From Spiribacter salilacus (GTDB taxonomy: Bacteria > Pseudomonadota > Gammaproteobacteria > Nitrococcales > Nitrococcaceae): DNA of 64,000 nt. The notes under the pieces were generated by a model that saw nothing but the letters and a program-made list of their open reading frames with translations, was not told where the DNA came from and made no database searches. The stretch is from positions 134,001 to 198,000 of the forward strand of contig NZ_WJPP01000005.1 in NCBI RefSeq assembly GCF_009649225.1. The letters run 5' to 3'. The position numbers and the translations under genes were made by a program. Of the stretch, positions 1 through 64,000 are shown one piece after another (the first letter of the stretch is position 1; every line of letters starts with the position of its first letter).

Positions 1-323
1 TTAATAACCCCGCCTTATTCGTGTTATTTGCAATCAATGGGATTGCCGTCTGCGTGATGGCTGTTCGCCTTGCGCCATCTGCTGTGCAGCGTTTACTGGC
101 TGCCATTGGGCATCATAGTTTAGCCATTCTTGTTACCCACATGCTGATCATTAAAAGCCTCAAAGTGATGCTATCCCTTGCCGGTGGTGTTTCTTTTTAT
201 GACATTGAACACAGCCTACCCCTTGGGCTAGTTGTGCTAGCCGCAACCGCGGTTTTATCCATCCCCACCGTTTGGTTTATTGAACGTTGGCTGCCATGGT
301 CGCTGGGTCGATTTTCACGATGA
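1..323 (+). CDS. Acyltransferase-3-like membrane protein, C-terminal part (5' end outside window)
   Basis: The reading frame is open from base 3 to a TGA at 321-323, so the true start lies before the window and only about 106 C-terminal residues are seen. They form roughly three hydrophobic segments and contain IGHHSLAILVTHMLII, which resembles the end of integral-membrane acyltransferase-3 (OafA/WecH type) enzymes that move acetyl or other acyl groups onto surface glycans. The family call rests on the helix pattern and this short stretch; the catalytic N-terminal helices cannot be inspected. The stop overlaps the next start (ATGA), which suggests co-transcription and translational coupling. 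Confidence 0.5.
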   Translation, partial: NNPALFVLFAINGIAVCVMAVRLAPSAVQRLLAAIGHHSLAILVTHMLIIKSLKVMLSLAGGVSFYDIEHSLPLGLVVLAATAVLSIPTVWFIERWLPWSLGRFSR

Positions 324-1276
324 AATCCATCATCAAAACCATCGGCCTTTGTCTGGTGCTAGTAGCCACGGGTTATTTTGTGTACGCGCTTTACGCGCAA
401 CGCGCGGTGTTTGCCGAGATTAACTGGTCGGGGGGCGCTGCGCTGGCAATGGTGGGATCCATTGTGGGTATGCTCGCCATCACGCTACTTGGCGGTGTTG
501 CCTGGCGCATTTTGTTAGCCGACCAGGGCTTCAAACTGCCTTGGCCAACGGCCATACGGCTGGTTGCCCTTTCACAAATTGGTAAATACCTGCCCGGCAA
601 TGTGGGCCATTTTGTGGGGCAGGTGGCGCTATCGCGTGCGGTGGGTATTCCTGTGGGTGTCTCGGTTGCCGCCTTAGGTATCTCCACGGTTTGGCTGATT
701 GCCCTAGGCGTGGGCGTGGGTAGCGCCGGGCTCATCGAAGCGGCAGCAACCAGTGGCGTGAGCTGGATGCCTGCCTTTACCCCTGGCCGGCTCATCCCAC
801 TATTTGTGCTGTTAATCGCATTGCCTTGGATTGGCATTTTTGTGCTCAACCACTTCCTACCTACGTTGTCGGAGGCACTGGGCAAAGGCCAGAAAATCAT
901 GCCACCCAGCCTGGGCGCAGCCATACTACTGACATCCCTGTTTTTAGGGACTTTTATCATCTTCGGCCTCATGCTCAAAGCGCAGTCCAGCGCATTATTT
1001 GACACGCCAGATGTGGGGGTGATTACATTTACGCTCTTGTTTGCCAGCGCGTGGGTTGCGGGCTACCTAATTCCGGGGGCACCCGGGGGCGTTGGCATAC
1101 GAGAGGCCATGATGCTGTTGTTGTTCACCCCTTTACTCGGGGCAGGGCCGGCTGCGGCAATCGGGCTTAGCATGCGAGTAGCAACAACATTGGGGGACGG
1201 CGCCGCATTTCTTGCTGGGCTGACCATTGGATGGGCGCAAAAAAACAAGGAAATCAACTATGAAAGCCAATCGTAA
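320..1276 (+). CDS. Flippase-like / lysylphosphatidylglycerol-synthase-TM-like membrane protein
   Basis: 318 residues with about eight hydrophobic segments. The stretch QIGKYLPGNVGHFVGQ (around residues 85-100) and the later GAPGGVGIREA motif are hallmarks of the UPF0104/LPG_synthase_TM (YbhN/AglD-like) family, proposed to act in lipid or lipid-linked sugar flipping. The start at 320 is preferred over the longer frame from 287 because it forms an ATGA overlap with the preceding stop and begins directly with a short basic segment before the first helix. Its 3' end overlaps the GDSL lipoprotein gene, so acyltransferase, flippase-like protein and esterase look like one transcript. Role inferred: envelope lipid or glycan handling. 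The exact substrate is unknown. Confidence 0.72.
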   Translation: MKSIIKTIGLCLVLVATGYFVYALYAQRAVFAEINWSGGAALAMVGSIVGMLAITLLGGVAWRILLADQGFKLPWPTAIRLVALSQIGKYLPGNVGHFVGQVALSRAVGIPVGVSVAALGISTVWLIALGVGVGSAGLIEAAATSGVSWMPAFTPGRLIPLFVLLIALPWIGIFVLNHFLPTLSEALGKGQKIMPPSLGAAILLTSLFLGTFIIFGLMLKAQSSALFDTPDVGVITFTLLFASAWVAGYLIPGAPGGVGIREAMMLLLFTPLLGAGPAAAIGLSMRVATTLGDGAAFLAGLTIGWAQKNKEINYESQS

Positions 1277-2957
1277 AGGTGCCATTTTAAGCACCCTCAG
1301 CTTGGTCGGTGTTTTGGTGGTAAGCGGCTGCTCAAGCAGTGGCGATGGCGTTTCTGCCGTACCCAACCCGTACGTTATTCCCAGCGGCGGGGTGCAAGTG
1401 GCTACCATGCGAACCTTTGGCGATAGCTACTCGGTGCCCGCAGGCTGGGGCGCACCGTGGAATGAAATGCTGGTTGCACAGGGCCGCGTACAAACGCTAG
1501 ATAACTACGCGGTGGGTGGGGCCCAAGCCGCCGTCGGTTTAAGCAATTCGTTTAATGTGCAAATTGATCGGTTTCAAAACACCGGCGTTGGCATTGGCGA
1601 TCGAGACCTCACCATAGCCTATTTTGGCTATAACGATATTGGCCGCGGTGGTAGCGTTGATGGTCTGGGTATTGCCCGTGCCGGCTACCAGCTTGGCGTT
1701 AATCGGTTAATCGACGCGGGCGCCATTGCGGGCGAGCGGCGTTTATTTGTTACCCAAATTCACGACTGGAGCAGCAACCCTCGCGTTAACCCCGCTTTAA
1801 AAGGTGAAGTGGTTGCTTGGAACGACTTTGTAGCCAGTGTTGCCAATCAGTCGCCCAACATTGTGGCGGTTGATCTTTTCACCGTTTTTGAGCGCGTTTA
1901 TCAAGACCCTGCCGCATTTGGGCTAGTAAACGTAACAGACGTCAACCCCAGCCGCAGTAGCGTTGACTTTCTTTACTATGATGGCCTGCACTTTGGCACC
2001 AAAGGCGCCTCCATTATTGCCCGCACTTACAACCACTACCTCACCCGGGGTTGGGATTGGGCGAATAGCTTGGCCGCTGGCGCCAGTGCAGCGGGTCGGT
2101 TGCAGCAGGATATTGATAGTGGATTACTTTACCTGCAGCTCCAACAAACCAATGACTCGGTCGAGGCCTTTCAGCTTGGGCCTGATTCTGCTGAGTCAGG
2201 CATGGTCTTAGACTTTGCCATGAATAGCCTACCGGGCAAAAACAGCCGCTTAGGCGTGGCCTTGTTAACGGAGCAACAAGACTTTGGCAACGCACTAAGC
2301 CCCGTGTCAGATGCCGATGGCACGCTTAATAGTACGGGGCTTGCCAGCTACATTCGGGCGGATATGGGCCCCATTAGTAGCAAAACGCAAATCAGCGCCC
2401 TTGAGCACACGCGGCGCGATCGCGCTTACGACGATTTGATGGATTTTGGCATTCGAACTCGGGCCAACTCCAGCAGCTTATCTGTGCAGCAGCGCTTTTC
2501 TAGCCTGGTTAATCTTGGCGGCGTAACGCTCGCACCTTGGGCTGGTTTCACCCACCATACGCTGGAAATGGATACCGACCGCCATCAAAGCCTTTACACC
2601 TCGCCCACGCGGGTGCAGGCCAGCGGCTACAACACGCTGATGGCGGGCAGCGGGCTAAATATTATCGGCCACCCCATCAGCCTTGCTCATGGCGCCGAAC
2701 TCCAGCTGAATGCCTCATTAAGCCTTGAGCAAAGCCTGTATCGTGACTCCATCGAGCTATCGTTTACTGAATCGGCGCTCAGCGGTGTTGTGCAAAAAGA
2801 ATCTGTAGATTTAGGCGATATGGAACGCCGCAAAATGGGCATGGGTGCGGGCCTAAACTTCCACAACGGGATCAGCGTTTATTTGGGCTACTCCGTAGCG
2901 GAGCAAGATGGAGAGCTGGCAGACCAAGGGTTGTTATCTATTAGTCGTCAGTTCTAG
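1260..2957 (+). CDS. GDSL (SGNH) esterase with autotransporter-like C-terminus, lipoprotein signal
   Basis: 565 residues from an ATG at 1260 with AAGGA 8 bases upstream. The N-terminus has a basic start, a hydrophobic core and a lipobox (VVSGC). It is followed by the SGNH hydrolase blocks: GDSYS (block I, nucleophile Ser), a Gly in VGGAQ (block II), GYNDIG (block III, Asn) and YDGLHF (block V, Asp and His). The last ~270 residues alternate polar and hydrophobic residues and end in SISRQF, with a terminal Phe as in outer-membrane beta-barrels. This matches autotransported lipases/esterases (EstA-like). Likely location is the outer membrane, where it could hydrolyse ester groups of lipids or O-acetylated glycans (inference). 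A lipobox is unusual on a classical autotransporter. It overlaps the convergent gene by 17 bases. Confidence 0.78.
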   Translation: MKANRKGAILSTLSLVGVLVVSGCSSSGDGVSAVPNPYVIPSGGVQVATMRTFGDSYSVPAGWGAPWNEMLVAQGRVQTLDNYAVGGAQAAVGLSNSFNVQIDRFQNTGVGIGDRDLTIAYFGYNDIGRGGSVDGLGIARAGYQLGVNRLIDAGAIAGERRLFVTQIHDWSSNPRVNPALKGEVVAWNDFVASVANQSPNIVAVDLFTVFERVYQDPAAFGLVNVTDVNPSRSSVDFLYYDGLHFGTKGASIIARTYNHYLTRGWDWANSLAAGASAAGRLQQDIDSGLLYLQLQQTNDSVEAFQLGPDSAESGMVLDFAMNSLPGKNSRLGVALLTEQQDFGNALSPVSDADGTLNSTGLASYIRADMGPISSKTQISALEHTRRDRAYDDLMDFGIRTRANSSSLSVQQRFSSLVNLGGVTLAPWAGFTHHTLEMDTDRHQSLYTSPTRVQASGYNTLMAGSGLNIIGHPISLAHGAELQLNASLSLEQSLYRDSIELSFTESALSGVVQKESVDLGDMERRKMGMGAGLNFHNGISVYLGYSVAEQDGELADQGLLSISRQF

Positions 2958-3612
2958 TGGTTAAAACAACGGCACCCAGTAAAGCGAGTGCGGCCAAAAT
3001 AAACCAAGCGCTAAACTGCGCCTGAGCGGCGTCGCGCTTAATTTGCAGGCGATGAACGATGCCATGGCTGGGGTGGGTCACATTGCCAATCGTGACCCGC
3101 TCAGCTCCCTCCACTGCACGATCAAAATACACCGAAGGGGCGGCCGTTTCGACGCCCTGTGTTGCCTGAATCACCATATCCACCGGCTGGCCATAAACCT
3201 CGCCAAGGGTTAGGTCATCAAAGCAAAACGACTCAAAGCGTAAATCCTGCAGCTGATCAAATGCCAATTGGCTAGTGCCTAATACCACCTCGTCTTGTTC
3301 AAGGGTCATCTGCAATTGCCCGCCCCGCGCCGAGCCGCCATGCGTTGCCATATAAACCGATAAACACACCGCTTGATTTGCGTAATGCCGCGCCATCGGG
3401 GCACCGACAAGACGATCCCACTCCAGTGGTTGGCGAAGACTTACACCAGGCGATAGCTTGGGTGAGAGCTCTGCCTCTACCGGATGGGGTTTTTCGCCCA
3501 GGTTCACTTGCCCATAGTTTTGAATCTGACCCGCCTCACGCAACGCCATCCAACCCAATAGAATGGCAAACGCCAGCAGACCCACAATCCAATACCGTGC
3601 CATGCCCGTCAT
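2941..3612 (-). CDS. Bitopic membrane protein with periplasmic beta-rich domain
   Basis: 223 residues, no recognised family. One helix at the N-terminus (residues ~5-24), one at the extreme C-terminus (FILAALALLGAVVLTT), and between them ~160 mostly beta-type residues that would face the periplasm. The layout repeats in the gene at 12901-13497, and a comparable extracytoplasmic block sits after the first helix of the GT-C protein at 7372-9414. Its start overlaps the stop of the GT-C gene upstream, so it belongs to the minus-strand glycosyltransferase operon and may be an accessory or sugar-binding partner of GT-C enzymes (inference from context and topology). Confidence 0.6.
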   Translation of the reverse strand: MTGMARYWIVGLLAFAILLGWMALREAGQIQNYGQVNLGEKPHPVEAELSPKLSPGVSLRQPLEWDRLVGAPMARHYANQAVCLSVYMATHGGSARGGQLQMTLEQDEVVLGTSQLAFDQLQDLRFESFCFDDLTLGEVYGQPVDMVIQATQGVETAAPSVYFDRAVEGAERVTIGNVTHPSHGIVHRLQIKRDAAQAQFSAWFILAALALLGAVVLTTRTDD

Positions 3613-5201
3613 ACCTGACTCTCAATATAAAAGGGAATAATTTGGTCTAAGTACGCATTGGCAAGGCCAAACACCAGCAAAACAAAACCCACCGCCAACA
3701 CCCATCGCGGTACTTTCAGCGCCTGCACCGCTACCCCAAATGCCACCACCAGCAAAGGCAAAATGGGGAAGAGATACCGCCCCTGCGTGGCACTCGGATA
3801 ACCCAAGATCAAATAACCAATGTAGATTTGGTAAAGCAATATCGAGCCAAAAAACAGAAAAATAATCGGCGCGTACAGCGCCAGACGTGAGGTTGCCTGC
3901 TGGGGGAAAAACAATAAACCTAAAGCCAATGCCGCCAGCATGGGGGGCGCTGACATACTCAGCAGCTGTAGCAGCCCATTAGGCTGGGCCGGAACGCCAC
4001 TAGAGATAAAAATAATTACCGAATAGGCCGTGCCACCAATTAAAAGCGCGCCCAGCAACCCCCATTTAAGCGGTAATAACGGCAATCGCACGGCAATGAA
4101 CGATTGCACACTCACCCCCCATGCCGGCTCATTGCGGGTTTTGCGGCGTAATGCTTGGTATACCAGCACCAATAAAAACAAAGCAAAGATAATGAGGGTG
4201 CCCAACAGCACCCAGGTAAACGCTTCTCGAGAAAAGCCATAAATCTGCGTCATCCGAATACCGGTGCAGAACTCCCGCAGCTCAGGTGTTACGCAGTAAC
4301 CCGAAAAACCAATCAGGCCCAAAAAATGCCCAAATAGCCATTCCATAACGGGCCAGTCACCTAAAAGCTCGGTAAAGCTACTGCTGCCCAAGCCCGCCCG
4401 CGGATCAACCTCAGAGCCTGATCGATAAAACGGTGAGCCATGGTGATAAAAGCTGCGGCCCATCCACCACAGCGGCCCGGCCAAAGCCAGCAAACTAACC
4501 CCCACACTATGGGTTAGCCAGTGTTTAAAGGGCCCGCGTAATTCAAACACCATAATGGCAACGAACGGTGCAATCAGCACCCAGGCGTTCATCTTAGTGA
4601 TGCCGGCTAGCGTGAGCCAAAACGCACACCAATACGCCGCTGAAATCTGATGGCGCAAAATAAACTGCGTAAAATACAGCGTGGCGATGGCACAGAGCAG
4701 CAACAAAAACACATCATTGGTGGTGCCAGAGGATAGATGCAACAAATTGGGCACTAAGGTTATCGCTACACTGCCAATCGCGGCGCGCGGCGCATCTAAG
4801 CCGATTAAGGTTAGGTTTTTAAATAACACAAACACCAGCAGCCCCAGTGATAGGGCCGACACTAGGCGTGGCGCGCGGCTTATCCACCACTTTCCATCGG
4901 TTAGCTGATCTGCCAGTAGATACGGAATGGTTGCCACCGCATAAAAAAGCGGGGGGTGTTGTGCCATGTAATTACTTCGATTGTCTTCGCCCCAGCGCTC
5001 GACATCATAGCCCCAGCGGCCACTGGTCATTTTTGCCTCGCCAAACAGCGGAAACACGGTGCCATTGGCAATGTCATGCACGTAAGAGTAATGACCAGAT
5101 TCATCGGGCGTGTCACCCAACGGGGTCACGAACAACGCCATATAGGTTGCCAGTATTGCCACTAACAATGCTGTGCTAATAGATGCCCAACGGCTAGACA
5201 T
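3609..5201 (-). CDS. GT-C type membrane glycosyltransferase (PMT/DUF2142-like)
   Basis: 530 residues with about eleven hydrophobic segments. After the first helix comes GDTPDESGHY, an acidic first periplasmic loop with the Asp/Glu pair that binds metal or donor in GT-C enzymes. Such proteins use polyprenyl-phosphate sugars to glycosylate periplasmic acceptors. The start at 5201 (MSSRW) is preferred to 5252: it overlaps the upstream stop by a few bases and lies directly before the first helix. It sits in the operon 9414 to 2941, between a GT2 gene and a bitopic beta-domain protein. Donor and acceptor cannot be read from sequence; DUF2142 or GT39/83-like membership is uncertain. Confidence 0.7.
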   Translation of the reverse strand: MSSRWASISTALLVAILATYMALFVTPLGDTPDESGHYSYVHDIANGTVFPLFGEAKMTSGRWGYDVERWGEDNRSNYMAQHPPLFYAVATIPYLLADQLTDGKWWISRAPRLVSALSLGLLVFVLFKNLTLIGLDAPRAAIGSVAITLVPNLLHLSSGTTNDVFLLLLCAIATLYFTQFILRHQISAAYWCAFWLTLAGITKMNAWVLIAPFVAIMVFELRGPFKHWLTHSVGVSLLALAGPLWWMGRSFYHHGSPFYRSGSEVDPRAGLGSSSFTELLGDWPVMEWLFGHFLGLIGFSGYCVTPELREFCTGIRMTQIYGFSREAFTWVLLGTLIIFALFLLVLVYQALRRKTRNEPAWGVSVQSFIAVRLPLLPLKWGLLGALLIGGTAYSVIIFISSGVPAQPNGLLQLLSMSAPPMLAALALGLLFFPQQATSRLALYAPIIFLFFGSILLYQIYIGYLILGYPSATQGRYLFPILPLLVVAFGVAVQALKVPRWVLAVGFVLLVFGLANAYLDQIIPFYIESQV

Positions 5202-6114
5202 GCTCAACCCCACTAAAAAAAGGTGGCGGCCCGGCGCGGCCTTTAATGCCATCAGCCACCCCGCGGCCCATCATCTGCAGCGAAGCCCAGCGATGCGCGC
5301 CAAACAGCAAAACAAACAAAAATATTTGGAGTAGCCGTAATGCATCGCCCCGCTTCCAGCGCGCGGGCAGACTTTGGCGTGCATACAGCAGCAGACTATT
5401 ACGAAACATTGTGTAATACCGCCAGGGGGCGTGCGTGCTGACTTGTCGCTTTCGACCCAACCAAAAGGTATACCGCTGCTCACCAAGCGAATGAGAAAAG
5501 GCCGCCCGTTCGGTGCCAAACAACTGATAGCCTGCGTTAGCCGCGCGCAGGCACCACTCAGTATCAATATGATCGATAAACAACGGCTCATCCATTAGCC
5601 CCACCGCCTGCAGTGCCTTAACGGGCATTAATGTACCAGAGGCAATCGCAAAATCGATGGGAATGGCGGCTTCGTTGGGCGCAGGGCGCACCCGAACAAA
5701 CCCCCAGCGGCTAATGCGCACAAACCCCGGCCAATGCGCAGATTGACCCTGTCGGTACGCTGGCGCTACCCCGGCAACTGGCTTATCAGCGGCTTGTAAG
5801 CTAGCCAGCACTTCACTGAGCGCGGTTACGGTGCCCGCATCAGGCAGGCTATCTTGATCCAGCAGCAAAATGGCATCTACCGTGGCCAGCAAGGCGGTGA
5901 TGCCTTGGTTTTGCGCTGCAGCCAAGCCTAAATTGGCTGCATTACGTTGCCAGTGCAACTGCGAATAACGGGCTTGTAGCTCGTGTTTTTCTTCAGGCGC
6001 TGCCTGGTTTAACACCACAGCGGCGGTGCTGACCTCTGCCGTTATGCGGCTGAGCAATGCCTCTAGCTGCGCATCGGGCGCTTGATAGGCCACGATAACG
6101 GCCCCCACCCGCAT
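5194..6114 (-). CDS. GT2 glycosyltransferase, rhamnosyltransferase-like
   Basis: 306 residues. GT-A fold signs: VGAVIVAYQAP at the N-terminus, NLGLAAAQNQG (nucleotide-binding region, residues ~61-71), LLLDQDSLPD (metal-binding DxD-like site) and IDHIDTEWCLRA in the acceptor half. The DQDS variant together with HIDTEW is typical of bacterial rhamnosyltransferases that use dTDP-L-rhamnose, so a rhamnosyl donor is inferred, not proven. A C-terminal hydrophobic patch (LLQIFLFVLLFG) may dock it to the inner membrane. It lies two bases after the WsaF-like gene and overlaps the next GT-C start. Confidence 0.78.
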   Translation of the reverse strand: MRVGAVIVAYQAPDAQLEALLSRITAEVSTAAVVLNQAAPEEKHELQARYSQLHWQRNAANLGLAAAQNQGITALLATVDAILLLDQDSLPDAGTVTALSEVLASLQAADKPVAGVAPAYRQGQSAHWPGFVRISRWGFVRVRPAPNEAAIPIDFAIASGTLMPVKALQAVGLMDEPLFIDHIDTEWCLRAANAGYQLFGTERAAFSHSLGEQRYTFWLGRKRQVSTHAPWRYYTMFRNSLLLYARQSLPARWKRGDALRLLQIFLFVLLFGAHRWASLQMMGRGVADGIKGRAGPPPFFSGVEHV

Positions 6115-6116
6115 GG

Positions 6117-7379
6117 CTAAGACGCACTCATGTTAAGCCAGCGGGCCCAAACTTTTTCTGCCAGCGGCGCAAAGGCCACCTCGCCTGTTTGGTAGGCGCC
6201 GAGTAGGCCGCTGCCATCATGCACCCCAATTAGGCGTTCATCATAACGGGCAAGATGCTGTGACAATGCCGCTGCCATGGCAGGGGTATCGCCTGGCGCA
6301 AAGGCTTGCAGCCCACCGCCCCACTGGGTCAGATCTTTATTGGCATACTGATTGGTGATCACCTGCAAGCCAGCTGCCGCCATTTCTAAGGGCGGATAAC
6401 TCGGGTGCGGAGAAATCATTAAAGAAACGCCGGCATAGCAGCGCCGCAGCTCGGCGGCATAGGCCGATAAGCTCAGCTTGCCGTGTGACTCCAGCACCAG
6501 CCCATCACCAAGCCCAATATCAGCATGCGGCTCACCCACCGAAATAAACTGCCACCCCGCCGCAGCTCCAGTGGCAACCACCTGCCTGAGCACATCAATA
6601 ACAAGCGGAAACGCATTACGCTCTACCGTGGGGCGACCATACACGAGCACGCGTTTTTCGCGTGGCCAGGGGCCATCGTTTAAACCCGCTTTAAGATCAG
6701 GATTGAACACCGGATCAAAACACAAGGCATCGGCAGCAATGTACTGATTTTGCGCCATAAAATCGCGCAGCAACTGGCTGTTACACACCGGCAGCACACG
6801 CGTTGGGTTGGCGTAGGTTTGAGCGGCCAAGGCATAACGGGCAGACCACGGGTAAAAGCCCGGCTCAAAATCCTGAATTAGATAAATAAATGGATGATCA
6901 GGCGTTAAACGCGCGGCCATGTGCGCGGTCCACCAGGCGGTGGCAATCACGCATTCATTGGGGCGCATGCTAAGCGCTTGCTCACGCCCGCCCGCTGGAA
7001 TAATCCAATAGCCTGGGGCATCTGTTGCTAGCGTGCCTATTTGCCAATCAGGAAAACGGGCTTTTTCTGAATCCGCCAGCGCGGATTCGTCTGTTACCAC
7101 AATGCGTAAATCATCCACCAGCGGCCGAAAACCTTCTAAAAAAGCCATGGCCGTGGCAATGCCGCCAAAATAATGCCGCTCTGAGATACCGGGCAGTAGC
7201 AGCGTTACCCGACTGCGCTCAGAGGCCACCGACCGCGCCGGCAAGGGGTTAATCTCGCCAACTTCAGGGTTGGCATGCCGAATTCGGCTAATTTCTTCAA
7301 AGAAATAGCCATAAACCGCCCTAAGCGCGGCCTGCAGCCACCGCTGCGACAAAAGAGAACGCAAAGCCGATTTAATCAT
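6117..7379 (-). CDS. WsaF-like glycosyltransferase (GT4 fold)
   Basis: 420 residues. YFGGIATAMAFLEGF in the N-terminal domain, IATAWWTAHMA and FIYLIQDFEPGFYPW in the middle, and HPSYPPLEMAAAGLQVITN (nucleotide-binding half, E of the EX7E-like motif) are the landmarks of the WsaF family of GT-B rhamnosyltransferases known from S-layer glycan synthesis. A paralogue with the same landmarks lies at 22913-24136. It should act in the cytoplasm on a lipid-linked acceptor. The start overlaps the upstream GT-C stop. Rhamnose as donor follows from the family; no dTDP-rhamnose genes are in this window, so they would have to lie elsewhere. Confidence 0.78.
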   Translation of the reverse strand: MIKSALRSLLSQRWLQAALRAVYGYFFEEISRIRHANPEVGEINPLPARSVASERSRVTLLLPGISERHYFGGIATAMAFLEGFRPLVDDLRIVVTDESALADSEKARFPDWQIGTLATDAPGYWIIPAGGREQALSMRPNECVIATAWWTAHMAARLTPDHPFIYLIQDFEPGFYPWSARYALAAQTYANPTRVLPVCNSQLLRDFMAQNQYIAADALCFDPVFNPDLKAGLNDGPWPREKRVLVYGRPTVERNAFPLVIDVLRQVVATGAAAGWQFISVGEPHADIGLGDGLVLESHGKLSLSAYAAELRRCYAGVSLMISPHPSYPPLEMAAAGLQVITNQYANKDLTQWGGGLQAFAPGDTPAMAAALSQHLARYDERLIGVHDGSGLLGAYQTGEVAFAPLAEKVWARWLNMSAS

Positions 7380-9414
7380 GGCGCCTAAGGATACACCGAT
7401 GCAGCAATACCGCCAGACAGACGATCATTAATGGGTGCAAAGGCACCGCGTACCGATCTACCCCCTGCGAGAGCAGCGCGTAAAACAGCAACATGCCAAA
7501 AGGGATGGCCGTGAGCAGAAAATCTTGCTGACGGCCCGTAAAAAATGCCACCAATGCCAAAATAATTAGGGCAGACCCAGCCGCTAAATTCACGCCATCG
7601 CGCAGTTGGATGGCGGTGTTCCATTTTAAAAACTCGTTTGGCGCTAAAGAGAATGTCCAAAAACTTTTCCAAAACACCAACCCGCTCACCATTAAATGGG
7701 CCATGGGCTGCTCTTGAAACATTTGAAACGCTTTTGCAGACACCACATCGCCCGCCTGCATATTGGGAAAGGGCACATCGAGCTCTGCATGCACTTTGCG
7801 CTGATGAATCATCTCGGCTGCTGCGGCCTGATGAAAGCTAATGGCTTGATCGGGCTGGCCGCTGCGCCGCGCTGCCCAATCATCGCCAGAAAAATCGGAT
7901 GGCCCATGATTCAAGCGCGCCCAGCGGCCGGCGCGCTGCAAATCACCGTCTTGACGCTCAAAGCTCGTGCCCGCCACCCATCGATTCATGGTAAAAGGCC
8001 CATACAAGGTGATCATGCCCTTCATCTCTTCGGTATCCATGCCATTCATTAGCGCGCGCATGTACACCACATGCGAATTACGCTCAGAGGTCATTTCAAT
8101 GCGGTCAAAATGAATATAGCCACGAATCACCCAAGCAGACACAAACACCATTGCAGTTAAAAACACCACGGCACTAAGCTTAAAAGCCTCAGCCACTTGC
8201 CCCGGCATTTTTCTATGCCAAACCCATACCCACAGCGGATAGAGCAGCGCAAAGAACAGGCCCACGTAAACAAACGCCGCTTTAGTGAGCATCAACAACC
8301 CAAACGCCACGCCGGCGGCTAAATATCGCCAAAAACTCGGCTTGGCAAAAGCGCGCATCAATAGATACAAACTGGTGGTTAGCAAAGCCGCGCCGTGTAG
8401 CTCGGTATAAAACATATCAATGCGTTGCGGCACCGCATAAAGAAAATAATAGGCGCCCACCACCGCGAGGGTGGCCACCGGCATGGACCCAGAAAGATGC
8501 CGGGCCAGCAGATACGTTGAGATTAGCCCCAAAAACGCCCACAGCAAATTCACCTGCTTAAAGAGCCAATACCCATGGCGCGTTTGCATATCGCCTACAT
8601 CGCTAATCACGCCTGTGGCCTGCAGTGTCATAATCCACGCGGCGGCAGTAATCGGCGGCAAGGGCTCACGCAGGTTACTCGGCTGAGGGGTTAATGACCC
8701 CCGTGAATGCGCTAGCACCCCGTGCTCAACGAGGTTTAGCGCCATTGCATAGTTTTGTGAGGAATCACCCGGAAAGCCTCTTTCAGAAATCTTTTGCCCG
8801 GCCATTAGCGTTAACCCGAGCATGCAAATCACTAAAGCCACCCCACGCATTGCACTGGCGCCCGAAAAGCCCAGCAACGTTGCTACCAGCCAGACAACGC
8901 TGACCAAAACAACCGCCAGCAGACCCACCCCGGCCATCCACCCCCAGCTGGGGCCCGCTAAAACATGGCTGGGCTTTAGCTCTAGGTAGGGGTCGTTGCC
9001 GATAGACTCAAAATAAACGGCATCTGATTCGATACGGATTTGGCCGATACCCGCGGTGGTTTGAATGGCATCTACCAGCGCATCGGCGCTAAGTACTCGA
9101 TCTGACCAACGGGTTTTAACGCGCAACTCAGCCACGCCAAACTCACCGGGCGACTGGCCTAAATCGATGCGCAGGTGTTTGATGGGGAGTAGGCCGCGAT
9201 GCCAAAAGTGCGCGGTGGCCCATTCATTGGGCGTTAGCTCGCGCTGCAGGCGCCTGTCGGCCGAAAATGCGTGCCCTGGCGCGGCCATAAACAGTTCAAT
9301 ATCCCCTGCTTGTGGCGCATAGCCTTCTACATAAACATCTAGCCGCTGCGGCGCAATTAACACCACAATAGCAACCAATGCAGCCAGCATTTGCAAAACG
9401 ACCAGGCGGGCCAT
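7372..9414 (-). CDS. Large GT-C membrane glycosyltransferase with extracytoplasmic beta domain
   Basis: 680 residues from the ATG at 9414 (GGAG 7-8 bases upstream; the longer frame to 9525 lacks a ribosome site and would run into the divergent gene). One N-terminal helix, then ~150 beta-type residues (VYVEGYAPQ to LELKPS), then about eleven helices. RGFPGDSSQNYAMALNL supplies the acidic first loop of an ArnT/PMT-like GT-C core, and DMFYTELHGAAL fits the second. A long periplasmic segment follows WVIRGYIHF. It probably uses a polyprenyl-phosphate sugar in the periplasm. First gene of the minus operon ending at 2941; the divergent gene at 9508 could provide such a donor. Confidence 0.7.
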   Translation of the reverse strand: MARLVVLQMLAALVAIVVLIAPQRLDVYVEGYAPQAGDIELFMAAPGHAFSADRRLQRELTPNEWATAHFWHRGLLPIKHLRIDLGQSPGEFGVAELRVKTRWSDRVLSADALVDAIQTTAGIGQIRIESDAVYFESIGNDPYLELKPSHVLAGPSWGWMAGVGLLAVVLVSVVWLVATLLGFSGASAMRGVALVICMLGLTLMAGQKISERGFPGDSSQNYAMALNLVEHGVLAHSRGSLTPQPSNLREPLPPITAAAWIMTLQATGVISDVGDMQTRHGYWLFKQVNLLWAFLGLISTYLLARHLSGSMPVATLAVVGAYYFLYAVPQRIDMFYTELHGAALLTTSLYLLMRAFAKPSFWRYLAAGVAFGLLMLTKAAFVYVGLFFALLYPLWVWVWHRKMPGQVAEAFKLSAVVFLTAMVFVSAWVIRGYIHFDRIEMTSERNSHVVYMRALMNGMDTEEMKGMITLYGPFTMNRWVAGTSFERQDGDLQRAGRWARLNHGPSDFSGDDWAARRSGQPDQAISFHQAAAAEMIHQRKVHAELDVPFPNMQAGDVVSAKAFQMFQEQPMAHLMVSGLVFWKSFWTFSLAPNEFLKWNTAIQLRDGVNLAAGSALIILALVAFFTGRQQDFLLTAIPFGMLLFYALLSQGVDRYAVPLHPLMIVCLAVLLHRCILRRHD

Positions 9415-9507
9415 GAATAATCTCCGTTTATACGGCAAGATTAGCAGGCTCAGCCGCACAATGGATATGAGGTCGAATTTTTTACCGCCATCCCCCAAAA
9501 TAGACAA

Positions 9508-10455
9508 ATGATGGAAAACAAACAAAAAACATGGATTGTGACGCCGGTATTTGAAGATGTGGAGGCATTCACACAGCTTCTGCAGGGGCTAACCGGCGCG
9601 CTAGGTGATGGGTTTTATGTGGTGGCGGTGGATGATGCATCGGTACAACACCCGCTACCCAGCGATATCCTTGAAAAACAAGCTATTAACGGCGCCATTA
9701 TTACCCTTCGGCGCAACGTTGGGCATCAACAAGCAATTGCTATTGGGCTGCAACACATCAGCACGCAGCTTAATCCTGAAGACCGGGTGGTAATTATGGA
9801 CTGTGATGGAGAAGACCGCCCAGAGTCCATCCCACTGTTATTACAAGAACTTAACCAAGACACCTTTGATGTTGTTGTGGCCGCGCGGGGCCTGCGCACC
9901 GAAAGCAAAAGCTTTCAGATTTTTTATGCGGTTTATAAGCGGCTGTTTCGCCTGCTCACAGGCCGTGCCATTGGCTTTGGTAACTTTATGGCGCTAAAAC
10001 CCGCCGCCGTGCAGCGGCTGGTGGCCATGCGTGAGCTTGCCACCCACACCGCTGCCACGGTGCTGGCCTCAAAACTCCGGCTTGGGTCTTGTCTTGTGGA
10101 TCGTGGCACGCGCTATGCCGGCCAATCAAAGATGCGCTTGGTGGGCTTGGTGCTACATGGCTTTAAGGCACTGATGGTGTTTGCTGAAGATGTGCTGGTG
10201 CGCGTGGGCCTGGCTTGCGCTGCTATTGCGTCTGCCGCGATTGCTGGCGCGCTATTGGCCGTCATTCTTAAAACCATTGGCTTTGCCACGCCAGGCTGGT
10301 TCTCGTTGGCGCTAGGCATATTAATGCTCACCTTTATCCAAACAGGCGCGCTGGCACTCATTACCTTGATGATGACGGGTTTAGTCAGAGGCAGCGCCTT
10401 TGTTAGCGTGCCGCGCTACGAGGAACTGATTGACCAGGTGCACACCCGCCCATGA
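9508..10455 (+). CDS. GT2 polyprenyl-phosphate sugar synthase (DPM1/GtrB-like)
   Basis: 315 residues. IVTPVFEDVEAF, VAVDDAS, RRNVGHQQAIAIGL and VIMDCDGEDRPE are the GT-A donor and metal motifs of DPM1/GtrB-type enzymes, which move a sugar from an NDP donor onto polyprenyl phosphate at the cytoplasmic face. Two C-terminal hydrophobic segments (about residues 230-300) anchor it, as in GtrB. It is followed, with overlap, by a GtrA-like protein and then by a GT-C gene. The three functions together make a complete periplasmic decoration route: load carrier, flip, transfer. Two adjacent ATGs exist at 9508 and 9511; the first is used here. Confidence 0.82.
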   Translation: MMENKQKTWIVTPVFEDVEAFTQLLQGLTGALGDGFYVVAVDDASVQHPLPSDILEKQAINGAIITLRRNVGHQQAIAIGLQHISTQLNPEDRVVIMDCDGEDRPESIPLLLQELNQDTFDVVVAARGLRTESKSFQIFYAVYKRLFRLLTGRAIGFGNFMALKPAAVQRLVAMRELATHTAATVLASKLRLGSCLVDRGTRYAGQSKMRLVGLVLHGFKALMVFAEDVLVRVGLACAAIASAAIAGALLAVILKTIGFATPGWFSLALGILMLTFIQTGALALITLMMTGLVRGSAFVSVPRYEELIDQVHTRP

Positions 10456-10826
10456 GCCACACGCTGGTGCGCTATGTGCTTAATGGCCTATTTGCCACCG
10501 CGGTTCATTTTTTGGTGCTCACCCTTTTAATTGAGGGGTTGCAAATGGCCTCTGCCGGCGCCGCCAATTTTATTGCGGCGGGATTTGGCATTACGGCCTC
10601 GTTTTTGGGCAATCGGTTTTTTGTTTTTGCTTACGCCCGTGGCCCGCTCGCCTATCTGGCGGTGCGCTTTTTGCTGCTCTATGCCGGCATTGCCGTTGTT
10701 CATGGCCTAACGCTGGCATTATGGACAGATTGGTTGGCACTGGACTATCGCATCGGCTTTTTGCTGGCCACTTTCTTACAATTTGCGCTGAGTTACTCAG
10801 GTAACCGTTGGCTGGTATTTCGCTAA
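10452..10826 (+). CDS. GtrA-like membrane protein
   Basis: 124 residues with four hydrophobic segments. The opening RYVLNGLFATAVHFLVL, ending FLGNRFFVFAYA around residues 50-60, and the terminal SYSGNRWLVF repeat are characteristic of GtrA, the small protein thought to flip polyprenyl-phosphate sugars. It overlaps the DPM1-like gene (ATGA) and the following gene (TAATG). The neighbourhood supports supplying a periplasmic GT-C transferase with a flipped sugar donor. Confidence 0.85.
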   Translation: MSHTLVRYVLNGLFATAVHFLVLTLLIEGLQMASAGAANFIAAGFGITASFLGNRFFVFAYARGPLAYLAVRFLLLYAGIAVVHGLTLALWTDWLALDYRIGFLLATFLQFALSYSGNRWLVFR

Positions 10827-11425
10827 TGAAAAAACTTCTCATCGCTCTGGCCGCCACATTGCTGTTCATTGTTGTGTTGCTCTCTGTGCATTTTGTGCAC
10901 ATGCGCTGGCTACCCGTAAACGTGGTTTTTTACGCAGCGATGGTCGATGCCGTGATTGCCGCCGTCATTACTGCGGTGCTGGTGTTTTTTCTGCGCGCGT
11001 GCCAGCAGCTAACGGGCCTAGAAAAAACCTTACTGCTCGTCATTTGGCTGCTCGGCGGCTATGCCTTTGCCATTTCTGTGCCGACTGTAATTGACCGATC
11101 TTTATCGTTCTATATTCTGGAAAAGATTGACCAGCGTGGTGGCGGCATCGAACAGAGCGCCTTTGAAACGATATTCAAGGAAGAATATATGGTGGAACAT
11201 CGGCTGGTAGACATTCGCCTAACAGAGCAGTTTGAATCAGGCACCATCACCCTAGAGAATGGATGCGTGAAATTAACGCCCCGGGGTGAAACCCTTGTGC
11301 GCGCCAGTCGGTTTTACCGCCAGCAATTATTGCCCCGCAAACGCCTCATTATGGGCGAATACACCGATGCGCTGACTGATCCATTTCGCGATAGCGCACC
11401 GCGCAGTGATTACCAATGCGAGTAG
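10826..11425 (+). CDS. Uncharacterised membrane protein in GtrA-GT-C operon
   Basis: 199 residues, not recognised. The N-terminal half has three hydrophobic segments (residues ~5-25, 33-55, 68-86). The C-terminal ~110 residues are soluble and charged, with EDI-type helices and a DNG/ENGCVKLTPRGETLVRASRFYRQ region that resembles a small winged-helix or regulatory fold only loosely. The start at 10826 forms a TAATG junction with gtrA, and the 3' end overlaps the GT-C gene by 10 bases. The fixed position between a GtrA-like flippase and a GT-C transferase suggests an accessory role in lipid-linked sugar transfer. Confidence 0.6.
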   Translation: MKKLLIALAATLLFIVVLLSVHFVHMRWLPVNVVFYAAMVDAVIAAVITAVLVFFLRACQQLTGLEKTLLLVIWLLGGYAFAISVPTVIDRSLSFYILEKIDQRGGGIEQSAFETIFKEEYMVEHRLVDIRLTEQFESGTITLENGCVKLTPRGETLVRASRFYRQQLLPRKRLIMGEYTDALTDPFRDSAPRSDYQCE

Positions 11426-12951
11426 GCATAATTTTTGCCGGCCTAATCATTCTTGGGCTGCTAGTTCATACCGATTACGGCATATCTTGGGATGAGCCGC
11501 AGAGTCGGTTGACCGGGCTGGTGAATGCCAAACACTTAAGCCAAACCCTGTTTCCGTTTTCCTCAACCGCGCATCTTAATGTGTCAGACCTGCAGAGCTT
11601 TCGCGACAAGGATTATGGCGTGGCGTTTGAGCTACCCGTTGTGACGCTTGAGCAGGTGCTTGGTTTACAAGATTCTCGCCAAATTTACGAATTTCGGCAT
11701 TTAATGACGTTTCTTTTCTTTTTGCTCGGTGCCTATGCCTTAGTTAACTTAATCGAGCGGCGCTGGCAAAGCTGGCAATGGGGGCTGGTGGGGGCGGGGT
11801 TGCTCATCCTATCGCCCCGGTTTTTTGCCGAAGCGTTTTATAACTCTAAAGATATCGTGTTTATGTCTGCCTTCGTAATTGCCTTGGCAACGATGGCCGC
11901 TTTTTTGCAAACGCCCACGCGCAAATCGCTTTTACTGCATGCGTTTGCCACCGCCTTTGCCATGAACATTCGCATTATGGCGGTGGTGATATTGGCCACC
12001 ACGGCAGCCGCCCTATTGGTTCAGATTGTTAGAGGTGGCACCCCGCTGCGCAAGGCCGCGGCCTACGGGGCGGGCTATGCCCTGCTGTCTTATGGCTTCT
12101 TTGTGCTTTTATTTCCCTATATTTGGGATAAGCCCATTAGCGGGTTTTTTGAAGTCTTCTCGAATATGTCCAGCTTTCGCTGGCCCTACGCGGTTTTATA
12201 CGCTGGCGAGTTTGTGGATGCCCGTGATTTGCCCTGGCATTACGCGTTTACCTGGATTGGCATTACCACACCCACCCTCTACCTAGGGCTATTTGCCATT
12301 GGCTTAATCCAGCTCGCGCGCAATGATCGGCAGCTGCTTGACTTCATTCTGCTGGGCATTTTGATGGCCACCTTTGGTGCAGTCATTTATTTTCAATCGG
12401 TGTTGTACGATGGCTGGCGGCACCTGTATTTCCTCTACCCCATCATGATCTACTTCTGTGTGGCGGCACTGCGGCTGCTTGCGCCATTTTCTTGGGCGGT
12501 AATTGCCGTGCATAGTGTGTTTATTGCCATCTGGATGTGGCAGGCACACCCACTGCAAAACGTGTATTTCAACGCGCTTGCCGGCAATGAGCCGCGCTAT
12601 CGGTGGGAGATGGACTACTGGGGCCTTGCCAATCACGATGCGCTAATGCACATCGCTGAAGCGGACGATCGGCCCCAAATTAGCGTGCATGCGGCCAGCA
12701 ATACCCCACTACTCATTACAAAACGAATGCTGCCGCCGCAACAGCGCGGGCGCTTTTTGTTTCAAAAATCCCCAGAGCCCAACCCCGATTACGTGCTCTC
12801 CAACTATCGCGGGGTAGACAAGGGGCATTTAGATCGGTTTAGCGAAGATTATGTGCTATTCCACGAAATAGAAGTGGGTGGCCATATCATCTTGACCCTC
12901 CTAAAACGAACGCCGACGCCGCCAAACGGGCTCGATCAAAAAACCCCATAG
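11416..12951 (+). CDS. GT-C membrane glycosyltransferase (PMT-like)
   Basis: 511 residues, roughly ten to eleven helices. HTDYGISWDEPQSRL directly after helix 1 carries the D/E of the GT-C first loop, and FYNSKDIVFMSAF and NIRIMAVV resemble later conserved loops. A soluble C-terminal tail of ~110 residues follows the last helix. It is the third step of the 9508-12951 module (donor synthase, flippase, transferase). The acceptor is presumably the lipid-linked glycan, but protein mannosylation-type chemistry cannot be excluded. The end overlaps the convergent gene at 12901. Confidence 0.72.
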   Translation: MRVGIIFAGLIILGLLVHTDYGISWDEPQSRLTGLVNAKHLSQTLFPFSSTAHLNVSDLQSFRDKDYGVAFELPVVTLEQVLGLQDSRQIYEFRHLMTFLFFLLGAYALVNLIERRWQSWQWGLVGAGLLILSPRFFAEAFYNSKDIVFMSAFVIALATMAAFLQTPTRKSLLLHAFATAFAMNIRIMAVVILATTAAALLVQIVRGGTPLRKAAAYGAGYALLSYGFFVLLFPYIWDKPISGFFEVFSNMSSFRWPYAVLYAGEFVDARDLPWHYAFTWIGITTPTLYLGLFAIGLIQLARNDRQLLDFILLGILMATFGAVIYFQSVLYDGWRHLYFLYPIMIYFCVAALRLLAPFSWAVIAVHSVFIAIWMWQAHPLQNVYFNALAGNEPRYRWEMDYWGLANHDALMHIAEADDRPQISVHAASNTPLLITKRMLPPQQRGRFLFQKSPEPNPDYVLSNYRGVDKGHLDRFSEDYVLFHEIEVGGHIILTLLKRTPTPPNGLDQKTP

Positions 12952-13497
12952 CAACGCCGCCACTACGCCGATGGCAATGGCAGCCTCCCGCAGCCATGCG
13001 GTTGCCGGCGGATAATCCTTAGGCGCAAGTTTAAATACCATATGCGGATCAGGCCCGCCCACCGCTAAGCTCAGCGCATCAGCAGTTTGTTCAGCAAGGC
13101 TGAAATGATTGACCTGCTGGCCACGATCCCAAAACTCCGCAACATTTGAAATAAGGGTTGATGCCCGCGTGACCAATTGTGGGTTGCTAACATGAAGCGC
13201 ACTAGCCCTTGGGTCAGCATCAATACGCAGCACACGAATGGGCGGGACAAGCGCCCAGGTTTTTGCATGTGTCTGCCAGACGCCCGGCTCAGTAAAAAAC
13301 CGTGTTTTGCGGTACTCATTAAACGGGGCATCACCCTGCGCAAAATAAACATCCACAAACCCACCCCCATCGAGCTTTAGATCCAAGCCCAACGACACCT
13401 CTGCACGGGGGTAGGTGAGCATAAGAAAACCGTAGCCAGCTAGAAACCCAATACCCAAAGCCCGCAACACACGAAACATCGACTTTTTCAGTGACAT
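12901..13497 (-). CDS. Bitopic membrane protein with periplasmic beta-rich domain (second copy of the type)
   Basis: 198 residues, family unknown. An N-terminal helix (ALGIGFLAGYGFLML), ~130 beta-type residues with short turns, then a C-terminal helix (EAAIAIGVVAALLWGFLI) and an arginine-rich tail. The middle part recalls the block after helix 1 of the GT-C protein at 7372-9414 (VDVYFAQGD versus VYVEGYA, and a similar RVLRID / HLRIDL strand). Likely a stand-alone version of that extracytoplasmic domain. It overlaps the convergent GT-C gene by 51 bases and is followed upstream by the phosphoglycerol-transferase-like gene on the same strand. Confidence 0.6.
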   Translation of the reverse strand: MSLKKSMFRVLRALGIGFLAGYGFLMLTYPRAEVSLGLDLKLDGGGFVDVYFAQGDAPFNEYRKTRFFTEPGVWQTHAKTWALVPPIRVLRIDADPRASALHVSNPQLVTRASTLISNVAEFWDRGQQVNHFSLAEQTADALSLAVGGPDPHMVFKLAPKDYPPATAWLREAAIAIGVVAALLWGFLIEPVWRRRRSF

Positions 13498-13510
13498 GCG
13501 GCGCCTCGGT

Positions 13511-15136
13511 TTAAAAAAGAATGCGATGAAACAGCCAATCTGGGTAAGCCTGCGTTAGCGCTTTATTATCTTGCGCTGCGGGTTTTGAGCATAGCCTATT
13601 GTCTTTAGAAAACTCAAAGGCCGGCACCGTAGCACCAAGAAACTCATGATTTAACGCTTTGGCAACACAGAAAAATGGCTTTCCTTCAGCCCTGTTAATC
13701 ATAGAGGCCAAACGCGCATCATCTGAGTGGTACGCATAAACGGGCACATCGCCGCGTGGTGCTCGAGCCAGGATGCCATGGCGGCGAAAGTACCGATTTA
13801 ATGCTGGCTTATGATCGCCCACCACCATAACCAAAGCATCTGGATTATCCGCCAATACCGTATCGGTAAATGCCACAAGGTCTTTGATTGATGTTTGCAG
13901 CTTGTAGGCAAAATCACGCTCCCCAAAATCATTATTAACGGTATAGGGGCCATGCGTGTAAACCGTTGTTAGAAAGAAGAATTTTGGCCCAGAAATTTGA
14001 TCTCGAAGCGCTAGCGCGGTGTCATATAAAACATAATCCCGCGTCCACCCTGCATGCTGTTCGCCCATTTGCTCAAGGCCAATAAACCGATCAAACCCCA
14101 GCTTTGGAACTACCTCATCACGCCGCCAAAATTCAGATGAATTGTTATGCGCCGAAAGGGTAGCAAAGCCGCTATCTGCCAACGCAGCGGGCAAAGTGTG
14201 GGCATCGGCACGAATATCTTCGGCATATTCTTGGTAAATGATGCCATTTAATGCGCCGTTAGCCGGCAAACCCGTAATAAGCTCAAAGGCGCCGTTAACG
14301 GTGCCTCCGCCGAAGGTGGGTGAAATGGCCCGAAATTGTTGAAAACCTCGATCAACCAGAGGCTGGAAGTTATCGCTAAAATGATAATCCTGATGCCAGC
14401 ACGCTTCGCAAAACACCAATATCACCTCATCAACCACTGCAGAATGATCCTTGCGGGCCATTAACTCTTGATAATGCGCTGCCTGCTCAGCTGTGGGTGC
14501 GCGTGGCATTGAGCGTTGTGACGTTTGAAGCAAATGCCACAACAGCCCGTTTTGCTTTACATTCAATGACCAGTTCCAACTGTGGTATTCAACCCCAGCC
14601 GTTTCAAAAAGCGTAGCGATTGGCTCTGAAATTGTTTCGCTCGTCCGCGCAAGGGGCGGATGAAACACCAGCGGAAATAACAAAACGGCAACAACCAAGG
14701 CGGGGCGCGATACCTGAACAAGCCGCGCTCGAAACCCAACGCCAATAATTAACAAAATGACAAAAAAGCCACTCAGTACAACTACATGCAAAGGCGTTAG
14801 ATAATGCAGCACAATCCCGGCGTTATCGAATGCCGTTAGGTCTGACCAAATCAGTGGCTCTCCGGTTGTTGCATACTTGAGGCTATGTATTTCAGACAAC
14901 ACATAAATAGCCAACAACATCATCGCTGCCGCAATAGGCCAATAGATAAAGCTGGCCAAGCTGACAAATAGCCAGATGGCAGGCAATGTTGAGAGAATCG
15001 ATTCTACAATCCGCGCTTGGCCGCGGTAGACTAAGTGAAAATCTTGAAGCACAACGGATAACGCAAATGCAGCCATCCCTGATGCAATTACCCAAGCAAC
15101 CACTCGCATGGTAGCTGTATTCCAATGTGTTGTCAT
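13511..15136 (-). CDS. LtaS/MdoB-like sulfatase-fold membrane transferase
   Basis: 541 residues: about five N-terminal helices, then a periplasmic sulfatase-fold domain. DEVILVFCEACW gives the first metal-binding acid (E), FGGGTVNGAFELITGLP the expected nucleophile Thr and its surroundings, TVYTHGPY a middle histidine, and VVGDHKP the Asp/His metal pair. This is the arrangement of LTA synthase, MdoB and related phosphoglycerol or phosphoethanolamine transferases, so a phospho-substituent on periplasmic glycan is a reasonable role. Two possible starts: ATG at 15136, or ATG at 15109 with GGAAT upstream. The donor is unknown. Confidence 0.75.
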   Translation of the reverse strand: MTTHWNTATMRVVAWVIASGMAAFALSVVLQDFHLVYRGQARIVESILSTLPAIWLFVSLASFIYWPIAAAMMLLAIYVLSEIHSLKYATTGEPLIWSDLTAFDNAGIVLHYLTPLHVVVLSGFFVILLIIGVGFRARLVQVSRPALVVAVLLFPLVFHPPLARTSETISEPIATLFETAGVEYHSWNWSLNVKQNGLLWHLLQTSQRSMPRAPTAEQAAHYQELMARKDHSAVVDEVILVFCEACWHQDYHFSDNFQPLVDRGFQQFRAISPTFGGGTVNGAFELITGLPANGALNGIIYQEYAEDIRADAHTLPAALADSGFATLSAHNNSSEFWRRDEVVPKLGFDRFIGLEQMGEQHAGWTRDYVLYDTALALRDQISGPKFFFLTTVYTHGPYTVNNDFGERDFAYKLQTSIKDLVAFTDTVLADNPDALVMVVGDHKPALNRYFRRHGILARAPRGDVPVYAYHSDDARLASMINRAEGKPFFCVAKALNHEFLGATVPAFEFSKDNRLCSKPAAQDNKALTQAYPDWLFHRILF

Positions 15137-15199
15137 AAAAATGAAATATTGTCATAAAACAACTAGCGGCGATAGAGCCCGCTCGGAATCTTTGGGACT

Positions 15200-16210
15200 A
15201 TGAAAATCCTACTCACCGGCGCCGCCGGATTTATCGGTTATCACACCGCACTTAAACTGCTCGGCCGCGGCGATACCGTGGTCGGCCTCGATAACCTGAA
15301 CAACTACTACGATGTTGCCCTCAAAAAAGCCCGGCTTAAGCAGCTTACCGAGCGGCCTGGGTTTAGCTTTGTTCAGCTTGATTTGGCAGATGCCGCCGGC
15401 ATGCAGGCGCTATTTGCGGAGCATCAGTTTGATCGGGTTATTAACTTAGCCGCCCAGGCTGGCGTGCGGTATTCGCTAGAAAACCCGCAGACGTATGTCG
15501 ATTCCAACATCACCGGGTTTTTGAACGTGCTCGAAGGCTGCCGGCATACCGGCGTTGGGCATTTAGTGTATGCGTCCACCAGCTCGGTGTATGGCGCCAA
15601 TACGCACATGCCGTTTACCGAGCATGAACCGGCGGATCACCCGCTGGCCATTTATGGCGCCACCAAGCGCGCTAATGAGCTTATGGCCCATAGCTATGCG
15701 CATTTGTTTGGGCTGCCCTGCAGCGGCCTGCGCTTTTTTACGGTGTATGGGCCCTGGGGCCGGCCAGATATGGCGCTATTTTTATTTACGCGCAGCATTT
15801 TGGCGGGCCAGCCGATTAAAGTGTTTAACCACGGCCACCATCAGCGCGATTTTACCTTTGTGGGAGATATTGCCGAGGGCATTGTGCGCACTTGCGACAA
15901 CCCCGCCACTTCCAACCCAAACTGGGATAGCAACGCACCCGACCCGGCCACCAGCAATGCGCCCTGGCGGATCTTTAACATTGGCAACAACCGCCCTGTG
16001 CAGCTGCTTGATTACATTCGCGTATTAGAAGATTGCCTCGGCAAAAAGGCCGAAATGGAAATGCTACCCCTGCAGCCGGGCGATGTGCCGGATACCTGGG
16101 CAAGCGCCGAGGACTTAAAGACAGCGGTGGGCTATCAGCCCGAAACGCCGGTAGAGGAAGGGATTAGTCAGTTTGTGGAGTGGTATTTGGAGTATTATCG
16201 GTTAGCCTAA
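15200..16210 (+). CDS. UDP-glucuronate 4-epimerase-like NAD-dependent epimerase
   Basis: 336 residues, full length for the family. GAAGFIG at residues 7-13 binds [19 protein letters not shown] is the signature stretch that separates UDP-GlcA epimerases (CapI/LpsL/Gae type) from Gal[10 protein letters not shown] precedes the catalytic Tyr/Lys pair in YGATKRANE, and [15 protein letters not shown] is the substrate loop. It should convert UDP-glucuronate to UDP-galacturonate in the cytoplasm. Oriented against its neighbours on both sides, with its own upstream region of ~60 bases shared with the sulfatase-fold gene. No obvious ugd (UDP-glucose dehydrogenase) lies in the window to feed it. Confidence 0.88.
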
Positions 16211-16319
16211 TTGGGCGTTCATCAACCTTACGCTCGGGCAGCGGCAGGTCAACATCTGCAGAGCTCACTGGCATAGCCAGCAACTTAGATATTTTCTGCT
16301 TTTTGCTCTTTTTACTCAT
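16164..16319 (-). CDS. Possible small coupled ORF (51 aa), highly charged
   Basis: Starts at an ATG that overlaps the stop of the upstream GT2 gene (ATGAGTAA arrangement) with GGG just before it. Encodes a lysine-rich start ([14 protein letters not shown]) and a polar, proline/threonine-rich tail. It overlaps the 3' end of the convergent epimerase by 47 bases. The start/stop overlap mirrors true gene junctions in this operon, but the product resembles no family I know and the overlap may be fortuitous. Confidence 0.25.
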
Positions 16320-18177
16320 CCCGCAAATCATACTCCCCATCGGCACTGAGCAAAGGATGTACGCCCTCGCCCGCTGGCCAGTTCGGCCAGCGCTCGCGCC
16401 AATAGGCCAAATCGCTTGCTGGTATGCGCTTATCCGCAAATAGGTTTGCCTTTGCGCGGCTTTTGCCCGGGGCAAGTGTTAGGCTGGCCGCCGGCAGCCA
16501 CACGTTATGCAGCCCTGCCTGGTGGGCGCGTAGCATTAAATCAACACCGGCTAAGTGACTCTGAAACCGTGAATCCAGCCCGCCCAGTTCATGATAGGTT
16601 TCGCGCGCAATCGCATAGGCAAATGGTGACATTGCGGCATAGCGCTGATGCAGCACGGCACGGCCACCATAGCCATACAAACCACGCTGCCAGTCCTGAA
16701 ATACGAAATGGGCCTGGTCGTTTTTAGGAAAGACTAATCCACCATGGTCAAGCCGGCGGCGAGTAGACCACACCCGCGGGGCCACACAGCCCACGCGGCG
16801 CTGCATGGCCCAGGCGGCCAGATGCTCTAAGGCACCGGGAGACGCTTTGGCAATCATGCCATCTAAAATGAACAGCACATCGGCCTTACTTTGTGTAAGT
16901 GTGGCGGGCGATAGCGGCTGATAGTTAACCGTTGCGTCTTCTACAGAAGCGGCCAAAGCGGGTTGCGCAGCCGCATCCTGCAAGAGCGCTGTCACGCGCA
17001 AATCATGCGCCCCTTCACGATAATTAATGGCCTGAAAAATCGTTAGGTCATAACACGGTTCAACCTTAGCAACTTGCCCGGTACGCTCCAAATGCTCGCC
17101 CACCGCTCGCGCGGCAATGCCCGTGGCATAGCCCTTTTCATCGTTAGACAATGCCGTGCTACCGGCAATGGCACGCCAGTGATAAAGCACCTGCGGAATG
17201 TGCACCACCTGCTCTGGCTTAATTTGCTCAATAACCCGCAGTGCTAGGTCAAGATCTTGGGAGCCCTCAAAACCCTCACGAAAGCCCCCTGCCGCCAGCA
17301 CCTCGGCCCGCCGATACACGCCTAAGTGGCTGATCATGTTTTGGGCAAGGAGCAACTCATAGTTAAAGCTCGATTTAAAATAAGGGTCTATGCGCCGCCC
17401 TGTATGCGCCTGAATACGATCTTCATCCGAATACAAAATAACGGCATCAGGATGCGCACTAATCGATTGGGCCACTGCAGATAATGCATCAGCGGTAAGC
17501 AGGTCATCATGATCGAGAAGCGCCAGATAATCGCCCTGCGCAATTTCGATTGCAGAGTTTGACGCCGCTGAAATATGCCCATTGCGCTTGCGATAGACCA
17601 CCTTAATGCGCTGATCAGCTGCCGCCTGCGCATCTAACACCTCCCGCACCGCGGGGTCAGTTGAGCAATCATCTGCCACGCACAACTCCCAGCGCGGGTA
17701 ATTTTGCGCGCGCACTGAATCGATGGCTTGCTCAAGTAACTCGGGCGGTGGGTTATACACCGGCAGAATCACCGAGATTAAGGGCTGTTTTTCTGGTGGC
17801 GGGGTGTTGAGCCGTTTTTGTTTAGCCAACCAAATTTGATAATGCGCTTCCGTTTGCGGGCCGTTAGATGAATTACGCTGTGCCAAATAGGCACGACATG
17901 CACGCATAAAACCATCGTGCCGTGAAATAGTTTCGGCCATAACCGCTCGCCACTCAGCAAATGCCAGCGCGAATAACTTAGGCCAGCGCAGCGGCGCACT
18001 CACCCGCCAACTTGCTGAATTGCGCAATGCGGTCACTTCCTCACGCGCTGCCGCTAGACGGGCAAGCGCGTCATCAGCGCGTTGCTCAGCAGCCAACTGG
18101 GCCCGTTGAGTTTCTAATAGCCGGCGACGAAGTTCATTGGAGTTTGCCTCATCAGCGCTGGGCTTTTTAACTGTCAT
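16312..18177 (-). CDS. GT2 glycosyltransferase with N-terminal coiled coil
   Basis: 621 residues. Residues ~10-55 form a heptad-like charged coiled coil (RRLLETQRAQLAAEQRA). The GT-A domain follows: LISVILPVYNPPPELL, CVADDCSTD, AASNSAIEIAQGDYLALLDHDD (metal site DHDD). A second half (LFILDGMIAKASPGALEHL to GGLDSRF and VDLMLRAHQAG) looks like a further GT2-type module with an incomplete catalytic set. Such tandem GT2 proteins build O-antigen or S-layer glycans. Start/stop overlap (ATGA) with the GT9 fragment upstream places it at the end of the operon running from 25423. Confidence 0.78.
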   Translation of the reverse strand: MTVKKPSADEANSNELRRRLLETQRAQLAAEQRADDALARLAAAREEVTALRNSASWRVSAPLRWPKLFALAFAEWRAVMAETISRHDGFMRACRAYLAQRNSSNGPQTEAHYQIWLAKQKRLNTPPPEKQPLISVILPVYNPPPELLEQAIDSVRAQNYPRWELCVADDCSTDPAVREVLDAQAAADQRIKVVYRKRNGHISAASNSAIEIAQGDYLALLDHDDLLTADALSAVAQSISAHPDAVILYSDEDRIQAHTGRRIDPYFKSSFNYELLLAQNMISHLGVYRRAEVLAAGGFREGFEGSQDLDLALRVIEQIKPEQVVHIPQVLYHWRAIAGSTALSNDEKGYATGIAARAVGEHLERTGQVAKVEPCYDLTIFQAINYREGAHDLRVTALLQDAAAQPALAASVEDATVNYQPLSPATLTQSKADVLFILDGMIAKASPGALEHLAAWAMQRRVGCVAPRVWSTRRRLDHGGLVFPKNDQAHFVFQDWQRGLYGYGGRAVLHQRYAAMSPFAYAIARETYHELGGLDSRFQSHLAGVDLMLRAHQAGLHNVWLPAASLTLAPGKSRAKANLFADKRIPASDLAYWRERWPNWPAGEGVHPLLSADGEYDLRDE

Positions 18178-18692
18178 GATGCGTATTTAAGCAGATCGGT
18201 AAGTTGTTTATACACGGTATCGGGCGTTATTTCGCGCAAACAACGTTTATCGTAAGGGCAAAAACCCGAGCGGCAAGGCGCGCACACCGTGTCTTTAGCC
18301 ACTACCATGACGTTGGGCCCTCTCGGCATCCACTCTACGTAAGGCACCGTTCCTGAAAATACAACCAACGTCGGCGTGCCAATCTGACCAGCCAGATGCG
18401 CTAATCCAGAATTGTTTCCGACTACTGCCGTGGCACTTTCTAGGTTTTTCTCAACTTCATGCCATTTTAGCCGGCCACAGTCGTTACGAATCTGATCTGC
18501 TGGCAGACCACGAACAAGCAAATTGCCCAACTGCCTCTGCGCGGGGGCACCTAAAATCGAAATGACCAGTTGCAAATCGTTCAGGCATCGCTCAGCCAGT
18601 GCGCGGTAATAACTGATTGGCCAATCGCGCAACAGGTCGTTCGAAAATGGGCAAAAAACAAGATTAGGTGGCATTTTGATAGGGAAACTCAA
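18174..18692 (-). CDS. GT9 (heptosyltransferase-like) C-terminal half, separate frame
   Basis: Encodes only the C-terminal Rossmann half of a GT9 enzyme: NLVFCPFSNDLLRDWP at the domain start, VGNNSGLAHLAGQIGTPTLVVFSGT (nucleotide-binding GLAHLA loop), and a cysteine-rich CAPCRSGFCPYDKRC segment. The N-terminal half is in the preceding gene in another frame. Translation could begin at TTG (18692) or ATG (18674), both overlapping the upstream stop, but neither has a good ribosome site. A +1 shift at CCC-T (18681-18684) would join both halves into a ~681-residue protein. Either a sequencing or natural indel, a programmed shift, or a genuinely split enzyme. Confidence 0.7.
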   Translation of the reverse strand: MSFPIKMPPNLVFCPFSNDLLRDWPISYYRALAERCLNDLQLVISILGAPAQRQLGNLLVRGLPADQIRNDCGRLKWHEVEKNLESATAVVGNNSGLAHLAGQIGTPTLVVFSGTVPYVEWMPRGPNVMVVAKDTVCAPCRSGFCPYDKRCLREITPDTVYKQLTDLLKYAS

Positions 18693-20220
18693 GCCTTAAG
18701 GCACAAAAAAGCGCCAACATGGCCATTTGCTCTTCTGAATGGGTACCGCCACTTTCTCCTTGCTTGAAAACATGCGCACCATAAAACTGCAGCACCGCGT
18801 CAGGTGGGCCATAGATTCTTAACTCATACCCTGTTACAGCCTCTTCGAGGTCCAATTCGATACCTTCGTTAATGTGCTTTTGCGTCAGTGTGCCGGCCTG
18901 GAGTGTTGACTGCCCGCGATTCACGCTAATGTCATAACCTAACGTCGGCAAGCGCGATGGCGCTTCTATGATCGGTCTTATCAGGTACCGCCCAGGGCGA
19001 AGGTCTTCGTAAGGGCCAAAAATCAGCATCTGGTGGGGTAAAGACCGGCCTAGTGCATTCCTTAATCGGGTTCGAATCCCTCTCGGGCCATGCCCCAGCA
19101 CAACCCTATATCCGTCATGCCGACCCAATGCTGTTACAGAAAACTCAGATGCCGGTACATGTTGTGAAATTGCCTGCCCCCGGTAGACCGGTGAATTAAG
19201 ATCTAAGTTGAAGTCCAGAAATGGAAACTGATGGGCTCGACCAACACCAATTTTAAGATCGCTCTTAACCCGCTCTAGTAGATGACGCGTATCACCCTGA
19301 ATTCTAAAGTCGATGGCAACGTCAAAATGCAACGCTGCCAACCGTTCCTCAAACGCCGTCTCTGCAGATTCATCCGGTGCTCGTGTTTCGCCTAAAGAAG
19401 GATTTTCTTTGAAGTAGTCAAAGGCAACAACATCGTCAAATAAACCTTGCTGCTCGGCCGCACTCACGTTCCACGCGCCACAACATAAGGTGATATGCGC
19501 GCTTGGGAAGGCACCGCGAAATAACTCAAAGGCCTTTTTTGCGAGTAAAAAATCACCGCGATGATCAAGCTTTAACAGCAAAAAGCGCTGCGGTTTTTGT
19601 TGCTGCGGAAGCACCTTAATCAGCCTCTCTATCATGCCAGGCGCTTGTTCACGGCTAATTTGAGAGAACTGCCGCTTTGCCGTCATCTCAGGGCTGTCCC
19701 ATCGCATCACATTACTGGCCCATTCCGGCGGTTCGCATTTTTTTAAGAACAGCAGAATGCTGGCCTGATTACGGTCACCCAGCGCCTCTTCATGCTCAAC
19801 AACTTGATAAGAAAACGGCTCAAGCGCCTCTTCTACTTCGCTCAGCAGCGTTGCTGACGTATAAAAACGCCTATGAGCAGGCTCTTTGTGCGAAGGCGGC
19901 ATCAATTTTTCTTCGAAGTAAAACTGTTGTGGCACCACCAAAATTAGCGTGCCGTCTGGCTTAATCACTCGAAACCAGTCGGCTAATGCGCTGCGGTAGT
20001 CATTAATGCGCGCCAGGGCATCATCGACAATAACCGTTGAATAAGAATTGGCCTCCTCGCCCAAACACGCAAAGTCTTTGGCATCAGCACCGATATTAAT
20101 CGCTGCGATCTGCGGAAATTGTGTATGCAGAGCCAATCTTGAAGCTTGGTGAAAAACGACCAACGCCGGCTGGGTTAGCGTCGGCAACAAGCGATCGACT
20201 ATGGCGGGTTGTATCGTCAT
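18664..20220 (-). CDS. Methyltransferase-like domain fused to GT9 N-terminal half (frameshifted)
   Basis: 518 residues. Residues 1-150 look like a class-I methyltransferase of the type-11 kind with a weak SAM motif (INIGADAKDF) and a clear YRSALADWFRVIKPDGTLILVVPQ strand. From about residue 210, FLLLKLDHRGDFLLAKKAF is the classical opening of a GT9 heptosyltransferase-like domain. Residues ~390-490 (GPYEDLRPGRY to LRIYGPPD) are a beta-rich insert resembling a carbohydrate-binding module. The frame stops at 18664 just where the GT9 C-terminal half should begin; that half is in the next frame. Start overlaps the upstream stop (ATGA). Probably one original gene. Confidence 0.68.
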   Translation of the reverse strand: MTIQPAIVDRLLPTLTQPALVVFHQASRLALHTQFPQIAAINIGADAKDFACLGEEANSYSTVIVDDALARINDYRSALADWFRVIKPDGTLILVVPQQFYFEEKLMPPSHKEPAHRRFYTSATLLSEVEEALEPFSYQVVEHEEALGDRNQASILLFLKKCEPPEWASNVMRWDSPEMTAKRQFSQISREQAPGMIERLIKVLPQQQKPQRFLLLKLDHRGDFLLAKKAFELFRGAFPSAHITLCCGAWNVSAAEQQGLFDDVVAFDYFKENPSLGETRAPDESAETAFEERLAALHFDVAIDFRIQGDTRHLLERVKSDLKIGVGRAHQFPFLDFNLDLNSPVYRGQAISQHVPASEFSVTALGRHDGYRVVLGHGPRGIRTRLRNALGRSLPHQMLIFGPYEDLRPGRYLIRPIIEAPSRLPTLGYDISVNRGQSTLQAGTLTQKHINEGIELDLEEAVTGYELRIYGPPDAVLQFYGAHVFKQGESGGTHSEEQMAMLALFCALRLEFPYQNAT

Positions 20221-21971
20221 GAATCACTCAATGCTAAATCATCTCTAGCCCGGGTAAGGCGCGGGCTGTAATAAGGCTCATCAGTTAAAGCCGCTCCCCA
20301 GTGCTCATGCATCCAGTTAGCCTCTTCAGCCAACCGGGCGGCCTTGGCGCCCGAGGCATCGCTGCCGCGTGTGCGTGACTCATGATGCAACAATCTGACG
20401 CCCGGTACTAACACGTTAGTAAATCCGGCGGCGCGTGCTTTGAGACAAAGGTCGATATCGTTATAGGCCACCGTTAATGCCTCGCTCATACCGCCCAGCG
20501 CTTGAAATACCTCGGCCTTAACCCACAAGGCAGCACCGGTAACCGCACTCGCCTCTCCCAACCCACCAATAGCGGCCATTACCGCAGGATCGTTGGGATT
20601 AAGCCCACGGGCGGGATGTCCTGCCACTCCACCTAAGCCCAGCGCCACGCCAGCATGCTGTATAGAGCCATCGGGATAGCACAGCATGGGGCCCACGCAA
20701 CCAATATCGGCATGGCTAAAAATCGGCAGCAGTGCCTCAAGCCAGCCAGGCTCCAGCGCCTCAATATCGTCATTTAAAAAGCCCAAGATCTCACCCTTTG
20801 CGGCGGCAGCCCCGGCATTGATCATGGCGGCAAAATTAAAGGGGTGGGGGTAGCGCAGTACACGCACGGGTATCTGCGAATCCGGCAAATGGCCCTGATG
20901 CTCGAGTTGATTGAGATAGCGCAGTGCATCGGGGGCTTGGGTTTGATTATCTACTAGCACCACCTCGGTACGCGTAGCATCTAGCGTGCGGGATAAGCTT
21001 GCTAAAGCCACCTGCAAATGCGGCAGACCATCGCGCGTTGGAATAATAATGCTGACTTGCCCACCTGGATCAGCGCCTGTCGGCAGCCCAGCAGAACTAG
21101 CCAGCGCAGGCGAGTCCGCCGCCTCATGAAGCAGCGGTAAAGGAATGTGCTGAATCCGGCCCGGCGCTGTGTCTAATTTAGGCAATAGCGATGCTAACGA
21201 AGCAAGGCCATCTGCAGCGCCTGTTGCCTCTAACGCATCCTGCCGAATAAATACACTACGCCCAATGTAGTTGTGGTGCTTAAAGCGAATGGGCGACCAA
21301 TCTGGTTTAAACACCGGCTCAGTGCGAAAGCCCTGTTCATCAAGACGATCATGATCAGTATAAATCGCCACACAATCAGGGTGTGCCGCCGCTACTGAGG
21401 CCACACACTGATAGGCATGGGGCGCGAGCTGATCGCCTGGCGCTAAACGCACCACCCAATCTGACGCGGGGGTTGCGGCGTAGCGCTCGATTAACGCCGG
21501 CTCAATTTCGGCAATCCAGCGGGCGTAGCTGAGCGTTTCATCAGGTCGCCGCTCAAAGCCTGCGTTATACGCAGCCCACTCCGCTGGCCTCGCCTTTGTG
21601 GGTTTTATTTCAAACCGCTCCACCAGAAACGGCCCGGCAAACTCAACCGGATCAAGGCGAATGTAGGCAGGCTCATGAATATAAATCAGGCGCTGGGTTG
21701 GCTGGCCACTTTTAAAGGGAATACCCATTGCCGTATGTGGGCAATCGCCTTGAGCCGTTTCTAAATATAGCCGTGCATTGGCGCTTAAGTGATCAAGACT
21801 GCGGGCATGCACTCGTAATTGTGCGTTTAGCTCATACCAGCCGGCCGGCAGCCTGATCCAGCTTCTTAGGTTTGCGTTAGTGCGCTCTATAAACGCACGC
21901 TGATCTAAACGGCGCCGCACCCCGCCCCAAACAGCCCCACAAAAACGATAAAGCCGGCGTTGAATGCCCAT
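20217..21971 (-). CDS. GT2 glycosyltransferase with N-terminal beta domain
   Basis: 584 residues. The first ~130 residues contain WIRLPAGWYELNAQLRV, a beta-rich segment like the one inserted in the methyltransferase-GT9 protein next door. Residues ~320-560 are a GT-A domain: VSIIIPTRDGLPHLQ, VVLVDNQTQ, FAAMINAGAAAAKGEILGFL, then LNDDIEAL (metal site) and AYNDIDLCLKARAAGF. Typical of rhamnan or O-antigen GT2 enzymes. It is six bases after the preceding gene's stop and overlaps the next start. Confidence 0.78.
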   Translation of the reverse strand: MGIQRRLYRFCGAVWGGVRRRLDQRAFIERTNANLRSWIRLPAGWYELNAQLRVHARSLDHLSANARLYLETAQGDCPHTAMGIPFKSGQPTQRLIYIHEPAYIRLDPVEFAGPFLVERFEIKPTKARPAEWAAYNAGFERRPDETLSYARWIAEIEPALIERYAATPASDWVVRLAPGDQLAPHAYQCVASVAAAHPDCVAIYTDHDRLDEQGFRTEPVFKPDWSPIRFKHHNYIGRSVFIRQDALEATGAADGLASLASLLPKLDTAPGRIQHIPLPLLHEAADSPALASSAGLPTGADPGGQVSIIIPTRDGLPHLQVALASLSRTLDATRTEVVLVDNQTQAPDALRYLNQLEHQGHLPDSQIPVRVLRYPHPFNFAAMINAGAAAAKGEILGFLNDDIEALEPGWLEALLPIFSHADIGCVGPMLCYPDGSIQHAGVALGLGGVAGHPARGLNPNDPAVMAAIGGLGEASAVTGAALWVKAEVFQALGGMSEALTVAYNDIDLCLKARAAGFTNVLVPGVRLLHHESRTRGSDASGAKAARLAEEANWMHEHWGAALTDEPYYSPRLTRARDDLALSDS

Positions 21972-21977
21972 TGCTAA

Positions 21978-22913
21978 CTAACGTAGCCCACGCTGCAAGC
22001 GCTTATCCCAAGAGCACCACTGTGCCAAGCGTTTAGGTAAGCGCTGTGAGTAAGTGCCCAGCCAATGCCCTAGCACATTGGCCAGATTCATTTTGAGTGT
22101 CCGCCGGTCAGCGGCGGTTTCTTGATAGACGCGCTTTATAAACATGCGCGGGCCACGGCATAAGCGGTAATCAAAGTACCGCCGAAAGGCGGAGGCCTCG
22201 TCAAAACTGCGCTGAAATCGCTCAAATGCTGAAAATTGGTGGCTGTGATACACCACGGACTCATGCGCATAGGCCTTAACGTACCCAGCCTCTATAATTT
22301 CTTTTGCCCAAACTTGGTCTTCTGCAAAGGCAACATCGGCAAAGGGGTGTTGCGCCCAAACGCTACGCCGTATTGCTGAGTTGTTATTAGAGAAGAAATG
22401 CAAAAACTTGCGATACCCCTCTTCAGCCGCATACAGGACGGGGTCTTCCAGATACACCTCTGGCTGCGCTTTAAAACCTTCAAAATGCCGCTCTAGCGCT
22501 TTATGGGTTGGCTCATCCGCTTCTGGGTAAGCGATGTGCCGACCAAAAACACCGGCCACTTTTGGGTTTTGCACCAAGGGTTTAACCAGCGCATTGAGCC
22601 ACTGCTGATTGGCCGGTAGGGCATCATGCGTTAAAAAAACCAATGCCTCGCCCTGTGTCATCTCAGCCCCGGCGTTTCGTGTTTCCCCATGCCCAAATTC
22701 GGCAGGGGCAATTTCATGGACACGCACGCGCTCATCATTCAGTGCAGGGAGATATTCCAAGGTGCCATCCGTAGACCCCGAATCAATCACTAGTACTTCT
22801 AGGCTGCTAATAATAGCGGGGTCAAGCGACTGCTCGAGAACGGCCTGTAACACTTCTTGAAAACGCGGCCCGGGATTACGAGCCGGGATTATCACCGCCG
22901 CAGACAGTGCCAT
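21978..22913 (-). CDS. GT2 rhamnosyltransferase-like
   Basis: 311 residues. AAVIIPARNPGPRF, LVIDSGSTDGTLEYL, EFGHGETRNAGAE and FLTHDALPAN (metal site with Asp) define the GT-A domain, and AFAEDQVWAKEIIEAGY the acceptor and base region. The GHGETRN and THDA variants are characteristic of WsaE/RfbF-like rhamnosyltransferases that work alongside WsaF. TGATG overlap with the WsaF-like gene upstream supports a pair acting on one rhamnan-type chain. Cytoplasmic, membrane-associated. Confidence 0.82.
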   Translation of the reverse strand: MALSAAVIIPARNPGPRFQEVLQAVLEQSLDPAIISSLEVLVIDSGSTDGTLEYLPALNDERVRVHEIAPAEFGHGETRNAGAEMTQGEALVFLTHDALPANQQWLNALVKPLVQNPKVAGVFGRHIAYPEADEPTHKALERHFEGFKAQPEVYLEDPVLYAAEEGYRKFLHFFSNNNSAIRRSVWAQHPFADVAFAEDQVWAKEIIEAGYVKAYAHESVVYHSHQFSAFERFQRSFDEASAFRRYFDYRLCRGPRMFIKRVYQETAADRRTLKMNLANVLGHWLGTYSQRLPKRLAQWCSWDKRLQRGLR

Positions 22914-24136
22914 CAGGCCGTTAACCCCTCAATTAACGCCTGCTCAAAAGCAGTACAACTGGCAGCCCAATTGAGTGTGGCCACATGCTCAGCGGCAGCC
23001 TGGCGGATTTGCGCTAATTGCGCGGGCTCAGATAGTGCAGACTGAATGCCAGCCGCGATTTTTACTGGGTCAGGCGCCACAGACAGCGTTGTACCGGCTG
23101 GGAAAACCGCCCGGGTGCCGGGCATATCTAGCTCAACCACTGGCAGCCCGCATGCCATCATTTCAAGCGGAATGAGTGAATAATTGGTGGCAGAAAATAC
23201 GACGCCTAAATCAACTGCGCGATATAAATCTGCCAGCTCGGGTGGCGTTAAAACTCCATGATCTTGATAGGAATAGGCGGGGGTAAATGCCAATGGCTCA
23301 CCAAAAAAATCCACACTAAAGTGCAGCCCTTGCGCATGCAGCAACTCAAAGGCGGCCAAAGCCAGCTCTACGGCACGCCGAGGCGTACTGGGGCGATAAT
23401 AAAAGGCAATACGCGGTATGGCACTGTGCTTTGTGCTGACGCTGCCTTGAGAAAAATAAATTTCTGGGTCGTAAGCTAATGGCCAGGCCCGCGTCCAGCA
23501 GGCGTAGTCTTCTCTTAGCCGCTGGGCCAACCAATTCCCGCCGCAGAGGCATTTAAAACCAAAGCGATAGGTGTTTTCCGCCAGCAAGTAGCCGGCGCCC
23601 ATGGGCTGAAACTGCGGCTCAAAATCCTGCACCACATAAAAACGCTCACGCACATGGCTGACGGCTAGGGCGGGATAAGCCGTCCACCAATCTGTAGCGA
23701 TAACCGCATCGCCACTAATCTGGCCAGGGTCGTCTGGTAAAAAGCGCACCTCAACACCAGCGCTGAGTGGCTGGTAAGCCTGAAAGGTTTTTAATGCCTC
23801 TTCAGGTGAATTGTGAAACCACGGTGGGCGCAGCCATAAGGTTTGTTGATGACCTTGGGCCTCTAAAAAGCGCACATGCCGAAAGATGCTCATGTGCCCG
23901 CCCCCACTTTTGTTAGCGGCATCCGGAATAATCCATTGAAGGTTTAATTGCTTAGAATGTACGGGGGCCTGAGGTGGTACTAGCTCACGGCGCGGATGGG
24001 TGGCGATACGCTGTAAATCAGGCGTCCACGTGGATATTGGCGCGGGAGCCGGAACTTGCTCGGGCGCGGGAGCGGGCGATATTCCCGGAACACCGCGTAA
24101 CCAGGCTAGAAAGCGGCATAACCGACTTAACCCCAT
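22913..24136 (-). CDS. WsaF-like glycosyltransferase (second copy)
   Basis: 407 residues. A low-complexity Pro/Ala linker follows the N-terminus (residues ~19-34). Family landmarks: KSGGGHMSIFRHVRFLEAQGH, VIATDWWTAYPA, FYVVQDFEPQFQPMGAGY, and TNYSLIPLEMMACGLPVVEL in the nucleotide-binding half. Paralogous to the gene at 6117. A GT-B rhamnosyltransferase role follows from the WsaF family. Three bases separate it from the dehydrogenase gene upstream, and it overlaps the GT2 gene downstream. Confidence 0.8.
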   Translation of the reverse strand: MGLSRLCRFLAWLRGVPGISPAPAPEQVPAPAPISTWTPDLQRIATHPRRELVPPQAPVHSKQLNLQWIIPDAANKSGGGHMSIFRHVRFLEAQGHQQTLWLRPPWFHNSPEEALKTFQAYQPLSAGVEVRFLPDDPGQISGDAVIATDWWTAYPALAVSHVRERFYVVQDFEPQFQPMGAGYLLAENTYRFGFKCLCGGNWLAQRLREDYACWTRAWPLAYDPEIYFSQGSVSTKHSAIPRIAFYYRPSTPRRAVELALAAFELLHAQGLHFSVDFFGEPLAFTPAYSYQDHGVLTPPELADLYRAVDLGVVFSATNYSLIPLEMMACGLPVVELDMPGTRAVFPAGTTLSVAPDPVKIAAGIQSALSEPAQLAQIRQAAAEHVATLNWAASCTAFEQALIEGLTA

Positions 24137-24139
24137 CCC

Positions 24140-25423
24140 CTACAACCGCCCATCCACCTGCGCCGCAGGGAAGGCGTATTTTACATCGTAAAGGTAGCCG
24201 TTGGGTTTGAGCCAAGCCCGTACGCCGTCGGCGCCGCGGGTCACGAAGGCGCGGTGGCCTACGGCTAAGATGACGGCGTCGTAGGTTGCGGGCGCGGGGT
24301 TGGCGACCAAAGTCAGGCCAAATTCGTCGCGGGCCTCGTCGGCGTCGACCACGGGGTCGTGAACGTCGATGGTGGCGCCGTAGTCGGCCAGCTCGGCAAT
24401 GATGTCGACCACGCGGGTGTTGCGCAGGTCGGGTGTGTCTTCTTTAAAGGCCAGGCCGAGCATTAGGATGCGGCTTTGCGGCAGGCTTACGCCGCGCTTA
24501 ATCATGCCTTTGGCCACTTGGCTGGCCACGTAGGCGCCCATGCTGTCGTTAAGGCGGCGGCCGGCCAAAATCATTTCGGGGTGATGGCCCACGGCTTGGG
24601 CTTTGTGAGTCAGGTAATACGGATCTACCCCAATGCAATGTCCACCCACTAGGCCCGGGCGAAACGGCAGAAAATTCCACTTGGTGCCGGCGGCCTCCAA
24701 CACAGCCTCGGTATCCAGCCCCAAGCGGTTAAAGAGCACGGCCAGCTCGTTGACCAGCGCAATGTTCACATCGCGCTGCGTGTTTTCGATGACCTTGGCG
24801 GCCTCGGCCACCGCAATGCTCGGGGCCTTGTGCGTACCGGCTTTAATCACACGGGCATACAGCGCATCCACAAAATCGGCAATCTGCGGCGATGAGCCAC
24901 TCGTCACCTTCACGATGTCTGTGACCCGATGGGCTTTATCGCCCGGGTTGATGCGCTCTGGGCTATAGCCGGCATGAAAATCTTGCCCGTACTTAAGGCC
25001 CGAGACCTGCTCTACCACCGGAATGCAGTCTTCCTCCGTTGCGCCCGGGTAAACGGTGGATTCATAAATGACCACCGCGCCGGGCTGAATGGCCGCGCCC
25101 ACGGTTTGGCTGGCTTTAATGAGCGGAGTGAGATCGGGCCGGCGATGCCCATCAATCGGCGTAGGCACCGTGACCACAAACACGTTGCAGCCCTTAAGCG
25201 CCTCAAGATCTGCAGTGTAGCGAATGCCCTGCGCCGCGGCGGTGGCAAGCTCTTCAGCGCTGAGCTCTTCGGTGCGATCATGCCCAGCCTCTAGCTCGGC
25301 GATGCGCCGCGCATCAATATCAAAGCCCACCACGGGATAGGCCTCAGAGAAAGCCGCTGCAAGGGGTAGGCCGACATAGCCTAGGCCGATGACGGCGATT
25401 TGAATGTCCATTTCAGTTTTCAT
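24140..25423 (-). CDS. tviB: UDP-N-acetyl-hexosamine 6-dehydrogenase (TviB/WbpO-like)
   Basis: 427 residues. [10 protein letters not shown] at the N-terminus binds [15 protein letters not shown] and [11 protein letters not shown] are the mid-domain motifs; [12 protein letters not shown] holds the catalytic Cys; [13 protein letters not shown] is the C-terminal UDP-binding motif. [18 protein letters not shown] fits TviB/WbpO better than WecC or Ugd. It should oxidise UDP-GlcNAc or UDP-GalNAc to the uronic acid for the polymer. Starts possible at 25423 or 25411 (MDIQIAVIG); neither has a strong ribosome site. First gene of the operon reaching 16312, next to an IS3 remnant. Confidence 0.88.
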
Positions 25424-25511
25424 GGGGTGATGATACGGGCAGACGGCACCGAGCGTAAAAGTTATTCCTTAGTCCAGCGGAGCAAAAACGAGCTGCCATC
25501 GCGTTCGATGA

Positions 25512-25830
25512 TTCGGTAATTCGCCCGAAAAACGATCAAGGTTTGGCGGCATGGACACCTCGATGATGAAGCGGCTCAAGGAGCTCGAGGATGAGAACCG
25601 GCGCTTGAAGAAGATGTACGCCGAGGAGCGGCTTAAGTCGGATCTGCGCCAGGAAGCCCTCGAGGGAAAGTGGTAAGGCCATCTCATCGCCGTGAGATGG
25701 CCAGAAAGGCAGTCACAGCCGGCCGCTGTAGCATCCGGCGTGCCTGTCAGGCTTTTCTATTAGCCAGACCTGTTATCGGTATCAGGCAAAGCTCAAGCAT
25801 GAGAATGCGGCACATCGTGGTGATGGGGTA
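25512..25830 (+). pseudogene. IS3-family transposase remnant (orfA tail, orfB head)
   Basis: Fills most of the gap 25424-25918. In one frame, SRFGGMDTSMMKRLKELED with the following ENRRLKKMYAEE-type leucine-zipper end and KW stop (25674-25676) is the C-terminus of an IS3-family OrfA. Directly after it comes REMARKAVTAGRCSIRRACQ, the start of OrfB, then a frameshift in the Phe codon region, after which the frame reads SISQTCYRYQAKLKHENAA. Neither the N-terminus of OrfA nor the DDE core of OrfB is present. It marks an old insertion at the border of the tviB operon. The rest of the gap to 25918 shows nothing recognisable. Confidence 0.75.
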
Positions 25831-25918
25831 CTTATGTTGCATTGACAAGCTGAATCTACAGCGCTTCCTTAGAAGTGTCTACTTATGACCTGTTCATCTT
25901 TTGAGGAAGCTTACGGTA

Positions 25919-26272
25919 TTAACGATAAGCACTGGAACCATAGATAATAAGCAATATACCGGCGACTACCAGCCCTAAACCGACTAAATATTGCACCCCC
26001 AATCTCTCACCGAAAAACAGATAACTCCCAAACGGGACTAATACGAATGATAGCGCCATCATTGGGTAGGCTCTAGCAAGCCCAATGTTGCCTACTACCC
26101 AAAACCAAGCCAGAAACAGCAGCCCATATAAGCCAATTACGCCTCCTAGCGTCAATAAGACACTAGGCGTCAAGTAACCCCCATCACGCTCGGCGAATTC
26201 TGTTCCCAGCCTCAGAAGCAACTGGCCAACCCCAACGCCTATCACACAAAGAACGGCTACGACGTACCCCAT
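25919..26272 (-). CDS. Small EamA/SMR-like flippase subunit (ArnE/ArnF-like)
   Basis: 117 residues with four hydrophobic segments. The ends of helices read AYPMMALSFVLVPFGSYLFFGE and VGLGLVVAGI, the pattern of DMT-superfamily half-transporters such as ArnE/F, which flip undecaprenyl-phosphate sugars. TAATG overlap with the DPM1-like GT2 gene upstream supports flipping the lipid sugar made by that enzyme. Confidence 0.72.
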   Translation of the reverse strand: MGYVVAVLCVIGVGVGQLLLRLGTEFAERDGGYLTPSVLLTLGGVIGLYGLLFLAWFWVVGNIGLARAYPMMALSFVLVPFGSYLFFGERLGVQYLVGLGLVVAGILLIIYGSSAYR

Positions 26273-27264
26273 TAACGCGACTCATGTGGGTAGGTAACGC
26301 CTGACAACTTTGGCGAGATCGGTTTTGATGGCTCTTGCAACATGTCAGCACTAACCACTGCAATTAACATTTGTATCCCTGCCACTAGCGGCAATGCTGC
26401 CAGCATGACGGTACCTGCACTTGCTGGCATTCCGGTCTGCAGGGACTCTACCCACTTTTGCAATCCAAAAATCAACCCAAAGGATAACAACACCGTCCCT
26501 ACAGGGAGTTCAATTGATGTCGCGGACATACCACGAAGATAGTAATTATAGAAGATCCTTTTGCCAAAATTTCTCAAGCTTTTCCCCAAAAACGGAAAGA
26601 CCGCTTTATAGCCCTTTAAATAACTCGTTTCATTACCATATATCGCATTAATCGGAAAATCCTGAACCCTTACTCGCAGTGTACTTAACCGAAAAAGCAT
26701 ATCGCTCTCAAAGAAATAGTCATTCGAGACTTTTGCTAGGGGTATCCTTTTTAGTACTCTCGAATCAATCGCTGTTAGGCCGTTAGCTGGATCCGCGATC
26801 GACCAATATCCTGTTGATACCTTAGCCACAAGAGAAAGAAGCGCATTGCCAACAACTCTTTTGCGAGGCATCTGCATAAGTGATTCCAGGAAAAAAAATC
26901 GATTACCTTTAACGTAATCCGCCTCTCCCTTCAAAATAGGGTTTGAGATACTTCCCACCAGTCTTGGGTCGTGCTGCCCATCCGCATCTAGTTTGACAAT
27001 GACACGGTAACCAGCAAGCAAAGCTCGCTCATAGCCAAGCTTCACTGCCGCGCCGACACCACGATTCGTTTCTCCGTAAACGACATGGACTCGGTCATCA
27101 TCGCAAGAGGCTTGCACCAGAGCCCCCGTTTTATCTGGGCATCCATCGTCAATCACAAATATTCCACTTACCTCATCACCAATGCTTGCTAGCACTTGGA
27201 GGATGCTGTCACGTTCCCGGTAACACGGAACGACCACCGCAATCATAGGTTGCTCATCTTTCAT
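26272..27264 (-). CDS. GT2 polyprenyl-phosphate sugar synthase-like
   Basis: 330 residues. IAVVVPCYRERDSIL, IFVIDDGCPDKT, NRGVGAAVKLGYERAL and VKLDADGQHDPRL are the donor and metal motifs of DPM1/DolP-mannose-type GT2 enzymes. Two C-terminal hydrophobic segments (VGTVLLSFGLIFGLQ and MLAALPLVAGIQMLIAVV) anchor it. Composition is AT-richer than the rhamnosyl operon. Sits between a GT-C-like membrane protein and a small flippase, with overlaps on both sides, giving a second complete load-flip-transfer module. Confidence 0.82.
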   Translation of the reverse strand: MKDEQPMIAVVVPCYRERDSILQVLASIGDEVSGIFVIDDGCPDKTGALVQASCDDDRVHVVYGETNRGVGAAVKLGYERALLAGYRVIVKLDADGQHDPRLVGSISNPILKGEADYVKGNRFFFLESLMQMPRKRVVGNALLSLVAKVSTGYWSIADPANGLTAIDSRVLKRIPLAKVSNDYFFESDMLFRLSTLRVRVQDFPINAIYGNETSYLKGYKAVFPFLGKSLRNFGKRIFYNYYLRGMSATSIELPVGTVLLSFGLIFGLQKWVESLQTGMPASAGTVMLAALPLVAGIQMLIAVVSADMLQEPSKPISPKLSGVTYPHESR

Positions 27265-28465
27265 CTCGGCCCTTTCCCTGTGCTTGCATCAACCATATGA
27301 ACATCTGCCAATAGACACAACTGGCACCAATAAGGACCGGTATAATTAGTGGGTACCTGTATCGCCAATCATAGTCAATGATCGTTGCCGCATGAAACGC
27401 CGTCACAAAAACCGCGGTGATCAAAAGCAATATAAGATAAATCTGCTGGTTGGGCTCTAAGCGGTTTCTGACCAACGGCCAAGCCAAAATGGCGCCAGCA
27501 CAAAAAGACCAAAACAACCCGTTGGCCAACTTATGAACGAAAGAGTAACTTTCAGCCCAAGGCGCCCAAAAATGCAGCACCTTTAACCAGTAGATTTTAA
27601 AGATTCCTAACCAGCTCTCTGGCGGACTTGTCCACGTCTCTGGCCTGTCATGTACAACCATTCCCTCAAGATGCATTTCTCCCAACCAGCTTAGTTGACG
27701 AACATCTAAAGGCGTAAAAATTTGCGCCCAATACAGCGTAGCAGAAAAAACCCCGCCTACAACCAATAATCCAACACATGCAACAGCGACGTTTCGATAC
27801 GTAAACAACTTCTGCTCAAGCCTGAATACAATCAAAATCCATCCGCTTAGCAATCCGATCACATAGGGCGCTGCAGTGGGTCGAGTAAAAATTATAAAAC
27901 CGCCCATCAGCATTACGCCTAAGTCAGTTACGGAGAATTTTAGACGAACAGAATTTTTTGCGTTGAGTCTAGTGATTATCAGAAAAAGTAAAAATAATAC
28001 GCTCACCGAAAAAATCGTATCAGTCAAAATGTATCGGGGCCAAACAAGATAAGCGTCGGATAATAGTAGCACTCCAGTGGCTAGTGCGCAGCAGATGGAA
28101 GGCATTAGGAGCAATCGAAGGATCTTATAAGTTAGAACCAAACACCCACAAAGCAATACTAAATTAAAAAAGAAAAAAACAACCTTCCATGCATCACCAA
28201 AAATAACTTTCAACAGCGCAAAGAAAGTGACAGGTACCGTATAGAAGTAGGAAGGCGTGACAAAATTATTTTCTGAGTAATAGCGGAAGAAATTGAAGTC
28301 GTGGGAAATCAAAAGGTCCGCCCACCTTGAAAACGTTCCTGTATCTGGGGAGCTCACAGACCCTTGCGATAAGTGATAAAAAATGAGCAAAAGAGACACG
28401 ATTGAAATGACAGCCATTGATAGCTGAAATTCCGATATTAGAGTTTTTTTATTGTTTTTTAACAT
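27254..28465 (-). CDS. GT-C-like membrane glycosyltransferase
   Basis: 403 residues with about ten hydrophobic segments. SSPDTGTFSRWADLL after helix 1 carries the acidic first loop (D near residue 40), and YLVWPRYILTDTIFS resembles the later PMT/ArnT helix end. Family membership (GT39/83-like) is inferred from topology and this loop. AT-rich and Phe-rich relative to the neighbouring genes, a sign of separate acquisition. GGAG lies 10 bases before the ATG. Coupled to the DPM1-like gene by a 10-base overlap. Confidence 0.65.
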   Translation of the reverse strand: MLKNNKKTLISEFQLSMAVISIVSLLLIFYHLSQGSVSSPDTGTFSRWADLLISHDFNFFRYYSENNFVTPSYFYTVPVTFFALLKVIFGDAWKVVFFFFNLVLLCGCLVLTYKILRLLLMPSICCALATGVLLLSDAYLVWPRYILTDTIFSVSVLFLLFLIITRLNAKNSVRLKFSVTDLGVMLMGGFIIFTRPTAAPYVIGLLSGWILIVFRLEQKLFTYRNVAVACVGLLVVGGVFSATLYWAQIFTPLDVRQLSWLGEMHLEGMVVHDRPETWTSPPESWLGIFKIYWLKVLHFWAPWAESYSFVHKLANGLFWSFCAGAILAWPLVRNRLEPNQQIYLILLLITAVFVTAFHAATIIDYDWRYRYPLIIPVLIGASCVYWQMFIWLMQAQGKGRDER

Positions 28466-28499
28466 AATCGGTGTGCTCCATTTGTTTTATTGGAATCTT

Positions 28500-29657
28500 T
28501 TAATGTGTTTGGCAACTTTGCGCATCTTGTAAGTCCCCATAAACTCCCAGCGTCTTCTCAATTACGATCTGCTCGTCAAATTCGGCCAAGGCCCGCTGGC
28601 GGGCGGCCGCGCCGAGCTGCTGGCATAACTCTGGATCATCAGCCAGCCGAGCGATGGCGGCGGCTAGGGCATCGGCGTTGCGCGGCGGAATCAGCAAGCC
28701 ATCTTGCTCATGGGTGACAACCTCACGGCAGCCGGGTACGTCTGTGGTAATAAGCGGCAGGCCGCAGCCGGCGGCCTCAATCAAACTTTTGGGCAGCCCT
28801 TCGCGATAACTTGGCAGCGCAACGGCATCCACCGACTGGAATAAAGCTGGCATATCATCCACCTTACCCAACCATTCGATAATGCCCGCATTATGCCAAG
28901 CCTTGAACTTTTCGGCCGGCACGGCGGCGGGGTTGCCCGCATCCGGCTCACCCGCCAGTAACAGCGTTATCTGCGGATGGGTGGATTTGAGCTTTTCGGC
29001 CGCTGCCACCCACTCGGCTATACCCTTATCCCAGAGCAGCCGGGCGGGTAGAACAATGCGAAAGGCGTCGTCGACGGTACGCTTAGCTCCCCCCTCAGCC
29101 GGCTTAAATCGCGTTACGTCCACTCCCGAACCGGGAATAAGCCGCAGCTGATCGGGCCGCGCCAGGCGGGCAGACTCAAATAGCGCCATGTCGTCAGGGT
29201 TTTGCAGGATAAGCCGGGCGCGCTTGCCGCCGAGCGCCAACCTAAGCGCCAATCGCACCATCGGGCGCAGCACTAACGCCTTAATCGACCGGCTGGTAAA
29301 CACATACCCCAGCCCGGCAACAGCGCCAATGCGCGGGCGATTGCCCGCCACGCGCGCGGCTAATGAACCATACACCGCACACTTAATCGTAAAGCCATGC
29401 ACCACATCAATTTGCTCGTGCCGCAAGAGCTGGATTAACCACCACAGCAATCGCAGTTCGCTAAACGGATTGAGACTGAGCCGCGCCATCGGCGCTGGGC
29501 GCCAATCAAAGCCTAGCTCGCGGAGCTTGTGGCCGTAGGGGCCAGGGGGCGAGATGAGGATGACTTCATACCCCGCCGCCTGCAGCGCACGGGCCAGCGA
29601 GAGGCGGAAGTTATAGAGATACCACTCGGTGTTGGCGAAGAGGAGGGCTCGTTTCAT
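28500..29657 (-). CDS. GT4 glycosyltransferase (PglA/PglH-like)
   Basis: 385 residues, full-length GT-B. N-terminal domain: LFANTEWYLYNFRLSLARAL and VVHGFTIKCAVYGSLAAR; VAGLGYVFTS in the loop before the linker. C-terminal domain: IRLIPGSGVDV-type hinge (RLIPGSGVDVTRF), LPARLLWDKGIAEWV, and SYREGLPKSLIEAAGCGLP (EX7E). This set is typical of enzymes adding GalNAc or a similar sugar to undecaprenyl-diphosphate-linked glycans. It is translationally coupled to a CopG-type antitoxin gene upstream (ATGA). Confidence 0.85.
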   Translation of the reverse strand: MKRALLFANTEWYLYNFRLSLARALQAAGYEVILISPPGPYGHKLRELGFDWRPAPMARLSLNPFSELRLLWWLIQLLRHEQIDVVHGFTIKCAVYGSLAARVAGNRPRIGAVAGLGYVFTSRSIKALVLRPMVRLALRLALGGKRARLILQNPDDMALFESARLARPDQLRLIPGSGVDVTRFKPAEGGAKRTVDDAFRIVLPARLLWDKGIAEWVAAAEKLKSTHPQITLLLAGEPDAGNPAAVPAEKFKAWHNAGIIEWLGKVDDMPALFQSVDAVALPSYREGLPKSLIEAAGCGLPLITTDVPGCREVVTHEQDGLLIPPRNADALAAAIARLADDPELCQQLGAAARQRALAEFDEQIVIEKTLGVYGDLQDAQSCQTH

Positions 29658-29902
29658 GGTGCCCGACGAGCCTGACGTGCTTCACGAACCTGGTTTTCAG
29701 TAATCTCCAACGCTTCCGCTTCGCTGAGCCCTGCGCGTAATCGCGATCGCTCCACCAGCACGGTCGCATCCTCAACAGGCTTAATACCGCTCAGGCGCAG
29801 ACTTTCTCCGATTAGCTTGCTAATCGATCGGCCTTGGCGCGCGGATGCCTCTTCAAGCGCACGATGAAGGTCGTCATCCAAAGTAATGGTCAGTTGACCC
29901 AT
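29654..29902 (-). CDS. Orphan ribbon-helix-helix (CopG-type) antitoxin
   Basis: 82 residues. LTITLDDDLHRALEEASARQ followed by GRSISKLIGESLR is the beta-strand and two helices of a CopG/VapB-type RHH DNA-binding domain; the remainder is the flexible charged tail that usually wraps the toxin. No PIN or other toxin follows: the stop overlaps the start of a GT4 gene. Either the toxin was lost or the protein now acts as a regulator of the glycosyltransferase gene. Confidence 0.75.
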   Translation of the reverse strand: MGQLTITLDDDLHRALEEASARQGRSISKLIGESLRLSGIKPVEDATVLVERSRLRAGLSEAEALEITENQVREARQARRAP

Positions 29903-30050
29903 AGGTTATTCCCATATTTTTATCAGTCCGCATCTTATTGGCCCATGACCTCTGCCCAGAGTCCACAATAAGAATCCGCCATGCAAGCTAAGCTAAAGGG
30001 CGTAACAACTCGCTCACGAGCCGTGTCAGCACGGGCGTGCCATTTTCTTT

Positions 30051-30102
30051 GACTGTAACAGTACAGTCTGGCAGGATCCTCATTAGACTGTAACAATACA
30101 GT
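30051..30102 (+). promoter_or_regulatory. Twin palindromic operators before the xre-res operon
   Basis: Two nearly identical inverted repeats: ACTGTA-ACAG-TACAGT at 30052-30067 and ACTGTA-ACAA-TACAGT at 30087-30102, centres 35 bases apart. The second lies directly before the ribosome site AAAGGAGAG and the ATG at 30116. Spaced operators of this kind fit autoregulation by the Xre/RES complex. Confidence 0.8.
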
Positions 30103-30115
30103 AAAGGAGAGCATC

Positions 30116-30517
30116 ATGGCGGCTCAAGCCGAACAATTGCTGCAATATGGATCGGGGGTCACCCGTTCGCTGCTGCCGGCCATTTTCAATATTTTCAGCA
30201 AGTGGCGCCTGACCGGCGCCCAGCAGATGACTTTATTAGGGCTCAGCAACGAGAAAACCCTTTACAACTGGAAGCGCCAACCAGAAAAGGCTCGGTTAAC
30301 TCGGGACCAGTTGGAACGGGCCAGCTACATTTTGGGTATTTATAAGTCCCTGCAGATTCTATTGCCCGAGCCGGCACTGGCCGATCAGTGGGTGTCTACA
30401 CCCAATGACAACCCGCTGTTCAATGGCACAGCACCACTGAATCGCTTACTGGCTGGCCAAGTGGTGGACTTGGCGGTGGTTAGGGATTTTCTTGATGCGG
30501 AGCGGGGTGGCTGGTGA
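30116..30517 (+). CDS. Xre/MbcA/ParS-type antitoxin of RES-Xre system
   Basis: 133 residues. The N-terminal half carries a helix-turn-helix region (LTGAQQMTLLGLSNEKTLYNW), and the C-terminal half is the DUF2384-type toxin-binding domain: LERASYILGIYKSLQILLP, then WVSTPNDNPLFNGTAPLNRL and a final helix VVRDFLDAERGGW. The NPLFNGT-like core is diagnostic of antitoxins that neutralise RES toxins. AAAGGAGAG ribosome site, twin operators upstream, and overlap with the toxin start all fit a type II operon. Confidence 0.9.
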   Translation: MAAQAEQLLQYGSGVTRSLLPAIFNIFSKWRLTGAQQMTLLGLSNEKTLYNWKRQPEKARLTRDQLERASYILGIYKSLQILLPEPALADQWVSTPNDNPLFNGTAPLNRLLAGQVVDLAVVRDFLDAERGGW

Positions 30518-31182
30518 TCGACATCAACACCCTGCCCGGCAGTGAGGTCGACCAGTCCGTCTATCGGATTATTCTGGCGCGCTATCCGCAAATTGACCTG
30601 TTCGATCGTGTCTCCAATCCACAGGATTGGGAGGTGCTCTATGCCGTTGAGTCTCTGACCAATCCCAGGTTGCGCGACGCAGCGGGTGATATTCGCCTGG
30701 TGCCAGCGGAAGATCGGGTATACGGCGATGGCGCGTCTTGGATTATGGCGGCTTTTACCCACCCGCCGGTGGATGGCCGCGGTAGCCGCTTTAACCGTGA
30801 TTTTGGTGTTTACTACTGCGCTGCCGACGAGAACGTCGCTATTGCCGAGTCGTCATTCCATCGGGGGCGTTTTTTACGGGAATCGCGGATTGAAGAAACC
30901 ACACAAGAGATGCGGGTTATTCGTGCCCACCTAGGCCCGGTGACGTTGCACGATGTAAGACATTTATCCGGACACGCCATCTACCATCCTGACGACTATG
31001 GGGCCGCTCAGGAGCTTGGATACGCATTGCGCGAAGCCAAGAGTTTTGGGGTTCACTATCACAGCGTGAGAGCCGATGGGGAGTGCTATGGTGTGATGCG
31101 CCCCCGGGCACTTTCCAATGCCATCCACTGGCGCTATCTTCGTTACCAATATGCTCAGGGATCGATACTTGAGGTTGAATGA
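30514..31182 (+). CDS. RES-domain toxin (NAD-degrading family)
   Basis: 222 residues from a GTG at 30514 that overlaps the antitoxin stop. Key RES positions: Arg in VYRIILARYP, Tyr in FGVYYCAADENVAIAE with Glu of the AIAES motif, and Ser/His positions toward GVHYHSVRADGECYGVMRP near the C-terminus. RES toxins degrade NAD+ and arrest growth when released from the antitoxin. Ends overlapping the convergent RloB-like gene by 28 bases. Complete and apparently intact. Confidence 0.88.
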   Translation: MIDINTLPGSEVDQSVYRIILARYPQIDLFDRVSNPQDWEVLYAVESLTNPRLRDAAGDIRLVPAEDRVYGDGASWIMAAFTHPPVDGRGSRFNRDFGVYYCAADENVAIAESSFHRGRFLRESRIEETTQEMRVIRAHLGPVTLHDVRHLSGHAIYHPDDYGAAQELGYALREAKSFGVHYHSVRADGECYGVMRPRALSNAIHWRYLRYQYAQGSILEVE

Positions 31183-31685
31183 TTGCTGATCAGCACACGC
31201 AAGCGGGCCAGTGCCAAGTTGGTCGATTGATCCAAAAGTGACTGCGGGAAACATCGCTGATAGCTTCGTTTTTCTGCGGGATGGCCGTCTAGCATCGGGC
31301 GCAGACTGCTTTTACAACTTTGTGCCGTAGAGGGGATAGACACCCCCAAGACGTCAAGCAACATTCCTTCGAGACAGACCGGACTGGAAAGAATCATCTC
31401 TATATCGTGCTTTCGAGCAATGTCACGGGCGGGTTGAGTTACTCCCACATCATCATCTAGCAACAACACTCGCTGGTCATAATCCTTGTGCTGATAGCAC
31501 CTGACCATCCGCTTCAGCAGATCCCGAGGTGACCCTCCGTCACCAGCCCTTACCGTCACTGTCTGACCAGACTTTCGCTGGTCATACAACGACTTCAGAT
31601 GGTCGACAAACGCCCTATCATGCGCTCCCTCGCCAACAATCAGGAGCGATTTTAGTGCTCTGCGTTTTGTATTGCGTTGCGGCAT
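31155..31685 (-). CDS. rloB: RloB-like (Toprim-type) protein
   Basis: 176 residues from an ATG at 31685 with GGAAGG 8-10 bases upstream; the longer frame reaches into the ATPase gene and lacks a ribosome site. LLIVGEGAHDRAFVDHLKSLY is the Toprim-like Glu motif, VTVRAGDGGSPRDLLKRM follows, and QRVLLLDDDVG gives the Asp cluster expected of RloB nucleases. A partner ATPase is 16 bases upstream. RloA/RloB-type pairs sit in restriction islands and are related to AbiL and PARIS-type anti-phage systems (family knowledge); phage defence here is inferred. Confidence 0.78.
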   Translation of the reverse strand: MPQRNTKRRALKSLLIVGEGAHDRAFVDHLKSLYDQRKSGQTVTVRAGDGGSPRDLLKRMVRCYQHKDYDQRVLLLDDDVGVTQPARDIARKHDIEMILSSPVCLEGMLLDVLGVSIPSTAQSCKSSLRPMLDGHPAEKRSYQRCFPQSLLDQSTNLALARLRVLISNHSTSSIDP

Positions 31686-31701
31686 CCTTGCCTTCCTACC
31701 T

Positions 31702-32892
31702 TCAAATATTCGGGACGGCTCCGAGCGCGCCGGCTTGATACTTGGCAAAGAGGTTGTCGTCGCTGCGTAATCCGACGACCCCATCTAGCCGCCAAGCCTC
31801 GCTGACAAGATCTTGCTTTTCGACGAGGTACACCTGGTGTTTGGCCAGCAAGTTCAACGCCTCTGTGGTGTGGCATGAAAATAGAAGCTGTGCATTATGC
31901 GGGTTGGTGTGCTCCAAGCGGAACAAATCTAGGATGACCTCCAGCATATGCGGATGGAGATCGCTGTCGAACTCATCAATTACAGCAACACCCCCGCCCT
32001 CTAGTACAGGCAAGATATACCGCAACAGCACGTATGCAGATTGGGTACCGCTAGACTCTTCGAAAAATGGCAATGAAAAGCCTTGACCGCCCTCCAGGCG
32101 ATGCTCGCCGAACGGCACTTGAATGGAGTCCGTTTGCTCGCCCGTTTCATCATGCACCGGCATCTCTCTGAGTTTGACATCACTTAAACCAAGATCCAGC
32201 TCGCAGATCGTGCGCCGCGCGCGCTCATGCAATGCCTGATTCTCGCTAAAGAAATGCGCGCTACTCAACAGTTGCTGATGATCATAGTGGGCGCGGCCAG
32301 TAACCCTGAGATTTGAACTATAGCGCTCGAAGTAGGCGACAACCTTGGAGGCAGCCGCAACGTCATAGACATGCCCGGCGGCCAGCAACGAGGCATTACC
32401 GCGAATCCCCCGCGCATGGGCCGCGTTCATGCCAAAACCCTTTTGCTTAACGGCATAACTGTTGCCACCGCGTTCGCGCACGAACAGGTAGCTGTAGAGA
32501 CGGCTGGTCTTCACGAACAGCGCCTCATGCAGCACATGCTCAGGCGTTACGTCCAATTGATAGCGATAGGCCTTCCCATCAAGTTCAAAATCGACCTCAA
32601 ACTCGATCGGGCTTTCCTCATCCAACTTGTGCGGACGCACCGGAATCGGCTGTTGTGGTTCGGCATTCAGAAATGACCGAGAAATGAACCAACTCAAAAA
32701 GGCCATTGGCTTAAGCAACTGCGTTTTGCCAGCGCCGTTGGCGCCCAGCACGGCCACAACCTTGTTACCGCGGCTCTGATCAGCAAACGCCAAATCATAG
32801 CCGGAATCAGACGGCTGCTTTCCAACCTCGAATGAGACCATCGCTTCCTCACGAAACGAGCAGAAGTTTTTAAAACGGTAGCTTTTTATCAT
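31702..32892 (-). CDS. rloA: RloA-like AAA15 ATPase
   Basis: 396 residues. FKNFCSFREEAMVSFE at the N-terminus, Walker A VLGANGAGKTQLLK, a signature-like SGTQSAYVLLRYILP region and a Walker B VAVIDEFDSDLHPHML followed by LLFSCHTTEALNLL (switch/H-loop), in the order of SMC/ABC-type AAA15 ATPases. In RloA/AbiLi-like proteins this ATPase senses infection and controls a nuclease partner; here that partner is the RloB-like protein directly downstream. The window after its start (32893-33128) holds no clear gene. Confidence 0.82.
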   Translation of the reverse strand: MIKSYRFKNFCSFREEAMVSFEVGKQPSDSGYDLAFADQSRGNKVVAVLGANGAGKTQLLKPMAFLSWFISRSFLNAEPQQPIPVRPHKLDEESPIEFEVDFELDGKAYRYQLDVTPEHVLHEALFVKTSRLYSYLFVRERGGNSYAVKQKGFGMNAAHARGIRGNASLLAAGHVYDVAAASKVVAYFERYSSNLRVTGRAHYDHQQLLSSAHFFSENQALHERARRTICELDLGLSDVKLREMPVHDETGEQTDSIQVPFGEHRLEGGQGFSLPFFEESSGTQSAYVLLRYILPVLEGGGVAVIDEFDSDLHPHMLEVILDLFRLEHTNPHNAQLLFSCHTTEALNLLAKHQVYLVEKQDLVSEAWRLDGVVGLRSDDNLFAKYQAGALGAVPNI

Positions 32893-33128
32893 ACTGCGCT
32901 AAAACCAACGAAATTTTGTTTATATTCGCGCAGAACGACCCAATTAGCAAGCGTAGTGATTAAATGACTCACCACTCCCGCGAAGTGAGCTTGGCCACAC
33001 GCACAAAGCCAACATTAGACACCGCTCGCCTTGAACCGCAGGGAGTTTTTGGTTCGAAACAGAAGGTAGCCATGGCCGCCTGATGAGCTCTACTTATCGC
33101 CCCGGTTATAAATGGGGGGAATACCACT

Positions 33129-34388
33129 TCATGCCGAGGCCGAACCCGAGGCATTATTGCCTTCTACGTATCGAACCCTTCTCAGCACTAACCACCGCAA
33201 ATGCGGCAACCATGGCGCTGCCATCACAAGGGCCGGCACAATAAACTTGGCGCGGTGGCGCAGGCCCGTGCCGAAGTTACCGACCCCAATGGCATAAACG
33301 AAAACCAGTGCGGCGCAGATCAGCAATACCAGGCGCGCGGCGGGATTGTGCCAAATTGCATGGAAATTTCTAAGAATAAGGAAGGATACGGCCAAGTATA
33401 AAAGCCCATCAACTAACCCGAGCAGTTGCGGAAAGCTGCGGATGTCCCACGGGAAAGGGGCGCCAATAAAGTAAGCGATGCGGGCGGGTAGCAGCAGAAG
33501 GTAGTGCGCGGCGTTTTCTGGGGATAACCAGTCTGGGTAGCTCGCGCCACCGTGAGCCTGGCGCTGTGCAAGCGCTATCCAGGTATCGACAGACAAGCCC
33601 TTTGCCAGCGTTCCGATGTAAGGGATGCTCAGGCTGCCGGAGGCAAGCATCAAAACGGCAACAAGCCCAACCATAACTAAACCTAAGCCTATGAACGAGA
33701 CATTCCGCCGTTTAAGTGCCGCGCAAAGTCGCTTTGTCTCGTTTAGCAGTAATAAAAGCAGCAACATGACTGCGCCGACCAACATTGCGCCATGCATAAA
33801 GCCAGCAATCAAAAAACCCACAAAGGCGAGCAACAGTGCGCCAAGGCGGTCAGATTCTTGCCAAATTACTGCCTGATAAAGCGCAAACAATAATGCGAGT
33901 ATGATAAACGCCTCGCGCATTGTTAACGCGCTATACATCACGAGCATGGGAAACACAGCAGTGACCCAAGCCGCTCTTAATGCCGCATCCTGACCCCAAA
34001 TGCGCTGGGCTAAACGATAGGCAAGAAGCACACACAGGGTGCCCGCGATCACACTCAGCGACTGCATAAAGAGCGGGCTACGATCTGCCAAGGCGTAAGC
34101 CAAGCTCACCAGCCACGGGTACCCCCAGCCATTCCCATAGCCTGGAAATTGCGCTAGGGCTGCAACAAAGCCTTGCTGGGCAAGGCTCCATGCATAGTTT
34201 TCAAAGCTCACGGCGTCAGCAACGCCATCCGGCAACGGGCTAACATACCGATGAAATAGCGCAGCGCCGGCCCGCACAGAAAAAGCAACGCCTAACACCC
34301 AACGCAATGCGCGTACTCGCAGCGCCAAAAAAGTGGTCAGCAAAACGCCAAACATCAGGCCAACGGCACCAAAGATTAAGTCAATCAT
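33129..34388 (-). CDS. Multi-helix membrane protein, GT39/EpsG-like
   Basis: 419 residues with about eleven helices, starting at the ATG at 34388 that overlaps the asnB stop (ATGA). VADAVSFENYAWSLAQQGF, GYGNGWGYPWLVSLAYALA and YSALTMREAFIILALLFAL recall GT39-type or EpsG-type glycan polymerases and transferases, in which the REA motif follows the 'P....YS' helix. Donor and role (polymerase versus transferase) cannot be decided. Since no separate Wzy is obvious in the window, this is one candidate for the polymerase. Confidence 0.55.
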   Translation of the reverse strand: MIDLIFGAVGLMFGVLLTTFLALRVRALRWVLGVAFSVRAGAALFHRYVSPLPDGVADAVSFENYAWSLAQQGFVAALAQFPGYGNGWGYPWLVSLAYALADRSPLFMQSLSVIAGTLCVLLAYRLAQRIWGQDAALRAAWVTAVFPMLVMYSALTMREAFIILALLFALYQAVIWQESDRLGALLLAFVGFLIAGFMHGAMLVGAVMLLLLLLLNETKRLCAALKRRNVSFIGLGLVMVGLVAVLMLASGSLSIPYIGTLAKGLSVDTWIALAQRQAHGGASYPDWLSPENAAHYLLLLPARIAYFIGAPFPWDIRSFPQLLGLVDGLLYLAVSFLILRNFHAIWHNPAARLVLLICAALVFVYAIGVGNFGTGLRHRAKFIVPALVMAAPWLPHLRWLVLRRVRYVEGNNASGSASA

Positions 34389-36310
34389 TGAATCCTTTGG
34401 CCCTGCCGGTTTTCTTCCAGCCATGCCTGAAACATCAGTACATTCCAAATTTGTGCATGACCGTGACGTCGCCCAGTTAGATGGGCATTCCAGCACCGCC
34501 GGACTAAAGTAGGATTTAAAAATCCTTCGCGTCGAAGTCGGTCTTCACTGAGCAGCGACTCCGCCCAGTCACGTAACGGGCCACGTAGCCATTCACCTAC
34601 AGGCACCGCAAAACCGGCTTTTGGGCGATCTAACAGCTCTTTGGGCACATAGCGATACAGCATCTGCCGCAGCAGCCATTTGCCTTGCCCATCACGCACC
34701 TTAAATTGATCAGGCACACGCCAGGCAAATTCCACTAAATGATGATCGAGCATGGGCACTCTGGCTTCTAGGCTTACCGCCATGCTGGCGCGATCCACTT
34801 TCGTTAAAATATCGTCTGGCAGATAATTCTGCATGTCGGCAAGAATCATCTGCTCGCGAAGGCTTAGTGCGTCAGAGGACGTACTCGATCCGCCGGCCAT
34901 AGAACCCAAATCATCAGCCCCGCGCACCAGCGCATCCGGATTCGGCCAGGCGGCGCGCAAACGACGATAGAAATCCATGCCGTCGTTGGCCAGCAAAGCA
35001 TCGCGAAGCTTTTCCAGCTTTTCACCCAGCTGGGGGATACGAGCTGAGCTCGTGAGGAAATTTGCCCTCAGCGCCAGTGCCAGTGAGGCAGCGGCCGCTT
35101 GCCGCATGGGGCGGGGCAATCGATGGATCTGGCGCCAAAGTTTTGGCGCCATGACATGTCGGTTGTATCCGGCAAAGAGCTCATCGCCACCGTCACCGGA
35201 TAGGCTAACCGTTACTTGAGATCGAGCTAGCTGGCTGACTAGATAGGTGGGGATTTGCGAGGAATCGGCAAAGGGTTCGTCGTAGATGGTTGGCAGGTTT
35301 GGAATAACGCCCATGGCCGCCTCTGGGGTAACCGTTAGCTCGGTGTGGTCTGTACCCAGGTGCTTTGCCACGGCGGCCGCGTGCTCGGCTTCATTAAAAT
35401 CCGCTTCCGTAAAACCGATCGAAAACGTCTTTACCGGCCGTGAACTTTGCACCTGCATGTGCGCCACGATTGCAGAGGAGTCGTAACCACCGGAGAGGAA
35501 CGCCCCCAAAGGCACATCTGCCTCCATTCGCAGCCCCACGGCTTCATGCAGACGGTGGTCTAATTGATCAATAAGGGTGTTGGCATCAAGGAAGCTATCA
35601 GAGCCCTTGGCGGCGATGCCACCCAAATCCCAGTAGCAAGTCGGTTTGCCAATACGTTGGCCGCCTTCTGACACCACCACATAATGGGCGGGCAGTAATT
35701 TATGGATGCCCTGATAAATCGAACGTGGCGCCGGCACATTGCCATCCCGCATAAACGCGGCCAATGCATTACGATCAATCTGCCCCTGCCAACTGGGATG
35801 CGCGGTTAACGCCTTAAGCTCAGAGCCAAAAAGAAAAGTGCCGCCAGCATGCCCATAATAGAGCGGCTTCTCACCCATGCGATCACGAGCCAAGATTAAA
35901 CAACGTTCTTGCCGATCCCAAAGGGCAAAGGCAAACATGCCGTTTAGGCGCTGCAGTGCCTCGTCTATGCCCCAATGCCTCAGGCCAGCTAAGAGCGTTT
36001 CAGTATCTGAATGACCGCGCCACTCAAACCCACCACCTTCCGCTTCAAGCTCAGCCCGCAGTGTACGATGATTATAAATTTCGCCATTAAACACCAGCAC
36101 AAAACGGCCACAAGGCGACTGCATGGGCTGGTGCCCAGCTGGTGAGAGGTCAAGGACGGCCAGGCGTTGATGGGCCAAGGCAAGGTTAAGTTCACTATCA
36201 TTCCAATGCCCATTTGCATCGGGGCCACGACTTTGAAGGCGGCCAGCCATGCGCGCAATCGAAGCTTTATTATGAGTCGACCCACCCCATGCGCCGCATA
36301 TGCCACACAT
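34385..36310 (-). CDS. asnB: Glutamine-hydrolysing asparagine synthase family amidotransferase
   Basis: 641 residues starting MCGICG, so the processed N-terminal Cys2 is the glutaminase nucleophile. NGEIYNHRTLR and GHSDTETLLAGL are glutaminase motifs; LSGGYDSSAIVAHM is the PP-loop of the synthase domain (SGGxDSS), and LSGDGGDELFAGYNRH and the ARVPMLDHHLVE segment complete it. In polysaccharide loci such enzymes amidate uronic acids, which would suit the dehydrogenase and epimerase found here (inference). Start chosen by the conserved MCGIC end and the overlap with the GT4 stop. Confidence 0.88.
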   Translation of the reverse strand: MCGICGAWGGSTHNKASIARMAGRLQSRGPDANGHWNDSELNLALAHQRLAVLDLSPAGHQPMQSPCGRFVLVFNGEIYNHRTLRAELEAEGGGFEWRGHSDTETLLAGLRHWGIDEALQRLNGMFAFALWDRQERCLILARDRMGEKPLYYGHAGGTFLFGSELKALTAHPSWQGQIDRNALAAFMRDGNVPAPRSIYQGIHKLLPAHYVVVSEGGQRIGKPTCYWDLGGIAAKGSDSFLDANTLIDQLDHRLHEAVGLRMEADVPLGAFLSGGYDSSAIVAHMQVQSSRPVKTFSIGFTEADFNEAEHAAAVAKHLGTDHTELTVTPEAAMGVIPNLPTIYDEPFADSSQIPTYLVSQLARSQVTVSLSGDGGDELFAGYNRHVMAPKLWRQIHRLPRPMRQAAAASLALALRANFLTSSARIPQLGEKLEKLRDALLANDGMDFYRRLRAAWPNPDALVRGADDLGSMAGGSSTSSDALSLREQMILADMQNYLPDDILTKVDRASMAVSLEARVPMLDHHLVEFAWRVPDQFKVRDGQGKWLLRQMLYRYVPKELLDRPKAGFAVPVGEWLRGPLRDWAESLLSEDRLRREGFLNPTLVRRCWNAHLTGRRHGHAQIWNVLMFQAWLEENRQGQRIQ

Positions 36311-37455
36311 CAGTACTCGCCCCGATAAACCGCCAAGTAACGCTCGGCTGTGGCGGTTATCGAGTACCGTTCTTGGATGCGTTTGCGTGCCGCTCGGCCT
36401 AATTCCTCGTTTTGCTGCGCAGGCTGTGCCAGCGCGGACTTTATCGCCTCCGCTAGCGCGACTGGATCCTTTGGCGGGACTAATGACCCGCGGTTTCCAA
36501 TTACCTCTCGAACGCCCCCACAGTCTGTGGCCACCACAGGGCGCTGACAGGCCATCGCCTCTGCCACTACAAGACCAAATCCTTCCCATGCGGATGAAAG
36601 CACAAACACATCACAGGCTGACATTAATGCCGGCACGTCATGCCGGACTCCAAGCCAATTAATTCGTTCTGAAATCTCTAGGTCGGCGGCAAGAGCCTCG
36701 AGCGTCGCTCGAAGCGGTCCGTCTCCAGCCACCGCCAAGCGCCAGCTTCGATCGTCTTTTAAAGCGCTCATTGCCTTGAGTAAGGAGGGGTAATCTTTTG
36801 GCGCCCATAATCGGCCTACCGCCAGAATGAGTGACGTCTCGGCTGAAATCTTTAGTTCCTCACGAATTTGCTCACGCAACGCTGTATCAAATCGAAATTC
36901 ATCCGTGGATACACCGTTATAAACTGGAATCATGCGGCCCGGCTTAACTGCGCCCTGCGCTTCAAAAGCTTGAACAGCTTCATTAGACACATTGGTGGAA
37001 ATATCCGCCAAGCGATCCGTCAGCCGATAGGCCCAAATGCGAGCACGGCCTTCTTCATTAGAATTATGTGCGCTGCTGATTAGACAACGCATGGGTACTA
37101 CTAACCTAAGCATACGGGTCAAGATATTGGCATGAACGAGATGCGAGTTAACAATATCGGGTTGGAAGGACTTAACCATCTCGCGCAACCGCCTCAAGCC
37201 CACCAACAGCCCAATAGGATTACGCTTCATCGCTAGATTTTCTAGGGATATGTTCCTGTTTTTGGGTCGAACGATTATCGGCTCAGTCAAACAAACTAGC
37301 TTTACCTGATGGCCAGCAGAAGCGTATTGATCTGCTAATGCGCATACCAATTTTTCAGCCCCACCGACTTCTAGCCCCGTGATGCAGAGCAAAATTTTGA
37401 GTTTAGCGTCAGCCACAAGGCAAGGTTTCAATAAAGCTTTCGCTTTGAGCGACAA
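36310..37455 (-). CDS. GT4 glycosyltransferase
   Basis: 381 residues. LCITGLEVGGAEKLVCALAD at the N-terminus, VNSHLVHANILTRML, the IPVYNGVSTDEF hinge, ILAVGRLWAPKDYPSLLKAM, and SSAWEGFGLVVAEAMACQRPVV (EX7E) place it firmly in GT4. Cytoplasmic. Overlaps asnB (TGATG) and the preceding GT2 gene by 28 bases, so it is part of the 38276 to 33129 operon. Confidence 0.87.
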   Translation of the reverse strand: MSLKAKALLKPCLVADAKLKILLCITGLEVGGAEKLVCALADQYASAGHQVKLVCLTEPIIVRPKNRNISLENLAMKRNPIGLLVGLRRLREMVKSFQPDIVNSHLVHANILTRMLRLVVPMRCLISSAHNSNEEGRARIWAYRLTDRLADISTNVSNEAVQAFEAQGAVKPGRMIPVYNGVSTDEFRFDTALREQIREELKISAETSLILAVGRLWAPKDYPSLLKAMSALKDDRSWRLAVAGDGPLRATLEALAADLEISERINWLGVRHDVPALMSACDVFVLSSAWEGFGLVVAEAMACQRPVVATDCGGVREVIGNRGSLVPPKDPVALAEAIKSALAQPAQQNEELGRAARKRIQERYSITATAERYLAVYRGEY

Positions 37456-38276
37456 TTCAGTCGTTTTAGCTGTTTAAATAGCGGGTTGGGTAAGACTTCC
37501 GACAATGTCATTTTTAGCACTGATGATAGAAAGCTTAAGTCACTCGCTAATCTAGGGCGACCGTGGGATGCCAATAGTCGTCGGGTTTCCAGCCACGTGC
37601 TAAGCCCACCGCTTTGCCCGCCTGACCGGAAAAAGCCGACCGGCTGATCAAGTCGAACAAATGGGATGTCTGCTTTAAGCAACCGGAGCAGAAAGTCATA
37701 ATCTGCTCTTAAAAGATAACGTTCATCAAATAAGCCGAGTGATTCGTAAATCTCAGTTTTGACGTACATGCCCTGATGCGGGCACGGCATTTCTTTCCAC
37801 ATCCGCGTATCGAGCTCATCATCGGTCAATGGCGAGGCAACGCCAAAAACCTTACCATCCTCATGCGCAAGCTCAACAGGCGCCATTGTAAAGCCTGCCG
37901 TGGGGTTTTCTGATAGTGCCGCAGCCACCCTCTCCAGGGTATCCGGGTAAATCACATCATCCGCATTAACCAAACCAATGATATCGCCACTAGCTAAGCT
38001 AATGCCCTTATTCATGGCGTTGTATATGCCCTCATCCGGCTCACTGATCCAGTGGTCAATTGCATCCTCGTAGCCGCGAATGATGTCTAGCGTACCGTCC
38101 GTGGACACGCCATCAATAATGATGTATTCAACGTTGGGGTAGGTCTGAGACAAGACACTCTCAATTGCCTCGCGGATGTGAGTTTGCGCGTTGTAGGTGA
38201 CAGTGATGATGGAAATTAAGGGCTGATTGATCGTAACTATTCCTGCCTGTTGTGTAAATTTTATTTTACCCAGCAA
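37428..38276 (-). CDS. GT2 glycosyltransferase (WcaA-like)
   Basis: About 282 residues. LISIITVTYNAQTHIREAI, YIIIDGVSTDGTLDII, SEPDEGIYNAMNKG and GLVNADDVIYPDTL are a complete GT-A set of the WcaA/colanic-acid type. No ATG or GTG lies near the expected N-terminus; the nearest in-frame initiator is TTG at 38276, inside the end of an IS3 remnant, while CAGGAA is followed only by an ATA codon. The insertion may have replaced the original start, or an unusual codon is used. Followed downstream by GT4 with overlap. Confidence 0.75.
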   Translation of the reverse strand: MLGKIKFTQQAGIVTINQPLISIITVTYNAQTHIREAIESVLSQTYPNVEYIIIDGVSTDGTLDIIRGYEDAIDHWISEPDEGIYNAMNKGISLASGDIIGLVNADDVIYPDTLERVAAALSENPTAGFTMAPVELAHEDGKVFGVASPLTDDELDTRMWKEMPCPHQGMYVKTEIYESLGLFDERYLLRADYDFLLRLLKADIPFVRLDQPVGFFRSGGQSGGLSTWLETRRLLASHGRPRLASDLSFLSSVLKMTLSEVLPNPLFKQLKRLNCRSKRKLY

Positions 38277-38837
38277 GAGTACACACCTGATTATGCCGCA
38301 ATCTGACCCTTGAATGCATCTGGGCTGATGTATCCAAGGGCTGACTGGCGGCGGATTAGACCTCGGTGCTGCCAACCACATTAAACACTGCCACGGTCGG
38401 TGTGCAGGATCACGCTGTGGGGCGGGCTGCTCCGGGCGATGGCTGATTTAAGCGCGCCACGGGCGAGTTCCCCATCGATTCATTGGCTGCTTTCCCAGCC
38501 AATTACCTTGCGGGTGCAAAGATCGATTACTACTTTAGCCTCTCAGAGAGCCGGTGCTTAAGCCAAGAATTCTCCTCGCGTAGCTCACGCTCTCGATCAC
38601 TCACGCCCCGCTCATGCGCCGCCTTCGATCGCCTCTGATAGATCTGCGTGGCATAAATCCCCAGTTCGCGGGCCGCTGCTTCAGCGCCAACTCGCTCGGC
38701 CAGCGCGAGGGCCTCGCCTCGATACTCTGCACTGTAGGGAGCGCGTTTTTGTTCCGATATCATTTTCACCTTCGTTGCTATGGTTCACCTCCAGTGCATT
38801 AAGTTACTGTGGTGTCCACTGCAAGTGGGTCAGATCA
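38262..38837 (-). mobile_element. Degenerate IS3-family element with both ends, internally deleted
   Basis: Fills the 560-base gap up to 38837. Left end (38811-38837) reads, inward on the minus strand, TGATCTGACCCACTTGCAG then TGGACACC. An intact-looking OrfA piece follows at 38530-38769 (AEYRGEALALAERVGAEAAA, TQIYQRRSKAAHERG). OrfB is represented only by VVIDLCTRKVIGWESS, a stop, then HSVILHTDRGSV, a stop, and SALGYISPDAFKGQIAA; the middle is missing. Right end at 38262-38288 ends in ACACACC. It inserted into a UDP-xylose-synthase-like gene (junction at 38837/38838). Not autonomous. Confidence 0.82.
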
Positions 38838-38974
38838 TTGTCCTTAGTGCCAGTAAATAAGTTGGCTAGGCCGATGATGTCGCGACCGTCATTCAGCAGG
38901 CGTACGCAGAGATGCGAACTTAGGACGCCGGCACCGCCGGTGATGAGGATGCGCGAGCGGTGCGAGTAGTTTTC
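38838..38974 (-). pseudogene. UDP-glucuronate decarboxylase N-terminal fragment, cut by IS3
   Basis: In one minus-strand frame it reads [20 protein letters not shown], then [20 protein letters not shown] and TGTKDN, the NAD-binding start of UDP-xylose synthase. The same N-terminus, less decayed, is at 49070-49521. The start codon is lost (AAA replaces ATG) and GFLGSH has become GVLSSH. The frame ends abruptly at the IS3 left end. Pseudogene by sequence. Confidence 0.82.
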
Positions 38975-38986
38975 TTTCGATGTAGG

Positions 38987-40021
38987 TTATCCAATATGTT
39001 CGACCATTTGTTCTAATCGGGCTTCGAAGTGCTTTGCGTCAATAATGTAGTCAGCTCGCTGTGTACTCTGGGCGGCGTCCGTCTTTTCCGCTAGCGAATA
39101 GTAGTAATCCAGTTCAAGATCCGATGCCAAGGTGAAGTAGCAGTTATTTTGGCCATCCCCAGAAGCCCTGATCTCAAGGACTTTCCCTCTATCCTTCATC
39201 CACAACATGTGAGTTAAACCGGCCCCATGCAATGACACTAACATCTCAGCCCCCAGCATCACTTGAACTTGCTGTTTAAAACTTAAGGCATCCATGTCAA
39301 TAACTTCAAAGCGAAATTTGCTCAAAACCGGCAATAATTCATCTTCATTTACAATCTTTCGTTTCTTCGCATTTCTACGAGTTATGTAGACTCGCTTCAC
39401 TTGCCTGCCCTCATTCCGCTTAATGGGGAAAAAGCTGCGCAGCCTTTCCCTAAGATTTATTACAACCTCCCTTCGGTAATTCCCAGTAGGCGCCAAATCA
39501 GGCACAACCATAAGATTTTTTACCAAAATTAATTGATCATTATCTTGTTGAAAGACCCTAAAATCAAAAGCAGATAATGAACTTACCATGAAGTCTGCTT
39601 TATGATTTGAGGGAATGATCACCACCCCTTTCTCAGCTGCGACTCGATAATTCCGCTCCATAAATTCTAGCTTTTGCAAAACATCAAGAAACCAATGAAA
39701 AAAGTTTTTAGAATTAGAATTAGTAACATAGTACGCCTTATCTATCTTTTTCAGCCTACGCAACTTCAACAGGGAAAATAAAGCTTTCAGGTAAGCTTTG
39801 AACGAGCCTTTCACTCCAACTCTAATATTAAATTGCTTACGATTGAGAGCTAAGCCTTTGAGCACGTGCCCAGAAGGAAAGACCCATGCACCTGCCTCTT
39901 CCGTCTCGGAAACTGCTGGTAACTCTCTGACAAGCTCGTTTCCAAATAAACTTTCATCTTGTGGCATAAGACATTTTGGCGCTTTTCTTTCGACAACCTC
40001 AAATGGATACTCATAGTTCAT
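38987..40021 (-). CDS. GT61 (DUF563) glycosyltransferase
   Basis: 344 residues. FFHWFLDVLQKLEFM, VYITRRNAKKRKIVNED (R..A.KR..N), FEVIDMDALSFKQQVQVM and LVSLHGAGLTHMLWM are the conserved GT61 blocks; HGAGLTH is the signature. AT-richer than genes around 41-45 kb. Ends 13 bases before the UDP-xylose-synthase fragment, so it may once have been co-transcribed with a xylose-nucleotide gene; GT61 includes xylosyltransferases, which makes the pairing suggestive (inference). Confidence 0.82.
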   Translation of the reverse strand: MNYEYPFEVVERKAPKCLMPQDESLFGNELVRELPAVSETEEAGAWVFPSGHVLKGLALNRKQFNIRVGVKGSFKAYLKALFSLLKLRRLKKIDKAYYVTNSNSKNFFHWFLDVLQKLEFMERNYRVAAEKGVVIIPSNHKADFMVSSLSAFDFRVFQQDNDQLILVKNLMVVPDLAPTGNYRREVVINLRERLRSFFPIKRNEGRQVKRVYITRRNAKKRKIVNEDELLPVLSKFRFEVIDMDALSFKQQVQVMLGAEMLVSLHGAGLTHMLWMKDRGKVLEIRASGDGQNNCYFTLASDLELDYYYSLAEKTDAAQSTQRADYIIDAKHFEARLEQMVEHIG

Positions 40022-40157
40022 CTCGCAACCCCTTCGCGTTGGCTTTATCCCTGTTCATTGACGGCCCTCAATTCTGACCAATTCAAATTTCTCCCAGAAG
40101 GAAAAAAACACCTCATGAAAACCACCCTCAGGGACATATTTTTATCAGAATATATTT

Positions 40158-40925
40158 TTAACGTCCTTGCCATATTTTTCTTAAAAATAAATAGGGTTTC
40201 GCTATATGCCCTAAAATCTCTCCTTTTATTTTATCAAAAGCAGACAAGACTGGCCGCCTCGATAGGTCGATCTCCACCCCTTCCTGCTCGCATAATTCTA
40301 TCGCCCCCGGCAGCCACTTCCCTTTCAAGATAGCCGTACAGAAATAATCTAATGCCAATGGCGCCTCTCTCTTCACCCCTAGGAAAAGTTGATTTTGTTT
40401 GCTGGATTCAATAGTTCCTCTGATCTCCATATCCCAACCGCTCCATTCCGGCCGGATCAACTCCAGAAATGGACGACTTTCCCATATCGCTGCTTGCAAT
40501 GAAATACGATAAGGAGCATCCTTTGATATTTCTCCAATTTCAGAATTACCCTTGTAAGAGAGATCAGGGCCGGGGCAAGGAAATAGTCTCATACAGACCG
40601 CTCTTTCATCAGCGGTAAATTTCAATATCCTTTCGATATAGCCGGAGTTAACCTTACTTTTCAGGAAATAATCCTCCTGTAAATAAATAATATAGTCGGT
40701 CTTGATCTCTTTGATTGCCTGAATAAAATTTCCGCCCCATCCTTGATCATTTGGTATTTTAATTGTTCTCACTCTTTCATCTGGATATTCTAAATTGTTG
40801 GCAATCAAGTAAATTCGATATGGACAATCTGGCCAGTACCTCCAAAATAGCTCAAAAAAAGGTCTCCAAGCATCTGAATACCCATCAAAAGAAGAAATTA
40901 CAATGGAGCAATTAGTTGAATTCAT
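40158..40925 (-). CDS. Putative GT-A-fold glycosyltransferase, AT-rich
   Basis: 255 residues. CSIVISSFDGYSDAWRPF, then YRIYLIANNLEYPDERVRTI and TDYIIYLQEDYFLKS (QEDY as acidic site) look like a small GT-A enzyme; no named family is recognised. The last ~25 residues are amphipathic and basic (HIAKPYLFLRKIWQGR), as in membrane-docking GTs. Composition is clearly AT-rich. The ATG at 40925 lies about 30 bases from a solo IS3 end, which may carry its promoter. The 136-base gap to the GT61 gene shows no feature. Confidence 0.65.
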   Translation of the reverse strand: MNSTNCSIVISSFDGYSDAWRPFFELFWRYWPDCPYRIYLIANNLEYPDERVRTIKIPNDQGWGGNFIQAIKEIKTDYIIYLQEDYFLKSKVNSGYIERILKFTADERAVCMRLFPCPGPDLSYKGNSEIGEISKDAPYRISLQAAIWESRPFLELIRPEWSGWDMEIRGTIESSKQNQLFLGVKREAPLALDYFCTAILKGKWLPGAIELCEQEGVEIDLSRRPVLSAFDKIKGEILGHIAKPYLFLRKIWQGR

Positions 40926-40954
40926 ATATTGAATTTCGATTTAACTGTAAACTT

Positions 40955-40994
40955 TGATCCTGCCCAACAATAGTGGACACCTGATTATGGCGCC
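40955..40994 (+). mobile_element. Solo IS3-family terminal repeat
   Basis: Reads TGATCCTGCCCAACAATAG then TGGACACC and TGATTATGGCGCC inward. It matches the right end of the IS3 remnant at 38262 (CCCAGCAAGAGTACACACC and TGATTATGCCGC) and pairs with the left-end sequence at 38811-38837. Nothing of the transposase remains; the next bases belong to a truncated DUF5615 toxin gene. Confidence 0.7.
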
Positions 40995-40996
40995 AA

Positions 40997-41057
40997 GCTT
41001 CAATACCCTGCTCGTTCGCCTAGCGCGCAAGTAGCCGCGATAGATTCTCATCAATCA
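40997..41057 (-). pseudogene. DUF5615 toxin remnant
   Basis: Overlapping the DUF433 stop, the minus strand reads LKLLIDENLSRLLAR, a TAG, then ANEQGIEAW before running into the IS3 end. LLIDENLS..LA....ANEQGIEA is the N-terminus of DUF5615 PIN-like toxins, which normally follow DUF433 antitoxins. One stop and loss of the remaining ~80 residues make it non-functional. Confidence 0.75.
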
Positions 41058-41485
41058 GCAGCTTTAATTGCGGGCCGTCGCAATGTCAACGCCTTGATTG
41101 GTCGGCCGGGCGCCTGGCCCAGGCGTGCGCATAACTGGGCGTAGCGCAATGCTTCTTTTTTAAGCCGCGGGCGATCCTTGGCGATCTCCGAAAACGACAC
41201 GCCTGCGCGAAACTGCTCAACAACCTGCGCCAACGGTACGCGCGTTCCTATAAACACTGGCTCGGCCGAACACACTTCGGCCTGTCGCTCAACCAAAGAG
41301 GCGCCGCGCTTGGCAATGCGCAAGGCGATCTGCGTGCTGCGCACAATCTTAGTCAGGTCTAGCGACACTGGCACATCCCCAGTGCGGGTTAGCTTCAGGC
41401 CTTTTCGCTCCCAGCTACCTGCCGAACGCTTTTTTGCACTTAACACCGCATATACATCACGACGATCTGCCCGATTCAACTGCAT
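41051..41485 (-). CDS. DUF433-type antitoxin
   Basis: 144 residues from an ATG with GGAGG 8 bases upstream. The C-terminal half, AEPVFIGTRVPLAQVVEQFR followed by GVSFSEIAKDRPRLKKEALR, is the DUF433 winged-helix domain; the N-terminal ~75 residues (VYAVLSAKKRSAG to TQIALRIAKRGASLVERQA) are an extension seen in longer members. It normally neutralises a DUF5615 toxin; that partner is only a stub here, so the gene is probably an orphan antitoxin. Confidence 0.75.
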   Translation of the reverse strand: MQLNRADRRDVYAVLSAKKRSAGSWERKGLKLTRTGDVPVSLDLTKIVRSTQIALRIAKRGASLVERQAEVCSAEPVFIGTRVPLAQVVEQFRAGVSFSEIAKDRPRLKKEALRYAQLCARLGQAPGRPIKALTLRRPAIKAAD

Positions 41486-41590
41486 GCCCTCGGCCTCCAG
41501 AGAGCCCTTGAGTCTGAACTACACGACATCACGAAAACCCAGACGATGGCGCTTGCGACCATTGGCCTCATGAACTGTAAGTTATGTCGA

Positions 41591-42844
41591 TTAGGCTGAA
41601 TAAACAATCTGCTCATACACCGCCCGATACTGCGCCGCGACCACGGGGGCGGCAAACCGCGCCTCCGCCCTCTCCCGCGCTTGTTGGCCCAATAGCCCGC
41701 CGATTGGCCCTGTCGCCCGCTGCGCCAGCACCCAGGCGATGCCGTGGGCAAGGTCTTCGGTGTCGAAGGCCTTGGCGAGGTAGCCGGTGCGCTGGTGCTC
41801 GACGATGTCCGGCAGGCCGCCGATGTGGAAGGCGATCACCGGGGTGGCGCAGGCGTGGGCTTCGACACCGGTGTTGGGCAGATTGTCCTGGCGCGAGGGG
41901 GTTACCATGGCATCGGCGGCGCTGTAGAGCGCGCGCAGGCTGAGGTCGTCGTGCAGGTGGCCGGTGTAGTGGATGGGGAAGCCGAGGTTGGGGGGTGATT
42001 GCGGCGCGCGTTGGCCGAAGATGACGAGCTCCATGCCCTGAGCGCGCGTATCGTCGCGCAGATGTTCCAGTGCTTGCAAAAGCAGATCGAAACCCTTGCG
42101 CGGGTCACGACCGCCGCCCATGGCGCCAAACAGCAGTAAAGGTACATCCGCTGGCAATCCCAGCAACTCGCGTGCGAGGGATTGCTCCAAGGGCTTCCAA
42201 CGCTCGGTATCGACGGGGTTCGCCACTACCGATACCGGCCAATCGCGCATCAGCGCACTTTTGCGCACGCAGTCGGCCAGCCATTGGCTCGGCGTCACGA
42301 TGTGCATGGGTTGTTGCCAGTGCTTGCGTTTGCGCTGCCAGGTCCAGTGGTTAAGGTCGAACCCAGATTCGTGCGAAGGGCGGTTATCGCGACGATAGCC
42401 CTCGCGCCAGCGATGATCCTCGGTGTAGTGCTCTGCACCGCAGAACGCCCACATATCGTGCAGTGTCCAGCCGATGGGCTTTTGGATGCGACCGATGTCG
42501 GCGATAGAGAGCATCTCGCCCTGCACCCAATGCAGATGCACGATGTCGGCATCGCTGGCGTTGATGCGCTTGACCCACTGCGACGGCAGAATCGCGGGCG
42601 AATGGATAATGGGATTACCGGTTTTGAGCGTGTTTACAAGCGGTCTCACCGAATGCGAGCGTACCGCAGCCAATGCTTTGCTCACTTTGCTTGCTGGCCC
42701 TTCGACCGTCCAATCACCCGCCTTGGCTTTATTGACCCACATCAGCGAATCCACACCGGCATCGCCCAGGCTGTGATGGATTCGATATGCCGCGCGAGCG
42801 GCGCCGCCGGAGATATCAGAGTGGTTTAGGTGGATTACTTTCAA
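41591..42844 (-). CDS. GT4 glycosyltransferase (WcaC-like)
   Basis: 417 residues from a TTG at 42844 (KVIHLNHSDISGGAARAAYR follows); the upstream frame lacks an ATG until far inside the methyltransferase gene. HLHWVQGEMLSIADIGR, WTLHDMWAFCGAEHYTED, TPSQWLADCVRKS, the VANPVDTERW hinge and TPSRQDNLPNTGVEAHACATPVIAF (EX7E) match colanic-acid-type WcaC and similar GT4 enzymes. Follows the methyltransferase at 42853, with starts and stops eight bases apart. Confidence 0.83.
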   Translation of the reverse strand: MKVIHLNHSDISGGAARAAYRIHHSLGDAGVDSLMWVNKAKAGDWTVEGPASKVSKALAAVRSHSVRPLVNTLKTGNPIIHSPAILPSQWVKRINASDADIVHLHWVQGEMLSIADIGRIQKPIGWTLHDMWAFCGAEHYTEDHRWREGYRRDNRPSHESGFDLNHWTWQRKRKHWQQPMHIVTPSQWLADCVRKSALMRDWPVSVVANPVDTERWKPLEQSLARELLGLPADVPLLLFGAMGGGRDPRKGFDLLLQALEHLRDDTRAQGMELVIFGQRAPQSPPNLGFPIHYTGHLHDDLSLRALYSAADAMVTPSRQDNLPNTGVEAHACATPVIAFHIGGLPDIVEHQRTGYLAKAFDTEDLAHGIAWVLAQRATGPIGGLLGQQARERAEARFAAPVVAAQYRAVYEQIVYSA

Positions 42845-42852
42845 GCGATGTC

Positions 42853-43692
42853 TCAATGACAAAATATTTGCATAAGAAGTTGACCAGCTCGCGCTTTTCC
42901 GCGTGGCAGCCATGAAATCAGTGGGTAGACCCTGCGGCTGCACTCTCCTTTTTCGCGTGCAGCTGGCAGATTGATCTCGCCCTTGCGACGATAAGATCGG
43001 CCATAAAGAACCTTCTCTTCTGGTTGCAAACCCATTGCCTGCATTACAGCATCCCAAGAAGTATTGAAATGAAACAACTGCGGTAGGTGGCAAAGAATCA
43101 CCGGAGCAAAACAATTCGCGATCAAATACTGCCCACCAACACGCAAGTGCTCGGCTGTTTTGGCGGTTAGGCCAATCGGATCTGGTACATGCTCAAAAAC
43201 ATCGGTGGCGATCAAAATGTCATATTCGCCAGTCAACTCGGGCACAAAACGGACATTCGGTGTATTTGCCGCAAGTGCGATCGCAGCCGGATGAGGGTGC
43301 GGATCAACGACTTCTACCTGAGCGTTCGGCAGGGCCTCGCCGATGAAACGTGCCAATCCACCAAACCCACCTCCAAAGTCAGCGACGCGCAGAGGCGCTT
43401 GATTGACGATCCAGTGCGTAAATTGACGGCGATTTTCTAGGCTCAGCTCATGTCGCTCAACAAATAAACCATTCAACAGCCAAACCGGATGTTGGTAATA
43501 AGCCGTAACACGCTCATCCATGTTCAAAGGATCACAACTCAGTTCAACCCAAGGTTCATCCATCAAAGACCAAATCTGCTCAAGGTCCGGATATCCACCA
43601 AAACGGTCAAAAACTTCCTTCAGGTACTCTGCTTCTGCCGTCGTCAAATGTTGCAGGACCAACGCCGGGACAAACTTATCTAACTCAGTCAT
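42853..43692 (-). CDS. Class I SAM-dependent methyltransferase
   Basis: 279 residues. RVADFGGGFGGLARFIGE is motif I, VEVVDPHPHPAAIAL motif II, YDILIATDVFEHVPDPIGL motif IV and LRVGGQYLIANCF motif V. The ~100 residues before motif I are a helical lid. Probably O-methylates a sugar or lipid-linked glycan (context). The ATG and the AGGAGAG ribosome site are buried in a strong hairpin (43690-43718), and the upstream gene stops only ~10 bases before it, which suggests translation depends on ribosomes arriving from upstream. Confidence 0.78.
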   Translation of the reverse strand: MTELDKFVPALVLQHLTTAEAEYLKEVFDRFGGYPDLEQIWSLMDEPWVELSCDPLNMDERVTAYYQHPVWLLNGLFVERHELSLENRRQFTHWIVNQAPLRVADFGGGFGGLARFIGEALPNAQVEVVDPHPHPAAIALAANTPNVRFVPELTGEYDILIATDVFEHVPDPIGLTAKTAEHLRVGGQYLIANCFAPVILCHLPQLFHFNTSWDAVMQAMGLQPEEKVLYGRSYRRKGEINLPAAREKGECSRRVYPLISWLPRGKARAGQLLMQIFCH

Positions 43693-43718
43693 GACACTCT
43701 CCTCGCGAGAGCGTCATG
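43690..43718 (-). promoter_or_regulatory. Hairpin hiding the start codon and ribosome site
   Basis: On the mRNA strand: CATGAC-G-CTCTC-GCGAG-GAGAG-T-GTCATG. The stem has 11 pairs with one mismatch. The 3' arm holds GGAGAG (ribosome site) and the AUG of the methyltransferase. Opens when a ribosome finishes the gene upstream (stop at 43729): a classical coupling device by layout. Confidence 0.65.
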
Positions 43719-43728
43719 GACAATGTAC

Positions 43729-44580
43729 CTACTGTGGCTTGCGCGCCTCGATATACATTGACTCGGCACCTTTGCGCGGTAGTCCGTCTGCGTCGAGATC
43801 GAGCGGGTAAAATGGGAAATCTGTAATTGCGCTGCTGTCGGCTGAACGGCGCTCCACTGAAATGAAGCCCACCGCTTCGAGCGCTTGCTGCAACTGGTGG
43901 AAGTCCCAGAGCCAGTGATGCTTCTCGCCCACCGCGGCGAGACTGACGTTTTGCGCGCGGAATGCCGGTGGAAGCGCCTGCAGCACTGCTTGAACCCAGT
44001 AACGCTGCAACCGTCGTGGAACAGCTCTGAGTGCGCGTTTGAACTGGGTTTGTGCCCCCCCCGCAGCAGGCTTCGACTGATCAGGAGCACCTATCTGCTC
44101 GCCTGTGCGATGCCTGATGAAATCGATCATTACCGTGTTTTCTCCAGATTCTGACACACCTTGCTTCGTTTGCTCTTGTAATGTTCGATAGTACTTACCG
44201 AGTTCGCCCCCCGATTGTCTTCGAACACATTGATCGATCATTTCCAGCACTAGAAAATCAGCTTTGTCGTGCTTGCCATCATCACGCAATTGCAAATAGG
44301 TGCGGGCCATGTTCTCCAAATCCGGGAGAACGAGACGAATCACACCGCCAGCCTCGAGAACACGCAGACATTCGCGTAGAAAACTTTCCACTTGAGGCTT
44401 GGGAATATGCTCAAGAAAATGTGATGAATAGACCAACTGAGCAGAGTTATCAGTCAAGGGTAACCGACCAAGTAAGTCAGCTTGTTGGACACCCGATGCC
44501 GCGACAAAATCAAAATTTGCCCAGGCCGACTTATCAATAAAGACTGGCCCGCAGGCAAGGTTGATGTATTTTGCAGGCAT
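43729..44580 (-). CDS. SAM-dependent methyltransferase (type-11-like)
   Basis: 283 residues from the ATG at 44580 in a TAATG overlap. KYINLACGPVFIDKSAW is motif I (LACGP), ADLLGRLPLTDNSAQLVYSS then HFLEHIPK motif II-IV, and CLRVLEAGGVIRLVLPDLE motif V. Residues ~150-230 are an insert with many Gln/Arg; VGEKHHWLWDFHQLQQALE near the end is common in methyltransferases of glycan loci. Likely modifies the glycan or its lipid-linked precursor; position on the sugar unknown. Confidence 0.8.
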   Translation of the reverse strand: MPAKYINLACGPVFIDKSAWANFDFVAASGVQQADLLGRLPLTDNSAQLVYSSHFLEHIPKPQVESFLRECLRVLEAGGVIRLVLPDLENMARTYLQLRDDGKHDKADFLVLEMIDQCVRRQSGGELGKYYRTLQEQTKQGVSESGENTVMIDFIRHRTGEQIGAPDQSKPAAGGAQTQFKRALRAVPRRLQRYWVQAVLQALPPAFRAQNVSLAAVGEKHHWLWDFHQLQQALEAVGFISVERRSADSSAITDFPFYPLDLDADGLPRKGAESMYIEARKPQ

Positions 44581-45551
44581 TAGGCGAAACTCCTTTTTAA
44601 CTTGCGATAGACAAATCCACCTGTACGGCGCGGCAGGCGCAGCAACGACCATGGAAAGCGTTGGTTTTTCCCGTCGAAAGTGTGATCAAAAACATAACGA
44701 TCTGCGGCTTGATCTCGGGTAATAGATGCTGGATGAGTAAGCTCGCCTATTGCGCTGGTCGCCATTCCTGCCAACGGGCTATTGGCAGATGCGGTGTGCG
44801 TCGAATCCGGCCCAAAACCGATATTGCTGACCAAATTCACATTCGGCGTTGCGGTTAGGCCACCGTGAAACCAGACACTTGCCGTCCAAGGGTAGCCCCA
44901 AGAATCGATTTGCCCAGCCCGGACGCGATCGAAAATCTTTTCCCAGTACCGGCGCTCCACTGTGTCTGGGGTATGCCGCTGCCAGGTATCCGACGCGCTC
45001 CATGCCGGCCAAAACGGCAGATCGCCTTGATAGTGCCGCCAAGCGCGACGCCAGCTCGCCCAGCCCCAACAGTGGTTGTACTTGGAAAAGTAGTAGGACG
45101 CCTCGCCGCGCCGCTGGCCATGTTGGAAATTGTTACCGGTAATCACAGATACCCGTTCATCATCTGCGTATCGGGCTAACAAGGTTTCGCAGAAAGAGAA
45201 AAAGTCTGGATGCGGCAAACAATCATCTTCCAGAATAATACCCTGCTCCTCCTGCTCGAAAAACCATGTGATGGCTCCGCTCACAGCGTATTTACACCCC
45301 AGGTTCTCCTCCCGAAACAGCGTCTTTACCTCACACGGCCAATCCACCGCTGTGGCAATTTCGCGGACCTTGGCAACCCGCTCAGCTTCACCTTCCCGCC
45401 CCTCGCGTGGGCCATCAGCGGCAACATATAAACGCGGCGGCTTCGCTTGCCGGATGGCTTCGAACACCCGCGTGGTGGTGTCGGGTCTATTGAAGACCAA
45501 AAACAGCACTGCCGTTTGGAGCGGTGCAAGTGGGGTAAAGGTTGATGTCAT
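44580..45551 (-). CDS. GT-A-fold glycosyltransferase (HlpA-like)
   Basis: 323 residues from the ATG at 45551. AVLFLVFNRPDTTTRVFEAI, LYVAADGPREGREGE, REENLGCKYAVSGAITWFF, then EEQGIILEDDCLPHPDFF (EDDC metal site), YNHCWGWASWRRAW and VNLVSNIGFGPDSTHT. The same motif order makes up the N-terminal half of the fusion at 51012-53192, so the two are paralogues. Its start overlaps the stop of a Fic remnant (ATGA), a junction probably made by recombination. Confidence 0.75.
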   Translation of the reverse strand: MTSTFTPLAPLQTAVLFLVFNRPDTTTRVFEAIRQAKPPRLYVAADGPREGREGEAERVAKVREIATAVDWPCEVKTLFREENLGCKYAVSGAITWFFEQEEQGIILEDDCLPHPDFFSFCETLLARYADDERVSVITGNNFQHGQRRGEASYYFSKYNHCWGWASWRRAWRHYQGDLPFWPAWSASDTWQRHTPDTVERRYWEKIFDRVRAGQIDSWGYPWTASVWFHGGLTATPNVNLVSNIGFGPDSTHTASANSPLAGMATSAIGELTHPASITRDQAADRYVFDHTFDGKNQRFPWSLLRLPRRTGGFVYRKLKRSFA

Positions 45552-45931
45552 TCTCTTGCCTCTGGAAACAATCCCGGCATCCATTGCCCGGCCAGGGTGG
45601 CGGGAAACGCCAGCCGAAGTGGTGCGCGCGTGCTGGTGGCGGTCAGCACATTCTGTTCGGTGAGCGCGGCAACCACGCGGCGTGCTTGCCGTTCGCTGGC
45701 ATCCAGCAAGCCTGGCACATCGCCGCGCAGTAAAGACCCACGGTATAAAATGGCCTCCAGTAAACAGTCTGCTTTCTGCGGCAGGGCGCCGCCGCGTATC
45801 TGTTGCACTGCTCAGTGCAGAATGCGATCCCGCAGCTTTTCGGGCGCCACCAAACTTGCCATGAAGCTGACTTGGTCGAGACAGGTTTGCAGGAAAAACT
45901 GGATGAAATTTGCTATGGCTTGTTCACTGGG
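45548..45931 (-). pseudogene. Fic-family protein, C-terminal remnant
   Basis: Minus strand reads SEQAIANFIQFFLQTCLDQV and VAPEKLRDRILH, a TGA (45812-45814), then AVQQIRGG, KADCLLEAILYRGSLLRGDV, SERQARRVVAALTEQ and STRAPLRLAFPATLAGQW, the winged-helix tail of larger Fic (AMPylating) proteins. The catalytic HPFxxGNGR part is absent, and the upstream edge is at the end of the HEPN gene. Non-functional. Confidence 0.8.
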
Positions 45932-47117
45932 CAAATGGGATGTCATGCTTATTTTCAGCAGTCAGCGGGGTGCTCCAGCTTTCAGGTTCCGATTCGATAA
46001 GGTCCTGATTCATTTTGAGAGCCTCAACCGCATCTTCTGCCGCAAGCCGATGCTTCTGAAAATGGGCAATCACGATTTTCCACGCGAACGTTTGGGCCTG
46101 AACCGCTAATTGCCTCGTCAAACTGAACGACAGAAAACCCCGACTATGCGCTGAGCTCCCTCTTAAATTGAAGAGGAAGTAATAGTAATCGAGATACGAC
46201 ATCCCAGTACCAGAGAAAACCTCATCACAGTTGATATCAACCGCCTCTTGCCATCGATCTTCAACACGACTCCGCTTCTGCGGAGTCGAGCGGTCACCGG
46301 GCTGACCCAATAAGCCCTCAACAGCACGCGTTGCCTGAACGATAGCGGTTTCCATCTTTGGCAGCGCTATAACCTGCTCCCATTTTTCCGGTTCAGAGTG
46401 GTCATGCATTCTCCGCTCAGGCGAAACAAGCGCACAGTCTTGGCAGAATTGATGGTTTTCCATGGCGACGATTAGATTTTGTACTGCGACGAAAAACGGC
46501 TCTGACCTTTGCAAAAGCTCGAGCTGACTACTGACTTCGTAAATCTGACGAATTCGAATAATTTCTGCCCCCTCATCATAAACACTCGAGGGCTCTGGAC
46601 CGTAGTGTTGTTCGCTGCGATCAAGGGAAGGATCGAACCGGTATATCCACTGATAACTCGTCTGTGGGAACGATTCCAAGCCGCGATTAAGCGCTATTGC
46701 GAGCTTCAAGGCTTCACCAAAAGTCCGCCAAATATCAACGCTATTAACCGACTCATCAACCTCCGCAACCAGTCCGGTATAACTGTTTTTAGTATGCGTC
46801 CAGAGATGGAGCTTCTCATGCCCCCAGGTCAACAAGTACCTATAATCCCCTTTCCTAGGTAAAGTGCCGTTTTGGAACTTTACACCTCTTAGCTCTGCGT
46901 GTCTGCATTCTCGATGTGGCGGATCAGGCGGAAATTTTTCTTTGAATTGGCCAACGAGCTCCTGCTTTCGAAGGTTTATGCTTTCTAGAATTTTATTCAG
47001 CTGTCCCGGATCGTGGGGCTCGGCTAGTAATTGGACCGCTGCTGCTTTATGAAGCTGATTCAAAGCAGAATCGTCCGAAAGAATTCGGCTCAACTTTTGA
47101 TTATTGCTACTCGACAT
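45924..47117 (-). CDS. HEPN-like (Apea-type) protein of unknown role
   Basis: 397 residues, no close family recalled. The C-terminal part has a helical region ending FNLRGSSAHSRGF, where R319 and H324 form an RX4H motif as in HEPN ribonucleases, set in YLDYYYFLFN-type aromatic helices. The middle has two Cys pairs in NHQFCQDCALVSPERR. HEPN proteins of this size are often RNases in toxin or abortive-infection systems. A CAGGGG stretch abuts the ATG. It stands alone between the KTSC gene and the Fic remnant, so a partner may have been lost or none is needed. Confidence 0.6.
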   Translation of the reverse strand: MSSSNNQKLSRILSDDSALNQLHKAAAVQLLAEPHDPGQLNKILESINLRKQELVGQFKEKFPPDPPHRECRHAELRGVKFQNGTLPRKGDYRYLLTWGHEKLHLWTHTKNSYTGLVAEVDESVNSVDIWRTFGEALKLAIALNRGLESFPQTSYQWIYRFDPSLDRSEQHYGPEPSSVYDEGAEIIRIRQIYEVSSQLELLQRSEPFFVAVQNLIVAMENHQFCQDCALVSPERRMHDHSEPEKWEQVIALPKMETAIVQATRAVEGLLGQPGDRSTPQKRSRVEDRWQEAVDINCDEVFSGTGMSYLDYYYFLFNLRGSSAHSRGFLSFSLTRQLAVQAQTFAWKIVIAHFQKHRLAAEDAVEALKMNQDLIESEPESWSTPLTAENKHDIPFAQ

Positions 47118-47168
47118 CCCCTGAACACTCTTTTATCGCAATCAGTACAACCGCCGCACGAAGTAGGT

Positions 47169-47372
47169 CTAACACTGATAGCGACCATCAATATGGGTGT
47201 TGAAGAAGCCACCTTTCGATGCAGCGCGCAGGAACTGCTCATAGATGTGAGCGGGCACACCGCAGTAGTCGTAGGTGCGGCCCTGCCTAAAGATGATCCG
47301 CAGGCGCTGCGTGGTCGGGTCATAACCGATCGCATCAATAGCCTTAGAGCTGACGCTCTGCATCTTCGTCAT
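47169..47372 (-). CDS. KTSC-domain protein
   Basis: 67 residues. SVSSKAIDAIGYDPTTQRLR, IIFRQGRTYDYCGVPAHIYE and ASKGGFFNTHIDGRYQC give the complete KTSC domain (a small beta domain found alone or fused in phage, lysyl-tRNA-synthetase and stress-related proteins). Function unknown. Start at 47372 or 47363 (second Met). Close to decayed UDP-xylose-synthase sequence on its upstream side. Confidence 0.8.
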   Translation of the reverse strand: MTKMQSVSSKAIDAIGYDPTTQRLRIIFRQGRTYDYCGVPAHIYEQFLRAASKGGFFNTHIDGRYQC

Positions 47373-47444
47373 CAGTCCCTCTGTTGAGCCACTTTCTCTG
47401 CTGCGAAACTCATTACCGGCAACACAACCCCGCCGCCGGCGATA

Positions 47445-47655
47445 CCGTCAAGAATTGCTCATCGATCGCCCTGCGCTGAAAGCGCGCGTTTGGGTGCCGC
47501 CACCGTAGAGGGTGATGGGGTCGTTGCAAAGCCCCGGCCCGGACGGTGAAGCTGGACACCACGCGCCCGTCGCTGGGGTGCATGCGCCGGCCGTAGGTGT
47601 TAAAGATGCGCGCCACCTTGATGTTAAGCCCGTGCTGGCGGTTTCCACAGTTAAT
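47445..47655 (-). pseudogene. UDP-glucuronate decarboxylase, middle fragment
   Basis: Reads [20 protein letters not shown] and [16 protein letters not shown], then after a +1 shift [19 protein letters not shown]. This is the stretch that should follow the N-terminal fragment at 49070-49521 in UDP-xylose synthase. Two or more frameshifts and no C-terminus: dead. The segment 47656-49069 separates it from that fragment. Confidence 0.8.
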
Positions 47656-47698
47656 GTGGCATTGCCCGGCGGTTTCATCTGAAGGAGGACAATTGCTG

Positions 47699-47932
47699 CT
47701 ACCCCCGCGGCGGATATGGATCTCCGCCGTGACTATCGCTCTCTCTGACCTTGCCATCCTTGTTATGGATCCGGAGTTCAGTCTTTTGGTTTCGGCTCAC
47801 CCTACGCCCGGCATCAATTGCCTCGCGTTTAACGGCGTGGCGGCTGCTCGCGCGCTTACTCCCGCCTCTTTTAACGCTCCAACCACCGTCAGGATTCGGG
47901 ACGATGTGGTGAGTATCTGGCTTTTTTGGCAT
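47699..47932 (-). CDS. DUF2188-domain protein
   Basis: 77 residues from an ATG with GGAGGTGG upstream. [40 protein letters not shown] and [19 protein letters not shown] cover the whole DUF2188 domain (small basic proteins, function unknown). Lies 28 bases after the HNH gene on the same strand, so it is probably co-transcribed. Confidence 0.82.
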
Positions 47933-47959
47933 ATGCCACCTCCGGCATGGCTAAACTGC

Positions 47960-48289
47960 CTAAACGACACAGCCGAGCTTAACGCCTAACCTTGCAGTGT
48001 TGTTTGCAAAATGAAGATCATCACCCTTGGCAAGATTATTTGCCCAGTGCAACGGCTGGAGATTGAAAAGGTCGTCACTACCACCCAAAGCGACGGGCTT
48101 GATGTGGTCGATTTCCCAACCCCCGTCAACGCGCTTGCCGTGCTTATCGCGGCATATATGTGCGCCGCAACGATCTTGCCGGACGACGGCAGGGTCTCTG
48201 CCTGAGACTACTGTCGCTTTGCGCCAAACTGCCTGTCTAATATCGTCGGGGAAGGGGCGCCCTTGTCGATCTGTATTTCTTTCACGCAT
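47960..48289 (-). CDS. HNH endonuclease
   Basis: 109 residues; start at 48289 chosen because AAGGAGG lies 7 bases upstream. CGAHICRDKHGKRVDGGWEI then DHIKPVALGGSDDLFNLQPL and HWANNLAKGDDL match the H-N-H / beta-beta-alpha metal finger (DH..., N at FNLQPL, final N in NNLAKGD). Small free-standing HNH enzymes of this kind occur in phages and mobile DNA. It heads a short module with DUF2188 and has its own promoter and palindrome at 48364-48392. Homing or DNA-processing role inferred. Confidence 0.85.
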   Translation of the reverse strand: MRERNTDRQGRPFPDDIRQAVWRKATVVSGRDPAVVRQDRCGAHICRDKHGKRVDGGWEIDHIKPVALGGSDDLFNLQPLHWANNLAKGDDLHFANNTARLGVKLGCVV

Positions 48290-48363
48290 GGTCAATCCTC
48301 CTTGATTATCAAATCTCACTAGAGCACTAGCCGTGCCGCTGACACCACTATTACCATGGTCTG

Positions 48364-48392
48364 CTCTAGCCGGACAATCAGAGATTGTCAAG
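48364..48392 (-). promoter_or_regulatory. Promoter with operator-like palindrome for the HNH gene
   Basis: On the minus strand a TTGACA (48387-48392) is followed after 17 bases by TAGAGC (48364-48369). Between and overlapping them lies a perfect inverted repeat, GACAATC-AGA-GATTGTC at 48374-48390. It would allow steric repression. The -10 match is weak (3 of 6). Confidence 0.5.
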
Positions 48393-48747
48393 ATATCGTG
48401 CCTTGATTGCTATAAAGATACCATATATTGTTTGCGGCACTACAAGGACCCTCTCGCGGCGTCCTTAAATCAGGACACTACCCAACAAAACCCCGCAACG
48501 CTTTTTTTCAGCCGGGAAAGGACTTATTAAGTCCCTTTTCGACTCCTATTCGCCACTTCGCAAAGCCGGACGGCGGGGCCTCGGCAGTATTGCGGATATC
48601 CCCATTCAAAAACGCACAACGTTCGAACGCTAGCAAACTCCCGCCCGAGCCGCACAGGCATCTTGTTGAACTGCATACCTGTGGTAGTCACCAGTATTCG
48701 GAGTTAGACGGCACCCAGACGATGAGTCATCGCAGGTTTATAGACGC
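48393..48747. other. Non-coding stretch with a near-perfect palindrome
   Basis: No convincing reading frame on either strand. At 48517-48538 it contains AAAGGACTTA-T-TAAGTCC-c-CTTT (7-base perfect arms GGACTTA/TAAGTCC around one base, extended by AAA/TTT). It is not followed by a T run in either direction, so it is not a clear terminator. The block GTCTAAC at about 48702-48708 (minus strand) recalls an attC edge, but no matching second edge is seen. Confidence 0.4.
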
Positions 48748-48981
48748 CTACCGCTTACGATCGTATCGGAAAAAGTAAACATACCAAGATCCTCGGGCGT
48801 CCGCTCCACCATGATTGGCGTAACATCCGTACTGCGCGGCGTATCGGTCTTCCGCAGCTTGAGCTGCCTCCCTTGATGTGTAAGGGCCTACAACTTGCCA
48901 ATCCCGCAGACCAACCACTTTCCGCTCCCATTCCAGTTTTCTCTGATCGACTCGCGTAGTAATACCTACCTGACATGGCAT
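48748..48981 (-). CDS. Small CQVGITT-type protein of unknown function
   Basis: 77 residues from an ATG with AAAGGAGAT 5-6 bases upstream. Begins MPCQVGITTRVDQRKLEWER; later GPYTSREAAQAAEDRYAAQY and GSWYVYFFRYDR. Small proteins with this CQVGITT start are found near HNH genes in mobile DNA as far as I recall, and the first strand is reminiscent of GIY-YIG folds, but the catalytic set is not evident. Good ribosome site and codon regularity suggest it is expressed. Confidence 0.6.
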   Translation of the reverse strand: MPCQVGITTRVDQRKLEWERKVVGLRDWQVVGPYTSREAAQAAEDRYAAQYGCYANHGGADARGSWYVYFFRYDRKR

Positions 48982-49069
48982 AAGTGATCTCCTTTCAATC
49001 TTTTAGCCTAAATCCTTTTCTGCTCTCTTCGCCGTCACCAAGTATGATCTCATCTAGTTGCAGTCGAAC

Positions 49070-49521
49070 TCACGCGCCCACGCCAATCGGATTCACATTG
49101 CCCCAGTAGCTTTCGGGTTGCGGATGCACTTCGGGGTCGCCATACACCTCGCTGGTGGAGGCTTGAAAGATCTTCGCCTTGGTGCGCTTGGCCAGCCCCA
49201 GCCCAGCATGTTAATGGCACCGTGCACGCTGGTCTTAGTAGTTTGCACGGGATCGAACTGGTAGTGGATTGGCGACGCTGGGCAGGCCAGGTTGTAGATC
49301 TCGTCCACCTCAACATAGAGCGGGAAGGTCACATCGTGGCGCATCAGCTCGAAATGCGGGTGATCGAGCAGATGGGCGATGTTGTCCTTGGTGCCGGTGA
49401 AGAAGTTGTCCAGACAGATGACGTCGTGGCCTTCGTTCAGCAAGCGCTCGCACAGATGCGAGCCGAGGAAGCCGGCACCGCCGGTGATAAGGATGCGGGA
49501 GCGGTGGGAGTAGTTTTCCAT
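49070..49521 (-). pseudogene. UDP-glucuronate decarboxylase, N-terminal half, frameshifted
   Basis: [40 protein letters not shown] and EIYNLACPASPIHYQFDPVQ are the intact N-terminus of UDP-xylose synthase (UDP-GlcA to UDP-xylose). A five-base duplication (CTGGG, about 49193-49208) then shifts the frame; correcting it restores [20 protein letters not shown] and [13 protein letters not shown] before homology stops near 49080. Catalytic Tyr/Lys and everything after are missing here. Fragments of the remainder lie at 47445 and 50119. Confidence 0.88.
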
Positions 49522-49530
49522 TCAGTGCCT

Positions 49531-49665
49531 TTAAGAAATTGCATTCAATATTTTGAGTTTCAGCGTTTCACTATCCGACTCTTGCGCTATATGTGCAGTG
49601 ACAATTTCCTGCAATAAATCTCTGTCGATCCGACCAGCCGCAACGTGATAACTGATATTTTCCAT
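49531..49665 (-). CDS. Short ORF (44 aa), probably C-terminal remnant of an unknown gene
   Basis: The frame is open upstream of the ATG at 49665 to about 49700 (NGYLYCVSCFLHEMENISYH). From the ATG it gives a plausible helical tail with DRDLLQEIVTAHIAQESDSE. It ends 10 bases before the UDP-xylose-synthase fragment. Unrecognised; more likely a leftover tail than a gene of its own. Confidence 0.3.
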   Translation of the reverse strand: MENISYHVAAGRIDRDLLQEIVTAHIAQESDSETLKLKILNAIS

Positions 49666-49703
49666 CTCGTGCAAAAAGCAACTCACACAGTATAAATAGC
49701 CAT

Positions 49704-50117
49704 TCAACAATAGAATTTGCGCAGCAGGCGTACACGCCCGCTCTCCACCATCAACATGGCCAAGTTCAGAAAAGCGCGGAAATCAAAAATCCCGAGCTGG
49801 GGGGTCTTGGCGATGTTCCCGAAATTGGCTTCGGTAACATCCTGCGCTCGGAGAAGATTCTTCAATTTGTTCAAACGGTTACCGCGCAACACCTCATACC
49901 CATTTTGGCGCAGCTCGTCGCCAAAACGCCCGAGGTAATTCTCGATGGTACGCGGCGACACCTCAAAGAATGCCGCCACCTGCTCTTTCAGAACAATGGC
50001 ACGGCCCTCGAACACAATACCATCCACACCAGCAGCCTTCTCAATCTCTGCCAGGGCATAAGGATTGTTCAGCACATTTTGCCGATCAATCGCCGATGTG
50101 GTGAGGTCTTTATTCAT
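49704..50117 (-). CDS. Helix-turn-helix DNA-binding-like protein, apparently 3'-truncated
   Basis: 137 residues from the ATG at 50117. NNPYALAEIEKAAGVDGIVF, VLKEQVAAFFEVSPRTIENY (helix-turn-helix) and TPQLGIFDFRAFLNLAMLMV resemble the N-terminal domain of RhuM-like/virulence-associated proteins of mobile regions. It ends RLLRKFYC where homologues, as I recall, continue with ~150 or more residues, so the 3' part has probably been lost at a recombination joint (~49700). Confidence 0.55.
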   Translation of the reverse strand: MNKDLTTSAIDRQNVLNNPYALAEIEKAAGVDGIVFEGRAIVLKEQVAAFFEVSPRTIENYLGRFGDELRQNGYEVLRGNRLNKLKNLLRAQDVTEANFGNIAKTPQLGIFDFRAFLNLAMLMVESGRVRLLRKFYC

Positions 50118-50118
50118 C

Positions 50119-50150
50119 TTAGCGTCTCGGCGCAGCGCTTGCCGTCGTCG
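50119..50150 (-). pseudogene. UDP-glucuronate decarboxylase micro-fragment
   Basis: Between two genes the minus strand reads DDGKRCAETL, matching the YDEGKRCAET-type catalytic region of UDP-xylose synthase (the Tyr codon has become Ser). These are the residues that should follow the 49070-49521 fragment. Short (about 30 bases), so weaker evidence than the others. Confidence 0.5.
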
Positions 50151-50151
50151 C

Positions 50152-50886
50152 TTAGGTATTCCATCGCCCCACAACATTGCAAAAACGGTCGATGTCTGGC
50201 ACGTTACCCAGATCAAATTTCGCCATGACCGAACACGGTATGACTAGAGCTCCTCGCCCGATCAAAACATTGATCGTTGGGCCAAGATAGTATTCTTCAT
50301 TTCTATGCGGAGGACCAGAAAGTGTGGTCTCGATTGCTGCAAATAGTAAATCAGCATTACGGAAGCCATAGACTCCCGCGCTTGCATAGCAACTAACGAG
50401 TTTTTTCTCTACAACATTGATGACGCGACAATCGGTAATTTGAGCATAACTGGATTTACCGCTGGTATTCACGTACAGGGGAAGAAAAACATCCCAGCCA
50501 ACGCGACCAGCTGGTAATTCAAACTGACAGTACTGATCAACATTTACACAAATCACTTCGCCTGTTGCCGGTACAACTCCTCTCGCCGCAAAGACACTCG
50601 CGGCAGGCCCTGGAGGTATTTTTGGGACTGTTATTAGCTCAAAATCAGCAGGGATTCCAAGCCGGCCAATCCAGTCACGACAGAGGCCAGAAAGACCAAA
50701 ATCTCGTTCGAGGTGATCAGTGGTAATTGCTAAGATCAAGTCACCATCATTAACGTATCCGGATAACCCAGTAAGGCACCATGCTAGGATTGGTCGACCA
50801 GCCACAGAAATCGCGGGTTTGCAAGGGCCAAGCGCACTGACCCGAGCTCCTTGACCAGCCATTGGAAGAATCCACGTACGAGACAT
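50152..50886 (-). CDS. Sugar-phosphate nucleotidyltransferase-like
   Basis: 244 residues from the ATG at 50886. WILPMAGQGARVSALGPCKP is the NTP-binding loop with the catalytic Lys region (GxG..R......KP), VICVNVDQYCQFELP the metal Asp, and EEYYLGPTINVLI the substrate-side motif. Typical of small capsular nucleotidyltransferases that activate sugar phosphates. The next genes upstream encode a uronate-isomerase-like fusion and a PfkA-like kinase, so it may activate an unusual sugar made by that set. No strong ribosome site. Confidence 0.78.
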   Translation of the reverse strand: MSRTWILPMAGQGARVSALGPCKPAISVAGRPILAWCLTGLSGYVNDGDLILAITTDHLERDFGLSGLCRDWIGRLGIPADFELITVPKIPPGPAASVFAARGVVPATGEVICVNVDQYCQFELPAGRVGWDVFLPLYVNTSGKSSYAQITDCRVINVVEKKLVSCYASAGVYGFRNADLLFAAIETTLSGPPHRNEEYYLGPTINVLIGRGALVIPCSVMAKFDLGNVPDIDRFCNVVGRWNT

Positions 50887-51011
50887 GTAATTTATCTTAG
50901 CGCAATGATGATTAAGGCATCCAAAAAACGAGCCAAGGGCGCGGAGATGAAAAGCATTCAGTGACTTCACCAACATACCTCACTAAAGCCGGTTTTAGCG
51001 CCGCCATCGCT

Positions 51012-53192
51012 TTAGCTCCCTGAAGCTGAGATTTCAAGGCCGCATGCAGTGCTGCAGCCGCTATGAAGCAAGCTGGCTGGTTTATCATGCAACAAAGTGG
51101 CAATGTCTCTACGAATTGTGTCCTCAGTGACATTCCAGCCAGCGAGAATTAACTCCTGGTAACGCTCGACCAATGCGTCATGTAGTTGATCTTTGAAATG
51201 ACCCCATTTAAAAATCAGTTGTTCCAAAACCCGCGCGTCAGAGTGTTGTGGCACAAACCCAAAGCCTAATAAATCGAACCTCATCCGAAGTGTTTGCTGC
51301 ACTAAGCTTGGCTGATTATTGAACCACCAAAACCCGAACAGCTTTAAGTTGGGAAACTTTCGAGCAAGAACAGTTAGCGCATGATGGGCATCATGATGCA
51401 AATGCGTAATTAAAATCCTCAGCTCCGGAAAGCTTCGTGCAAGATACTCAACTTCCGAAAGCCCAGCAACTCCCAGACCGTCACCTCCGAGTTCGTAATC
51501 GGGGTTCACTTGGCGCTTGACGCCAACCATCAAGGCCAACGGCATACGATTTTCCTGAAGCCAAGGTAACAGCGCATCCAAGAATAGCTTGTCACTTCGA
51601 AGACTCTTCAGTTGAACGCCATCGAGAGAAAGTGCCACATACTCGGGTCGACTAGTCTCGGCCCAACGGTCAAGTAATGCTTGGAATTCTAATATCTCTA
51701 TTGATTCGGCGGATCGTATTAGGCCCAGCCGAGCAAGAGAAACTGCCGCAGCTCGGGGCTTAAGTAACAAGGTATCGAGACGCAGCGCGGCACCATAGCG
51801 GTCCCGGTTCCAATCAGATCTCTCGAACAACGACCACTCTTCCTCATCGCAAGGGTCGTTTGTCATAATAACGCGCTCAATATTCAATCTATTCAGTAAT
51901 TCTTCATCATTCAGGCGGGAAGAGTCGATAGCGCGCTTGATTTCAGAGTAAGGAAATAAGCCGGGTTCAATGCCCAGGAATTTTAATACTGTCACAACAC
52001 CTTTTGTAGCTTCGGAAAAGGGCGTATTTGCACGGAAAAGAGTATCCCAGACTACCTCTGCTTGCTTGCGTTTGGATAGCGCGAAAAATCTCTTAGGTGC
52101 TATGCCAGATACTGTAAGGCACTCAACCGTTAAGTAATGATAAGTCAGAAGGTCGTCCGCTCCGCTAAGAGAAAACTTTTGGTGCTGGGGTGGGAAGAGA
52201 TGCGTATGAATATCCAGTATCGGTGCATTATCAAGTATCACTCGGGTGACCTGCCCAACGTTTGCTGCAGAAACTGAGGGCGGGGCCTGTCCTGTATCGG
52301 TCGCAGTAATCATAGTCTTACCCCAGTGCGACTCCATGTAGTCAATAATGCGTCGATCAATAACAGTGTCCAACGACGGGACTTCTGGCAATTGTATTTG
52401 AGCTGGGCCAGCGGGATGGACAGCCGTTGTGTCGAACGCATCTGTCTTGAAGCAATGCACTCCGGTGCCATCGAACCCAATGTTGGCAATAAGTGGACGC
52501 GATGGAAATAAACACATCGTATTGGTTAGATAGTGTGCAAGTACCCAATTAATGCTCCAGATGTCATTGGAATCGTCTAATGCAGCGTAACTGTCGATGT
52601 ACGCGCGGACATCTTCTGGTAGCTTTGGGTACGTGCCCGTTTCATGTGTTAACTTAAGCAAGTGGCGTAAATCAGTATCGTAATCAATCCAACGATCGCG
52701 CCAGGTGCCCCAACCCCATGGCACGAATCTTGATATCAGTGAGCCCGAAATAGTTGGTGAAATGGTAGAAACGTGTGGAAACTGATATCCACATACACTA
52801 CGCACCGTTCTATCACGCCAATACTTAGTTAAGCCCGCCTGCATATAATCGAAAAATCCCGGTTGTGGTATGCAGTCGTCTTCCAGCAATATCACGGCTT
52901 CGTGATCCTGAAGGGTATCAGAGACGGCGCTTACAATTGACCGGCGTAGACCCAAGTTGACCCTACGCCGCACTAAGCGGACATCTGCCCACTCGATGGC
53001 TGTGGCTTCTGCAGCGATCTCCTCTTGCTTTTCTCTGATTGTTCGGTCATCAGCGCCGTCCATGAACACCAAAAAGCGCCTTACCTTCAGACGCCGAAGG
53101 GCATCGAACACCTGCTTCACATGATCTGGGCGGCTGTAGGCAAGCACCGCTATTCCAATACTTAATGGTCTGTCAGTCTGACTTGATTGCAT
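51012..53192 (-). CDS. Fusion: HlpA-like glycosyltransferase + uronate-isomerase/amidohydrolase-like domain
   Basis: 726 residues in one uninterrupted frame. Residues 1-290: IGIAVLAYSRPDHVKQVFDA, FLVFMDGADDRT, NLGLRRSIVSAV, VILLEDDCIPQPGFFDYM (EDDC site), VPWGWGTWRDRW and IANIGFDGTGVH, a GT-A domain paralogous to 44580-45551. Residues ~320-715: ILDIHTHLFPP (metal HxH), LLTYHYLTVECLTVSG, TKGVVTVLKFLGI, RILITHLHHDAHHALTVLAR, and WNVTEDTIRRDIATLLHD, a TIM-barrel amidohydrolase of the uronate-isomerase (UxaC-like) group. The pairing of transferase and sugar isomerase/hydrolase in one chain is unusual. Neighbours: PfkA-like gene 18 bases upstream, nucleotidyltransferase downstream. Confidence 0.75.
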   Translation of the reverse strand: MQSSQTDRPLSIGIAVLAYSRPDHVKQVFDALRRLKVRRFLVFMDGADDRTIREKQEEIAAEATAIEWADVRLVRRRVNLGLRRSIVSAVSDTLQDHEAVILLEDDCIPQPGFFDYMQAGLTKYWRDRTVRSVCGYQFPHVSTISPTISGSLISRFVPWGWGTWRDRWIDYDTDLRHLLKLTHETGTYPKLPEDVRAYIDSYAALDDSNDIWSINWVLAHYLTNTMCLFPSRPLIANIGFDGTGVHCFKTDAFDTTAVHPAGPAQIQLPEVPSLDTVIDRRIIDYMESHWGKTMITATDTGQAPPSVSAANVGQVTRVILDNAPILDIHTHLFPPQHQKFSLSGADDLLTYHYLTVECLTVSGIAPKRFFALSKRKQAEVVWDTLFRANTPFSEATKGVVTVLKFLGIEPGLFPYSEIKRAIDSSRLNDEELLNRLNIERVIMTNDPCDEEEWSLFERSDWNRDRYGAALRLDTLLLKPRAAAVSLARLGLIRSAESIEILEFQALLDRWAETSRPEYVALSLDGVQLKSLRSDKLFLDALLPWLQENRMPLALMVGVKRQVNPDYELGGDGLGVAGLSEVEYLARSFPELRILITHLHHDAHHALTVLARKFPNLKLFGFWWFNNQPSLVQQTLRMRFDLLGFGFVPQHSDARVLEQLIFKWGHFKDQLHDALVERYQELILAGWNVTEDTIRRDIATLLHDKPASLLHSGCSTACGLEISASGS

Positions 53193-53210
53193 TGATAAGG
53201 TGCCGATCTA

Positions 53211-54437
53211 TTAGGTACGAAACTTCAAGGTATCAAGTGGTGGGAAGAACCGCTCTGTCCCATATCCGTAACGTGACTCAAAACGGCTCATCTTTAGGAT
53301 GCGGTTAAGGTAACTTGTATACATTTCGGTAACGTCGAAATTCTGCGTGCTAACAAATTTACCGTGCATCGATCTCGAAAAATCGGTGAATTCACTGAAG
53401 GAGATTGTTCCTATAGGATCTTCACTGGATACACACACATCAGGACCACGAATCGTCGCCAAGAAATCGCTTGCCCCTTCGCTCAATTGCTGCACAATAT
53501 GCCGTCCTTGCCGTTCGGCTACGTCTAAATCGAAATCCAACGTGTCATCGATAGCCTGACGTTGCAAAATTGTCGGAATGTAGGAGCGCGAGGAAATACC
53601 TGCTTGCAAAAGATGGTCAACAAGTAATTGTGCGGCAGTAGTACGGCTGGATCCGTACATCGTTTGACCAGTAGCATCCTTGACCGAACCTACATCACCA
53701 ACGGGGTAACCCTCAGATATGACGATAACCGCACGACCCGCGTTGGCTAACTTATCATCGACCGCACCGATTAGCACGTCCAGTGGCTGAGGGTCTTCAG
53801 GCAACATTAACAATAGCGGAGCTTTCCTACTAGGATCAGCTATTCGGGCTGCGCCGGCAAGGAAACCTGTCTCCCGCCCAAAAGTCTGTGCGACTAGAAC
53901 CCTGTCGTGTGATGCTGCACCCGCGTTTTCAATATCAAGGAGTTTGGTGACTTTTGCCCAATGGTTAACACAGCTAGGAAATCCTGGCGTAAAAAAAACA
54001 TCTCGGCACTCTGGATCACCGAGATCGTTATCTACAGTCTTTGGCGCAGCAGCTACACGTACACTTTTACCAATCGCTGATGCGATTGCTCGAGTCTGTT
54101 TGATCGTCCCGTTGCCTCCAATGTTAATGAAAGCACCAATATCATACTGCTCGAATATATTCGCCAGTGCCTCTAACTCATAGCCGCTAAGAATCGACAT
54201 ACGCGCCGTACCTATAGACGCTGATCCTGGCGTTCGGCGAAGCATTTCAAGCTCTTCGTTGTTCAAGGAACTGAGATCCATTAAAGATCCATTTAATAGA
54301 CCGGTTATACCCGGAATACCGGCAAAAATTCGACCATAGGATTTCATTTCCACTGCCTGACGAATAATTCCAACAAGCGTTGCATTAATTACTGTCGTTG
54401 TTCCTCCCGACATAGTTACTAAAAGATTTTTTTTCAT
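53211..54437 (-). CDS. PfkA-superfamily sugar kinase of unknown substrate
   Basis: 408 residues. FINIGGNGTIKQTRAIA corresponds to the GGDGS metal loop, with Asp replaced by Asn. VAAAPKTVDNDLGDPE is the catalytic TIDND region with the PKT Lys typical of diphosphate-using enzymes. VLVAQTFGRETGFLAGAARI and VIVISEGYP match MGR and ISEG motifs, while IPTILQRQAIDD is a degenerate LGHIQRGG. Overall a divergent phosphofructokinase-type enzyme; fructose-6-phosphate is not assured. In a glycan cassette next to a nucleotidyltransferase it may phosphorylate an unusual sugar (inference). Confidence 0.78.
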   Translation of the reverse strand: MKKNLLVTMSGGTTTVINATLVGIIRQAVEMKSYGRIFAGIPGITGLLNGSLMDLSSLNNEELEMLRRTPGSASIGTARMSILSGYELEALANIFEQYDIGAFINIGGNGTIKQTRAIASAIGKSVRVAAAPKTVDNDLGDPECRDVFFTPGFPSCVNHWAKVTKLLDIENAGAASHDRVLVAQTFGRETGFLAGAARIADPSRKAPLLLMLPEDPQPLDVLIGAVDDKLANAGRAVIVISEGYPVGDVGSVKDATGQTMYGSSRTTAAQLLVDHLLQAGISSRSYIPTILQRQAIDDTLDFDLDVAERQGRHIVQQLSEGASDFLATIRGPDVCVSSEDPIGTISFSEFTDFSRSMHGKFVSTQNFDVTEMYTSYLNRILKMSRFESRYGYGTERFFPPLDTLKFRT

Positions 54438-54468
54438 TTTAGGAGGCCTCTACTTGTTGCAAACATAT

Positions 54469-55470
54469 TTAGCGTGAGAGACTCCATTTTTTATAAATTT
54501 TCCGCATGTATACCTTAACCCTATCTGGGAGACGTGCTGCAATTCTGTATAGAAGGCTCATATTGCGATCCGGCTTATTTCGACTTTTTATAAGCCGCTG
54601 ATGTAAGTGCTCTGATTCCTCTTTGTCGACAAAAGCCGAAGGATCATTAAATAGGGAGTCAACACCAAAATTCTTTAAGGCCAAATTGATCCAAGCAGGG
54701 TCATGGTCTTTTACGGGATAATAAATAATGTGGTAATCGATAAATCGCATCAAGCGAGGCTGAATTCTTATCTGCCTCGCACGGCGGCGAGCGATCATAG
54801 CAAGTGTCTGCTCTGGATTACGCCCCCCCTGTTTATAAAAAAAATAAATATCTTCAATTGCATTATGAGCCCAAAGTTTACCGAAATCTTCCCAAGTTCC
54901 AAAAGTCAAATGATCGCTTAACCATGCACTTGGTATAAATGGATTTTTAGATACAGTTAACGTGCCCGAGCAAAAGTCGAGCATTGAGACAAATGAATTT
55001 GTGATAATAAGGCAATCTGTGCGTATTCTTAACGCGTGAGTGAATGTTTTTCTATTTGGAAGTTGCTCTATATATCTATATAGTGCACTCATCGAATAAA
55101 ACATTCCCATCGTGGCATTAATTGATGAGTTCGAGCCCGTTTCTATACCAACCGTAGAACTGTAGAACTCCTCGGGCAAGGGAACGGCAGTTATGCAAGC
55201 AGAAACCTTAGGGTGTGCAAGCACAAGATCGATATCGGCAAGATTATCGCGATCACGACGCTTGTTGCCTAGGTCCTCTTTCCAGATCAGAGCAAAGATC
55301 TCAAAGTTCAAACCATCGAGAACCGATTCTAGTCGTTTTATGACTAGAGGAGCGTAGCGGATGGGCCCGGCCATCAAGACGGCAACCTTGTACTCCAGGT
55401 ATTTGCTTGAAACAGATAAGGGGGTCGTACCTTCAACTGGGGTCTGGGTCGAATTTTTGTCAAATTTCAT
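54469..55470 (-). CDS. WavE-like LPS synthesis protein
   Basis: 333 residues, AT-rich. YKVAVLMAGPIRYAPLVIKR, TGSNSSINATMGMFYSMSAL, ALRIRTDCLIITNSF and SAWLSDHLTFGTWEDFGKLW follow the layout of WavE-type LPS core proteins (the R-x-D 'RTD' acidic site and the W..SDHL..G motif). Presumed glycosyltransferase. First gene of the 55470 to 50152 cassette below the flippase; the ATG lies 13 bases from the flippase stop. Confidence 0.68.
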   Translation of the reverse strand: MKFDKNSTQTPVEGTTPLSVSSKYLEYKVAVLMAGPIRYAPLVIKRLESVLDGLNFEIFALIWKEDLGNKRRDRDNLADIDLVLAHPKVSACITAVPLPEEFYSSTVGIETGSNSSINATMGMFYSMSALYRYIEQLPNRKTFTHALRIRTDCLIITNSFVSMLDFCSGTLTVSKNPFIPSAWLSDHLTFGTWEDFGKLWAHNAIEDIYFFYKQGGRNPEQTLAMIARRRARQIRIQPRLMRFIDYHIIYYPVKDHDPAWINLALKNFGVDSLFNDPSAFVDKEESEHLHQRLIKSRNKPDRNMSLLYRIAARLPDRVKVYMRKIYKKWSLSR

Positions 55471-55483
55471 ATACGTACATTTT

Positions 55484-57283
55484 TCACTTTACTACGTAGC
55501 CTGTTACCGCCATCGCCCGAAACCGCTCATCTGCCTGCGTCAGTTCGTCAAAGGTCCCCTGCGCTTTCAGCTCACCTTTCTCCAGCAGGAAGATGGTGTC
55601 GCAGGCTTTTACAGTGCTTAGCCGATGAGCTATCAGGATGATGGTGATTTCATGCCCCAGGTTGTGCACCGCTTCCATCACCGCCTGTTCGGTCAGGTTG
55701 TCGAGCGCGCTGGTGGCCTCATCCAGAATCAAAACCTGTGGGTTGTGATACAGCGCTCTGGCAATGCCAATGCGCTGGCGCTGCCCGCCCGAGAGGCGCA
55801 CGCCACGCTCACCTACGGTGGTTTGATATTGCTGCGGCAATTCATTGGCCACGAACTCATGCAAGTTAGCAATTTTGGCGGCGCGCTCCACGGCGGCTTG
55901 GTCGATGTCTTTTTCTTGTAGGCCGAAGGCGATGTTGGCGGCCACCGTGTCGTCGGCCAAGTAAATCTGCTGCGGCACATAGCCTATAGCGCGCTGCCAG
56001 GCACGGCGGTTATGTTCAATGATGGCTTGGCCGTCTACTTCTAGTGTGCCTTCCTGCGCTTCAAGCAGGCCGAGGATCAAATCCACCGTGGTGGTTTTGC
56101 CGCTGCCGGTGGCGCCCACCAAGCCCACCGTGCTTTTGGCGGGGATGGTGAGGCTTAAATTCTTTAACGCCGGCTGCGGGGCGTTGGGGTAGGTGTATTG
56201 CACATCGTTCAGCGTGATCGCCTGGGTGAGCGGCATCGCCGCCTTCGCTTGATGCGGGTTGGCCGGCTGCAGGCTCATTAGGTCTTTATGCAGGGCATCA
56301 ATGGCCGGGCCCGCAAAGCGCAGCTGGGTGACCGCGCCATAGATCTGTTGCAGGGCGGGCATCAGGCGATAGCCGGCAAAGGCATAGAGCGCGATGATGG
56401 GCAGGGCGCTGGCAAAGCTGCCGCTTTGCGCCATCAGATACAACACCACCAACAGCATGCCGCCAAAGGCAATGGCCTCTAGCGCAAAGCGCGGCAGTTG
56501 GCTAATCACCTGTGCAGAGGCCTGATGCCGAGCATAAGTGCGTGCAGGGTCAGAAAACCGATCGATATAGGCCTGCTCCAGCCCCGCCACTTTGATTTCT
56601 TTCGGTGCACCAAAGGCCTCGCTGACGGCGGTAAAGCGCCACCGATTGGCCTTCACTCGTTCCTGGCCAATACGCGTTAAAAACCCGCGGGTGATCTTAA
56701 AGACGAGCGCATAGGCCGCGGTCAGCGTCAGCCCCACCACCAAGGCAAGCTTGGGGTCAATAAAAACTAATAACGTGAGCAACGATAAGGCAACGGCACC
56801 GTGCGCGATGATGTGCATCATGGGTGTGATGCCACCGCCAATGACCTCATTGACTTCGGAGAGAATAGTTTTACCCAAATCCGCACTATGCCGGCTCAAA
56901 AACCAGCTATAGGGCTGGTGCAGGTAGCCTTCTACTAGGCGCTTGCCGATGCTGTATTCGCGCATCAGGGTAAAGCGCAGTTGCGCGTAGGTGGTAAGCG
57001 CCTTGAACGCCAGCGAGACCACCAGCAGCACAAACACCATAATGCCGAGCAAAAAGAGAAACTGATCGGTGGTGGTCACACCAATCGCGCCGGCCGCAGT
57101 AAAGGCAGTGTTAAGGATGGCGTTGGTCTGCACCAGCTCTGGGTTTGCCAGCACGCCCATAAACGGCATAATCGAGGCCACCCCAATCATATCCAGCAGC
57201 GCCATGGTCAAAATCATGCATAGCAGCAGCACCCCGCGCTTGCGCTCATGCGGGGTGAGGAGGGCTAGGAGTTTTTTAAGCAT
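55484..57283 (-). CDS. pglK: PglK-like ABC flippase for lipid-linked glycan
   Basis: 599 residues. Six N-terminal helices, then an ATPase: VGLVGATGSGKTTTVDLILG (Walker A), IGYVPQQIYLADDTVAANIA (Q-loop), GERGVRLSGGQRQRIGIARA (signature), VLILDEATSALDNL (Walker B) and IILIAHRLSTV (H-loop). PHERKRGVLLLCMILTMALL and the DMIGVASIMPFMGVL start are typical of PglK/WlaB, which flips undecaprenyl-diphosphate oligosaccharides using ATP. No Wzx-type flippase is visible in the window, so it is the natural candidate for translocation. Follows HepT by 10 bases. Confidence 0.85.
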   Translation of the reverse strand: MLKKLLALLTPHERKRGVLLLCMILTMALLDMIGVASIMPFMGVLANPELVQTNAILNTAFTAAGAIGVTTTDQFLFLLGIMVFVLLVVSLAFKALTTYAQLRFTLMREYSIGKRLVEGYLHQPYSWFLSRHSADLGKTILSEVNEVIGGGITPMMHIIAHGAVALSLLTLLVFIDPKLALVVGLTLTAAYALVFKITRGFLTRIGQERVKANRWRFTAVSEAFGAPKEIKVAGLEQAYIDRFSDPARTYARHQASAQVISQLPRFALEAIAFGGMLLVVLYLMAQSGSFASALPIIALYAFAGYRLMPALQQIYGAVTQLRFAGPAIDALHKDLMSLQPANPHQAKAAMPLTQAITLNDVQYTYPNAPQPALKNLSLTIPAKSTVGLVGATGSGKTTTVDLILGLLEAQEGTLEVDGQAIIEHNRRAWQRAIGYVPQQIYLADDTVAANIAFGLQEKDIDQAAVERAAKIANLHEFVANELPQQYQTTVGERGVRLSGGQRQRIGIARALYHNPQVLILDEATSALDNLTEQAVMEAVHNLGHEITIILIAHRLSTVKACDTIFLLEKGELKAQGTFDELTQADERFRAMAVTGYVVK

Positions 57284-57293
57284 GGAGTAGGGA

Positions 57294-57785
57294 TTAACTT
57301 TCGGAATCTAACCAGCCGCGTGCACGCAAGTCGTCGAGGAGACTTTCCACCACGGCGCTCAATGTAGGCACAAATTCATGGCCTGCTTGAAGCGCGTCTG
57401 CCAGTGTTGCCGCGTCCTCGATGTATTCATGCACCATCTGGTTGCGCAGCTTGCGCATCGTTAGCCATGCATCAGCTGACGGAATCAATTGCAGCTTCTC
57501 CGCCCGATCAAGATTATCAATCACAGCCCCGGTGTGTTCGCCCACTGCTTCGAGGTAAACAGGCAGAAGCTTGTCGCCCAAGGTGTCCTGAAGGCGCCCA
57601 AATCGACTCACAAAGGCCTCGACACGCTCAGACTCATCGATACTATCCGCTAATGCGGCGGCACGCTCTGGCGTGAAAGGCCTGCTAAAGACGCGTTGGT
57701 CCGTTGTGGTCAGGTGCTCTTGCTCACGCTGGACGACGCGACTAAGAAATTGCAGGCGATCGAGCTGCTCAGAATCCCTATTCAA
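57294..57785 (-). CDS. hepT: HEPN toxin of HepT/MntA type VII system
   Basis: 163 residues, all helical. RKLRNQMVHEYIED carries R114-X4-H119-X-Y121, the RX4HXY active site of HepT RNases that is AMPylated at Tyr by the partner. The preceding DNLDRAEKLQLIPSADAW helix agrees with the family. ATG overlaps the MntA stop. It lies within the operon between the EPS regulator and the flippase, so readthrough probably co-expresses it with the glycan genes. Confidence 0.86.
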   Translation of the reverse strand: MNRDSEQLDRLQFLSRVVQREQEHLTTTDQRVFSRPFTPERAAALADSIDESERVEAFVSRFGRLQDTLGDKLLPVYLEAVGEHTGAVIDNLDRAEKLQLIPSADAWLTMRKLRNQMVHEYIEDAATLADALQAGHEFVPTLSAVVESLLDDLRARGWLDSES

Positions 57786-58081
57786 AGCAGCTGCCCCTGC
57801 TGCTCGGCAACCCGATGGACGGCTTGCCGAGTCAAATTAGGAGCAGACAGTAGGACATCAACGCGACGGCCGCCTAGGCTGCGGCTGATCAATGCCGATA
57901 GCCTTGCAGAAAGCAGTGCCGGGCGCTCAACTGGATTATCTAGCTCTATCAGCAGATCTACATCGCCACCACGCCTCGAGTCATCTAGCCGTGAGCCAAA
58001 CAGCCGCACACGCGCAGTGGAGCCGCACTCGCGGCGCACCACTTCACGGATTGCTTGCATGTGTTTCGGACTTATACGCAT
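57782..58081 (-). CDS. mntA: MntA-type nucleotidyltransferase antitoxin
   Basis: 99 residues from MRISPKHM at 58081. VRLFGSRLDDSRRGGDVDLLIE gives the GSX10DXD motif (G29-S30, D40, D42) of minimal nucleotidyltransferases; VRREC before it and the SRSLGGRRVDVLL strand complete the fold. MntA AMPylates the HepT tyrosine and so silences it. Overlap with hepT by 4 bases. Confidence 0.85.
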   Translation of the reverse strand: MRISPKHMQAIREVVRRECGSTARVRLFGSRLDDSRRGGDVDLLIELDNPVERPALLSARLSALISRSLGGRRVDVLLSAPNLTRQAVHRVAEQQGQLL

Positions 58082-58132
58082 GGGTTTGTTGATAGGCCCA
58101 ACCAATCGCACTCCTGAGGCAGCTGCAGCCCC

Positions 58133-58474
58133 TTAGTTTTGCCTCACTTTAGCCCGCAACTCCTCGATCTCTCTCTGCAGCGCCTCGTACTCCGCCTCCT
58201 TACGCCGCAGGAAGTGCCAGGTCATGCGGGTTTTTTCTTCAATGCCTTGAGGCGTGAGCAGGTAGGCGTATTTGAGCTTTTTGGGGTTTTGCTGAAAGTT
58301 CTGCAGCTTCACCAGCCCCTTATCAATCAGCGCGCGCAGGCAGTAATTTGTTTTTCCCAGGCTCACGCCCAGCTCAACAGCTAACGCGCGCTGCGTCAGA
58401 TTCGGGTCTGACTCCAGCGCCTCAAGCGCTTTAAGCGCAAGCGCTTCATCGAGGGAGGGGTTAGCTTTGGTCAC
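58133..58474 (-). CDS. MarR-family EPS-associated transcriptional regulator
   Basis: 113 residues from a GTG at 58474. LTQRALAVELGVSLGKTNYC is the winged helix-turn-helix, followed by LRALIDKGLVKLQNFQ, YLLTPQGIEEKTRMTWHFLR and a coiled-coil tail (EAEYEALQREIEELRAKV). This exact arrangement is the MarR_EPS family found at the head of exopolysaccharide loci. An ops site and a 20-base palindrome lie just upstream, so it is probably autoregulated and transcribed with the downstream genes (MntA/HepT, flippase, cassette). Confidence 0.88.
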   Translation of the reverse strand: MTKANPSLDEALALKALEALESDPNLTQRALAVELGVSLGKTNYCLRALIDKGLVKLQNFQQNPKKLKYAYLLTPQGIEEKTRMTWHFLRRKEAEYEALQREIEELRAKVRQN

Positions 58475-58503
58475 GGTTTTTAGGGGTCTTTAGGCGTATT
58501 CAG

Positions 58504-58516
58504 GCACGCTACCGCC
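58504..58516 (-). promoter_or_regulatory. ops element (RfaH recruitment site)
   Basis: The minus strand reads GGCGGTAGCGTGC, a full match to the ops core known from enterobacterial LPS, capsule and hemolysin operons. It lies 30 bases before the GTG of the MarR-EPS gene, in the expected leader position. RfaH bound here would suppress Rho and polarity through the long minus-strand operon. Confidence 0.85.
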
Positions 58517-58535
58517 GAGCCGCGTTCGTGCAAAT

Positions 58536-58555
58536 TTTGAACGAGCTTGTTCAAA
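58536..58555 (-). promoter_or_regulatory. 20-base operator-like palindrome and promoter
   Basis: TTTGAACGAGCTTGTTCAAA is an inverted repeat with one mismatch between half-sites, fitting a MarR dimer. On the minus strand TTCACA and CAAAAT are separated by 17 bases over the same stretch, giving a plausible -35/-10 pair that the operator would block. Confidence 0.7.
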
Positions 58556-58580
58556 GTGTGAACTAGATCACAGGGTTGGG

Positions 58581-59087
58581 TCAATGAGTGGGCGATGGCA
58601 GCATGACTGCTATGGGCAACATAAGCGTCATTTCGTTGGTTGGCGAGTCATAGAACCCGTGTTTCACATAAAAGGATCGAGCCTGCTCATCAAGTGCGTG
58701 CACCAGTATTGCTCTAATGCCGATATGCTCCGCGGCGGCATACACTCGGCAAAACGCATCTTTCAAAAGACCCCGTCCAATCCCTTTGCCGCTGTAATTC
58801 AGATCAACCGCTAATCGGGCGAGCAAAACCACAGGCACCGGATCTGGCGCGTTTCGACTTACCTTACTGGCAGCTTCCGCACGGCTTACTGACCCTGAAG
58901 CTAGCGCGTAGTAACCAATCACTCGCTGGTTATCGTCGCACACAACAAATGTGCGAGCTGCCGCGCCCAACTTTGTGGCCTTTAAAGCGCGTTTTTTTAA
59001 CCAATCATTCAGTGAGACATGGCCGCAATCGAAATCTTCGAGCAAATGCTCGTCGCCCAATAACGCCGGCGCTTGAATCACTCCCAC
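58581..59087 (-). CDS. GNAT acetyltransferase toxin (AtaT/TacT-like)
   Basis: 168 residues. CGHVSLNDWLKKRALKATKL, YYALASGSVSRAEA, LLARLAVDLNYSGKGIGRGL (acetyl-CoA-binding R/Q-x-x-G-x-G/A loop) and VHALDEQARSFYVKHGFYDS are the typical GNAT blocks of tRNA-acetylating toxins. It overlaps a DUF1778 antitoxin by 10 bases. Distinguished from metabolic GNATs by size and partner. Confidence 0.88.
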   Translation of the reverse strand: MGVIQAPALLGDEHLLEDFDCGHVSLNDWLKKRALKATKLGAAARTFVVCDDNQRVIGYYALASGSVSRAEAASKVSRNAPDPVPVVLLARLAVDLNYSGKGIGRGLLKDAFCRVYAAAEHIGIRAILVHALDEQARSFYVKHGFYDSPTNEMTLMLPIAVMLPSPTH

Positions 59088-59344
59088 GGAGCCTTATGCT
59101 CCAGTACCTTTTGTACCCGCGGGTTGGTTGTGGGCGGTGCATCGAGTGCATCAACAAAGGCTTGGTAACGTTCTGGAGACACTAGAATCAGCGACTGCTC
59201 CAGAATGACTTCTTCAGCCCGTTGCACGGCGGCTTCCAACACAAACTCTGTTCGATTTCTGTGCGTTAGCTTCGCGGCACGATCAATCAAACTACGAACC
59301 TGCGGCTCGGCTTTCATATTCATGGCAACAGATTGCGTCATCAC
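59078..59344 (-). CDS. DUF1778 ribbon-helix-helix antitoxin
   Basis: 88 residues. MNMKAEPQVRSLIDRAAKLT and HRNRTEFVLEAAVQRAEEVI form the RHH domain of DUF1778/TacA antitoxins, and the tail SPERYQAFVDALDAPPTTNP binds the GNAT toxin. Possible starts at 59344, 59341 and 59323. Complete TA pair between the EPS regulator and the WecA-WaaL gene. Confidence 0.88.
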   Translation of the reverse strand: MMTQSVAMNMKAEPQVRSLIDRAAKLTHRNRTEFVLEAAVQRAEEVILEQSLILVSPERYQAFVDALDAPPTTNPRVQKVLEHKAPWE

Positions 59345-59384
59345 GCACCTCTTTTATCATCGAGTAGGCGTCATTATCGTGTAT

Positions 59385-61697
59385 CTAACGTGTATCCACA
59401 ACCCCCGCCACGCCAACGGCTAACACCGCGGTTACTAACACCGCGCCCAGCGGGCCGGAGACCACGGGTGTGAGCAGCATCAGTGCCACTACCACTCCCA
59501 GCAGGCCTTGTGCGGCCAGTGTATTCACCGGGCGCCAGCGCTGTTGGACCACGGTTTTCTGCAGGCCGGCGGCCAGTAAACCCAAGATGGCCACATACAG
59601 GGCAAGCGCGAACAATCCACCAATTTGGGTCAGCGCCAAATAGGCGGATTGCGGTGAGTCGTGTGGCAGGGCGGCATCGCCAAAGCCGGCTAGCGGCCGC
59701 TCGGCAATGCGCACAAGGCCCTCATGCCAAGTGTCAATGCGACTGGCTAGGGCGGGATGGCGCTTGGCGGCCAGTTCTGGCTCGCCGCCCACATACAGCA
59801 AGGCCGATTGCACCGGGCCCAGATACTGCGTGGCCAGGCTTTGGCTATTGGGTTTAAACACACCGGCCACGGCAATCGACAGCACCGCCAAGAGCCCCAC
59901 GCTTATCAGCAGGTTCAGCGCGTATCGCCGCGTAATGCCCGGCGTAAAAAAGGCCGCCAACAGCATAACAATCAGCCCGGCTAGCGCTGCGGCCATGGCC
60001 GTTTGTAATTGCATTGCCACCAGCAGCATAAGCATGATGACCGTAAGCAGCATGGCCACCCCAAGGGCGGCGCGGGCCCGCCAGCGCTGCCTAAACTGAC
60101 CCAACCCCACCGCCACAATGGCCACCAAGGGCATGAGCACCAGCGCCAGCAGCAGACCGCTGGTTCGCGCATCACCCCAGTAGCCTTTATTGCGAATAAA
60201 TCCGGCCTCTAGCATCTGCCAATTGGCGCCATGCAGCCAGGCCAACAAAATACCCAGCAGCAACACGGCAAATAACCCCGCCGCGTGATGGCGCACCCGG
60301 GTAAACCACCAGCCCAGCGGCAGGGCAAACACACCAGACATGCCCATCATCGGCAGCCACAGCGACCACACCGGATCAGGCCGCAGCGCAATCGCCAAAC
60401 TCACCCACGCTGATAAGCCCAGCACCACCCACGTCAGCGGCAGGCGGCGCAGGTCTTGGGCCATTTTTTGCGCGCAGCCCGCCGTGGCTAAAATGAGCAG
60501 CGCACCGGCACCGGCCACCACGGCATCTGCCCCAAACGGCAACGCGGCCATTGCCAAATACAGCGCGAGTAGCGCAACGCGGTCTGCCCCCGTAGACGCT
60601 TGTGCACGGCCCGCCGCCCAGCCGCGCAGGCGCTTAAGCGCACGGGTGCTGCGCCAGGCGTATCGCACAAACAGATAATGCGCGGCCGCCACGATAAGCA
60701 AGGTCGTGGCCAGCAGCACGTCGGGCACGCCAATGGCCGACCCCACTACGCCAATCGCCCCTAATGCCGCGGTTACTGCGATGAGCAACGCTGCCGACTG
60801 CCCCGGCGTAAACCCCGCCCGCTCCAGCACATGATGTAGATGCGCGCGGTCAGCCCGAAAGGGGCTTTGGCCACGCATAACTCGGCGAATACACAGGCTT
60901 AGCGTATCGAGCACCGGTAGCACCACCACCCAGGCAATGCCCCAAGGCGAGACCACGCGATCGGGATGCTGCGAGATCGTCATGGCCAGCCAAATTACCA
61001 CCAGGCCCAGCCCCAGGCTGCCGGCATCGCCCAAAAACACACTCGCGCGACGCCGCAGCGGGCTACGCAGGTTATGCACCAAAAAGCCCAGCACCGCGGC
61101 GGCTAGGATGAGGGCAATTTGCACAGCCGTTATGGCGTCTGCCAGCAGCGCGGCCACCGCCAGCCAGCCGAGCATGGCAAAGACCGTGCCGCCGGCCACG
61201 CCATCAACGCCGTCCATCATGTTGACGGCGTTCACAAAGCCGACAATACCCATCAGCGTAATCGGCACTGCCAGCAGGCCCAGCGCCATCGGCGTGCCCC
61301 CGGGCCAATACCCCAGATCATAGAGCACCACCCCGCCGCCGCCGATCAGCAGCCCCGCGCAAACCAGCTGCACCGTAAGCCGCGGCCCTACCGACAGCCC
61401 CCGCTGATCATCCACCGCCCCCGCGCCGAGCAGCAGCAGCAAAGACACCCACAATGGCCAGTGGGTGGTGGCCGGGATTAGGCTTGTGGGCGCCATCAGG
61501 GCCAGCGTGAGGAAAAAAGCGAGGAATAGCCCCAGGCCACCGATGGTGGGCGTGGGCTTTTCGTGGGTTTTACGACCGCCCGGTCGGTCCACAAACCCCC
61601 ACCGCTGCGCCGGGCGCCGCAGCGCCTTGATGCCCGCCGCCGAGAGCACAAAGGCAACCAGCAGCGCGGGCGCTAGAGATTGCCAAAGCGGCGTCAT
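59385..61697 (-). CDS. Fusion: WecA-like glycosyl-1-phosphate transferase + O-antigen-ligase-like domain
   Basis: 770 residues in one frame. Residues 1-355: RKTHEKPTPTIGGLGLFLA, VNAVNMMDGVDGVAGGTVF (DGVDG), FLGDAGSLGLGLVVI and FRADRAHLHHVLERAGF, the motifs of WecA/TagO/MraY-type initiating enzymes. Residues ~370-770: about ten further helices with GLGQFRQRWRARAALGVAML, a large loop ending GFGDAALPHDSPQSAYLALT, as in the WaaL/PglL/Wzy_C ligase family. The protein would both start lipid-linked glycan synthesis in the cytoplasm and act at its end in the periplasm. TAATG overlap with Wzz upstream. Confidence 0.8.
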   Translation of the reverse strand: MTPLWQSLAPALLVAFVLSAAGIKALRRPAQRWGFVDRPGGRKTHEKPTPTIGGLGLFLAFFLTLALMAPTSLIPATTHWPLWVSLLLLLGAGAVDDQRGLSVGPRLTVQLVCAGLLIGGGGVVLYDLGYWPGGTPMALGLLAVPITLMGIVGFVNAVNMMDGVDGVAGGTVFAMLGWLAVAALLADAITAVQIALILAAAVLGFLVHNLRSPLRRRASVFLGDAGSLGLGLVVIWLAMTISQHPDRVVSPWGIAWVVVLPVLDTLSLCIRRVMRGQSPFRADRAHLHHVLERAGFTPGQSAALLIAVTAALGAIGVVGSAIGVPDVLLATTLLIVAAAHYLFVRYAWRSTRALKRLRGWAAGRAQASTGADRVALLALYLAMAALPFGADAVVAGAGALLILATAGCAQKMAQDLRRLPLTWVVLGLSAWVSLAIALRPDPVWSLWLPMMGMSGVFALPLGWWFTRVRHHAAGLFAVLLLGILLAWLHGANWQMLEAGFIRNKGYWGDARTSGLLLALVLMPLVAIVAVGLGQFRQRWRARAALGVAMLLTVIMLMLLVAMQLQTAMAAALAGLIVMLLAAFFTPGITRRYALNLLISVGLLAVLSIAVAGVFKPNSQSLATQYLGPVQSALLYVGGEPELAAKRHPALASRIDTWHEGLVRIAERPLAGFGDAALPHDSPQSAYLALTQIGGLFALALYVAILGLLAAGLQKTVVQQRWRPVNTLAAQGLLGVVVALMLLTPVVSGPLGAVLVTAVLAVGVAGVVDTR

Positions 61698-62536
61698 TAT
61701 GGGGCGTGGCCGGGGCGGCTGGCCGGGCCGGCGTCGGCCTTCAGCAGGTCGCGGACAATCGCTGCAAACATACCGACCATCAGCCCAAGCAGCGCGCCAA
61801 GTGTTAGTAATAAGCGCGCAGACGGGCCCTCTGGCGTGTTTGAGCGCATTGTAGATCGGACAATTTCGGTGGGAGCCGACGCGGCCAGCGCCCCCTCAAG
61901 CTGCCAGCGATCTCGCTCATAGGCGGCGCGGTCAGACTGACGGGTTTGAGCCAGGATGCGATCGGCCAGCAGGTTGATGGCGGCCGAAATTTCCTCAGAG
62001 TGGGTGCCGTTGGGCTGCACCGTTTGACTTAAGCGAGCAATCTCTTCCTGTAAAAAGGTGAGCTGCGACTGCAGGGCGGCCACGCGTTGGTTGAGCTTCT
62101 GCTCATGCTCCTGAACAATTTCGTTGGCCACCGCCTCAAGCAAGGCTTCGAATGGCTCGGCCTGCTCGATGGTGACCACACCGTACAGACGGATATAACC
62201 CGCTGCGCTATCGGCCACTGCCGCTGATGGGCGTGGCAAACCGGATTCAGCAAACTCGGCGTTGTAAACCTGACGGGCAAGGACTTCTTGTATTCGGCTG
62301 ACCACTGCCGCCGGCGTTTGGATTGGCTCAACGGCATCGCCCAACAGCGTGGGCTTTTCACCCACCGCCAGCATCATATCCATATTGTAAGCCGGTGTGC
62401 GCGTGAAGGTGTACGCTGCCGTTGCGGCAAAAATAATGATAAATATCAAAGCGATGAGCCACTTCTGCCGGGCAAGCATCTGCCCGATTTCCGCCAAACT
62501 CACCTCATCATCTGCCGCCGCCGCTTGGTTTGCCAT
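61697..62536 (-). CDS. Wzz-type chain-length determinant protein
   Basis: 279 residues. One N-terminal helix (WLIALIFIIIFAATAAYTF) after an EIGQMLARQK start, a long periplasmic part with coiled-coil heptads (EQKLNQRVAALQSQLTFLQE), and a C-terminal helix (LLLTLGALLGLMVGMFAAIV). Matches PCP/Wzz topology, which sets modal length of O-antigen or EPS. AGGGAGG precedes the ATG. First gene of the operon with the WecA-WaaL fusion. Confidence 0.8.
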   Translation of the reverse strand: MANQAAAADDEVSLAEIGQMLARQKWLIALIFIIIFAATAAYTFTRTPAYNMDMMLAVGEKPTLLGDAVEPIQTPAAVVSRIQEVLARQVYNAEFAESGLPRPSAAVADSAAGYIRLYGVVTIEQAEPFEALLEAVANEIVQEHEQKLNQRVAALQSQLTFLQEEIARLSQTVQPNGTHSEEISAAINLLADRILAQTRQSDRAAYERDRWQLEGALAASAPTEIVRSTMRSNTPEGPSARLLLTLGALLGLMVGMFAAIVRDLLKADAGPASRPGHAP

Positions 62537-62693
62537 TTAACCTCCCTATCGAATGCCAGTTGCGTTGGTCTATTAGACGGGCATGATAACGGGTTTTAGT
62601 TGGGCATGGCACGCGTTGCGGATAATGCTTGATGTAGGGTAACGGTTACGGGGTAGGCCCAGCGCCGGGGGTTTGGTACCTCCTTCAGCGCCC

Positions 62694-62750
62694 CTAGGAA
62701 AATTTCTGAATATTGGCAATGGCATTCTCGAAATGCATAGATTTTCCTAG
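62694..62750. repeat. Inverted repeat with nested hairpin
   Basis: Perfect 10-base arms CTAGGAAAAT (62694-62703) and ATTTTCCTAG (62741-62750) enclose 37 bases that themselves hold GCATT-CTCGA-AATGC. A second palindrome, AAAAACCGGTTTTT, follows at about 62777. The gap 62537-62812 between Wzz and VapC contains no gene. Confidence 0.6.
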
Positions 62751-62812
62751 AGAGCGTATGACACCAACACCTTGGTCAAAAACCGGTTTTTCGCACACGG
62801 CCAGCTCGTAAC

Positions 62813-63229
62813 CTAAAAACTACTCAGCCCTAAGCCCCGTGCGGCGGCAGCCAGCTTCTGATCAAACGTGGCAAGCCACGCATCGGCGCGCAGCGCGAGA
62901 TCTAAGTAGGTGGCATCGTAGGCGCTCAGGTTCATGCGCCGGGCAAGCAACATAACGGCCTCTTGTCTGGCTGCAGATGGTGTGGCGTCAGTTTCGATGG
63001 GTAACTGGGAAAGGCGGGTTAAATAGACGCTAATCTGTGCCTCAGTTACCACACCGCGGCGCTCGGCAACCAACAGGGCATTGGCCACCTCAATATGCCA
63101 TAGCGCGGGCACCCACGCCGATTGTGTTTCCAGATTATCTAGGAGCTGGTCCGCTTGCGCTACCTCTTCCGGCGCCTGCCGCTCAAAAATCCACGCAAGC
63201 GCCGCAGAAGCATCGAGCACAACATTCAT
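62813..63229 (-). CDS. vapC: PIN-domain VapC-type toxin
   Basis: 138 residues. VVLDASAALAWIFE (first Asp), WHIEVANALLVAER (Glu), LSAYDATYLDLALRADAWLA (YDATYLDLA, third acid) and LATFDQKLAAAA (final Asp) are the PIN acid quartet. VapC toxins cut tRNA or rRNA. Overlaps the antitoxin stop by 4 bases. Confidence 0.9.
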   Translation of the reverse strand: MNVVLDASAALAWIFERQAPEEVAQADQLLDNLETQSAWVPALWHIEVANALLVAERRGVVTEAQISVYLTRLSQLPIETDATPSAARQEAVMLLARRMNLSAYDATYLDLALRADAWLATFDQKLAAAARGLGLSSF

Positions 63230-63468
63230 CGCCGCCCCTCAGCAACCCAGCCCCGAATCTCAGCATCCGAAACACCGCGCACCTTTGGTATGGCACGCAT
63301 CGCGGCAATTGCCTCGCGTCGCGCAACCTCAGTGCCTACGCTAACAGGCACTAAATCTGCCACCGGATCACCCCGTAAAGTAATGGTATAGCGCTGACCG
63401 CGCTGAACATCACGCAGCAATGCCGACAGCTTAGTTTTGGCCTCGTAAGACCCAATTTCAGATTTCAT
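63226..63468 (-). CDS. Phd/YefM-type antitoxin
   Basis: 80 residues. SEIGSYEAKTKLSALLRDVQ and YTITLRGDPVADLVPV form the Phd/YefM DNA-binding fold; the C-terminal helical tail (REAIAAMRAI) contacts the toxin. Paired with VapC downstream, ATGA-type overlap. Intact pair. Confidence 0.9.
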   Translation of the reverse strand: MKSEIGSYEAKTKLSALLRDVQRGQRYTITLRGDPVADLVPVSVGTEVARREAIAAMRAIPKVRGVSDAEIRGWVAEGRR

Positions 63469-63519
63469 TTTTATACCAACTGGTCTATTAACTAGTCGTA
63501 AAGATTAACATAAATTTCG

Positions 63520-64000
63520 CTAGGCAGCGCATGACGCCAGTTCCATCGCACTAAAAGGCGGCAGCCGATTGGGGCGCACCTCAACGCTCGAAGCCAATCG
63601 CGTCTTAAACCGGGCAACATCATCGGCGGCGGCTAAAAACGCAATGCGATAAGGGCCGGATAGCCACCGCTGGAAGGCAGCGAAAGAAAGGGCCTTCATC
63701 GTTAACGAGCGGGCGTTAGCCAGCCGAAACGCCTTGAACTCCGCTTTGGCGATTGACCAATGGGTTGCTGCCTCATCATCGTCTAAATCCAACTCAGCAG
63801 AGATCGACCGCTGGCCGTGCCTTTTCAGCCGGCCCATCACGGCTTTTCCCACAAAATGCAGATAAAAGCGAAACACCACCACCTTAACGGGCGCTGTTTT
63901 GACGGGCGCTGTTTTGACAGGCGCTGTTCCTAAATAAGCCTCAACTAAACGCCAGCTTGGATCTTCTGCCTCAGGCGCAGCCAACCACGCCCGCAAACCC
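63520..64000 (-). CDS. Unknown protein, probably running past the window end
   Basis: The frame is open to base 64000 (a TTG at 63996 is the only initiator seen), so the N-terminus may be outside. The visible ~159 residues have a repeat APVKTAPVKTAPVK near the start, then a basic KVVVFRFYLHFVGKAVMGRL region and a helical end. No family recognised. Stop is 51 bases before the antitoxin gene. Confidence 0.5.
   Translation of the reverse strand, partial: GLRAWLAAPEAEDPSWRLVEAYLGTAPVKTAPVKTAPVKVVVFRFYLHFVGKAVMGRLKRHGQRSISAELDLDDDEAATHWSIAKAEFKAFRLANARSLTMKALSFAAFQRWLSGPYRIAFLAAADDVARFKTRLASSVEVRPNRLPPFSAMELASCAA
63887..63931. repeat. Three tandem 15-base units
   Basis: ACGGGCGCTGTTTTG (63887-63901) is repeated exactly at 63902-63916 and imperfectly at 63917-63931. 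In the unknown protein it gives three APVKT-like units. Size suits slippage variation. Confidence 0.8.

Follow-up and report, generated by a model that had tools for sequence, protein, structure and literature searches.

A rare glycan gene cassette predicted to make and use one NDP-activated acidic sugar

Introduction

Glycolysis is the textbook role of PfkA-type kinases, and we know of none that makes a nucleotide sugar. Activated uronates can arise by salvage, in which a galacturonate or glucuronate kinase and a UDP-sugar pyrophosphorylase together yield an NDP-uronate; these kinases belong to a different fold family from the PfkA type. In the breakdown of myo-inositol, the sugar-acid isomerase IolB is followed by IolC, a kinase of the PfkB family that acts on a keto acid.

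The gene set described here resembles both systems in part. Like uronate salvage, it pairs a kinase with a nucleotidyltransferase (NT), but salvage has no isomerase and no glycosyltransferase (GT) fusion, and its kinases are of another fold. Like IolB/IolC, it combines a sugar-acid isomerase with a kinase, and a protein resembling IolB was found in one related locus. However, its kinase is of the PfkA rather than the PfkB type, and the IolB/IolC pathway includes neither an NT nor a GT. A first-pass annotation had proposed that these genes form a joint route to an activated sugar and that no pathway with this gene set had been described. Our literature searches likewise found no pathway of this kind and no PfkA-type kinase used for a nucleotide sugar, and searches with a ketouronic-acid term returned no title on activation or kinases.

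Gene content of the locus

The window, a 64,000-nucleotide stretch of Spiribacter salilacus DNA, carries four genes in the order orphan open reading frame (ORF), kinase, GT-isomerase fusion and NT. All four lie on the minus strand, with the order, direction and stop positions originally described, and with spacers of 31 bp ahead of the kinase and 18 bp ahead of the fusion. The features, including an exporter directly upstream, are as follows.

55484..57283, minus strand: PglK/MsbA-like ABC exporter (NF050066, 337.8 bits, below the cut-off of 1000)
54469..55470, minus strand: orphan ORF of 333 aa, earlier called WavE-like; neither a family nor a homolog found
53211..54437, minus strand: PfkA-superfamily kinase of a rare subfamily forming its own clade, with GGNGTIKQ and PKTVDND motifs
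52265..53192, minus strand: GT part of the fusion, residues ~1-310, assigned by its relatives and by a clade with the GTs of two related loci, L025 and L107
51012..52265, minus strand: C-terminal part of the fusion, a BH0493-type uronate isomerase domain aligned over residues 317-701
50152..50886, minus strand (ORF as listed from 50976): NT, assigned by full-length relatives and its clade, with weak library matches

The kinase matched PF00365 at 110.8 bits (cut-off, 30.9), and the catalytic motif PKTVDND was retained in all four cassette kinases found in this study, which places them in the PfkA superfamily. By score, the closest described family was the PPi-dependent phosphofructokinases (PFKs) of PRK14072 (PDB 3hno, 3k2q), which also carry PKTVDND. 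However, the cassette kinases are sited in a glycan cassette and fell below the 273-bit cut-off of that family (219.6 bits for the window and 192.6, 211.7 and 201.4 bits for L025, L107 and L108, respectively), and at the donor site all four had GGNGTIKQ instead of the PPi-enzyme motif GGGDSxD present in the 32 comparison rows. They differed invariantly from these rows at both the donor and the acceptor motifs and formed a clade (4/4 sequences, support 100/99, with long-branch warnings) outside the housekeeping PFKs. Basic residues were kept in a QR motif and as R/K before an FGR motif, which we take to form the distal anion site. The predicted structure of the kinase was poor (mean pLDDT, 52.3).

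The N-terminal part of the fusion gave a weak Pfam match (0.065) and had relatives in 9 of 273 other genomes of the class. It belongs to the usual NDP-sugar type of GT and carries an EDD motif that presumably serves this function, and the three cassette GTs fell in one clade (support 97/98, with long-branch warnings). The C-terminal domain aligned over its full length with BH0493, a Halalkalibacterium halodurans uronate isomerase (PDB 2pnk/2q08, 3hk5 and others; E = 2.6e-88, 40% identity). Stand-alone relatives (79 sequences) share 72 conserved columns, of which 67 were retained in the window and 70 in L025, and both domains had the conserved HxH, YHY and DxR residues of BH0493-type uronate isomerases. 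The domain is thus a predicted BH0493-type uronate isomerase; it differs from BH0493 in being fused to a GT and in lying beside a kinase and an NT. Two stand-alone relatives that we inspected adjoin a gene of the mannitol dehydrogenase family and a mannonate dehydratase gene. In the isomerase tree, the two fused domains were separated, that of L025 grouping with stand-alone marine enzymes (99/97).

The NT matched library families weakly (IspD, 0.0056; NTP_transf_3, 0.01; rmlA_long, 8.5e-5), with all scores below the cut-offs, including the curated-family score for an RmlA/MobA-like NT. Nevertheless, its relatives, among them ones that themselves pass the PF00483 cut-off, aligned across residues 36-265, and all four cassette NTs carried the signature MAGxGxR...KP, presumably nucleotide binding, and formed a single clade (support 100/100, with long-branch warnings). 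Judged by these alignments, the NT is divergent but genuine. Based on the N termini of the relatives, its start is likely at 50886 rather than 50976.

Recurrence and rarity of the cassette

Only four loci with the cassette kinase subfamily are known. In L025, which belongs to an alphaproteobacterial MAG, the kinase, fusion and NT occur in the same order as in the window (49%, 44% and 40% identity, respectively) in reading frames that overlap by 4 bp. The other two loci, L107 and L108, are tailed-phage contigs that contain both the kinase and the NT. In L107, a GT and a KduI/IolB-family protein lie between them, so that a protein unrelated to the BH0493 type occupies the isomerase slot. This protein scored 157.4 bits against PF04962 (cut-off, 23.9; E = 5.7e-46), which places it in the superfamily; its score of 140.7 bits against TIGR04378 was below the equivalog cut-off of 205. 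Neither isomerase family was found in the L108 record, and an isomerase is therefore not universal in the cassette. The kinase and NT trees disagreed on the placement of L025, and neither was fully supported.

The first-pass annotation had suggested co-occurrence of homologs as a check. The NT adjoined the kinase or was one to two genes away in 4/4 loci, whereas no cassette-type NT or GT was found in 30 control loci of housekeeping PFKs (2.8-4.2 kb examined per locus). Because of this difference, a joint pathway is strongly supported, and joint action of the cassette genes, as read from their co-inheritance, is well supported. Homologs of the cassette genes do cluster.

The cassette is rare. 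In three partly overlapping genome sets sampled for the kinase at E <= 1e-70, the only positive genomes were those already in hand: the window genome among 398 of its phylum, and the L025 genome among 385 of its class and 4 of its order. The kinase was absent from 13/13 congeners. A contig scan anchored on the isomerase found the cassette in 1 of the best 80 of 276 relatives; no kinase or NT was seen in the other 79 loci, several of which end at contig ends. No further cassettes were seen in plasmids, annotated phages or Escherichia coli genomes, the last searched by megablast of DNA only, with no match. Among the matches listed, kinase identity did not exceed 31.9% in plasmids (15 records) or 28.4% in phages (10 records), and matches of the fusion to plasmids (15 records) were all confined to the GT part. 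The NT returned 28 plasmid records, relatives only, and three regions that we inspected lacked annotation of such a kinase; the phage NT had no match in annotated phages. Among viral sequences, three scans (isomerase pair, fusion pair, first NT pair) yielded no relative, and later ones with the kinase, the NT and a 313-aa ORF returned the same two contigs, L107 and L108.

Proposed pathway and alternatives

We give roughly even chances to the interpretation that this is a rare, horizontally mobile glycan cassette that both produces and consumes a single NDP-activated acidic sugar, either a uronate or a ketouronate. The isomerase domain would interconvert a hexuronate and its 2-keto form, e.g., D-glucuronate and D-fructuronate or D-galacturonate and D-tagaturonate. 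The kinase, probably with ATP, would phosphorylate that sugar acid, the carboxylate taking the position of the phosphate in fructose-6-phosphate. The NT would convert the sugar phosphate to an NDP-sugar, and the fused or neighboring GT would add the sugar to a surface polysaccharide. We infer the activity, the substrate, the phosphorylated carbon, the nucleotide and the use of the product by the GT. Several points count against this best reading: no isomerase was found in L108, the IolB-like protein scores below the equivalog cut-off, the trees disagree as described above, and the known loci number just four. In addition, no source reaction for the uronate was identified, and, for a ketouronate, phosphorylation at the primary carbon would yield a donor fit for phosphodiester rather than ordinary glycosyl transfer.

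This donor problem disappears if the isomerase delivers an aldohexuronate that the kinase phosphorylates on the anomeric hydroxyl, with the NT then supplying the GT with a conventional NDP-uronate, much as in uronate salvage. The kinase-NT pairing and the ordinary type of the GT agree with such a route; however, we know of no PfkA-family enzyme that acts on an anomeric hydroxyl, and we consider the route unlikely. Marginally less probable still, in our estimation, is that no uronate is involved: the kinase would act on fructose-6-phosphate, sedoheptulose-7-phosphate or a similar ketose phosphate, the NT would charge the new phosphate, and the isomerase would serve another step or sugar. The retained basic residues of the putative distal anion site and the isomerase-free pair in L108 fit this proposal, and the PfkA-family acceptors named in PMC7029132 include sedoheptulose-7-phosphate. 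On the other hand, a uronate-type isomerase lies between the kinase and the NT in 3/4 loci and comes from two unrelated families.

The first-pass annotation had recognized that an ordinary PFK would undo the proposal. Family membership is what such an identity has in its favor, and an ordinary or decaying PFK might have arrived in a glycan locus by chance. However, the genome encodes a separate ordinary PFK, the cassette kinases form their own clade with invariant donor and acceptor differences, they recur with the NT in distant genomes, and that NT was missing from the 30 control loci. By sequence, the cassette kinase is distinct from the ordinary PFK of the genome, and chance arrival is highly improbable.

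If the acidic-sugar interpretation is confirmed, the cassette would represent a new branch of the PfkA family and a compact route to a new activated acidic sugar. That an unrelated bacterium and tailed phages harbor related gene sets suggests an undescribed way to such a sugar, and the placement of the phage sets within glycan islands suggests a role in the interplay between phage and host surface. More speculatively, and with some doubt, we propose a new nucleotide-sugar pathway common to bacteria and tailed phages. In it, a PfkA-fold kinase of altered donor and acceptor specificity would phosphorylate a ketouronic acid at the carbon beside the ketone, the NDP-ketouronate would enter the glycan through an undescribed linkage, and BH0493-type and KduI/IolB-type isomerases would share one slot. 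The presence of two different isomerases in that slot makes the uronate step directly testable.

The exporter and the first gene

The PglK/MsbA-like exporter upstream had no match in L025 and is outside the conserved unit; it may export the glycan. The first-pass family calls proved sound for the kinase, the fusion and the NT, and failed for the orphan ORF. Its likeness to the WavE lipopolysaccharide synthesis family (PF07507) was just a loose motif resemblance in an alignment of 22-23% identity: Pfam gave no WavE match even at an E limit of 10, profile comparison with two true WavE proteins was not significant (E = 0.14), and no homologs were found in the 273 other genomes of the class or in the plasmid collection. 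The WavE assignment is therefore not supported. The predicted structure of the ORF was poor (mean pLDDT, 35.0). A family shared with the 313- and 314-aa ORFs that precede the two phage kinases was also tested and not seen. These two phage ORFs were related to one another.

The cassette lies in a polysaccharide locus

The cassette and the two genes preceding it are co-directional. In transcription order, they are as follows.

57283-55484, minus strand, PglK/MsbA-like ABC exporter
55470-54469, minus strand, orphan ORF of 333 aa
54437-53211, minus strand, PfkA-family kinase
53192-51012, minus strand, glycosyltransferase (GT)-isomerase fusion
50976-50152, minus strand, nucleotidyltransferase (NT) ORF, likely start at 50886

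The first-pass annotation had described the last four as a gene row led by a WavE-like protein, and this observation was borne out except for the WavE assignment. The orphan ORF (G+C, 0.425) had no homologue among 273 other genomes of the class or in the plasmid collection.

The surroundings are a polysaccharide locus. Among ten other window proteins scanned, five matched GT families, one was a UDP-glucose dehydrogenase, one was an asparagine synthase, and one combined a glycosyltransferase-4 domain with a part resembling O-antigen ligase. The asparagine-synthase-type gene lies at 34385-36589; by translation, another directly follows (5859-6449) the cassette of L025, an alphaproteobacterial locus. 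A broken SDR gene resembling UDP-glucuronate decarboxylase adjoins the cassette (49093-49521, 47413-47757, and 47960-48391). The Epimerase match of its N-terminal piece is confined to residues 10-108; by eye, ORF 47413-47757 holds a C-terminal-looking piece, and an HNH-looking ORF lies between the pieces. Two neighboring small ORFs at 57294-58111 look, also by eye, like a HEPN/MNT toxin-antitoxin pair.

The cassette recurs, in whole or in part, but is rare

Within the genomes and contigs searched, the cassette is rare, with four loci. With the isomerase as anchor, a scan of genome contigs yielded 351 pattern hits and 276 relatives. Of the best 80 of these 276 loci, one, L025 in a Candidatus Phaeomarinobacter MAG, had the rest of the cassette, and the flanks examined at the other 79 showed neither kinase nor NT. 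L025 keeps the order of the window (kinase, fusion, NT), with frames overlapping by 4 bp and identities of 49%, 44%, and 40%, respectively. A kinase-anchored scan of viral sequences (45 pattern hits) returned two relatives, L107 (313-aa ORF, kinase, GT, KduI/IolB-family protein, NT) and L108 (314-aa ORF, kinase, NT). Ten proteins were scanned over both contigs. Terminase, tail-sheath, and baseplate matches came from L107, and matches to an RIIA lysis-inhibition protein and to UDP-glucose dehydrogenase came from L108. Both contigs are therefore read as tailed phages, the evidence being thinner for L108.

The four cassette kinases formed one clade (100/99; 33 other phosphofructokinase [PFK] rows), as did the four NTs (100/100, apart from 10 others) and all three GTs (97/98; 11 other GTs), with long-branch warnings for each tree and small comparison sets. 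L107 and L108 were paired with full support in the kinase and NT trees; the placement of L025 differed between these trees, short of full support. Cassette-type NTs or GTs were found in none of 30 housekeeping-PFK loci (2.8-4.2 kb examined in each).

PFK matches (E ≤ 1e-10) occurred in 49 of 59 genomes searched as relatives, the window's own included, and the cassette kinase solely in the latter, which has a second PFK (C14:25891-26766). All 13 congeners lacked the cassette kinase and had housekeeping-type PFK only. This absence and the G+C of the cassette (0.47 versus 0.533 for the window) are consistent with acquisition from outside.

Features of the cassette proteins

The kinase matched PF00365 with 110.8 bits (cut-off, 30.9). 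The closest NCBIfam model was PRK14072, a PPi-dependent PFK subfamily, whose cut-off none of the four cassette kinases reached. The comparison set comprised 32 rows, from 30 loci plus 2 PDB sequences. Relative to it, all four cassette kinases retain PKTVDND and QR, carry GGNGTIKQ at the site of GGGDSxD, and show many further invariant differences. By the rule for this site, its glycine suggests that ATP, not PPi, is the donor.

Residues 317-701 of the fusion matched structures of BH0493, the uronate isomerase of Halalkalibacterium halodurans (E = 2.6e-88, 40% identity); one PDB sequence among these matches also carries the name uronate isomerase. Across 79 stand-alone relatives, conservation reaches 97% or more in 72 columns; 67 of these are retained in the window protein and 70 in L025, the HxH, YHY, and DxR residues among them. 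Two stand-alone relatives were scanned for neighbors: a mannitol-dehydrogenase-family gene adjoins one and a mannonate dehydratase gene is near the other, matching the uronate breakdown route of PMC6978723. Stand-alone BH0493-type isomerases (L026-L061) occur in many marine alphaproteobacterial genomes; near the one scanned (L036) lie ABC-importer genes, Gfo/Idh/MocA oxidoreductases, and a mannonate dehydratase, which makes it a likely locus for uronate uptake and breakdown.

The N-terminal part of the fusion is a GT. Relatives of it occur in 9 of the 273 other genomes of the class, with no match to the isomerase part in any of the nine, and the locus itself holds a second relative. Library matches of the NT were weak, all below cut-off; relatives were nonetheless found.

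A pathway from a uronate is favored

In our judgment, the cassette proteins likely act in a joint pathway, which is probably uronate in nature. The best evidence here for a uronate or keto acid substrate is that two unrelated uronate-type isomerase families share one slot: between GT and NT, L107 has the KduI/IolB-family protein (PF04962, E = 5.7e-46; TIGR04378, 140.7 bits, below the cut-off of 205). In PMC3578941, isomerization to tagaturonate and fructuronate is the authors' hypothesis, alongside other listed explanations. Against such a substrate, the L108 record showed neither isomerase family, and the two fused domains were not sisters in the isomerase tree, which carried long-branch warnings.

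We favor the order isomerase, kinase, NT, GT. The isomerase would convert a uronate to a ketouronate, the kinase would phosphorylate it, the NT would charge the phosphorylated product, and the GT would transfer the activated sugar. The group phosphorylated by PfkA enzymes is the C1 hydroxymethyl of a ketose, whose distal phosphate is anchored; a ketouronate likewise offers this hydroxymethyl ketone, with a carboxylate at the distal end. Acceptors used by the family include sedoheptulose-7-phosphate (PMC7029132). The weak point is that a primary phosphate would yield a donor fit for phosphodiester rather than ordinary glycosyl transfer. An anomeric phosphate as the kinase product would escape this problem but requires a reaction of which we know no example in the PfkA family.

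Neighboring sugar genes in phages and plasmids

NeuB, CTP_transf_3, GT29, and DegT matches occur in the islands of both phages, which, from these genes, may direct synthesis of a sialic-acid-like sugar. The islands (at about 0.6-7 kb of L107 and L108) also hold xylose-isomerase-like TIM barrel and SDR genes and directly precede the kinase unit. Plasmid relatives of the NT (L022, 9989-18440; L024, 7675-11853) form a separate branch in the NT tree. Their surroundings include true WavE genes, HAD phosphatases, and a second NT-like gene, which is annotated as a glycosyltransferase; this may be another undescribed sugar-activation set.
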